Source: Actinomycetes bacterium (lineage in GTDB: Bacteria > Actinomycetota > Acidimicrobiia > Acidimicrobiales > RAAP-2). From it: DNA of 32,430 nt. The position numbers were made by a program, and so were the translations under genes. Of the stretch, positions 1 through 32,430 are shown one piece after another. Position 1 is the stretch's first letter. The number at the start of each line of letters is the position of its first letter. The stretch is taken from the NCBI GenBank assembly GCA_021837305.1, contig JAKBGV010000010.1, positions 1 through 32,430 on the forward strand, written 5' to 3'. The notes under the pieces are model-generated. The model did no database searches. It was not told the DNA's origin and saw nothing but the letters and a program-made list of their open reading frames with translations.

Positions 1-486
1 CCGCCAGGCAGTCCCGGGTTTAGCGCTATCTCGCCGGCGAGTCTGCGCTCCGACGCAGTCAAGATCGCGCGACAGGACTATCTCGATTATTCGCGTACGT
101 TCCTCTACCCGTCGAACGCACTGATGGTCAAGACCGGGCTATGGATCGAGCTCGAAGCAATCGTCGGATTCATCGTCGGACTTGGCCTGGCGTCATTGAC
201 GGGACAGTGCACGGTTCCCGTCGTGTTAATGATCGTGCTCGTGATCGTCTTGACGCCACTGCTCTCGCATGCGGTGATTGCACGCCTGATCAACTTCCAG
301 CGGGGTGTCGTCGGTCTCGCCTTGGCACAGCTCGAGCCGGGGGAACTGCCCCGCGCCTTCAGTGGCGGTGGCGGTGGTATCTCGCTCGTGCCAGAGAGCA
401 CCACCGTCGCGGTGGTGGTTGTCGTCGCCTGGTTGATTGGGTGGTCGGCCCTCGGGGCGTGGCGCATGGCCACACGCGATGCGTGA
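1..486 (+). CDS. ABC-2 type transporter permease, C-terminal part (5' end outside window)
   Basis: The frame is open from the first base of the window, so the gene starts upstream and about 161 residues are visible. They hold a soluble stretch ending YSRTFLYPSNALM, three hydrophobic segments (roughly residues 47-65, 70-90 and 134-151) and a short basic end, LGAWRMATRDA. A final membrane helix followed by a short tail with an R-x-x-T-R-D pattern is typical of ABC-2 (NatB/YhaP-like) exporter permeases. The ATPase partner would be expected upstream, outside the window. A glycine-rich loop (GGGGG) lies just before the last helix. The family assignment is by eye; the substrate is unknown. Confidence 0.55.
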   Translation, partial: PPGSPGFSAISPASLRSDAVKIARQDYLDYSRTFLYPSNALMVKTGLWIELEAIVGFIVGLGLASLTGQCTVPVVLMIVLVIVLTPLLSHAVIARLINFQRGVVGLALAQLEPGELPRAFSGGGGGISLVPESTTVAVVVVVAWLIGWSALGAWRMATRDA

Positions 487-532
487 TTCATGACGGCAGT
501 GTCGTTCACTGAGTCGGTGGCGATACCTAGCT

Positions 533-576
533 GAGCCGACCCCGTGGGGGTCGGCTGGTCATCGAGGGGTCGGCTC
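533..576. terminator. Bidirectional stem-loop between convergent genes, with a second copy of one arm
   Basis: AGCCGACCCC (534-543) and GGGGTCGGCT (547-556) form a perfect 10-bp stem with a 3-nt loop. A second copy of the right arm, GGGGTCGGCTC (566-576), can pair with 533-543 instead, giving an alternative 11-bp stem. The site lies between the stops of the ABC permease (plus strand) and the SGNH hydrolase (minus strand), where a shared terminator is expected. There is no strong T-run, so termination efficiency is uncertain. Confidence 0.6.
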
Positions 577-586
577 AATCAGTGAA

Positions 587-1489
587 TCAGTGAAACGGTG
601 GTGGCAGGACGGCGATGATGGCGTCCGCGATGGCCTCATAGCCGGCGGCGTTGGGGTGAATGTTGGGCCCGTACGGGTGGGCCGCGCACATCCACGTGAG
701 ATGACAGACGGTCGCCACATTCGTTGGCACTCGTTTGCCCGACCGGTAGGTTGTCGCGGTCTGGTGCAGGTGGAAGACACCCGCTACGTTGGCCATCGGC
801 ATGCCCTGTGACTGATAGATCGTTGCGAGTGTTTGGTCGAGCTGGCTGATGGCCTGGAGACTTGCGCGGGCGTGGATGCGACCGGTGCTGCCGTTGGCCT
901 CCTGAGCGAGGTACGGGTCGGCGAAACTGAGTCCCACGAATGTCACGTTCGGCCCAGCCGCGGCCTTCAGGACCGTCAGGATGCTGGTGAGCTGCGGTGC
1001 CATCTGGCCGATGCTTTGCTGGACGCACGTGGGGTCGACAACGCGGGTGCGCAGGCACGGCACGACCGAGTTGAAGCCGAGGTCGATCGTGACTAAACCG
1101 GTTTGATCATGGTGTGCGTTCAAAAAGGTGATCGCGTCGGCCAACTGCGAGTCGCCAGAGTGGTAACAACCGTCCTGGCCATTGACCATCGTGGCTACCG
1201 ATTCGCCCGGGCAGCCGAGTTCGGTGAGGGTGAGCGACACGCCGTGGCTCGCCTCGTATGAGATCAAGTCGTTGGCGAAGCCGTGGTGGGTCCGGTAGCC
1301 GTTGGGGTGCAGGGGTGTGGGCTGAATGCCGACCGACACTGACGCGCCGATGTCGAGATAGAAACCGGTCGTGGTTGTGGCTGTGGCCGCACCCGCTGCG
1401 CTGCTAGCGACTCCCGCTCCGGCGAGCATCGTCAACGCGGCCGCGAACGCGGCAACACCACGCGTGAACACTCGTTGGAAACGCACCAC
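587..1489 (-). CDS. Secreted SGNH/GDSL-family hydrolase (paralogue 1)
   Basis: This is a 300-aa protein with an N-terminal Sec signal peptide (basic start, hydrophobic residues about 11-35, Ala-rich cleavage region), so it acts outside the membrane. SGNH blocks are recognisable: the nucleophile Ser50 in DIGASVSVG (GAS instead of GDS), Gly in LGCPGES, Asn140 in LGFNS, and His278 in GPNIHPNAAGY. The residue three before that His is Pro rather than the usual Asp, so the enzyme may use a Ser-His dyad as some actinobacterial esterases do. Six cysteines (93, 108, 145, 155, 262, 268) are shared with the paralogue at 6105-7004 and suggest three disulfides. GTG start 1489 is supported by AAGGAG five bases upstream. 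It lies 150 bp downstream of an acyltransferase-3 gene on the same strand. Substrate unknown; esterase or acyl transfer is inferred. Confidence 0.85.
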   Translation of the reverse strand: MVRFQRVFTRGVAAFAAALTMLAGAGVASSAAGAATATTTTGFYLDIGASVSVGIQPTPLHPNGYRTHHGFANDLISYEASHGVSLTLTELGCPGESVATMVNGQDGCYHSGDSQLADAITFLNAHHDQTGLVTIDLGFNSVVPCLRTRVVDPTCVQQSIGQMAPQLTSILTVLKAAAGPNVTFVGLSFADPYLAQEANGSTGRIHARASLQAISQLDQTLATIYQSQGMPMANVAGVFHLHQTATTYRSGKRVPTNVATVCHLTWMCAAHPYGPNIHPNAAGYEAIADAIIAVLPPPFH

Positions 1490-1512
1490 TCATACTCCTT
1501 GACGTTCGTTAC

Positions 1513-1549
1513 GGCGGAGAACCGTGTGATGCTCCGCCATAGATCACAC
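1513..1549. promoter_or_regulatory. Nested inverted repeats upstream of SGNH hydrolase 1 (candidate operator)
   Basis: Two overlapping symmetric elements lie 24-60 bp before the start codon. GTGTGAT (1524-1530) and ATCACAC (1543-1549) are perfect 7-bp arms 12 bp apart. GGCGGAG (1513-1519) and CTCCGCC (1532-1538) are perfect 7-bp arms with a 12-nt loop. The first resembles a CRP-type TGTGA/TCACA site but with much wider spacing. Symmetry is direct; an operator role is inferred. Confidence 0.4.
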
Positions 1550-1639
1550 TTTGACCCCATCTACGGTACGGCGAAATCCGAAAGAGAAAGGCGTGTGCCG
1601 CGAAGAAATGAATAAGAATTCAGGGGTTTGATGCCCGCA

Positions 1640-2875
1640 CTACGGTTCGACGACGTCCATCGGCCCGTCTGCGGCGTCGCCGTGTTCGACCACCGCCGGG
1701 AGTTGGCGGCGCGGCCACAGGCTGGCCCAGGTTGCCCGGCTGCGGCCCGTGACGCCCTTGGCGACCCAGGTCCTCGCCATGAGTGCGGTGAACACAAAGC
1801 CCACGCTATAGACGATAACCAGGGCGAGCGGAGCGGCGACTTGCCAAGGGATGTGGACCCCGCTCGCGCTACGAAGTCGCACCAGCGCGGGAATCCAGAC
1901 CATCTGCGAGAGGTAGACGCCGTAGGAGTTGTCCGAACCCGACTGGACCATCGCACGGATCCGCGCTCGACGCGCCGGGGCGGTCAGATAGACCCCGAGC
2001 AAGTAAACACAGAGGATGGCTCCGATGTTGTATGGGATGATCATGGGCGAGAAGACATAGGTGCTGGCGCGAACGTAGGTCGGCAGGAAGTGGGTTGCAC
2101 CGACGTAGGTAAGGATCTCAGCGAGGGCCATGGCGGCGAGCGTTCCCCAGAGGATCAGCGCCACGTGGTGCACGATCCACTGGTGGACCTCGTCGAGGTG
2201 GAGCGCCACGATGACACCGCCCACGATGTAGATGACGTAGGAGAAGATGAGGCGCGTCTGCAGGAGCCCCGACAGTGCGAGCACGGAGTGGTGCGAGCTC
2301 ACCCAGGCGCCGTAAGCGATCTGCCACAGGAATGCGCCCACGATCAGCCGTCCGTGCCAGTTCGGGTGGCGTCGGATGAATCGGAGCATGAGAGGGAAGA
2401 GAACGTAGAATTCGCCGATGACGAGCAGGTAGTAGAGGTGGTAGTACCCGGTCGCGGTGAGGTGGACTAGTACGCGAATGCCGCTCGAACTGAACACGCG
2501 CGACGTTTCCAAGGCGTAGTACGGGAACGTTGAGCGGGTGGCGAGCGATGTGTAGAGGAAGTAGAGCACCGTCCAGGTCAAATACGGTACGCCAACCGAC
2601 ATGAAGCGTCGTTTCGCGTAGGGCAGGATCGCGACCTTCGTAGTGCTGCGATAACTGTACGTGAGCATGCACGCCGAGACGAAGAGGAAGGCGTCCCGTG
2701 AGAATCGGGTCAACATGATAAGGCCGACGACCGTCGTGCTCGTCGCCAGTGGGGCGAAGAAAATGAGGGCGTGCGTGGAGATCACGGCCGCCTGCTTGAC
2801 CGGGCGCATGGCGTCGATGTGGTCTAGACGTCGACGGGTGCCCGAAGGGGGCGCCAAGGGTTCGGACGCACTCAT
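1640..2875 (-). CDS. Acyltransferase-3 (OafA/OatA-type) integral membrane acyltransferase
   Basis: This protein of about 411 aa has roughly ten hydrophobic helices and a cytoplasmic Arg/Pro-rich tail. The N-terminal region MRPVKQAAVISTHALIFFAP carries the early His typical of acyltransferase-3 proteins, and the late helix GVYLSQMVWIPAL fits the family. Members move acyl groups across or within the membrane and O-acylate glycans, peptidoglycan or lipids. The start is placed at ATG 2875, 28 bp after the acyl-AMP ligase stop; an in-frame GTG at 2944 would overlap the ligase end but has no clear ribosome site. The gene follows the aldehyde dehydrogenase and ligase on the same strand and precedes a secreted SGNH protein, so it likely receives the acyl group they prepare. 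No SGNH domain is fused to it, unlike OatA. Substrate and acceptor unknown. Confidence 0.85.
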   Translation of the reverse strand: MSASEPLAPPSGTRRRLDHIDAMRPVKQAAVISTHALIFFAPLATSTTVVGLIMLTRFSRDAFLFVSACMLTYSYRSTTKVAILPYAKRRFMSVGVPYLTWTVLYFLYTSLATRSTFPYYALETSRVFSSSGIRVLVHLTATGYYHLYYLLVIGEFYVLFPLMLRFIRRHPNWHGRLIVGAFLWQIAYGAWVSSHHSVLALSGLLQTRLIFSYVIYIVGGVIVALHLDEVHQWIVHHVALILWGTLAAMALAEILTYVGATHFLPTYVRASTYVFSPMIIPYNIGAILCVYLLGVYLTAPARRARIRAMVQSGSDNSYGVYLSQMVWIPALVRLRSASGVHIPWQVAAPLALVIVYSVGFVFTALMARTWVAKGVTGRSRATWASLWPRRQLPAVVEHGDAADGPMDVVEP

Positions 2876-2903
2876 CAGCGATCCATTGGCACCAGGTGCT
2901 TCA

Positions 2904-4415
2904 TTACCTGATGTCCTTCCTAATGATGACCTCGAGCGGCTCACTCGTCAGGCGATGCTTTTGGATCTTGCCCGTAGCGTGGGCTGGTAGCTGCGCCACC
3001 ACCGTGAAGGAGACGGGCCAGTGGGTCTTTGGAAACCCCGTGGTGACGACGTCGCGCAACAGGGATAGCACGAAATCGTGGTCGCAGTCATCGGCGAGTT
3101 CCACGTACGCCGTAGGCACCTCGCCGAAGACGTCGTCGGGAAGAGCGATGACCGCAACGCCCCGTACGGCCTCGACACCGAGGATTGCGTCCTCGAGTTC
3201 GCGCGGGAAGATCTTCTCGCCGCCTCGGTTGATCACGTCGTCGCTGCGTCCAACGAGGTAGAGGTAGCCGTCCTCATCGAGGTAACCGAGGTCGCCCGTG
3301 CGCAGCCATCCATCGACGCTGAATCGATCCTCGTAGCCGGCGCTTTCGTAGCGCGTGATCACCGATGGCCCGCGAATCTCGACGTGGCCGACATTTGTTG
3401 CCGACACCGTTGGGTCGGATTCGTCCTCTGGGAAAGGCGCGATGCGCAACTCCACACCGACGGGAACGCCAGCCGAGCCGGGCCTACGCTCACCGTCGAG
3501 TGGATTGGCGCTGATCTGGCTCGCGGCTTCGGTCATGCCGTAGGACTCAATCACGGGTATGCCTATCGTCGACTGGAAGTGCGCCAAGACCGCTGGTGAG
3601 AGCGGCGCGGACGCCGAGCGGACGAAGCGGATGCGCTGCGCGATGACCTCGGACTCGTGCAAGTTGGACAGCCGGGCGATGATCGCGGGCACCGCGTTGA
3701 TCCAGGTGACCTTGTACTGGTCGGCCAGCGCCCAGAAGTCGGTGCGATGGAACCGCTCGTCCAAGACCAGCGATGAACCGGCGACCAAGGACGCCAACAG
3801 TCCGACGACTTCCGCGTTGATGTGCCAGAGGGGGAGGGGATTGAGACCACGATCCGCCGGAGTGAGCTGATTGTGCGCCGCGATCAGCTCGGCCGTGTGG
3901 AGCAGTTGTGCGGCGGGAAGCGCCATGACTTTGGGCGTACCGGTCGTGCCTGAGGAGGCGAGGATCACACCGCCCGCATTGATCGGTGAACTACCGCTCG
4001 GCGGCCGAGCCAGTGGCTCTGTTCCCACATCGTGCCAATTCGCGATAACCGCTCCGGGACGTTCACGGTCACTGATGACGGTGTCGACACCGAGACGGTG
4101 AAGTCGAGCGTTGAGGGCTTCGACGTTGATCGGGCTCATGGTGGGATCAAGTGGGGCCACCCAGAGACCGCAGGCGATGATGGACAGGAATGCCCGTGCG
4201 AATTCCAGGGGGTCGCGAATCAGCAGTCCGACGCGGTCTCCGCTACGCAGATCGAGTTCTCGCAGCCGTTCGGACCACCAGTCCATGGCACGCGCGAGGT
4301 CCTCGAAGGAGACGACGTCGGTGGAGCGCAGCCGCAGCAGGTACGAAGTGGCCCCGAAGCGCTGGGATTGTCGAGCGATCAGAGCGCCGAGGGACCGTGG
4401 GTGTTCGTCGCTCAC
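2904..4415 (-). CDS. Acyl-CoA synthetase / AMP-dependent acid ligase (ANL superfamily)
   Basis: This 503-aa enzyme activates a carboxylic acid with ATP to acyl-AMP and, in most relatives, acyl-CoA. Core motifs appear in order: SSGTTGTPK (about 154-162), ESYGMTEAA, GWLRTGDLGYLDEDG, the hinge RSDDVINRGGEKIFPRELE, and C-terminal ATGKIQKHRL with the catalytic Lys. The length is normal for medium/long-chain or aryl acid ligases. I place the start at GTG 4415, because GAGGG lies five bases upstream; a start at 4457 would add 14 residues without a ribosome site. It lies 95 bp after an aldehyde dehydrogenase that could supply the acid and just before an acyltransferase-3 that could use the product. 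Acid substrate not predictable by eye. Confidence 0.9.
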   Translation of the reverse strand: MSDEHPRSLGALIARQSQRFGATSYLLRLRSTDVVSFEDLARAMDWWSERLRELDLRSGDRVGLLIRDPLEFARAFLSIIACGLWVAPLDPTMSPINVEALNARLHRLGVDTVISDRERPGAVIANWHDVGTEPLARPPSGSSPINAGGVILASSGTTGTPKVMALPAAQLLHTAELIAAHNQLTPADRGLNPLPLWHINAEVVGLLASLVAGSSLVLDERFHRTDFWALADQYKVTWINAVPAIIARLSNLHESEVIAQRIRFVRSASAPLSPAVLAHFQSTIGIPVIESYGMTEAASQISANPLDGERRPGSAGVPVGVELRIAPFPEDESDPTVSATNVGHVEIRGPSVITRYESAGYEDRFSVDGWLRTGDLGYLDEDGYLYLVGRSDDVINRGGEKIFPRELEDAILGVEAVRGVAVIALPDDVFGEVPTAYVELADDCDHDFVLSLLRDVVTTGFPKTHWPVSFTVVAQLPAHATGKIQKHRLTSEPLEVIIRKDIR

Positions 4416-4450
4416 GAGAGCCCTCGGATGCCGTGCGGCCACTGCACGCG

Positions 4451-4490
4451 GGCGCATCGCAGGGCGCGGGTGCCTTGGCGCATCGCAGGA
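4451..4490. repeat. 13-bp direct repeat in the ALDH-ligase spacer
   Basis: GGCGCATCGCAGG occurs at 4451-4463 and again at 4478-4490, 27 bp apart, within the 95-bp gap between the aldehyde dehydrogenase stop and the ligase start. It may be a tandem-duplication trace or a regulatory element; nothing distinguishes these. Confidence 0.35.
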
Positions 4491-4510
4491 TTCACTGGGT
4501 GGTGGCGCAT

Positions 4511-6010
4511 TCAGCGGGTCTGGGTCCAGACGGCCTTGGTTTCCAGGAACTCATCGATGTGTTCGACGCCGCCTTCGCGGCCGTAGCCGCTCATGCGGTA
4601 GCCACCGAAGGGGACGGCGGGGTCCATCTGGCCGTAACAGTTGACCCAGACCGTTCCGGTGCGCAGGGCGCTCACGGTCCGAGTCGCTTTGGTGATGTCA
4701 TTCGTCCACACACCACCGCCCAGACCGAAGGGACTGGTATTGGCGAGTTTGATGACCGACTCGTAGTCATCGAAGGGCATGACCGAGACGACCGGTCCGA
4801 AAATCTCTTCTTTGGCGACGCGCATGTCATTGTTCACGTTGGTGAAGATCGTGGGCGAAACGAAGTAACCCCTGGCGTAGTCACCCTCGGTGAGTCTCGT
4901 ACCACCGGTGTAGACGGCGGCCCCCTCGGCGCGACCGACGTCGAAGTAACTGGTCACGCGATCGAGCTGGGTCTGTGAGACGACCGGCCCGAGTTGCGTG
5001 GTGTCGTCGAGCCCGTTGCCCACGGTAAGTGAGTTCGTGTAGGCGGACATGGCTTGGACGAAGTCGTCGTAGATGCCGCGTTCGACGAAGAGCCGGGTGC
5101 CAGCGCTGCACACTTGTCCGGAGTTGGTGAAGGCCGCCATCGCCGCGCCGGGGACTGCGAGGTCGAGGTCGGCGTCGTTGAAGACGATATTGGGCGATTT
5201 GCCGCCGAGCTCCAATGTCACACGCTTCAACGTGGTGGCGGCAGCGCGCACGATGGCTTGGCCCGTCGCAGTCGAGCCCGTGAAGGCGATCTTGTCGACG
5301 CCGGGGTGGACGCTCAACGCGGCGCCGGCGGTCTCGCCGTAACCGGTCACGACGTTGACGACACCGTTAGGCAGGCCGGCCTCAAGGAGGAGTTCGCTCA
5401 GCCAGAGTGCGCTCAGTGACGCTTCCTCCGCGGGTTTGAGCACGACAGTGCAGCCCGCGGCGAGTGCGGCGCCGACCTTCCAGATGAAGGCGATGTGGGG
5501 ATTGTTCCACGGGATGATGGCACCGACTACGCCCACAGGTTCGCGCAACGTGTGGGTATGGAAGTCACCCGGGATTGAGTTAGCGATCGTCTCACCGCGC
5601 AGCGCCGTCGTAAGGCCGGCGTAGAAGCGGGCCATGCCGACCGCTCGGCGTAGGTTGCCACGCATGCGCTGGATCGGAGCGCCCATGTCCAGAGTGTCCA
5701 ACACCGCCAGGTCGTCGTGTCGCGTCTCAACTAGGTCGGCGAACCGCAACATAATTCGTTGGCGGTCGTAAGGCTTCATCCTCGACCACGGGCCGTCGTC
5801 GAAGGCGTGACGTGCGGCTGTGACTGCCCGATCAACGTCGGGCGCGTCGCCGGCCGGCAGTCGGGCGAGTAGTTCTCCCGTCGCTGGATTCAACGTGTCG
5901 AACGTCTCGCCCGAAAGAGCATGGACGAATGCGCCGTCGATCAGCATCAACGGAAGACCACCGGAGACGAATCGTTCAATCGCCGAGGGGACGAAGACTT
6001 CCTGTGGCAT
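4511..6010 (-). CDS. NAD(P)-dependent aldehyde dehydrogenase
   Basis: This 499-aa protein is a full-length aldehyde dehydrogenase oxidising an aldehyde to the acid. Active-site elements are intact: Asn169 in IPWNNP, cofactor-binding Lys192 in LKPAEE, FTGSTATG (about 243-250), general-base Glu267 in LELGGKS and nucleophile Cys301 in GQVCSAG. The conserved end FGGYRMSGYGREGG is present. The start is set at ATG 6010, preceded by AAGGGG with six bases of spacing; an in-frame GTG at 6025 would place that ribosome site inside the gene. It is the first gene of a minus-strand run leading to an acyl-AMP ligase and an acyltransferase-3, suggesting that its acid product is activated next. Specific substrate unknown. 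Confidence 0.92.
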   Translation of the reverse strand: MPQEVFVPSAIERFVSGGLPLMLIDGAFVHALSGETFDTLNPATGELLARLPAGDAPDVDRAVTAARHAFDDGPWSRMKPYDRQRIMLRFADLVETRHDDLAVLDTLDMGAPIQRMRGNLRRAVGMARFYAGLTTALRGETIANSIPGDFHTHTLREPVGVVGAIIPWNNPHIAFIWKVGAALAAGCTVVLKPAEEASLSALWLSELLLEAGLPNGVVNVVTGYGETAGAALSVHPGVDKIAFTGSTATGQAIVRAAATTLKRVTLELGGKSPNIVFNDADLDLAVPGAAMAAFTNSGQVCSAGTRLFVERGIYDDFVQAMSAYTNSLTVGNGLDDTTQLGPVVSQTQLDRVTSYFDVGRAEGAAVYTGGTRLTEGDYARGYFVSPTIFTNVNNDMRVAKEEIFGPVVSVMPFDDYESVIKLANTSPFGLGGGVWTNDITKATRTVSALRTGTVWVNCYGQMDPAVPFGGYRMSGYGREGGVEHIDEFLETKAVWTQTR

Positions 6011-6104
6011 GAATGGCCCCTTCACTCAGTGTTTGCGGACACCGCGTCGGCGCACGGCCCCGGTCTTGGCAACCGGTGTCGACGCCACGGTGTTGCACCC
6101 AAAG

Positions 6105-7004
6105 TTAGCCTCGCCACGCCGGCGGCAATGTCGCTTCGATAGCCGAGGCGATTACCCGGTACCCAGCGTTGTTCGGGTGATCGTCGGGTCCGAACGGGTA
6201 GCCAGTGCAGTCCCAGGTCAGTTGGCATGCCCTCGCCACGTTCAACGGCACTACCCCGACGCCCTTCAGCATGGTCGGCGTACGGTTGTCGAGTTGGAAG
6301 GCACCCGCCACGTTGGCGACGGGGATCTTAGACGCGTGGTACAGGCGGATGAGGTCGGTGTCGAGCGCAGACATCGCTTGGAGGGTCTGCGTCGCTGCCG
6401 TCACGTGGACGCCACCCTGGAGGTACTTCGAGAGGAAGGGATCGCCGTAGTCGATGCCTATGAAGTGGACATTTGGTCCCGCAGCTGATTTCAGCGCGTT
6501 CAGCACCGGTGTGAGGTCACGGGTTACGTTGGCGAGGCCCATGGCAACACACGTCGGGTCGACGACGGCGGCGGCGAGACAGGGTCGCACGTCATTGAAG
6601 CCCAGGTCGATGGTGACCAGTCCGACGGCGTCGTGATTCGCTTGGAGGAACTGCTCGGCGGTCAGCAGTTGGCGCTGGGGCAACGTATAGCAGTGGTCGC
6701 CACTGAGAAGCATCGACTCGACGGTCTCGCCGGGGCAGCCGATCTGTCGTAACCGCAGGTCGACGCCTCTGGTCGCCAAGTAGTTGACGACGTCGTTTGC
6801 GTACGCTGTGTCGGTGCGATGGCTGTTGTGTTTCGGTATCCCGGTTGGTTGGTAACCCAAGGACGACGACGCGCCGATGTCAAGATAGAAACCCGTGGCC
6901 ACGGTGGCGCTTGATCCGGTGAAAGGGTGGACGAGTAGGTAGGCACCGATGACGGCGGTGGCGACTGCGACAACCGCGAGCCGCCGGACAAGCTGCACGA
7001 ACAC
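6105..7004 (-). CDS. Secreted SGNH/GDSL-family hydrolase (paralogue 2)
   Basis: This 299-aa protein is a paralogue of the one at 587-1489, sharing its length, signal/anchor region (residues 6-26), the DIGASSSLG nucleophile block (Ser46), Gly in IGCPGET, LGFND (Asn137) and the HPNNAGY block (His276), plus the six cysteines. Here the Asn block is canonical GxND, and acidic residues Asp274 and Asp275 sit beside the catalytic His, so this copy looks more complete. The start is GTG 7004, preceded by GGGGG with eight bases of spacing. A longer reading to 7289 would add 95 residues without family resemblance, before the signal sequence, and is rejected. It lies 94 bp upstream of the aldehyde dehydrogenase on the same strand, so the paralogues bracket the acylation genes. 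Confidence 0.85.
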   Translation of the reverse strand: MFVQLVRRLAVVAVATAVIGAYLLVHPFTGSSATVATGFYLDIGASSSLGYQPTGIPKHNSHRTDTAYANDVVNYLATRGVDLRLRQIGCPGETVESMLLSGDHCYTLPQRQLLTAEQFLQANHDAVGLVTIDLGFNDVRPCLAAAVVDPTCVAMGLANVTRDLTPVLNALKSAAGPNVHFIGIDYGDPFLSKYLQGGVHVTAATQTLQAMSALDTDLIRLYHASKIPVANVAGAFQLDNRTPTMLKGVGVVPLNVARACQLTWDCTGYPFGPDDHPNNAGYRVIASAIEATLPPAWRG

Positions 7005-7253
7005 GTGAGATACCCCCAGGTCGATAGAGCGGTGCCAACAGTCTGCCACAGACGGTCGCCGTGAGAGCGTCAGCAGAGTGCCACAGTCGCCAGCCAGCGA
7101 AGCGTCACGCTGCGTGAACTGTCTAGTGAGCTCTGTTTTCTGAGTCATCACACGGCCGATGTTCACGGCCGCGGTAGTGCTCAGGCGGTGAAGCAACCGG
7201 CGCAGGTCGTCACCTATGGTTTCGCTCCGCTGCGAGAATCGCGAGTGAGTACG

Positions 7254-8126
7254 ATGGCCGAGATTACGGGGAGGTGGCGTACGCGACACGAATGGTCCAC
7301 TCGCACGAGACGAGCGGTGAGGGGACCCACGTCGGCGGTCGTGGCACGACGACCGTGGTCGCTACGACGGATCCCGATTCGCTACGTCGGGGTCCTCGTA
7401 GGTTCACTCATGGCGTGGCAATTGGTGGCAATCAGTCACGTCTTCCCGAGTTTTGCGTTCCCGTCGCCTTCGAGCACCTGGGACTCATTCCTCCAGACGC
7501 TGCACCACGGGTATCAGGGGTCGACATTGCTCGCCGACCTGATGGTGAGCCTAGAACGGGTGTCAATCGCGTACGTGGGGGCAGTGGTGATCGGCGTGGT
7601 GCTGGGTTTCTCGATGACCCAGAGCCGCGCGGTGTTCACGGTGGTCGATCCGTTCTTGCAGTTTCTGCGACCGATTCCGCCGCTCGCCTACATTCCGCTC
7701 TTCGTCGTGTGGTTCGGTATTGGCGAAATGCCCAAGGTGCTCTTGATCCTTGTCTCGACTGTTCCCGTGATCGTCATCAATACGATCAACGGCGTGCGAT
7801 CGACGCCCAACTACCGGATCGAGTTGGCCCGAAATCTCGGTGCCAATCGACGTCAAATCCTCGGCCGGGTCGTCTTCCCATCGGCCTTGCCGGATATCTT
7901 CACCGGTATGAAGGTGGCTATCGGTGTGGCGTGGAGCACACTCGTCGCGGCCGAGCTCATCGCGGCGAGCCGCGGACTCGGCTGGTTAATCGAACAGGCG
8001 GGGACCGAACTGCAGACGGGCATCGTGGTGACGGGGATCATCTTGATCGGCATCATGGGCTACCTCATGGATCTGGCTATCCGCGTGCTCGAACGCGTGG
8101 TCATCCCCTGGCGCGACTTCGTGTGA
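7254..8126 (+). CDS. NitT/TauT-family ABC transporter permease (SsuC/TauC-like)
   Basis: This is the membrane subunit of an importer for nitrate, sulfonate, taurine, thiamine precursor or a similar solute. It has an Arg-rich cytoplasmic N-terminus, about six transmembrane helices and the EAA coupling loop around ELARNLGANRRQILGRV, which contacts the ATPase. Signature stretches such as LRPIPPLAYIPLFVVWFG fit this family. The start is uncertain: ATG 7254 gives 290 aa, near family size, while GTG 7245 and GTG 7188 are in frame; none has a strong ribosome site. The binding protein and ATPase follow on the same strand. Gene order permease-binding protein-ATPase does not reveal the substrate. Confidence 0.88.
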   Translation: MAEITGRWRTRHEWSTRTRRAVRGPTSAVVARRPWSLRRIPIRYVGVLVGSLMAWQLVAISHVFPSFAFPSPSSTWDSFLQTLHHGYQGSTLLADLMVSLERVSIAYVGAVVIGVVLGFSMTQSRAVFTVVDPFLQFLRPIPPLAYIPLFVVWFGIGEMPKVLLILVSTVPVIVINTINGVRSTPNYRIELARNLGANRRQILGRVVFPSALPDIFTGMKVAIGVAWSTLVAAELIAASRGLGWLIEQAGTELQTGIVVTGIILIGIMGYLMDLAIRVLERVVIPWRDFV

Positions 8127-8179
8127 GGTCCATTTGAGCGCGCTGGCGGACGCGCCGTGAAAATTCGGTGGATTTCTTG

Positions 8180-8198
8180 ACTGTAAGTGCCCCACAGT
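8180..8198. promoter_or_regulatory. Short inverted repeat in the permease-binding protein gap
   Basis: ACTGT (8180-8184) and ACAGT (8194-8198) are symmetric arms in the 188-bp gap before the binding-protein gene, partly overlapping TTGACT (8177-8182), which resembles a -35 box. No well-spaced -10 was found for that box. This could be an operator or a small RNA hairpin that helps the binding protein to be made in excess of the permease. Weak evidence. Confidence 0.25.
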
Positions 8199-8314
8199 TC
8201 GGGTGTTGGCGGTAAGAATGTAAAAATGCGGCGGTGCCTGTCAGCGCGTTCACGCGAATCCGGCGGATTTGGGTGGACGAGGTAGCCGCGCGAGGGAGAT
8301 TCGAGGGAGGCACG

Positions 8315-9358
8315 ATGGGAACGATTCGTCGACTGACTGGTGTGGCGTCGTCACTGGCGCTCGCCGCTGCCGTGGCGACCCCACTGGCCAGTGGAGTTCT
8401 CACGGCGACGCCGAGTGCGGCGTCGGTGAACGCTGGATCGATCGCGATCGGCTACGAGAACAACGGAGCGGACCCGTCGATCATCTCGGTGGCCAACAAG
8501 TACTTCCAACGGGAGATGGGCCGTGACGTGCGTCTCAAGTTGTTCACGTCGGGACCGGCGGCACTCACGTCCCTCGCGTCGGGTCAGCTCCCGTTCATGT
8601 GTGGGCTGGGGATGCCGCCGGTCATCGCGGCCGTCGCCCAGGGCGTGCCGCTCCAGGTGGTATTTAACCAGGAGCGGTACACGAAGGACGCGGGACTCGT
8701 GGTGAAGAAGTCGAGCGGCATCAAGTCAGTGGCGGGTCTCGCCGGTAAGAGTGTCGGGCTGGTGATCGGATCGCAGTCGTCCTTCGAACTCGCCACGTAC
8801 GCTCACCAGGCGGGGCTAAAGCTCTCGTCGGTACGTCTGGTGAACCTCACGCCGCCGGAGTTGCAGAGCGCATGGTCGACCGGGCGTATTGAGGCCGCAG
8901 TCGTCTGGGACCCTGTCTATGACTTCCTCGTCACTCACGGCGGACGGGTGCTCGTGGACGACTCAAAGCTTCCGGTGACCGCGACGTCCTTTAACATTTG
9001 TGTGGCGAATAAGTCGTTCGCGTCAAAGCACCCGGCCGTCGCCAAGGCGTTCGTGAAGGCGCTGGGTGACGGTGTCAATTACCTGCAGACTCACCGGACG
9101 GCGGCAATGCGAGTCATGGCGAAGGCCGCGGGGATCTCCGTGGCGACCGCCAAACTCGAGATCGCCGGGTACCAGATCTATTCCGTGGCCGACCAGGCGA
9201 CCGCGGCGGTATTGGGCACCTCGACAACGACCAGCGCGAGGTCGGGCACGGCACAGTCGCTACTCAACAACTGGAAGGCGTTGTACAACGCGGGGACAAT
9301 CACGGTCAAGCCACCCAAATCGGCCGGCGCGTTCGTGAACCCGAGTTACGCGAAGTAG
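8315..9358 (+). CDS. NMT1/SsuA-like periplasmic-type substrate-binding protein
   Basis: This 347-aa secreted protein is the solute receptor of the adjacent importer. A signal peptide (about residues 1-33) precedes the two-lobed binding fold: SIAIGYENNGADPSI at the start, GPAALTSLASGQLPF, SVAGLAGKSVGLVIGSQS, and LQSAWSTGRIEAAVVWDPV are typical of the NMT1/SsuA/TauA group. The start is ATG 8315, chosen because GAGGGAGG lies four bases upstream; an upstream ATG at 8234 would place charged residues before the signal sequence. There is no lipobox cysteine, so membrane anchoring as a lipoprotein is not evident, which is unusual for a Gram-positive binding protein. The ligand is unknown. Confidence 0.88.
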   Translation: MGTIRRLTGVASSLALAAAVATPLASGVLTATPSAASVNAGSIAIGYENNGADPSIISVANKYFQREMGRDVRLKLFTSGPAALTSLASGQLPFMCGLGMPPVIAAVAQGVPLQVVFNQERYTKDAGLVVKKSSGIKSVAGLAGKSVGLVIGSQSSFELATYAHQAGLKLSSVRLVNLTPPELQSAWSTGRIEAAVVWDPVYDFLVTHGGRVLVDDSKLPVTATSFNICVANKSFASKHPAVAKAFVKALGDGVNYLQTHRTAAMRVMAKAAGISVATAKLEIAGYQIYSVADQATAAVLGTSTTTSARSGTAQSLLNNWKALYNAGTITVKPPKSAGAFVNPSYAK

Positions 9359-9368
9359 GCGAGTTCGT

Positions 9369-10127
9369 TTGGTACTACGCGTAGACCAGGTTTCTAAGAC
9401 CTTTGACGGTGACGACGCGAGACGTTCGCCGCACCAGGTGTTCGATGAGTTCTCGCTCGATATCGCCGAGGGAGAGTTCGTGGCCGTGCTCGGTCCTTCG
9501 GGGTGCGGTAAAACGACGCTGCTGCGCATGATCGCGGGTTTCGATCGCCCTGACACTGGGCGGGTCATTTTCGACGGGAGCGATGTGACGGGTCCAGCGA
9601 GTGATCGAGTCGTGGTGTTTCAGCAGCCCGGGTTGTTCCCCTGGATGGACGTACGTCACAACGTGGCCTTTGGACTGCGGCTGCGCCGTCGTCGCATCGA
9701 TTGGCAACCCGTGGACGAGATCCTGGCGACCGTGGGTTTGAGCGAGTTCGCGGGTCACGCGCCCTATGAGCTCTCCGGAGGGATGCAACAGCGCGTGGCG
9801 TTGGCCCGTTCATTGGTCATGCGCCCGAAGATGCTCCTCATGGACGAGCCCTTCGCCGCACTCGACGCGCACCTACGCCACGCGATGCAGGTGTTCCTGC
9901 GCGAGTTGTGGTTGGAGATCCGCACCACAGTGCTCTTCATCACCCACGACGTCGAGGAAGCGATCGTGCTCGCCGAACGCGTCGTCGTGCTCGGCTCCAA
10001 CCCCGGCCGGATCCTCGGCGAGCTCGACGCACGCGACGTGCACCCGAGCAGTGCTGACCTGTTGGACAACGCCGATTACCGACGGCTCCGCCACCGAGCC
10101 ATTGAGCTCCTGGGTGAAATCCCCTAG
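9369..10127 (+). CDS. NitT/TauT-family ABC transporter ATP-binding protein (SsuB/TauB-like)
   Basis: This 252-aa ATPase powers the importer encoded just upstream. Walker A GPSGCGKTT, the Q-loop FQQPGLFPWMDV, signature LSGGMQQRVALARSL, Walker B LLMDEPFAALDA and the switch FITHDVEEA are all intact. The PGLFPW pattern after the Q-loop and the length fit nitrate/sulfonate/taurine-type ATPases. The start is TTG 9369, 10 bp after the binding-protein stop, so the two are probably cotranscribed. It is convergent with the TDT transporter at 10228. Confidence 0.92.
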   Translation: MVLRVDQVSKTFDGDDARRSPHQVFDEFSLDIAEGEFVAVLGPSGCGKTTLLRMIAGFDRPDTGRVIFDGSDVTGPASDRVVVFQQPGLFPWMDVRHNVAFGLRLRRRRIDWQPVDEILATVGLSEFAGHAPYELSGGMQQRVALARSLVMRPKMLLMDEPFAALDAHLRHAMQVFLRELWLEIRTTVLFITHDVEEAIVLAERVVVLGSNPGRILGELDARDVHPSSADLLDNADYRRLRHRAIELLGEIP

Positions 10128-10177
10128 CGGGTTGTCACTCGCTCGGCGTGGGCAGGGACGGGGCGCGTAATGCGATC

Positions 10178-10225
10178 CGTCGGGATGACACGGTAAGCGC
10201 GATCATCGTCCTCGCTGTCCCGACG
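10178..10225. terminator. Weak inverted repeat between convergent ABC ATPase and TDT transporter genes
   Basis: CGTCGGGA (10178-10185) and TCCCGACG (10218-10225) are perfect 8-bp arms separated by 32 nt in the 100-bp gap between convergent stop codons. The wide loop and absence of a T-run make this a weak terminator candidate. Confidence 0.25.
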
Positions 10226-10227
10226 AG

Positions 10228-11352
10228 CTAGAAGAGTGCGAGGACAACCGCGAGCCCGGCCCCGAGCCAACGCAACGCGCTCAGGTCCCAACTTTCGGCG
10301 AGCACGATGGTTTCGGTCGTGTAGGCCCCGAGCGGGAAGGTGAATGCCCACCAGCCGATACCGAAGGGAAGTGAACCGTTGCGCAGGTAGCGCACGAGCA
10401 GGATGGTCGCAGCGATCAGCCACCAGGCGCCGAATCCCCACAGGACGGTGGCGAAGAGGTTGACGAAGACCTCGATACTGGGACCGACTGGCCCGTAGAG
10501 GGCACTTCCCGCAGTGGCCATCTTCACCAACGTGACTGTGCCGACGCCGATCGGTCCGAGTCCGATCCAAAGCGACGGGGCTAGTGCGGCGTGGGGCAAC
10601 GGATGCACGACGAGCCGCTGGAACAACATGGCGAGGATCAGCACGTAGAGCGCGAATCCCACGCCCCAGAAGGCGTAGGACAGGAAGAGCAGCGCACGGG
10701 CGGTGGCTGGCGATGACCCGGGTATCGACGGTAGGAAGACGAGCGGGACGACGATGTTGACCACTGGCGGGATGAACCAGCTCCCGTTGACGGCTTCGGT
10801 GTTCGCCGACGGATGTACGAAGAGCAGGTAGGCGAAGGCGACGCTGACGGCGAGCGCCGTGGGCACGCCGACCCAATCGAGCGCCGTGATGACCGTTCGA
10901 ACGGTGGTGGGCGCGAACCACGTTGGACCAACGGCGGCCATCGTGGCGGCGATGACCAGGATTCCACCGGGGATGGTGCCGTAGAGACCGCCCTGGACGG
11001 GATCGCGCAGACTCGCCGCTGCGGCGTCGAAGTGCCAGACGATTCGGGCGAGGTAGGCAGTGAGCAGACCGATCGTGAGGATAATTGAAACGATGGTCAT
11101 CACCTGGGCCACGACACGCGTCGAAGCGGCGAGTTCCGACAATCCCCCGGGGTTCTGCATCGCGACGATGGCGATGACCGCGGTGCCCATCACCGCGCCG
11201 TACCAACCCGGGTGGAAGTCACGCAGGGCGCTCGTCGCGGGGTCTACCTCGCGTGCGTGGTCGCTGAACGCGAGACGTTGCCGGTGACATCTCGTCGGTG
11301 ACGTCTCGTCGTGACAATTGCTCAGCCGTAGACATGGTGGCTGCCACCTCAC
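10228..11352 (-). CDS. TDT/SLAC1-family membrane transporter (TehA/malate or sulfite-permease type)
   Basis: This protein of up to 374 aa has about ten transmembrane helices of the TDT (tellurite resistance/dicarboxylate, SLAC1-like) family. The first-helix motif FHPGWYGAVMGTAV and the mid-protein FWGVGFALYVLILAMLFQRL are characteristic. Relatives carry C4-dicarboxylates or sulfite, or act as anion channels; the substrate is not readable. The N-terminus is uncertain: the only in-frame start is GTG 11352, giving an odd Cys-rich leader before DPATSALRDFHPGW. An ATG at 11335, with AGGTGG eight bases upstream, is in another frame and stops after 38 codons, so a small frameshift near 11270-11330 is possible. 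It is divergent from an ArsR gene, which may regulate it. Confidence 0.82.
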   Translation of the reverse strand: MRWQPPCLRLSNCHDETSPTRCHRQRLAFSDHAREVDPATSALRDFHPGWYGAVMGTAVIAIVAMQNPGGLSELAASTRVVAQVMTIVSIILTIGLLTAYLARIVWHFDAAAASLRDPVQGGLYGTIPGGILVIAATMAAVGPTWFAPTTVRTVITALDWVGVPTALAVSVAFAYLLFVHPSANTEAVNGSWFIPPVVNIVVPLVFLPSIPGSSPATARALLFLSYAFWGVGFALYVLILAMLFQRLVVHPLPHAALAPSLWIGLGPIGVGTVTLVKMATAGSALYGPVGPSIEVFVNLFATVLWGFGAWWLIAATILLVRYLRNGSLPFGIGWWAFTFPLGAYTTETIVLAESWDLSALRWLGAGLAVVLALF

Positions 11353-11425
11353 TCTCCGATACCCGGTGTGGCGGGTTCACATCGAAGACATGGATAAGCG
11401 TAAATGTATCGAGTGCGTTCGTCTA

Positions 11426-11439
11426 GGGACTTTCGTCCC
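11426..11439. promoter_or_regulatory. Small hairpin in the TDT-arsR intergenic region
   Basis: GGGAC (11426-11430), TTTC, GTCCC (11435-11439) is a compact stem-loop in the 218-bp divergent gap. The same gap has an isolated -10-like TACAAT (11526-11531) upstream of arsR. No convincing ArsR-type operator was seen. Confidence 0.25.
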
Positions 11440-11570
11440 CGGTTCTACGTGGTGGTCGCGCTTGGAAGCAACGCGCCGTCGCCGGCGCACGGAGGAGGTT
11501 CGCGAGGACTTGGCAGTCGTGACCGTACAATCGAGATGGTGGAACGGGTCTTTGACGTGGTGGGTAGTTC

Positions 11571-11894
11571 GTGGCGCTCGTGACGGATCGGGACTGGCCG
11601 GCACTGGGTGAGGCGGTCCTGGATGCGGGCGAGGCCGTGGCGTTGGCTCGACTGCTCGGGGCACTGGCCGATCCGATTCGACTGCGCCTGATCTCGATAA
11701 TCGCTGAACGTGGACCCACCTGCGCCTGTGACCTCGTCAGACCACTCGGGCGCAGTCAGCCGACTATCTCGCACCACACAAAGGTCCTCGCCGGAGTCGG
11801 ACTCTTGCGCGGGACCAAACACGGCCGTTCGATCTGGTGGAGCGTGGACCGCGACCGCTTGGCCATCGTCACCAAGGCCCTCGGGAACCCGTAA
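11571..11894 (+). CDS. ArsR/SmtB-family metalloregulator
   Basis: This 107-aa winged-helix repressor has the family layout: LARLLGALADPIRLRLISII, recognition helix SQPTISHHTKVLAGVGLL and the wing HGRSIWWSV. TCACDL places Cys51 and Cys53 in the position of the ELCVCDL metal-binding motif of arsenic/cadmium/lead sensors, so thiol binding of a soft metal(loid) is plausible. Sensors of this family leave DNA when metal binds. No arsenate reductase or arsenite pump is nearby; the divergent TDT transporter is the only close target candidate. The start is GTG 11571, directly after an in-frame stop, with a GTG alternative at 11580. Confidence 0.9.
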   Translation: MALVTDRDWPALGEAVLDAGEAVALARLLGALADPIRLRLISIIAERGPTCACDLVRPLGRSQPTISHHTKVLAGVGLLRGTKHGRSIWWSVDRDRLAIVTKALGNP

Positions 11895-11958
11895 CGGACA
11901 CGGCGATCGCCGGGCAAAAGGTGCGGCGGTAATCTGAAGACGACGAAGGCGGTGGGTA

Positions 11959-12741
11959 ATGGCTGGTGAGTTTCAGTACGTACTGGTGGAGCGCGAAGGG
12001 CCGATAGCCACCATTTGGCTCAACCACCCCGATCGACTCAACGTGTTGTCGCGCCAGATGATGCTGGAGCTCACCCAGGCGTTCGGCGACGTCGCCAGCA
12101 GCGACGCGGCCGGCGTCATCCTCGCCGCGAAGGGGCGACTCTTCAGCGCTGGCCACGATTTCGCGGAGATGGCGGATGCGCCACTCGCTGAGGTCCAGTC
12201 ACTCTTTGCCACGTGCACGACGATGATGACGGCCCTCCAGGCCATGCCTCAACCCGTCGTGGCGCGCGTGCACGCCCTCGCCACGGGTGCTGGCTGCCAA
12301 CTCGTGGCCTCGGCTGACTTGGCGGTGGCAGCCGAGGAGGCGACGTTTGCGACCCCCGGCGGTAAGGGGGGACTCTTCTGCACCACGCCGCTCGTAGCGG
12401 TCGCACGACTGATCGGACGTCGTCGGGCACTGGAGATGGGTATGAGTGGCGACGCGATTGACGCGCGCACCGCCGCCGCCTGGGGGCTGGTCAACGACGT
12501 CGTCCCGCTCAGCGACCTCGAACGCGCCACCGACGCACTCGTGCGCCGTGTGACGCGTGGCGGCTTCGAGTCCAAGGCAATTGGCAAGCGAGCCTTCTAC
12601 AAACAGGTGGACCTCGCCCAGCCCGAGGCGTACGCGCTCGCTACGCAGGTGATGGCAGAGGGTGCGCTCATCGCCGACGCCCAGGAGAGCATCGCCGCCT
12701 TCATCGAGAAGCGACCACCGCGGTGGCGCGAGCCGGTCTGA
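11959..12741 (+). CDS. Crotonase-fold protein, ECHDC3-like enoyl-CoA hydratase homologue
   Basis: This 260-aa protein has the crotonase fold, with CoA/oxyanion-hole elements FSAGHDFAEM (about 62-71) and ATGAGCQLVASADL (108-121). The two hydratase glutamates are absent: the position of rat Glu144 is Gln114, and the QPEI Glu164 position is Gly134 in FATPGGKGG. This pattern (GCQL, FATPG-x-x-x-GLFC-x-T) matches the ECHDC3-like branch, so classical enoyl-CoA hydration is doubtful. The start is ATG 11959 with GGCGGTGGG upstream. A -10-like TAATCT (11932-11937) lies near. It follows arsR by 64 bp on the same strand; a functional link is unclear. Confidence 0.88.
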   Translation: MAGEFQYVLVEREGPIATIWLNHPDRLNVLSRQMMLELTQAFGDVASSDAAGVILAAKGRLFSAGHDFAEMADAPLAEVQSLFATCTTMMTALQAMPQPVVARVHALATGAGCQLVASADLAVAAEEATFATPGGKGGLFCTTPLVAVARLIGRRRALEMGMSGDAIDARTAAAWGLVNDVVPLSDLERATDALVRRVTRGGFESKAIGKRAFYKQVDLAQPEAYALATQVMAEGALIADAQESIAAFIEKRPPRWREPV

Positions 12742-12786
12742 CCGTGAACTGACCACCGGTAGCGGCGTGGCGTGCCGACCGCCTAA

Positions 12787-13530
12787 TCAGCCGATGCGCT
12801 GGAAGAGGGTCGTGATCCACGCCAATCGATCGAGGACGAGCAGTATTCCGAGCACCCCGAGGACCGCCGCACTCACGATCGTCACGGCGCTTCCGTGACG
12901 TTTCAACCACGCCATCGGGCGCTGCAGCCGATCAAAGAACATCGCCACCGCGAGAAACGGGGCGCCGAGTCCGAGCGAGTACACCGACAGCAGGATCGCG
13001 GCAGACCCGGTGTGTCCCTGCTGCGCGGAGAGGGCGAGGACTGATGCGAGGATGGGACCGACGCATGGTGTCCACCCGAAGGCGAACGCCGCGCCCGCCA
13101 CGGGAGCCGCGAACGGTCCCAAACGTGCGAGTCGGGGATGGGGGCGCCACTCGCGATACATCGACGGTGTGCGCAGCACGACCGTGCCCGCGAGGAAGAG
13201 CGCCATGGCCTCAATGAGGACGCCGGCGAGCCTGGTGAGGAGCGCCTGTTGATGGATCACGGCGCGGCCGATGGCGCTCGCCGAGAGCCCGAGGACGACG
13301 AAGACCGCGCCGAAGCCGGCCACGAAGAACACGGTGTCCCGGGTGAGCCTCCCGACGCGACGTCGACGAGTCGCGACCATGGTGGCGCCGTCGGTGTTAG
13401 CCGGCAGCACCACGTCTAGCCCGCCGACGATCGCGAGGTACGCCGGGACGAGTGGGAGCACGCAGGGCGAGGCGAAGGAGGCGACACCTCCGGCGAAGGC
13501 CGTCGCGAGGCTGACTCCAGTGACGCCCAT
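12787..13530 (-). CDS. ccdA: CcdA/DsbD-family transmembrane thiol-redox protein
   Basis: This 247-aa protein has six hydrophobic helices and passes electrons from cytoplasmic thioredoxin to extracytoplasmic thiol proteins. The two conserved cysteines are present, in ASPCVLPLVPAYLAIVGG near the N-terminus and GWTPCVGPILASVLAL in the fourth helix. The length matches CcdA. ATG 13530 lies only three bases after the out-of-frame continuation of the upstream TlpA-like gene (TAA at 13536-13534), so translation was probably coupled to it; no separate ribosome site is visible. Together the pair could support cytochrome c maturation or disulfide reduction outside the membrane, though no other cytochrome c biogenesis genes are in the window. 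Confidence 0.9.
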   Translation of the reverse strand: MGVTGVSLATAFAGGVASFASPCVLPLVPAYLAIVGGLDVVLPANTDGATMVATRRRRVGRLTRDTVFFVAGFGAVFVVLGLSASAIGRAVIHQQALLTRLAGVLIEAMALFLAGTVVLRTPSMYREWRPHPRLARLGPFAAPVAGAAFAFGWTPCVGPILASVLALSAQQGHTGSAAILLSVYSLGLGAPFLAVAMFFDRLQRPMAWLKRHGSAVTIVSAAVLGVLGILLVLDRLAWITTLFQRIG

Positions 13531-13533
13531 CGA

Positions 13534-13601
13534 TTAGAGCGGCACTGACACGCCGTAGAGCGTCTTCAGCTGGGCCGCGAGCGAGGCCGCGTCGTAGCCC
13601 C
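13534..13601 (-). other. Out-of-frame C-terminal tail of the TlpA-like gene
   Basis: Reading frame -1 from the G run gives GYDAASLAAQLKTLYGV followed by SVPL and a TAA at 13536-13534. The amphipathic AAQLKTLYG helix is what ends many TlpA/ResA proteins, and its stop lies three bases from the CcdA start. This shows that the ancestral gene ended here. Whether the shift is a mutation, a sequencing error or recoding cannot be told from the sequence. Confidence 0.7.
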
Positions 13602-14198
13602 GACATGGGTTGTGATCAAGTTGCCGTTGGCATCGTAGAACGCAGTCATCGGAAGTGATGTGCTGCCGCCGAGACTCTGAAAGAGCCCGTCGCCCTGTGC
13701 ACCTCCCACGTCGCGCAGCACCGCCGTAGCGTCGCTGAAGAGGTGGTACCGGCTCGCGAACGACTGGCCGTTACCAGTCTCGAGGGCGTTGACCTCCACG
13801 ACGTTGACTTTCCCTCGCAACGCCACCGCGTCGTGGGCGAAGACGGGCAACTCCGAGGCGCAGACCTGGCACCACGACGCGAAGAAGTTCACCACGGTGG
13901 GGTGGCCCTTCAGCGATGCGAGGTCGACTTTGGGTCCTGCGCCCAACGCGGGGAGCGACCAGTTCGTCGCCGTCGTCCGGTAACCAGCGGAGGAGGAATG
14001 ACCGACGAACGCGAGCGTGATGGTCGCGACGAGCACGAGGGCAACGACGGCGCTGTAGATGATCCGTCGTCGCTGTCTACGCTGGCGTTGCGTGATGCGG
14101 CGCTTGCGTGCGGTGGCGGACCGACCCTTGGTGGCGCCGGTGGCGGACCGCGTGACGGACTCACTCTTCGGGGGGTGCGTGGGACGACTCTTGGACAC
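13566..14198 (-). CDS. TlpA/ResA-like membrane-anchored thioredoxin, frameshifted near the C-terminus
   Basis: The frame gives 210 aa: a basic N-terminus rich in Arg, Lys and Thr, one membrane anchor (about 46-65) and a thioredoxin fold with TVVNFFASWCQVCASELPVF (active-site CQVC at 110-113) and the cis-Pro in TSLPMTAFYDANG. It would reduce disulfides outside the membrane with electrons from the adjacent CcdA. After HVG the frame gives ATTRPRSRPS and stops, whereas the -1 frame continues GYDAASLAAQLKTLYGV, a proper thioredoxin final helix, ending at 13534. One base is thus missing from a four-base G run (13598-13601), or the ribosome shifts there. GTG 14198 is preferred (GAGG nine bases upstream); GTG 14264 is in frame but would include a C9 tract. 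Confidence 0.8.
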   Translation of the reverse strand: MSKSRPTHPPKSESVTRSATGATKGRSATARKRRITQRQRRQRRRIIYSAVVALVLVATITLAFVGHSSSAGYRTTATNWSLPALGAGPKVDLASLKGHPTVVNFFASWCQVCASELPVFAHDAVALRGKVNVVEVNALETGNGQSFASRYHLFSDATAVLRDVGGAQGDGLFQSLGGSTSLPMTAFYDANGNLITTHVGATTRPRSRPS

Positions 14199-14489
14199 GG
14201 TGCTGGACCTCGGGGGGGGGTAGTGGCGCGAACGTTCGCGTCGTGATCCGTTCGATGATGCCACGACATGGCACGGGTCACGGTTGTCACCTTGTGCGCC
14301 TCGTTCGAGTGTCCTCGTGTCGTGACGTGACTCCGGGTCACGGGGGTCTAAACGCTTGTCGTGACAACGAAATTGTGCACGCGCGCCTATTCACCCCTTT
14401 TCCACGTGACAAGGGAGTGCAAAAGGCCACCATTTTCTAGATTGTTAGTGGAGATCTACTCGGTCTTGACAGAGTCTGCGTCGAGGGCG
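14199..14489. other. Intergenic region upstream of tlpA and downstream of the DMT gene
   Basis: This 291-bp gap holds the G9 tract (14212-14220), a palindrome TTGTC-GT-GACAA (14356-14367), arms TGCCA (14259-14263) and TGGCA (14269-14273), and a small hairpin CCCTT/AAGGG around 14395-14415 that could end the DMT transcript. The stretch 14370-14470 is more AT-rich than its surroundings, as expected for a promoter. No gene is convincing. Confidence 0.35.
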
Positions 14490-15362
14490 CTAGAGGCGGT
14501 GGAGGGCATTCGCGGTGTCGGGCACCGTTCGAGTCATCGAGACGACGCCCGCGGCGACGACGAGGAAGGCAACCGACGCGACGGCGATGGTGGCCGGCGA
14601 GGCCAACAGCCGTTCGCGATAGAGCACCACGCCGAGCAGGATCGACGCGAGAGGGTCGACGATGACGATGATGGGTTGGGATATTTTCAAGGGCCCCACG
14701 TGCAACGCCGCTTGTTCGGTGACCAGTCCCACACCGCCGCAGACGATCAGTGCGTACAAGGGCCAGGTAGTGACCAAGCGTGGGACGCCGCCGGCCGCGA
14801 GCACGTCGGCGGTCGCCTTGATGAACGTGGCCTCGAGGGCCCAGATCAGCGCCGTCGCACTGGCGTAGGCTCCGGCGCGGCGGGCCGGTGAGCCGGCGCG
14901 CGCGAGCACGGCGGCGAGCACGACGAGCACGACGACCACGACGCTCGGCCACAGCCAGTTTCGCGCCGTTGGCGTCCACGAGCTGGCGCGGGGGTTGGTG
15001 ACCATGAGAAAGACGGCCAACGCGAGCGTGGTCGCGACCGCCGAGACCCACGCGACTCGGCGAAGCGACTGACGCAGCCACAGACGCCGTACCACGAGCG
15101 AGAGGACGAGCTCGCTTACGAGCAGTGGTTGGACCAGCGACAAGGGGCCGAAGTGCAGTGCGATGGCCTGGAAGACGAGCGACGCGCCCATGCCGAGCCA
15201 GCCGAGCAGCCAGAGCGGGTGGCGAACAAGGTACCCGAGCAACGCCCAGCCACGGCGCGCCGGGTCACCACTCACGCTCGCCGCGTGTTGGGTGGCGAGG
15301 GCGAACGCATTGGCCAACGCGGTCGCAACAGCGAAGACGACTGCGAGGCTACTGGACATCAC
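14490..15362 (-). CDS. DMT-superfamily (EamA/NIPA-like) membrane transporter
   Basis: This protein of about 290 aa has nine or ten predicted helices in two internally similar halves, typical of the drug/metabolite transporter superfamily. Half one includes LVFQAIALHFGPLSLVQPLLVSELVLSL and half two the matching EQAALHVGPLKISQPIIVIVDPLASILLG; this paired GPL-x-x-x-QP pattern is characteristic of EamA/NIPA-like members. The start is GTG 15362, with ATG 15359 as the next codon; AGGTG lies very close upstream. It is divergent from the MFS exporter at 15513. Substrate unknown. Confidence 0.85.
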   Translation of the reverse strand: MMSSSLAVVFAVATALANAFALATQHAASVSGDPARRGWALLGYLVRHPLWLLGWLGMGASLVFQAIALHFGPLSLVQPLLVSELVLSLVVRRLWLRQSLRRVAWVSAVATTLALAVFLMVTNPRASSWTPTARNWLWPSVVVVVLVVLAAVLARAGSPARRAGAYASATALIWALEATFIKATADVLAAGGVPRLVTTWPLYALIVCGGVGLVTEQAALHVGPLKISQPIIVIVDPLASILLGVVLYRERLLASPATIAVASVAFLVVAAGVVSMTRTVPDTANALHRL

Positions 15363-15512
15363 CTATCGCCGCGCGACGGCAACCACCGCACATGGCGGCG
15401 CGACGAATGACTCACCACATCAATGTACGGCCGATGGGCCAGGAGTGGTGACTTTGGTCCCTGGGTACCTTGCGGTGGTGTGGCTAGTGTCCGGGCAGCG
15501 GGGAGGTTGCGC

Positions 15513-17060
15513 GTGTCGCACACGGGGCTGTTGTCGCGTCAGCGAAAGCACGACGTTCCCTTCCAATCGCGTGCCGTGACGCTGGTCGTCTTAAGCCTGA
15601 GCGTGTTGATCATCAACTTGGATGGCACGATCCTCAACGTGGCGCTGCCCAGCATCGTGCGTGACCTACACGCCACGTCCACGCAGCTGCAGTGGGTAGT
15701 CGACGCCTACATCATCGTGCTCGCTGGGCTGCTGCTGATCGCAGGCTCACTCGGGGACCACTGGGGTCGCAAGCGGGTGTTCCTCATCGGGTTGTTGATC
15801 TTCGCCGTCGGTTCAGCGCTGTCGGCGTTCTCGACCTCGACCGGTTCGCTTATCGCCGCAAGGGCGTTCATGGGAGTGGGCGGTGCGGCGGTCATGCCCT
15901 CGACGCTGTCGATTCTCACGAACGTCTTTCGCGAGCCGCACGATCGGGCCCGCGCCATCGGGTTGTGGTCGGGGACCAACGGACTCGGTCTCGCCCTCGG
16001 GCCACTCATCGGTGGGTGGCTACTAGCGCACTACTGGTGGGGCTCGGTCTTCCTGATTAATGTTCCGATCGCGCTCATCACGGGCGTAACGGCACTCGTG
16101 GCGATACCAGACTCGCGCAACGCGGACGCTGCGGCACCCGACGTCGTTGGTGCGGTGTTGTCGTTGGTCGGCGTGTCGTCGCTACTCTGGGGGATCATCG
16201 AGGCGCCGTCGAGGGGCTGGACCTCACCCTGGATCCTCGCCGCGATCATCGGCTCGGTCGTCGTCGTCGCCGTCCTCGTCTGGTGGGAGATGCGGTCGTC
16301 GCACCCGCTCGTCGAACTCGCCTTCTTCCGCAAGCGCCGGTTCTCGGTCGCCATGGGCGGTCTCGCGCTCGCGCTGTTCGCATTGTCGGGCACGATGTTC
16401 CTGCTCACCCAATACCTGCAGTTCTCCCTCGGTTACAGCCCGTTCCAGACGGGCCTTCGCATCACCCCAATCGCGCTCGTGCTGATCGTGGTGGCGTCGG
16501 TGTCGACCACGCTCGCTCGCTACGCGGGTACCAAGGTGGTGGTCGTCGCCGGGATGGTCCTGATCGCACTCGGGCTTCAGCTGTTGTCGAGCGTGACTAT
16601 CCACACGACCTACACCGACGCGTTGCCGGCCTTCTTCCTGCTCGGCATCGGCTCAGGACTCGCCATCGCGCCATGCACGGACGCGGTCATGGGTTCGGTC
16701 CCCAACCACCTCGCGGGTATTGGTTCGGCGACTAACTCGACGGCCCTGCAGATCGGGAGCGCCCTGGGCGTCGCCGTTATCGGCAGTCTGCTCAACGCGC
16801 GCTACCAGAGTCGCGTCGACCTGCTGCTCGCCGGCCACGGTGCCCCTGCGCCAGTCGTGGCGGTCATTCGGTCGTCCCTCGGTGGCGCGCTCGCCGTCGC
16901 CCAGCGAGCGGGTGGTGCGGTGGGGGCCCAGTTGGCCCTGGCGGCGAGGCAGTCGTTCCTCGCCGGGCTCGACTTCGCGGTCGACGTCGCCGCCGCCATT
17001 GTCGCGGCGGCGGCGCTCATCGTCGCCGTGCTGCTACCCGCGAGGGCGCCGAAGGAGTGA
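15513..17060 (+). CDS. MFS transporter, DHA2 (EmrB/QacA) family, 14 helices
   Basis: This protein of about 515 aa is a proton-driven exporter. Motifs are clear: LDGTILNVALPSIVRDL in helix 1, GSLGDHWGRKRVF (motif A), the RAFMGVGGAAVMPSTLSIL region (motif B), GLALGPLIGGWLLAHYWW (motif C) and FLINVPIA, all typical of 14-helix DHA2 multidrug pumps. The start is GTG 15513, preceded by GGGAGG six bases upstream; an ATG at 15423 would add 30 residues that place the ribosome site inside the gene. The stop at 17060 is directly adjacent to the stop of the convergent anti-sigma gene. Substrate unknown; no TetR regulator is adjacent. Confidence 0.9.
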   Translation: MSHTGLLSRQRKHDVPFQSRAVTLVVLSLSVLIINLDGTILNVALPSIVRDLHATSTQLQWVVDAYIIVLAGLLLIAGSLGDHWGRKRVFLIGLLIFAVGSALSAFSTSTGSLIAARAFMGVGGAAVMPSTLSILTNVFREPHDRARAIGLWSGTNGLGLALGPLIGGWLLAHYWWGSVFLINVPIALITGVTALVAIPDSRNADAAAPDVVGAVLSLVGVSSLLWGIIEAPSRGWTSPWILAAIIGSVVVVAVLVWWEMRSSHPLVELAFFRKRRFSVAMGGLALALFALSGTMFLLTQYLQFSLGYSPFQTGLRITPIALVLIVVASVSTTLARYAGTKVVVVAGMVLIALGLQLLSSVTIHTTYTDALPAFFLLGIGSGLAIAPCTDAVMGSVPNHLAGIGSATNSTALQIGSALGVAVIGSLLNARYQSRVDLLLAGHGAPAPVVAVIRSSLGGALAVAQRAGGAVGAQLALAARQSFLAGLDFAVDVAAAIVAAAALIVAVLLPARAPKE

Positions 17061-17348
17061 TCAGGCGGACGGCCCATCGGGGCCGCTGAGCCCTTGGGCG
17101 TATCGAAGTAGACGTTCCAGGGCCTCGTCGCACGCGACGTCGACGGCGCCATCACCGCTAGCCCTGGCCGCCTTGACTTGGGTGTAGGTGTGGGCTTGGA
17201 GTCCGCACGTCTGACAGGTCTCGAGGTGCCGCGCGACCAGGACCGTCGTGGCGTGGTCCAATTCACCGTCGAGGTAGTGCTGGAGCCACCTCCGGAGCCG
17301 GTGACACGTTCGTCGCGCGACGAACATCGAACGAAGCGAGTGGTTCAC
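17061..17348 (-). CDS. Zinc-finger anti-sigma factor (ZAS/zf-HC2 type)
   Basis: This 95-aa soluble protein has the ZAS motif H41-x3-C45-x2-C48 in HLETCQTC, preceded by LQHYLDGELDHATTVLVARHL, a typical anti-sigma domain. It should bind and inhibit the ECF sigma factor encoded just upstream; in RsrA-like relatives thiol oxidation releases zinc and sigma. There is no transmembrane helix, so sensing is cytoplasmic. GTG 17348 overlaps the sigma stop by three bases (GTGA), a translationally coupled pair. It is convergent with, and directly abuts, the MFS gene. Confidence 0.88.
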   Translation of the reverse strand: MNHSLRSMFVARRTCHRLRRWLQHYLDGELDHATTVLVARHLETCQTCGLQAHTYTQVKAARASGDGAVDVACDEALERLLRYAQGLSGPDGPSA

Positions 17349-17836
17349 GAGGTCGCCGCCGTTCGCGGCGCGAGGCCGAGTGTCTCCAGCCGCTGGCGTA
17401 TCCGCTTGCGACCACGGTGCAGGCGACTCATGACCGTCCCGATCGGCACACCGAGCACGGCTGCCGCGTCGGCGTAGGAGAGTCCGTCTATGTCCACGAG
17501 GGTGACGACGTCGCGGAACGTCAACGGCAAGTCAGCGGCGGCGCGTCGCACGGCGTCTTCGAACTCCGCGTGTTCGACCAGCACGGACGGGTCGCTCGAG
17601 CTTCGCTCGAGCACGGCGTCGGGCTCGTCCAGGGGATCCGCCACGTGAACACGGCGGGCGCGATTGATGTTGGCGTTGCGCATGATGGTCAAGAGCCACG
17701 CCCGGGGGTGCTCGCCGTCGAAGTCGTGAATCGATCGGTAGGCGCGCAGCAGCGTCTCTTGCACGAGGTCTTCGGCGTCGGCCCGGGCACCAGTGAGGCT
17801 GCGCGCGACACGAAGCAGGAGCGCGATCTCGGGCAC
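17345..17836 (-). CDS. ECF RNA polymerase sigma factor
   Basis: This 163-aa protein has region 2 (DAEDLVQETLLRAYRSIHDF, then PRAWLLTIMRNANINRARR) and region 4 (LPLTFRDVVTLVDIDGLSYADAAAVLGVPIGTVMSRL in two pieces, ending in an Arg-rich helix), so it directs RNA polymerase to a small regulon. With the adjacent zinc-finger anti-sigma it resembles the SigR/RsrA redox arrangement. The start is GTG 17836; an in-frame stop lies five codons upstream, so the N-terminus is short, beginning directly in region 2.1. No ribosome site is visible. Downstream of the mutase genes on the same strand, 89 bp away. Confidence 0.9.
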   Translation of the reverse strand: MPEIALLLRVARSLTGARADAEDLVQETLLRAYRSIHDFDGEHPRAWLLTIMRNANINRARRVHVADPLDEPDAVLERSSSDPSVLVEHAEFEDAVRRAAADLPLTFRDVVTLVDIDGLSYADAAAVLGVPIGTVMSRLHRGRKRIRQRLETLGLAPRTAATS

Positions 17837-17925
17837 GACGTAGCGATCGAACTATTGCGCGTCAGACGCGGGGGCGACGGACCCCGAGGTCATCGTCCTC
17901 GTTCGATGGACACGACCATCGCGAC

Positions 17926-18318
17926 CTACTCGGCCGGTGACACGAGTGACGTGATCGCGCCGACGATCTCCTCGTCGCTCGCGCCGGGCCCGAAGACCGC
18001 GGCGACACCGGCGGCCTTGAGATCGGCGACGTCATTGCTCGGCACGATGCCTCCGACGACGACGGGTATCGAAGAGTCCCGCTGGCGTAGCGCCTCGACG
18101 ACGAGTGGCGCGAGGGTCATATGCGCACCGGAGAGCATCGAGAGCCCCACCACGTCGACGTCCTCTTGAATGGCCGCGACAGCGACACTCTCGGGCGTCT
18201 GGAACAGACCCGTGTAGACGACCTCCATGCCGGCGTCGCGCAGGATCCGCGCCACCACCTTGATGCCGCGGTCGTGACCGTCGAGTCCGACCTTGGCGAC
18301 GAGTACCCGTACGGTCAT
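17926..18318 (-). CDS. Cobalamin-binding small subunit of a B12-dependent acyl-CoA mutase
   Basis: This 130-aa protein is a B12-binding Rossmann-like domain. DxHxxG is present as DGHDRG (13-18), with His15 as lower axial cobalt ligand, followed by SML (60-62, the SxL motif) and VVGG (87-90). It pairs with the catalytic large subunit encoded immediately upstream; its ATG overlaps the large-subunit stop as ATGA at 18318-18315, giving balanced synthesis. Separate small and large subunits are typical of isobutyryl-CoA, 2-hydroxyisobutyryl-CoA and archaeal-type mutases, rather than the fused methylmalonyl-CoA mutase MutB. Confidence 0.92.
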
Positions 18319-19955
18319 AGGACCGGGACCTCCACGTAGCGACCGAACACGCCCGCCATCGTGGCCATCATCTCGCCGACGGTCACCTCGGCGCGCGCTG
18401 CGTCGATCAACGCCGGCATGAGGTTCACCTCGGGGTCGGCGGCCTCGGTCGCGAGTCGCTCGCGTGCCCGACGCACCGCGTCATCGTCGCGACGCTGTCG
18501 GACGGTGGCGAGACGCGTGATCTGCTTTCGTTCGTCCTCATTGGTGATGCGCAACAATTCGAGGTCCTCGGCCTCATTGCCGTCGAGGAAGTCGTTGACG
18601 CCGACGATAATCCGCTCCCCGCGGTTAAAGGCGCGTTCGAGCTGATAGGCCGACTCGGCGATGTGGTGCTGGAACCAGTTCTGTTCGATGCCGCGGATGC
18701 AGCCTTCGAGCATCGAGCCGTCGCCCATGTCCATCAATTCGGCGAAGAGCGACTCGGCCTGGCGCTCCATCTCGTCGGTGAGCGCCTCGACGTACCACGA
18801 CCCGCCGAGCGGGTCGGCGACGTTGGCGACGTTGGTCTCGTGGGCGATGATCTGCTGCGTGCGTAGCGCCAGTCGCGCGGCCTTCTCCGACGGCAGGGCC
18901 AACGCCTCGTCCATCGAGTTGGTGTGGAGCGACTGGGTGCCGCCGAGGACCCCGGCGAGGGCCTCGATGGCGGTTCGCGCGAGGTTGTTCTCGGGTTGCT
19001 GTGCGGTGAGTGATACGCCGGCGGTCTGGGTGTGGAAGCGAAGCTGCCAGCTGCGCTCGTCGGCGGCGCGGTAGTGGTTGCGCAGCCACGTGGCCCAGAT
19101 CCGGCGCGCCGCGCGATACTTCGCGATCTCCTCGAAGAAGTCGATGTGGGCGTTGAAGAAGAAGGAGAGTCGCGGCGCAACCTCGTCAACGCTGAGACCG
19201 GCCTCACGGGCCAACTCGAGGTAGGCGAAGCCGTTGGCGAGTGTGAAGGCGAGCTCCTCGGCGGCCGTCGACCCGGCCTCACGAATGTGGTAGCCCGACA
19301 CCGAGACGGAGTTCCACTTGGGCATCTCGGCGGCGGTGAAGGCGATCGTGTCACGCACGAGACGCATCGACTGGCGAGGCGGGAAGACGAACTCCTTCTG
19401 GGCCTGGTACTCCTTCAGGATGTCGTTCTGCAGCGTGCCCCCGAGGCGTGCGCGCGCGACGCCGGCCTCCTCGGCCTGGGCGACGAAGAGCGCCAGCATG
19501 ATGGCCGCCGGTGAGTTGATGGTCATCGAGGTGGTGATCGCAGACAGGTCGATGTCGCGGAACAGGTCGCGCACGTCGTCGATCGAGTCGATCGCGACCC
19601 CGCAGCGGCCGACCTCGCCGAGGGACATCGGGTCGTCGGAGTCGAGTCCGAGGAGCGTCGGCATGTCAAAGGCTGTCGACAGGCCGGTGCCGCCGGCGGC
19701 GATGATCTCGCGGAAGCGCCGGTTGGTGTCGACCGCGGTCCCGAAGCCCGCGAACATGCGCATGGTCCAGAGCCGGGTCCGGTACATCGAGGCGTGGATC
19801 CCTCGGGTGTAGGGGTAGACGCCCGGGAACTCACCGTCGGGTGGTCCGTAGACGGGGTCGACCTCGATCCCGGACATAGTGGCGAAACTCGGGCGGCGCA
19901 GCTTGGCCGCGTCGTAGTCTCGGCGCCACCGGTCATAGGCACGCTCAGATTCCAC
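18315..19955 (-). CDS. B12-dependent acyl-CoA mutase large subunit (isobutyryl-CoA-mutase-like)
   Basis: This 546-aa TIM-barrel subunit carries out a carbon-skeleton rearrangement of an acyl-CoA using adenosylcobalamin bound by the adjacent small subunit. Family blocks include [12 protein letters not shown] (48-59), [12 protein letters not shown], the active-site SGYHIREAG (220-228), [14 protein letters not shown] and [12 protein letters not shown]. Aligned by eye with methylmalonyl-CoA mutase, Arg207, which binds the substrate carboxylate, is Gln186 (KEYQAQKEF), and Tyr89 is His54. So methylmalonyl-CoA is unlikely; a neutral branched substrate such as isobutyryl-CoA is more likely. The Asp of known 2-hydroxyisobutyryl-CoA mutases is Ala here. 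GTG 19955 has AAAGGAGG four bases upstream. No MeaB/ArgK chaperone GTPase or epimerase gene is nearby. Confidence 0.9.
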
Positions 19956-20016
19956 GAGACCTCCTTTGGCAATTGGGTCGTACACCGATGTTAGGGCGTC
20001 GCTACGTCAGCGATGT

Positions 20017-21528
20017 TTAGCGTGGGTCGGCGATCTGCAGCGCTAACAGGGGCGCTGACGCCTTATTGATGCACTCGCGATACTCGGCGGCGGGCAGGCT
20101 GTGCGCCACGATGCCGCCGCCGGCGCTCACCGTCGCGCGGCCGCCGCGCAGGTACACTGTGCGGATGGTGATGGCGAAGTCGGCGTTGCCGCTGAGCGCG
20201 AAGTAGCCCACGGCCCCGCCGTAGATCCCGCGACGTACCGGTTCGAGCTCGTCGATGATCTCCATGGCGCGAACCTTGGGCGCGCCAGAGAGGGTCCCGG
20301 CGGGGAACAGGGCGTCAAAGGCGTCAAAGGCGTCCATATCGTCGCGGAGTCGACCGCTCACCTGAGAGACCAGGTGCATCAGGTGCGAGAAGCGTTCGAC
20401 GTGGGCCAGGCGTTCGACGCGGACCGAACCCGGTTCGGCGACGCGTCCAACGTCGTTGCGTCCGAGGTCCACCAGCATCACGTGCTCGGCGAGCTCCTTC
20501 TCATCGCGCAGGATCTCGGCCTCGAGGGCGGCGTCCTCCTCCTCGGTCGTCCCGCGATGCCGCGTGCCGGCGATCGGGCGGGTGCTGACGGTCCCGTCGT
20601 GGACCCGCACGAGCATCTCCGGCGAGGCCCCGACGATGTGGGCGTCGCCGGTGTCGAGCAGGTACATGTAGGGCGACGGGTTGAGCGCTCGCAGCACCCG
20701 GTACAGTGTCAAGGGCTTTACCGTGGTCTCACGGGTGAACTGCTGGCTCACGACGACCTGGAAGACGTCGCCGCTGACGATGTGATCCTGGGCCCGCCGC
20801 ACGATCGCCTCGTAGGCCGGTTGCTCGAAGTTGGACAACCCCGCGGCGATCTCGCGGATGTCGACGCCGTCACGAGCGTTGGGGGCGGTCGCGACGAGCC
20901 GCTCGACGTCGATGGCGCGATCGGGCCCGGGCCCGAGCAGGGTGGCGATGAGCTCGTCGAGGTACGCCCGCGCCAGGCGGTAGGCCTCGGCGGGATCGTC
21001 CTTCGACTCGAGCACGACGTTGATCACGGCGGTTGTCGAATAGCGCAGGTGATCAACCACCAGGACCGCCGACGGGAATGTGAAGTCGACGTCGGGCCAC
21101 TCGGGTTCGTCGTCGCGTGGGAGTCGCTCGAGACGTCGGACGTAGTCGTAGGTGAGGAAGCCGACGGCGCCACCGAAGAAGTCGGGAAGGTCGCTCGGTC
21201 GAAAGGTCCGGTAGCGCTGGAGGATGACGCGCAGGGTCTCGAGCGGGCCGCGCGGGTCGGGCGTGACGTCGAGCCCCGAGACCAGCGTCTGGCCGTTACG
21301 GACGTGGACACGCCAACGTCGATCGAGACCGATGAACGAGTACCGGCCGGTCGTCTCGCCCATGGCCGCGCTCTCGAGCAAGAAGACGGCTCTGCCATCG
21401 CCGAAGCGCTGGAAGAGTGACACCGGCGTGTCGCGGTCGAGCTGGAGGGTCACCGCGAGGGGGATGACGTTGAAGCCTTGTCCGGCGAGCTCGAGGAACG
21501 CGGCCTCGTCCATCGTCGTCGTCGTCAC
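20017..21528 (-). CDS. trpE: Anthranilate synthase component I
   Basis: This 503-aa enzyme makes anthranilate from chorismate, with ammonia from TrpG, the first step of tryptophan synthesis. The N-terminal LLES motif (50-53), which binds feedback tryptophan, is present, as are NPSPYMYLLD, PIAGTRHRG, VDLGRNDVGRV, FPAGTLSGAPKVRAMEII and the C-terminal GGGIVAHS. The PIAGT form and LLES point to TrpE rather than PabB. The start is GTG 21528 with GAGG eight bases upstream; ATG 21513 is an in-frame alternative. The gene is unusual in being divergent from trpG with only 33 bp between them. The mutase gene follows 61 bp downstream on the same strand. Confidence 0.93.
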   Translation of the reverse strand: MTTTTMDEAAFLELAGQGFNVIPLAVTLQLDRDTPVSLFQRFGDGRAVFLLESAAMGETTGRYSFIGLDRRWRVHVRNGQTLVSGLDVTPDPRGPLETLRVILQRYRTFRPSDLPDFFGGAVGFLTYDYVRRLERLPRDDEPEWPDVDFTFPSAVLVVDHLRYSTTAVINVVLESKDDPAEAYRLARAYLDELIATLLGPGPDRAIDVERLVATAPNARDGVDIREIAAGLSNFEQPAYEAIVRRAQDHIVSGDVFQVVVSQQFTRETTVKPLTLYRVLRALNPSPYMYLLDTGDAHIVGASPEMLVRVHDGTVSTRPIAGTRHRGTTEEEDAALEAEILRDEKELAEHVMLVDLGRNDVGRVAEPGSVRVERLAHVERFSHLMHLVSQVSGRLRDDMDAFDAFDALFPAGTLSGAPKVRAMEIIDELEPVRRGIYGGAVGYFALSGNADFAITIRTVYLRGGRATVSAGGGIVAHSLPAAEYRECINKASAPLLALQIADPR

Positions 21529-21532
21529 TGGG

Positions 21533-21556
21533 GGTGCCTCACGGCACCGTAGGATA
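21533..21556. promoter_or_regulatory. Divergent trpE/trpG promoter region with palindrome
   Basis: GGTGCC (21533-21538), TCAC, GGCACC (21543-21548) is a perfect palindrome within the 33-bp gap. TAGGAT (21550-21555) reads as a -10 box toward trpG, with six bases between it and the ATG, which would give a leaderless trpG mRNA. The opposite strand reads TATCCT over 21556-21551 as a -10 toward trpE. AGGA in the same place could instead be the trpG ribosome site. -35 matches are poor on both sides. Confidence 0.4.
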
Positions 21557-21561
21557 GTCCC

Positions 21562-22233
21562 ATGTCGTCGGGTCCTTCGGTACTGGTCATCGACAACTAC
21601 GACTCGTTCGTGTACAACCTCTACCAGTACCTCGCCGAGTTGGGCGCGTCACTTCGGGTCGTTCGTAACGATGAGGTCACCGACGATGACCTCGTCGACG
21701 AGACTATCGACGGCGTGCTGATCTCGCCGGGTCCTGGGCACCCGCGCGACGCCGGACGCTGTCGCGAGGTGATTGAGTCCTGTGCGGCGGCCGAGCGGCC
21801 GATGCTCGGGGTCTGTCTCGGCCACCAGGCCCTGGGCGACACATTCGGTGCGTCGATCGTGGCCGCACCGGCGATCGTGCACGGCCAGGCGAGTCTGGTC
21901 GAACACGAGGGCCGGGGGGTTTTCGCGGGAATGCCCCAACCGTTTGCGGCGGGCCGCTACCACTCGCTCGTCGTCAACCCGACCACGTTGCCACGCGAGT
22001 TCGAGGTCACCGCGCGCACGGGTGGTGTCGTCATGGGCATCCGTCACCGGGAATTGCCGCTCGAAGGGGTCCAGTTTCACCCCGAGTCCGTGCTGACCGA
22101 GGACGGCTACAGCCTGCTCGCGAACTGGCTCGAGGTCTGCGGGTCGAACGACGCGCGTGAGCGCGCGCGTTCGCTCAACGCACGCAGCGGCGACGTGCGC
22201 CGCTCGCTGCCGGACCTGGCTCGGCGCACGTAA
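21562..22233 (+). CDS. trpG: Anthranilate/aminodeoxychorismate synthase glutamine amidotransferase
   Basis: This 223-aa class-I glutamine amidotransferase delivers ammonia to the chorismate-using partner. LVIDNYDSFVYNLYQYL, SPGPGHP, nucleophile Cys85 in GVCLGHQA and the His-Glu pair in VQFHPESV are all present. It may serve both TrpE and a PabB elsewhere. A roughly 35-residue Arg-rich tail follows the core. The start is ATG 21562. Its stop lies two bases from the stop of the convergent S51 peptidase gene. Confidence 0.93.
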   Translation: MSSGPSVLVIDNYDSFVYNLYQYLAELGASLRVVRNDEVTDDDLVDETIDGVLISPGPGHPRDAGRCREVIESCAAAERPMLGVCLGHQALGDTFGASIVAAPAIVHGQASLVEHEGRGVFAGMPQPFAAGRYHSLVVNPTTLPREFEVTARTGGVVMGIRHRELPLEGVQFHPESVLTEDGYSLLANWLEVCGSNDARERARSLNARSGDVRRSLPDLARRT

Positions 22234-22235
22234 TC

Positions 22236-22958
22236 TCACTCGACGCTGAGGCGCGTCTCGATGACGCCATCAGTGGTCCGCTCGACGCGGTAGGCGGCGG
22301 GCCCAGTGTCGGGATCGACCGGTTGGTCGGCGACGACCCGTTCGAACTCGTCGTCGCGGTACCAGATGCCGACGTGGTCGTCCGTGGCGTAGGCGAGCGG
22401 GAGCGCGCCCTCGCCGACCAAGCGATGCAGGAGCGGTCGCCGCTGGGCCTCGGAGTCGTAGTGGACCCCGTTCGCGTAGGGCACGAGCGCCAGGCCCGTA
22501 TCGATTGCGCGCAGCGTCGGCCCGAAGGAGTCAGTCGTGCCACCCACGTGCCAGCAGAGGCTGCCCGCCGACACTCCGGCGAGAACCACGCCGGCCTCCC
22601 AGGCGGCCCGCATCGCCTCGTCGACCCCGTGCAGACGCCAGAGCGAGAGCAGGTTTGCGACCGACCCACCACCCACCCAGACGAGGTCGCTGCCCACGAG
22701 TCGCTCCTCGGGCGGCGCGGTGGGCTGCGGGAAGAGTCGCAGTTGGGTGACGTCGCAACCGACGGCGTTGAAGGACTCGTAGAGCATGGCGTAGTACGCG
22801 TCGGCGTCGCCGCTCGCGGTGAGGACCAGACAGACCCGAGGTCGCGAGGCGCCGGTCACGGTCAGCGCGTCGAGCAGCATGGTGCCGGGTCGCACCGTCT
22901 GCTGGACAGGTCCGGGAATGAAGCCGCCGGAGGTGGCGAGGATACGTCGAGTCGTCAT
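22236..22958 (-). CDS. Peptidase S51 family protein (PepE/cyanophycinase-like)
   Basis: This 240-aa cytoplasmic protein has the S51 fold: an N-terminal ATSGGF strand, VWVGGGSVANLLSLW, the nucleophile elbow AGVSAGSLCW (Ser130) and a candidate catalytic His166 in YANGVHYDS. Relatives are aspartyl dipeptidase PepE and cyanophycinase; the length is closer to PepE. GGGS in place of GGN at the binding loop suggests a different specificity. ATG 22958 has CAGG close upstream. It is divergent from the acyl-CoA dehydrogenase (71 bp). The substrate is probably a short peptide, by family only. Confidence 0.85.
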   Translation of the reverse strand: MTTRRILATSGGFIPGPVQQTVRPGTMLLDALTVTGASRPRVCLVLTASGDADAYYAMLYESFNAVGCDVTQLRLFPQPTAPPEERLVGSDLVWVGGGSVANLLSLWRLHGVDEAMRAAWEAGVVLAGVSAGSLCWHVGGTTDSFGPTLRAIDTGLALVPYANGVHYDSEAQRRPLLHRLVGEGALPLAYATDDHVGIWYRDDEFERVVADQPVDPDTGPAAYRVERTTDGVIETRLSVE

Positions 22959-23029
22959 CCTGTTGTTCTAGTCGCGTTGCCGAGGTTGCGTAGGATGCCT
23001 GCAGCGGGACTGACACCTCGAGGAGGACT

Positions 23030-24226
23030 ATGACGGGCGTGGTAACCATCGACGAGCGCATCGACCAACTGCTCGGTGAGTTTCCGCCGTCCTCGACCGA
23101 TGCCGTGACCTTTCTCGGTGCGCAGTTCGACCTCGGACTCGCGTGGGCGCACTTCCCTGAGGGTGACGGGGGGGTCGGTGGGACGCCCGCCGATCACTTG
23201 CGTGTCCTGCAGCGGCTCGCCCGTGCCGGGGCCCCCACGGCGGCGAACCGGAACGTCATCGGCTACGGCATGGTGGCGCCGACCCTGGTCGTGCACGGCA
23301 CGGACGAGCAGCGACGTCGCTATCTGCGTCCGCTGTTCACTGGCGAGGAGATCTGGTGCCAGTTATTCTCTGAGCCCGGTGCGGGCAGTGACGTGGCGGC
23401 ATTGTCGACCCGCGCCGTTCGCGACGGCGACGAATGGCGCATCGACGGCCAAAAGGTGTGGACCACGCTCGCGCATATCTCGGCCTTCGGGCTGTTGATC
23501 GCTCGTACCGATCCCGACGTCACCAAGCACCGCGGGATGACCGCGTTCCTGGTGGACATGCGCGCCGCCGGCGTCGAGGTCCGACCCCTCTACCAGATCA
23601 CCGGTGAGGCGGAGTTTAACGAGTGCTTCTTTAATGACGCGCGAGTCGGGGACGACCAGCGATTGGGTGACGTAGGCGACGGCTGGCGGGTCGCGCTGAC
23701 GACGTTGATGAACGAGCGGGTCTCTATCGGTGGCACCGTGCCATCGCGCGGATCGGGACTCATCGGTGAGGCCGTGTCCATCTGGCGTGAGCGATGGTCT
23801 GCGCGTACGGACCGCCACGCCCAGGCGATGCGCAGCGAACTGCTGGCGGCCTGGGTGCGCAACGAGGTCGCTCGGCTCACCAACTGGCGCGCGAGTGACC
23901 TGCGGCGCGCGGGCACCCCCGGCCCAGAGGGTTCAGCGGCGAAGCTGGTCTTCGCCGAGGAGAATCAGCGCACGAGCGCGCTTTGTGTCGACCTGCTCGG
24001 TGCCGACGGCATGCTCTACGGCTCGACCTACCCGTTGGTGCGGCCCACCGAGTCGGCGTTCAACAGCGCCGACCCTCGTAAGGCCTTCCTAAGGATGCGT
24101 GCGAACTCGATCGAAGGCGGCACCAGCGAGGTCATGCGCAACATCATCGGCGAGCGCGTGCTCGGACTCCCCGGTGAACCACGGGTGGACAAGGACCTGG
24201 CCTGGAAGGACGTGCCGCGCAGTTAG
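23030..24226 (+). CDS. Acyl-CoA dehydrogenase
   Basis: This 398-aa flavoenzyme introduces a double bond into an acyl-CoA. The flavin/substrate motif LFSEPGAGSDVA, the WTTLAHISAFGLLIAR strand, and the C-terminal SIEGGTSEVMRNIIGERVLGLP with the catalytic Glu (IEGGT) are present. The architecture resembles the actinobacterial FadE set used for sterol side chains, branched or unusual acids rather than the classical medium-chain enzyme. GAGGAGG precedes ATG 23030 by about four bases, and TAGGAT near 23000-23020 may be its -10. Its stop overlaps the convergent dienelactone hydrolase stop in four shared bases, TTAG (24223-24226). Confidence 0.9.
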   Translation: MTGVVTIDERIDQLLGEFPPSSTDAVTFLGAQFDLGLAWAHFPEGDGGVGGTPADHLRVLQRLARAGAPTAANRNVIGYGMVAPTLVVHGTDEQRRRYLRPLFTGEEIWCQLFSEPGAGSDVAALSTRAVRDGDEWRIDGQKVWTTLAHISAFGLLIARTDPDVTKHRGMTAFLVDMRAAGVEVRPLYQITGEAEFNECFFNDARVGDDQRLGDVGDGWRVALTTLMNERVSIGGTVPSRGSGLIGEAVSIWRERWSARTDRHAQAMRSELLAAWVRNEVARLTNWRASDLRRAGTPGPEGSAAKLVFAEENQRTSALCVDLLGADGMLYGSTYPLVRPTESAFNSADPRKAFLRMRANSIEGGTSEVMRNIIGERVLGLPGEPRVDKDLAWKDVPRS

Positions 24227-24930
24227 GCGCGCGCCACGAGCTTCTCGGCAAAGAACTGGTACGTGCGCGATGTGGCGTCGGTAGCCGCGGCTTCGTTGAA
24301 GACCGCCGGTCGTCCGTCACAGTTGAACCCGTGCTCCGCGTCGGCGTACCGGACGATCTCGGCGCCGTAGGGCGACGTGCTCGTTGCGACGCGAAGTGCC
24401 TCCACCTGCTCGACGGGGATTCCCTTGTCGAGGTCGCCGTAGAAGCCCATCCACGCGCACGTCAGGTCACCGGCGAGTTCGAGTAGCGAGGGTAGGCCGA
24501 ACCGGCCCGTCTCGACGCCGCCGCCGTAGAACGTTGCGGCGGCGCCGGCCACCCCCAGTGTCGCTGCGTAGAACGTCACCGAGCCACCCATGCAGTAACC
24601 AACGACACCGGTGGAGCCGGCCTCGTAGCCGACGTCGGCGAGGAAGCGGCTCGCCGCGAGCAGGTCGTCGGTCAACCCGTCGCGCGTGAGCGACCCGACG
24701 GCCGCCATGGCGTCAGGGAACTGGTCGTAGAGGATCTCCGGCGAACCGATCCGGTGGAACAGCTCGGGAGCCACGGCATAGTAGCCCTGGTCGGCGAATC
24801 GTTGGGTCACCGACCGGATGTGGTCATTAACCCCGAAGGCCTCCTGAAGCACGATCACGGCACGCGGTGCCGTGGCCTCGCCGGAGACCTGAATCGGGGT
24901 GCCTGACGCCAACACGTGACGAGTGGTCAT
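24223..24930 (-). CDS. Dienelactone hydrolase family protein
   Basis: This 235-aa alpha/beta hydrolase has the dienelactone hydrolase triad: Cys113 in GYCMGGS, Asp168 in GDLDKGIP and His200 in EHGFNC, with the supporting Glu30 in LQEAFGVNDHIR. A Cys nucleophile and this Glu are diagnostic. Family members open lactones from chlorocatechol breakdown, but many actinobacterial copies have unknown ester substrates. Its ATG overlaps the stop of the DsbA-fold gene (ATGA, 24930-24927), so it is the last member of a coupled minus-strand series. Confidence 0.9.
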   Translation of the reverse strand: MTTRHVLASGTPIQVSGEATAPRAVIVLQEAFGVNDHIRSVTQRFADQGYYAVAPELFHRIGSPEILYDQFPDAMAAVGSLTRDGLTDDLLAASRFLADVGYEAGSTGVVGYCMGGSVTFYAATLGVAGAAATFYGGGVETGRFGLPSLLELAGDLTCAWMGFYGDLDKGIPVEQVEALRVATSTSPYGAEIVRYADAEHGFNCDGRPAVFNEAAATDATSRTYQFFAEKLVARA

Positions 24931-25529
24931 GAGAAGTCTGGTCCCTTCGTTCGACTGCGCTTAAGTTCGAAGAACCCCGGTGTCGCGGCGACGGCGACAA
25001 CACCGTCGTAGAGACGCCCGGCGTCTTCGCCCTTGGGAGCGGGCGTGACGACGGGCCCGAAGAAGGCGACGTCACCGACGTGGATGACTGGCGTGCCGAC
25101 GTCGAAACCGACGGGGTCCATGCCGCGATGGTGACTGGCGCGAAGCAACTCGTCGTACGTGGTTGCCGAGCCCGCCTCAGCGAGATCGGCTTCGAGACCG
25201 ATCTCGGCCAGGGACTCGGCGATGATCGTGGACACGTCGTCGAGACCACCGATGTGCCGTCGATGGCCCATCGCGCTGTAGAGCGGCTCGACCACGGCGT
25301 TGCCGTGACGTTGTTCGGCGGCGATCAGCACGCGCACCGGTGCCCACGCGTGGATAAGGAATTCCCGGTACTCATCACTCAGATCGCGCCCCTCGTTGAG
25401 TACGGCGAGGCTCATCACGTGGAAGCGAACCTCGAGGTCTCGTACGGACGCCGCCTCGAGCAGCCAGCGCGAGGTCATCCACGCCCAGGGGCACATGGGA
25501 TCGACCCAGAGGTTTACGGACTGGGTCAT
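24927..25529 (-). CDS. DsbA-fold, Rv2466c-like mycothiol-linked reductase with CPWA active site
   Basis: This 200-aa cytoplasmic protein (no signal peptide) has a thioredoxin core with a helical insert and strong likeness to mycobacterial Rv2466c: DPMCPWAWMTSRWLLE, FHVMSLAVLNEGRDLS, GTPVIHVGDVAFFGPV and FFELKRSRTKGP. Rv2466c is a mycothiol-dependent reductase with CPWC; here the second Cys is Ala16, leaving a single Cys13, which fits a monothiol mechanism using mycothiol. It overlaps both neighbours through ATGA junctions (25529-25526 and 24930-24927). It implies a mycothiol-making host. Confidence 0.9.
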   Translation of the reverse strand: MTQSVNLWVDPMCPWAWMTSRWLLEAASVRDLEVRFHVMSLAVLNEGRDLSDEYREFLIHAWAPVRVLIAAEQRHGNAVVEPLYSAMGHRRHIGGLDDVSTIIAESLAEIGLEADLAEAGSATTYDELLRASHHRGMDPVGFDVGTPVIHVGDVAFFGPVVTPAPKGEDAGRLYDGVVAVAATPGFFELKRSRTKGPDFS

Positions 25530-26932
25530 GCTCGCTCCTCTGCGTGGACGTATGCCTCAAGCAGGGCTGAGACCACGTTGGTTACCCGTACCGCCGTGGG
25601 CAGGTCGAGCATCTCGTCGATGCCGTGTGCGTTGGAGTGCGGTCCGAGGACCCCCGTCGCAACGAACTGGACGCCGGGGTAGCGGCGACCGAGGGAGGCG
25701 AGGAACGGGATCGAGCCGCCTTCTCCGGTGAAGGCGGCCTCTCGGCCAAAGGCGTCGGTCGACGCCCGATGCAGGGCGTCGGCCAGCCACGGCTCGAGCG
25801 TCGGCGCCACCCAGCCTTGGGCGGTGTTCGTTGCGTGTAATGAGATCTGCGCACTCTCGGGAGGGTCGGTCAGCAGGGTCCGTTCGATGGCCGCGTACAC
25901 GTCGAGGGGATCGACGGTCGGCGGCAACCGCATCGAAAGCACCGCAGTCGTATTCGGGCGCACGACGTTGCCCGCAATCGAAGGGTCCGGCGCACCCCCG
26001 AGGCCGATGATCGACAGGGCGGGGTGCCACGTCTGTCGAACGATGCGATCGGACGCCGAGTCACCCATCAATTCGACTTCGGGGAGGGTCGGCATCTCGG
26101 TGGCGAGCAGGTCGCCGAACTCGTCGGCCAGGGTCTCGGCCGCGGCGCGCACGTCATCAGGAATCGTAGCGTTGGCCTCGGGGAGGAGCACAGTACCGGT
26201 GGAGGCGTCTTCGATGCGATCGAGGAGTTGGCGTAGGACTCGGAACGATGACGGGACCACGCCGCTGGCGCTACCACTGTGGACCCCACGTTCGAGGACG
26301 CCGACTCGCACCTCCGTGTTCACGAGCCCACGCAGGGAGGTCGTCACCCATAGCCGGTCGTAGCTGAGCGCCCCAGAGTCAAGGCACACGAGCAGGCGCA
26401 CGTCGCCGAGAGTGCCCGCCAGGTCATCGAGATAGGCCTCGAGGTCCTCGCTGCCGCTCTCCTCACTTGCTTCGATCACAATGACAATTCGTGGGTGGGC
26501 GACACCGTCGTTCTCGAGTGCGGCGACGGCGAGCCCGGCGCTGAACGTCGAATAGCCGTCATCGGAGACTCCGCGCGCGTACACCCGGTCGCCGCGACGC
26601 ACCGGGACGAAGGGGTCCAGCCCGGCGGACCAATCGCCGAGCGGCGGTTGTTTGTCGAGATGGCCGTAGAGGATCACCGTCCCGTCGACGGGGGCCGTGG
26701 CCTCGACGACGGCCGTTATCAACGGGGTTCGACCCTCGAGATGGTGGATGAGGATCGTGGCGCTGGGCAGGGAGGTGGTGAGCCAATCGGCGAGCAGGCT
26801 CGCAGCCCGGTCGAGTTCACCGTTGACAGCCCACGACTCATCGAAGGATGGTGAGAGGCAGGGGATGGTTGCGTAGTCGAGGAGTGTTGGCAACGCCAAG
26901 CGTTCGAAATCTTGTAGGGTCAGTGCGGGCAC
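25526..26932 (-). CDS. M20-family metallopeptidase (dipeptidase)
   Basis: This 468-aa enzyme has the M20 two-zinc site: His91 and Asp93 in LYGHLDKQ, Asp124/125 in ARGVSDDGY, Glu157/158 in IEASEESGSED, Asp185 in LDSGAL and the late His in GPHSNAHGIDE. The lid-domain His is in ERGVHSGSAS. The length and motifs match the CNDP-like dipeptidase branch rather than DapE or ArgE. The start is GTG 26932, 10 bp after the glycosylase stop; the 3' end overlaps the DsbA-fold gene by four bases. Substrate likely a dipeptide or acylated amino acid; not known. Confidence 0.9.
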   Translation of the reverse strand: MPALTLQDFERLALPTLLDYATIPCLSPSFDESWAVNGELDRAASLLADWLTTSLPSATILIHHLEGRTPLITAVVEATAPVDGTVILYGHLDKQPPLGDWSAGLDPFVPVRRGDRVYARGVSDDGYSTFSAGLAVAALENDGVAHPRIVIVIEASEESGSEDLEAYLDDLAGTLGDVRLLVCLDSGALSYDRLWVTTSLRGLVNTEVRVGVLERGVHSGSASGVVPSSFRVLRQLLDRIEDASTGTVLLPEANATIPDDVRAAAETLADEFGDLLATEMPTLPEVELMGDSASDRIVRQTWHPALSIIGLGGAPDPSIAGNVVRPNTTAVLSMRLPPTVDPLDVYAAIERTLLTDPPESAQISLHATNTAQGWVAPTLEPWLADALHRASTDAFGREAAFTGEGGSIPFLASLGRRYPGVQFVATGVLGPHSNAHGIDEMLDLPTAVRVTNVVSALLEAYVHAEERA

Positions 26933-26942
26933 GCAGACGAGG

Positions 26943-27569
26943 TTAGCGGTCGGTTACGGGACCGTCGACCACGCGCCAACAGTAATGAGCGACGGCCGAA
27001 CGGAATCCCTCGAAGGCGGCTCCCGCGTCTCGCAATGAGCGCTCATCGATCAACTCGTCGAGTCCGTGCAACTGGCTCCAGCCGTTTCGAACGCCGAAGT
27101 CACCGGCTGGCCAGACATCTCGTCTCGCCAACGTGAACATGAGGTACATCTGCGCGGTCCAGGGACCGATCCCGCGTACCGCGGTGACTTCTCGGATGAT
27201 GTCGTGGTCGCTCATATAACCGTGACGCTCGAGACGGATACGTCCGTCATGGACGTGCCGGGCCAGTTCGATCATTGCTTCGGCCTTGGCTTGTGAGAGA
27301 CCGGCCGATCGGAGTCGGGCCACGTCCATCCTGAGTAAAGTCACCACGGAGGTGTCACCGTCACAGACCTCGAGTACGCGACGGTGGATTGTGGTCGCCG
27401 CCGCGGTCGCTAGGAGTTGGAAACTGATCGAGCGCACCAGACTGGCGAAACGATCGCTCATCGGTGCCGGTCGAGGGGACGGCGGCGGGCCAACGGTGCG
27501 CACCAACTCGCGGAACGCTGGATCCTTGGCCGCGATCAGGCGCGCGATTTCATGACGGTCTTGTTTCAC
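26943..27569 (-). CDS. DNA-3-methyladenine glycosylase II (AlkA-type, HhH-GPD)
   Basis: This 208-aa base-excision repair enzyme removes alkylated purines from DNA. The helix-hairpin-helix VTAVRGIGPWTAQMYLMF (about 128-145) is followed by the catalytic Asp157 in WPAGDFGVRNG, as in AlkA. The AlkA N-terminal domain is absent, as in short bacterial relatives. The start is GTG 27569, because AAAGG lies six bases upstream; a TTG at 27575 would merge with that ribosome site. It follows lysR closely on the same strand. Confidence 0.9.
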   Translation of the reverse strand: MKQDRHEIARLIAAKDPAFRELVRTVGPPPSPRPAPMSDRFASLVRSISFQLLATAAATTIHRRVLEVCDGDTSVVTLLRMDVARLRSAGLSQAKAEAMIELARHVHDGRIRLERHGYMSDHDIIREVTAVRGIGPWTAQMYLMFTLARRDVWPAGDFGVRNGWSQLHGLDELIDERSLRDAGAAFEGFRSAVAHYCWRVVDGPVTDR

Positions 27570-27578
27570 GGTCAACCT

Positions 27579-28487
27579 TTACGATGGAACGAACACGTTG
27601 TCGGGGACGTTCGCCGTTCGCACGACCTCTTGGAGCAGGGCGTGGATGGCTCGAACGGGAGCGGACGGGAACCCGAAGCGCCGACTGACGAGGCTGACCC
27701 GACGTCGCGCGATGCCGTCGACGTGTACGGCGACGAAAGTGTCCCGTAGGTGCTGAGACAGCATGGTGGCCGGCAGAATCGACGGTCCGTAGCCATCAAA
27801 GGTGAGCGACGCAATCGTTCGCAACCCGTCCAACTCGATGATCGGCTGCAGGGTGACGCCGTGGGCCTCGGCCGCCTCGTCGATCTCTCGACGCAGCGGT
27901 GTGCCCTGGAGGGGCAGCAGGAGCGCGAGAGTAGCGAGCGTGGCGAAGTCCACGCTGCGCTGGGTGGCGAGTTCGTGCTCGCGGGGCACGATCAATACCA
28001 GGTCTTCGCTGAACAGGTCGATGTCGGTGAGCTCGGGCGTGAAGACGGGCCACGCGAGCACCGCCAGGTCGAGCTGCCCGTTGACGACGCGGGGTTCGAG
28101 CGCGGAGTTCGTTCCCTCGCTGATTCGAATCGCGATGTGGGCGAACGAGCGGCGCTGAGCTTCGATGAGCAGGGGCACGATCCATCGTCCCGCGGTGCCA
28201 ATCATGCCGAGGTTGACCTCGCCGCGGATGTCGGCGTTCAACTCGGACACGTCCGCGGCGATCGCGTTGAGCTCGATGAGAATGCGCCGCGCGCGGTGCA
28301 AAACCACTGAACCGGACTCGGTGATCGAACCTGTCGAGCGATCCACGAGCTCCGAGCCGAGTTCGGATTCGAGTCGGGCGATTCGGTTCGAGATGTTGGA
28401 CTGGACGGTGCCGAGCGCGTCGGCGGCACTCGAGAATGTCCCGTGATCGGCGATGCCGACGAGTGCCTCCAGCTGACGGATTTCCAT
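27579..28487 (-). CDS. LysR-family transcriptional regulator
   Basis: This 302-aa regulator has an N-terminal winged helix (MEIRQLEALVGIADHGTFSS, then ALGTVQSNISNRIARLE) and a two-lobed effector domain (VNLGMIGTAGRW, LDLAVLAWPVF, LVLIVPREHEL). The nearby genes it may control are those downstream on the same strand (glycosylase, peptidase, DsbA-fold protein, dienelactone hydrolase); the divergent partner is a small RNA rather than an enzyme gene. A perfect TATAAT ends six bases before ATG 28487, and there is no ribosome site, so its mRNA is probably leaderless. Confidence 0.92.
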   Translation of the reverse strand: MEIRQLEALVGIADHGTFSSAADALGTVQSNISNRIARLESELGSELVDRSTGSITESGSVVLHRARRILIELNAIAADVSELNADIRGEVNLGMIGTAGRWIVPLLIEAQRRSFAHIAIRISEGTNSALEPRVVNGQLDLAVLAWPVFTPELTDIDLFSEDLVLIVPREHELATQRSVDFATLATLALLLPLQGTPLRREIDEAAEAHGVTLQPIIELDGLRTIASLTFDGYGPSILPATMLSQHLRDTFVAVHVDGIARRRVSLVSRRFGFPSAPVRAIHALLQEVVRTANVPDNVFVPS

Positions 28488-28501
28488 GTATCAATTATAG
28501 A
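28473..28501 (+). promoter_or_regulatory. Candidate plus-strand promoter overlapping the lysR start
   Basis: CTGACG (28473-28478) and TATAGA (28496-28501) are separated by 17 bases. The -10 overlaps the TATAAT (28499-28494) that serves lysR in the other direction. Transcription from it would run into the 6C RNA locus. GATAGCAGGTATC (28502-28514) is a nearby GATA/TATC dyad that a LysR protein could bind. Confidence 0.4.
28494..28499 (-). promoter_or_regulatory. lysR -10 box (leaderless transcript)
   Basis: On the minus strand TATAAT is followed by TGATAC and then the lysR ATG, so transcription should start at or next to the start codon. No matching -35 at optimal spacing was found. Confidence 0.5.
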
Positions 28502-28526
28502 GATAGCAGGTATCCCTCATATCGTG

Positions 28527-28555
28527 TTGATGAATGGACACCGGGTTGGCATACT
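28527..28555 (+). promoter_or_regulatory. Promoter of the 6C RNA
   Basis: TTGATG (28527-28532) and CATACT (28550-28555) are exactly 17 bases apart, close to the TTGACA/TATAAT consensus. A start about seven bases downstream falls at 28561-28563, just before the first stem of the 6C RNA, giving an RNA of about 84 nt. Confidence 0.6.
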
Positions 28556-28561
28556 GGTCTC

Positions 28562-28645
28562 AGCCTGTTTACAACGAATCCCCCCTCGAAGTAAACCAAG
28601 GTTTTGCAAAAGGACCAACCACCCCCCCCGGTTGGTCCTTTTGCG
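28562..28645 (+). ncRNA. 6C: 6C small RNA (two C-loop hairpins)
   Basis: Two stem-loops with C-rich loops match the actinobacterial 6C RNA class (mycobacterial B11). Hairpin 1: GTTTAC (28567-28572) pairs with GTAAAC (28591-28596), and its loop holds exactly six C (28580-28585). Hairpin 2: 15-bp perfect arms at 28606-28620 and 28630-28644 enclose a loop of A plus eight C (28621-28629); its right arm ends in TTTT, so it doubles as the terminator. A promoter is positioned for a start near 28562. C-rich loops in this class are thought to pair with G-rich ribosome-binding sites of target mRNAs. It lies between lysR and murT. Confidence 0.85.
28606..28644. terminator. Terminator hairpin of the 6C RNA, symmetric in both directions
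   Basis: A perfect 15-bp stem with a 9-nt loop ends in CCTTTTGC on both strands. It should stop the 6C transcript and could also block transcripts arriving from the murT side. Confidence 0.7.
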
Positions 28646-29040
28646 TATTCCGGCGCAGATTGGGCGCCGAACCGTCGCGATGCCCAGGAGGCGCGGCGGT
28701 GAGGGAACAGGCGCCGTTCTACCGGTTCAACTGGGCGAACGCGCCGATGTCACCGATCTATCGGCGTCGTGCACGGGTCGAACCGCCGAGGCGGCGCGAC
28801 ACGAGCGCTGTCGTACCGTGACCATGCGAGTCCCGCTTCGATTACGAGCAACGCCAACCCCAGCGCGATGTCGCAAGTGTCGCAGTCGCGTGCCGACCCT
28901 TTCGTTCGCCGTCTCATGGTGTCACCGGGCTGTCGCGACAGCACCGTTCGTCACCGCTGCGGGCCTTGTGTCCAAGGACGTCTGGCGAGGTCGGCGGTGC
29001 ACTTGCCGGCGCGGCCAGGCGAGGTTGTTAGCGTGAGTCC
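28646..29040. other. 395-bp region without a convincing gene, upstream of murT
   Basis: Reading frames on both strands are short or run through the 6C hairpins and show no family resemblance. A minus-strand frame at 28750-28944 (64 codons) has one hydrophobic stretch, IALGLALLVIEAGLAWS, but no ribosome site was evident. Near its end, TAGCGT (29029-29034) is a -10-like element six bases before the murT ATG, so murT may be leaderless. No riboswitch pattern was recognised. Confidence 0.4.
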
Positions 29041-30252
29041 ATGGCGATGTGGCGCACGGTTCGACTCCAGATCGCGAAGGCCGCCGTGCGCTCGACCAAC
29101 TGGATTTCGTTACGAACGGGACGGGGCAGTGGGACGGTCATCGGTGGGATGGTAGGACTCACGATCGCGCCGGGGCTGCTCGAGGCGTTGGCCGCGAACC
29201 GCCGCATCATCGTGGTCTCTGGGACCAACGGCAAGACGACGACGACCGCACTCGCCGTTGCGGGTTGGGGCGACGACGTCGCGTCCAACGATACCGGTGC
29301 CAATATGCCCGCCGGGCTCACCGCGGCGCTCGTGCGCAATCGATCCCCGCGGGCCGTTCTCGAGAGTGACGAGGCGTGGCTGGGCGCGAACGTCGAGGCG
29401 ACGCACCCCGCGGTCATCGTCATTCTCAATCTCTCCCGTGATCAGCTCGATCGGGCAAGCGAGGTGCGTCAGATCGCTGATCGGTGGCGCGCCGTCTTTG
29501 CGACGGCGCAGTCTCGCGGGGCGGTGATCGTGGCGAACGCGATGGATCCCTTGGTTGTCTATGCAGCTTTTGAGGCGGGCAATGTCCGTTGGTGCGCGCC
29601 GCCGACCTCCTGGACCGCGGACACCATGTCATGTCCCCGCTGCACGGCGCCGCTCCATCGCTCCGATGAACGGTGGTGGTGTTCGTGCGGACTCGTCCAA
29701 CCAAGTGCCAGCTCGTACCTCGATGGCACCGCCGCGGTCGTCGGCGATGAGCGCTTCGAGATCCCCGTGACGCTGCCGGGTTCGTTCAACCAAGGCAACG
29801 CGCTCATGGCACTCACCGCTCTGGTGGAGGTCGGCGTTGACGTGCGCCGTGCGGCGCTGCGGATGGCCGCCGTGGACGAGGTGGCCGGGCGCTACGGTGT
29901 TCGACGAATCGGCGGTCAGGTCGTGCGACTACTGCTCGCGAAGAATCCCGCCGGCTTCGCCGCGATGCTCGAGGATGTGGGCGGTGAGGGAGACTTGTGG
30001 GTCTCCATTAACGCAAGGGTGGCCGACGGTCATGACCCCTCGTGGCTGTATGACGTGCCCTTCGAGGTGTTACGCGGCCGACGGGTCCGCTGCCTCGGTG
30101 ATCGACGACTCGATTTGGCGACGCGACTGTGGTACGCCGGGGTGGACGCCTACGTTGACGAAGGTCCACCAGTTATCGAGGATCGGGTCATCGACGTACT
30201 GGCGAACTACACCGCGTTCAGTGACCTGCTCAGAGATTCACAGCCATGTTGA
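29041..30252 (+). CDS. murT: Lipid II isoglutaminyl synthase, MurT subunit
   Basis: This 403-aa Mur-ligase-like subunit works with GatD to amidate the alpha-carboxyl of D-Glu in lipid II, giving D-isoglutamine in peptidoglycan. ATP-binding VVSGTNGKTTTTALAV (58-73) and LESDEAWLG are present, and a zinc ribbon, Cys198-x2-Cys201 with Cys214-x-Cys216 (CPRC, CSCG), interrupts the middle domain as in known MurT. The C-terminal DUF1727-type domain follows (VAGRYGVRRIGGQVVRLLLAKNPAGF in parts). The start is ATG 29041; no ribosome site, but a -10-like TAGCGT lies six bases upstream. gatD overlaps its 3' end by seven bases. Confidence 0.95.
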   Translation: MAMWRTVRLQIAKAAVRSTNWISLRTGRGSGTVIGGMVGLTIAPGLLEALAANRRIIVVSGTNGKTTTTALAVAGWGDDVASNDTGANMPAGLTAALVRNRSPRAVLESDEAWLGANVEATHPAVIVILNLSRDQLDRASEVRQIADRWRAVFATAQSRGAVIVANAMDPLVVYAAFEAGNVRWCAPPTSWTADTMSCPRCTAPLHRSDERWWCSCGLVQPSASSYLDGTAAVVGDERFEIPVTLPGSFNQGNALMALTALVEVGVDVRRAALRMAAVDEVAGRYGVRRIGGQVVRLLLAKNPAGFAAMLEDVGGEGDLWVSINARVADGHDPSWLYDVPFEVLRGRRVRCLGDRRLDLATRLWYAGVDAYVDEGPPVIEDRVIDVLANYTAFSDLLRDSQPC

Positions 30253-30938
30253 GGATCGTCCAGGTCTATCCAGAGCTGTTAGGCACCTACGGCGACGGTG
30301 GGAACGGATTCGTACTGAGAGAGCGGGCCCGGCGGCGGGGTATCGACGTCGAGCTGATCCGAGCCGGCATGGATCAACTGCTGCCCGGGGGCGACATCTA
30401 TTTGTTGGGTGGAGGCGAAGATGGTCCCCAACGCCTGGCGGTGGTGCTGCTCGAAGAGGCCGGGTTCTCACGTCGCGTGGCCGAGGGCGCCATGGTGTTC
30501 GCCGTGTGCGCCGGACTGCAGATGCTTGGGTCGCGGTTCAGCGTGCAGGGTGACGACGAGTACGTTGGGCTCGGTCTCGTCGACGCAGTAACGACGCGGG
30601 CGTCCACACGAGCCGTCGGCGACTTGGTGACCACCGTCGAAGGCACCACGATGGTGGGATTCGAGAACCATGGCGGGGAGACAACGATTGGCGCCAGCGT
30701 CGAGCCGTTCGCGACCGTGGAGCGGGGACACGGCAACGACGGACGATTGGACGGATTCCGTGCCGGACGGATCTGGGCGACCTACGCGCACGGCCCGGTC
30801 CTTGCCCTGAATCCTTGGCTCGCCGACGCGGTGCTCGCCGAAGCGCTCGAAATGAGTGAACTGGCGCCGTTGCCGTCCGTGGCCGACCAACTCTACGAGT
30901 CGCGTTGCCGTGTTCTTACGAGGCGGGCGGCCGATTGA
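30246..30938 (+). CDS. gatD: Lipid II isoglutaminyl synthase, GatD glutamine amidotransferase subunit
   Basis: This 230-aa class-I-like amidotransferase supplies ammonia from glutamine to MurT. The nucleophile Cys88 in FAVCAGLQMLG and the catalytic His182 in TYAHGPVLALNP are present, with GNGFVLRERARRRG near the N-terminus as in other GatD proteins. It overlaps murT by seven bases, ensuring coupled translation of the heterodimer. Its 3' end overlaps the convergent PlsC-type gene by 23 bases, so the coding strands share sequence there. Confidence 0.95.
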   Translation: MLRIVQVYPELLGTYGDGGNGFVLRERARRRGIDVELIRAGMDQLLPGGDIYLLGGGEDGPQRLAVVLLEEAGFSRRVAEGAMVFAVCAGLQMLGSRFSVQGDDEYVGLGLVDAVTTRASTRAVGDLVTTVEGTTMVGFENHGGETTIGASVEPFATVERGHGNDGRLDGFRAGRIWATYAHGPVLALNPWLADAVLAEALEMSELAPLPSVADQLYESRCRVLTRRAAD

Positions 30939-31653
30939 TGCCGAGATCGGGGTCGCCGCTTATCCGCTGACCGAGCTGGACGACCGCCTCTTCGACGCGT
31001 GCGCCAAAGCGGCGAATGGACTCATCGGCACCGCAGGTGATCGGGGCGTCGAAAGCCACGATGACGTGGTGTCGACGACGATTGGGCGCGTTGACGAATC
31101 GGGGTGCCTTGGCGTACTTGGGTCCACGCAGGAGACCAGCCTCATGGATGTACGTTGGCACCACCCTCGCCCCGGCTCGTTCGGCCAGGTATGCGGCGCC
31201 ACCTTTGAACTCTTGAATCGAACCATCGGGTGTCCGGCCGCCCTCGGGGTAGATGAGCAGATGCCAGCCATCCTCCACGAGCTCGAGTGCCTGTTGGGCA
31301 CTTCGCCGATTAACGCGCTGCCGATCGATTGGAATCGCGTTGAACACCAAGACCGTCTTGAACGCAGTTCGACGGTCCATGAAGAAACTGTCCATGGCCG
31401 CCGCCACCACAGTCCGGCGACGAACCTTGGCCGGTAGTGAACTCAGGATCAGCGGTGTATCGAGGTTGCTGGTGTGGTTCGCGACGAAGATGAGCGGACC
31501 GGCTCCAGCGATGTTCTCGACGCCGCGCGTCTCGAGCGTGGACATGTAGCGCACGTAGGGGCCGAGGAAGAACCGATGAATGAGTTCACGTGCGAGCCGA
31601 GTCCGGTAGCGCCGTCCCCACGCTGTTGAGTAGTCGAGTCCGAGTTCGCCCAT
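30916..31653 (-). CDS. PlsC-type lysophospholipid acyltransferase
   Basis: This 245-aa membrane-associated protein has the glycerolipid acyltransferase motifs: H60-x4-D65 in ANHTSNLDTPL, the IPIDR block, LLIYPEGGRTPDG (EGGRT, substrate binding) and VVPTYIHEAGLL. It probably acylates lysophosphatidate or another lipid at the inner membrane face. The start is ATG 31653, three bases after the membrane protein stop, so the two are likely cotranscribed. Convergent overlap with gatD (23 bp) may link it to envelope synthesis by position only. Confidence 0.9.
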   Translation of the reverse strand: MGELGLDYSTAWGRRYRTRLARELIHRFFLGPYVRYMSTLETRGVENIAGAGPLIFVANHTSNLDTPLILSSLPAKVRRRTVVAAAMDSFFMDRRTAFKTVLVFNAIPIDRQRVNRRSAQQALELVEDGWHLLIYPEGGRTPDGSIQEFKGGAAYLAERAGARVVPTYIHEAGLLRGPKYAKAPRFVNAPNRRRHHVIVAFDAPITCGADESIRRFGARVEEAVVQLGQRISGDPDLGINRPPAS

Positions 31654-31656
31654 GGA

Positions 31657-32346
31657 CTATCGACGACGGGGTCGCTGCTTAGGGGTGTAGCGCTTGGAGG
31701 GTGCGGGCAGAGTGCGGGTCGTGTCAACTCTTGACGATGACTTGGCGCCACTCGCGCGCGCCGTTTTTCTCGCCTGGGCCATCTCCCGAGCTCGCTTTGA
31801 GGAACCAGAGAACGTCGCGTCCCCGTACTTTTGCAGGCGAAAAGCCCGTACGACCAGCCAGCCACCGATGAACAAGAAGGGGAGGCCAGCCACCCCGAGT
31901 GCGAGACCCATGATGAGCGCGGCGACCGTGACACCGGCGCGCTTGCGTCGATACGAGAAGAACGCGACGGCGGCACCCAAAATGACGATCTCTAGGAACT
32001 GGGGAATCCAGTCCGAAGGATGGGTGAGGTGTGTGTACTGACAGACGCTGTGTACGAAGTGATAATGCGTCGGACACGTCTTCTGTGCCGTGGGTTTCGC
32101 GGTGTCGGTGACCATCGTGTTCTTGAGAAGGCGCGGCACGAAGATCGCTGCCAAGGCTGCGGCGACGAAACCACCGATGTAGCCAATTTTCTGCTCCAGG
32201 GGATCGAGGCCGAGAATGACGCTGCGCGGGACGGCCGACGGACGTTTGGATCGTCGTTCTGGAGGAGTCTCGGCTGAGTCGGGCACAGGAGCAGGATACA
32301 ACGAGACGGATCCGTGGAATATCTGAACCGCTTGAAGCAGTAGCAT
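31657..32346 (-). CDS. Membrane protein of unknown function
   Basis: This protein of up to 229 aa is not recognised. Three hydrophobic segments are visible: YIGGFVAAALAAIFVPRLL, FLEIVILGAAVAFFSYRR and VTVAALIMGLALGVAGLPFLFIGG in part. Between the first two is an extracytoplasmic loop with two Cys and three His (TCPTHYHFVHSVCQYTH); the last 60 residues are a basic Arg/Lys/Ser/Thr-rich cytoplasmic tail. The start is uncertain: ATG 32346, or GTG 32286, which would begin PDSAETPPERR. It precedes the PlsC-type gene by three bases and is divergent from tRNA-Val. The Cys/His-rich loop could bind metal or form a disulfide; this is speculation. Confidence 0.7.
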   Translation of the reverse strand: MLLLQAVQIFHGSVSLYPAPVPDSAETPPERRSKRPSAVPRSVILGLDPLEQKIGYIGGFVAAALAAIFVPRLLKNTMVTDTAKPTAQKTCPTHYHFVHSVCQYTHLTHPSDWIPQFLEIVILGAAVAFFSYRRKRAGVTVAALIMGLALGVAGLPFLFIGGWLVVRAFRLQKYGDATFSGSSKRAREMAQARKTARASGAKSSSRVDTTRTLPAPSKRYTPKQRPRRR

Positions 32347-32355
32347 TGGTGGTCC

Positions 32356-32429
32356 GGGCGCTTAGCTCAGTTGGTTAGAGCGCAGCCTTCACACGGCTGA
32401 GGTCACAGGTTCGAGTCCTGTAGCGCCCA
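32356..32429 (+). tRNA. tRNA-Val, anticodon CAC
   Basis: The cloverleaf is complete: acceptor arms GGGCGCT (32356-32362) and AGCGCCC (32422-32428), D stem GCTC/GAGC, anticodon stem CAGCC/GGCTG around loop TTCACAC, T stem ACAGG/CCTGT with TTCGAGT, and discriminator A at 32429. The anticodon CAC reads GUG valine codons. The window ends one base later, with C, so an encoded CCA cannot be judged. Confidence 0.97.
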
Positions 32430-32430
32430 C

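Follow-up and report, generated by a model that had tools for sequence, protein, structure and literature searches.

A candidate actinobacterial system for sulfonated O-acylation encoded by AT3, SGNH, acyl ligase and ComA-family genes

The window, which is the whole 32,430-nucleotide stretch of DNA that was analysed, carries a five-gene locus that we on balance favour as one form of an actinobacterial system for esterifying a small acid that bears a sulfonate group, with 3-sulfolactate as the likeliest candidate, outside the cytoplasmic membrane. An undescribed, negatively charged surface decoration is suggested because relatives of this locus nearly always keep the AT3/SGNH genes beside a predicted sulfolactate-making enzyme.

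Organization of the locus and the neighbouring importer

The original prediction of five genes in a stated order is borne out by the gene calls, with all five on the minus strand. The neighbourhood, whose lack of conservation would have refuted the proposed split acylation system, is kept in other genomes, and since the same order recurs there, it is not a product of chance. The genes, with those of a divergent importer, are as follows:

587-1489, minus strand: SGNH-B (originally SGNH 2), with a predicted signal peptide, six conserved cysteines and the motif GPNIHPN
1640-2875, minus strand: AT3 membrane protein with R24-x10-H35; ATG at 2875 is the likelier start (ORF open to 2944)
2904-4415, minus strand: AMP-forming acyl ligase (ORF open to 4457), its nearest solved relatives being oxalate-CoA ligases
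4511-6010, minus strand: aldehyde dehydrogenase of the NAD type (frame open as far as 6025), accessory, found at a minority of related loci
6105-7004, minus strand: SGNH-A (originally SGNH 1), predicted to be membrane-anchored or secreted, first gene of the operon, with the motif GPDDHPN
7188-8126, plus strand: TauC/SsuC-like ABC permease, transcribed away from SGNH-A, with 7254 as the probable start
8234-9358, plus strand: TauA/SsuA-like substrate-binding protein, start probably at 8315
9369-10127, plus strand: TauB/SsuB-like ABC ATPase, assigned by profile match and conserved at related loci

The likelier start codons are a GTG at 4415 for the ligase, preceded by a purine-rich stretch, and an ATG at 6010 for the aldehyde dehydrogenase, preceded by GAAGGGG. 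SGNH-A starts with GTG, and its open frame extends to 7289. The AT3, AMP-binding and Aldedh Pfam profiles match the window proteins with 81.6, 152.6 and 585.3 bits, respectively.

The taurine/sulfonate-type importer (7188-10127, plus strand) was left out of the original prediction. It is kept at four loci of the window form (L181, L182, L183 and L193). Its components score under the curated equivalog or subfamily cut-offs (SsuA, 137 vs 163.5; TauC, 220 vs 342), and by sequence it is at most sulfonate-type, below the cut-offs for taurine or sulfonate specificity. A role in importing sulfonate as a sulfur source was set aside, with no SsuD or TauD found over cut-off in the seven incomplete draft genomes searched. 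The SLAC1/Tdt gene that follows (10228-11352) was rejected as a member of the system, being absent from the annotated related loci.

The AT3 and SGNH proteins

The membrane protein exceeds the curated PF01757 cut-off (31 bits), and the R/K-X10-H motif in its first helix, formed by R24 and H35, is invariant in 17 relatives. A PDB sequence search with the AT3 and SGNH queries returned nothing useful, and Foldseek alone gave no significant match for the AT3 model; VIA-align matched this model to HGSNAT (Z 15-16) and GWT1 (Z 11.9), with the next, unrelated entries below 5. The predicted structure has the fold of the TmAT superfamily.

SGNH-A and SGNH-B match Lipase_GDSL_2 with 28.3 and 24.9 bits (not necessarily in that order), under the curated 32.9, and with E-values of 1e-5 to 1e-6. 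The predicted SGNH-B model (pLDDT 81) aligns with GDSL esterases at Z of about 20-22. Although the sequences are divergent from the Pfam GDSL model, the modelled fold agrees with the SGNH superfamily. The Ser, Gly, Asn and His of blocks I, II, III and V (S50, G92, N140 and H278) are invariant in 12 sequences. In place of DxxH, block V reads GPNIHP in SGNH-B and GPDDHP in SGNH-A, without an Asp three residues before the His. As originally described, the two are paralogues sharing six cysteines: they are 47% identical, and the cysteines are invariant across 12 relatives. Their sequences indicate two old paralogue families with fixed places; a recent tandem or local duplication is ruled out by the tree. 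SGNH-A is the co-directional head of the operon in every case with AT3 in view. The gene for SGNH-B, by contrast, usually lies antisense or is not linked. The claim that the acyltransferase and SGNH parts are separate genes also holds. Both keep their catalytic residues, they lie together in many genomes, and they co-occur: across 61 genomes both are found in 31, neither in 24 and the remaining 6 are discordant, in a count that takes no account of shared ancestry.

The conserved, linked SGNH genes bear on a question left open in a review of AT3 proteins, namely whether standalone members require a separate SGNH partner (PMC9558356). Acylation by AT3 alone, with the SGNH proteins serving as esterases in the trimming or recycling of the acyl group, is a possibility that we take seriously and consider somewhat doubtful; it is compatible with a sulfonated acyl group. 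Standalone AT3 proteins are thought to be self-sufficient (PMC9558356), in fold the SGNH proteins most resemble esterases, many AT3 loci have no adjoining SGNH gene, and SGNH-B seldom shares the operon. Three AT3 genomes have no strong SGNH match, and SGNH may therefore be dispensable. However, fold cannot tell hydrolases from transferases, the constant position of SGNH-A at the operon head weighs against this reading, and in fused AT3-SGNH enzymes the SGNH domain is required for transfer (PMC9558356).

The acyl ligase and the ComA cassette

The ligase contains PF00501 and PF13193, and its catalytic lysine K497 and the motifs YGMTE and GR.DD.INR are conserved in 65 relatives. Among proteins of solved structure it is most closely related to three oxalate-CoA ligases of the AAE3/Pcs60 type, enzymes that act on a tiny dianionic acid. 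An R-F-x-R-S-x-S-A stretch is common to both, and its R-S-x-S part is invariant in 65 ligases of the group to which the window ligase belongs. Other aligned positions differ, for example TEA-A-S-Q in the window ligase versus TEA-T-H-L or TEA-S-H-Q in the oxalate-CoA ligases.

At related loci, AT3 and the AMP ligase are usually accompanied by ComA, a member of the phosphosulfolactate synthase family, together with a VOC protein and a histidine phosphatase, and often by SGNH proteins. This set recurs in metagenome-assembled genomes (MAGs) of Acidimicrobiaceae from acid mines and peat and is sparser in other actinobacterial MAGs; the operon is also present in MAGs that carry the labels Streptosporangiaceae, Nocardiopsis, Nocardiopsaceae, Dactylosporangium and Frankia alni. 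The named AT3 loci number 76; of these, 68 encode the ligase, 57 ComA (PF02679), 54 the histidine phosphatase and 8 the aldehyde dehydrogenase, and the linkage holds across several shuffled gene orders. A dedicated ligase nearly always adjoining AT3 agrees with the earlier view that the acid is probably not acetate. The proposal that the upstream enzymes supply and activate the acid is supported for the ligase and probably does not hold for the aldehyde dehydrogenase as the main source, given its rarity. The recurring acyl source is probably ComA with the VOC protein and the histidine phosphatase, not the aldehyde dehydrogenase.

ComA and AT3 also tend to occur in the same genomes. Within the genus, 31 genomes have both, 3 have AT3 only, 1 has ComA only and 26 have neither, again counted without regard to shared ancestry; in other families of the order, ComA was found in only 2 of 39 genomes, and AT3 in the same two. 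The window locus itself is without ComA. A ComA-VOC cassette, with the histidine phosphatase, lies on a different contig of the same genome, where PF02679 scores over cut-off (G000:C24:148-864, E 2.3e-81).

The ComA of a relative aligns with the phosphosulfolactate synthase of B. subtilis (1u83) over 246 residues (E 1.6e-82). Against the archaeal equivalog TIGR03849, a relative's ComA of this group scores 239 bits, below the cut-off of 280. ComB (PF04029) was found in only 4 of 34 ComA-bearing relatives, with no association, and a different phosphatase would therefore be needed. Coenzyme M biosynthesis was set aside as the role of the cassette, as ComB is mostly absent and ComA is linked to acyl activation. 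Elsewhere, ComA adjoins an ATP sulfurylase at one locus (L156), a histidine phosphatase-ComA pair in a different family is embedded among polysaccharide genes (L161), and some ComA matches are plasmid-borne.

Proposed pathway and comparison with known systems

From the observed linkage, co-occurrence, intact motifs and folds, we infer the reactions, the acid and the acceptor of the following scheme. ComA would condense sulfite and phosphoenolpyruvate to phosphosulfolactate, from which the histidine phosphatase, in place of ComB, would strip the phosphate. In the window form, with its ComA cassette on another contig, the importer and the aldehyde dehydrogenase may provide a second supply of sulfonated acid. 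The ligase would convert the acid to an acyl-CoA, which AT3 would bind, handing the acyl group across the membrane. SGNH-A and SGNH-B could then take the group on their serine and hand it on to the acceptor; alternatively, one of the two may trim it.

The more specific reading is envelope O-sulfolactylation or a close sulfonated ester, for which acidophilic and soil Actinomycetota would have a dedicated operon with genes for the phosphatase, ComA, VOC, ligase, AT3 and SGNH proteins, and which would give a surface charge permanently negative at low pH; it is in our judgement evenly balanced. It is unlikely that the acceptor is a secreted small molecule or lipid rather than a surface polymer. 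In favour of such an acceptor, the conserved set has no glycosyltransferase or polymer export gene, whereas the secreted SGNH partners and the L161 pair fit a surface glycan better; these points weigh little either way. Also improbable is split AT3-SGNH acylation with an ordinary small acid (such as malonate, lactate, succinate or acetate), in which case the ComA cassette would serve a distinct sulfonate pathway and adjoin AT3 solely for reasons of regulation. In its favour, the aldehyde dehydrogenase could yield a non-sulfonated acid, acetyl and succinyl groups are known cargo of AT3 proteins (PMC9558356), and no ComA was detected in the draft genomes of two window-like (G053 and G487) and two SGNH-ligase-AT3-SGNH (G488 and G490) relatives. 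Against it, ComA and AT3 are found together and remain linked in different families even where the gene order is rearranged, and a dedicated ligase is needless for acetyl-CoA or succinyl-CoA.

The literature searched, which left most subscription papers and bioRxiv preprints outside its coverage, held no sulfolactyl surface ester and nothing relevant on ComA with an acyltransferase, on sulfolactyl or sulfoacetyl esters, or on sulfolactic acid in polysaccharide. Known AT3 systems transfer acetyl, succinyl and similar groups drawn from central metabolism. If sulfonated acylation is correct, a self-made sulfonated acid would represent a new class of surface chemistry, and the ComA family would have a use beyond coenzyme M and spores. 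It could also be an adaptation to acid, as a sulfonate would stay charged at the pH of mine drainage or peat, where carboxylates lose their charge.

The proposed system resembles the fused AT3-SGNH enzymes OafA/OafB and OatA in combining an RX10H AT3 protein with an extracytoplasmic SGNH protein with intact Ser, Gly, Asn and His. Those are single polypeptides, whereas AT3 and the two SGNH proteins are encoded separately in the window and the loci inspected, and the system has its own ligase and a ComA-based acid supply. PatA/PatB and AlgI/AlgX likewise pair a membrane acyl carrier with a soluble SGNH protein encoded apart; their membrane part is an MBOAT protein instead of an AT3 protein of predicted TmAT fold, and we know of no dedicated acid supply for them. 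The AT3 succinyltransferases ExoH, MdoC/OpgC and SucT of mycobacteria modify glycans with an acyl group that is anionic, as is proposed here. These enzymes draw succinyl-CoA from central metabolism, in contrast to the dedicated ligase and linked ComA of the window-type system. Finally, the ComA proteins belong to the same family as those of coenzyme M biosynthesis and B. subtilis, with a nearly full-length alignment to 1u83. In coenzyme M biosynthesis ComA is linked to ComB, ComC and ComDE, whereas here it is linked to the histidine phosphatase, VOC protein, ligase and AT3, and its product, unlike that of the coenzyme M route, would be exported as an acyl group.

Gene content of the window locus

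The five genes of the original prediction, which read them as a possible split OatA-like acylation system with its own acyl supply, all lie on the minus strand, in the order and at the positions claimed. They are flanked by a divergent importer and a further transporter:

587–1489, minus strand: SGNH2, of group SGNH-B
1640–2875, minus strand: acyltransferase-3 membrane protein (AT3)
2904–4415, minus strand: AMP-forming acyl ligase
4511–6010, minus strand: aldehyde dehydrogenase
6105–7004, minus strand: SGNH1, of group SGNH-A
7188–10127, plus strand: TauC-TauA-TauB-like ABC importer, diverging from SGNH1
10228–11352: SLAC1/Tdt family transporter

AT3, the AMP-binding ligase and the aldehyde dehydrogenase match their Pfam models well over the cut-offs, while both SGNH proteins score low against the GDSL model. 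The intergenic gaps (∼94, 95, 28 and 150 bases with the likelier starts) are compatible with a single transcript, and consensus scans of the locus revealed no convincing internal promoter or terminator. The importer scores under the thresholds of the curated models for taurine- or sulfonate-specific transport. Since neither SsuD nor TauD was found over cut-off in the genomes checked, sulfur scavenging is a less likely role for it. The adjoining SLAC1/Tdt transporter, which could serve tellurite/dicarboxylate or possibly sulfite export, was not seen in those related loci that were annotated.

Elsewhere in the window, a MurT-like ligase and a CobB/CobQ-like (GatD-like) glutaminase form a peptidoglycan amidation pair (29041–30938), and an Rv2466c-like mycothiol-dependent nitroreductase (24927–25529) hints at mycothiol use.

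A conserved core with a ComA-family protein

Among 100 relatives, AT3 was detected in 36 genomes and SGNH in 43, almost all of them from the window's genus. Clustering the neighbourhoods of 40 loci by all-against-all comparison defined a core in which a ComA-family protein (phosphosulfolactate synthase family, PF02679) and a VOC protein of 137 residues accompany the ligase and AT3; a histidine phosphatase gene adjoins it. PF02679 occurs in 34 genomes of the same set. Across 61 genomes of the genus, AT3 and ComA were both present in 31, AT3 alone in 3, ComA alone in 1 and neither in 26; the corresponding numbers for AT3 and SGNH are 31, 3, 3 and 24 (Fisher p<1e-9 for each pair, although the genomes are related, hence non-independent, and the drafts incomplete). 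Among the order members searched beyond the genus, ComA was found in G081 and G090, exactly the two that have AT3. In G090 the histidine phosphatase, ComA, ligase, AT3 and a GDSL protein are all co-directional, with VOC between ComA and the ligase (locus L240, same contig).

A search of species genomes with the AT3 alignment gave 76 loci, mostly from metagenome-assembled genomes (MAGs) titled Acidimicrobiaceae (bog, palsa) or Actinomycetes bins, with a minority labelled Streptosporangiaceae, Nocardiopsis, Nocardiopsaceae, Dactylosporangium, Frankia alni or Chloroflexi; judging from isolate names, several bins originate from acid mine drainage. Profiles built for this analysis detected the ligase in 68 of the 76, ComA in 57, VOC in 56, the histidine phosphatase in 54, SGNH in 32, the aldehyde dehydrogenase in 8 and a complete importer in 4, many of the loci with missing members being cut by contig ends and some representing distant AT3 relatives. 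In those Nocardiopsaceae, Nocardiopsis and Streptosporangiaceae MAGs that were checked, Pfam matches bear out the identity of the operon members. Gene order varies (phosphatase-ComA-VOC-ligase-AT3; ligase-AT3-ComA-VOC; ComA-VOC divergent from ligase-AT3; others), and linkage of ComA, VOC, ligase, AT3 and phosphatase that survives such reshuffling speaks strongly for a common function.

Six loci (L185, L197, L199, L212, L241, L248) are titled Saccharibacteria or Acidobacteria, yet carry the actinobacterial operon; these labels are probably wrong. A second conserved setting of the ComA-AT3 core (L073, L076, L078–L086 and others) has a ClC channel, GNAT proteins and a DUF3048 protein downstream, a CitMHS/ArsB-like transporter upstream, and SGNH genes located elsewhere in the genome.

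The full ComA core is not visible in the window itself. The window form, comprising importer, SGNH-A, aldehyde dehydrogenase, ligase, AT3 and SGNH-B without a local ComA, recurs in four named loci (L181, L182, L183, L193), and the neighbourhood is conserved. In the window genome, a 1.66 Mb draft that is 73% complete, ComA-VOC and an antisense histidine phosphatase lie on a different contig (locus L111 on contig C24); the sister genome of L181 likewise carries this cassette on a separate contig, with 89% nucleotide identity to L111. Because loci such as L196 and L215 contain both aldehyde dehydrogenase and ComA, the dehydrogenase is best seen as an accessory member.

The SGNH proteins, AT3 and the ligase

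A tree of 80 SGNH sequences separates two groups. SGNH-A (GPDDHP) is the first gene, on the operon strand, in every one of the 18 loci that extend to AT3, and also in L115, where the contig breaks off within the ligase. SGNH-B (GPN[ILMFV]HP) lies 3' of AT3, usually antisense, or is unlinked. The downstream copy in L075 is divergent (HDDHAN) and groups with SGNH-A. This split, together with the fixed positions, indicates that the bracketing of the window locus by SGNH genes is an old arrangement. The six cysteines noted as common to both proteins are indeed invariant, as are Ser, Gly, Asn and His. The SGNH2 model (pLDDT 81) has an SGNH fold (Z ∼20 to 22 against GDSL esterases), which does not discriminate a transferase from an esterase.

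In five loci (L228, L234, L235, L244, L245) the operon ends in two tandem AT3 genes followed by an antisense SGNH gene. G012, which also has a full operon, carries a second ComA adjoining an otherwise unlinked SGNH gene (L093:6202–8102).

AT3 retains the RX10H motif. Structural comparison of its model gives HGSNAT (Z 15 to 16) and GWT1 (Z 11.9) as matches, all unrelated structures scoring below 5, which agrees with the TmAT superfamily as PMC12423673 describes it. The catalytic motifs of the ligase are intact. Among solved structures, three oxalate-CoA ligases rank first as its relatives, ahead of succinylbenzoate and fatty acyl ligases and malonyl-CoA synthetases; R277, R280, S281 and S283 are invariant in 65 relatives, within a stretch that also occurs in the oxalate ligases. 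This kinship and these residues suggest that the substrate may be a small acid that carries two negative charges, like sulfolactate or sulfoacetate.

Proposed sulfolactate supply and relation to known systems

ComA aligns with B. subtilis 1u83 over 246 residues (E 1.6e-82), and the ComA of this group is under the archaeal equivalog cut-off. ComB, the usual phosphatase, is present in just 4 of 34 ComA genomes, which leaves room for the histidine phosphatase to take its place. In another family, ComA directly adjoins ATP sulfurylase (L156:7432–10139, G176), suggesting a local sulfite supply. In another actinobacterial family, lacking the AT3 type found here, histidine phosphatase and ComA genes that overlap at their ends (L161:4346–12146, G218) form a pair inside a polysaccharide cluster with a nucleotide-sugar dehydratase, a Wzy-like ligase and a LytR_C protein.

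The linkage is conserved, the genes co-occur, and their motifs and folds are intact. In the proposed pathway, ComA would make sulfolactate, the ligase would use it, AT3 would export it and SGNH would transfer it to an acceptor, which would be a surface polymer. We found no account of this gene set in the searchable literature. OafA and OatA are AT3-SGNH fusions; the set described here consists of separate genes and is not classed with them, though it resembles the AT3-SGNH acyltransferases in its proposed working. The transfer machinery is of a known kind; the sulfonate supply linked to it is apparently undescribed.
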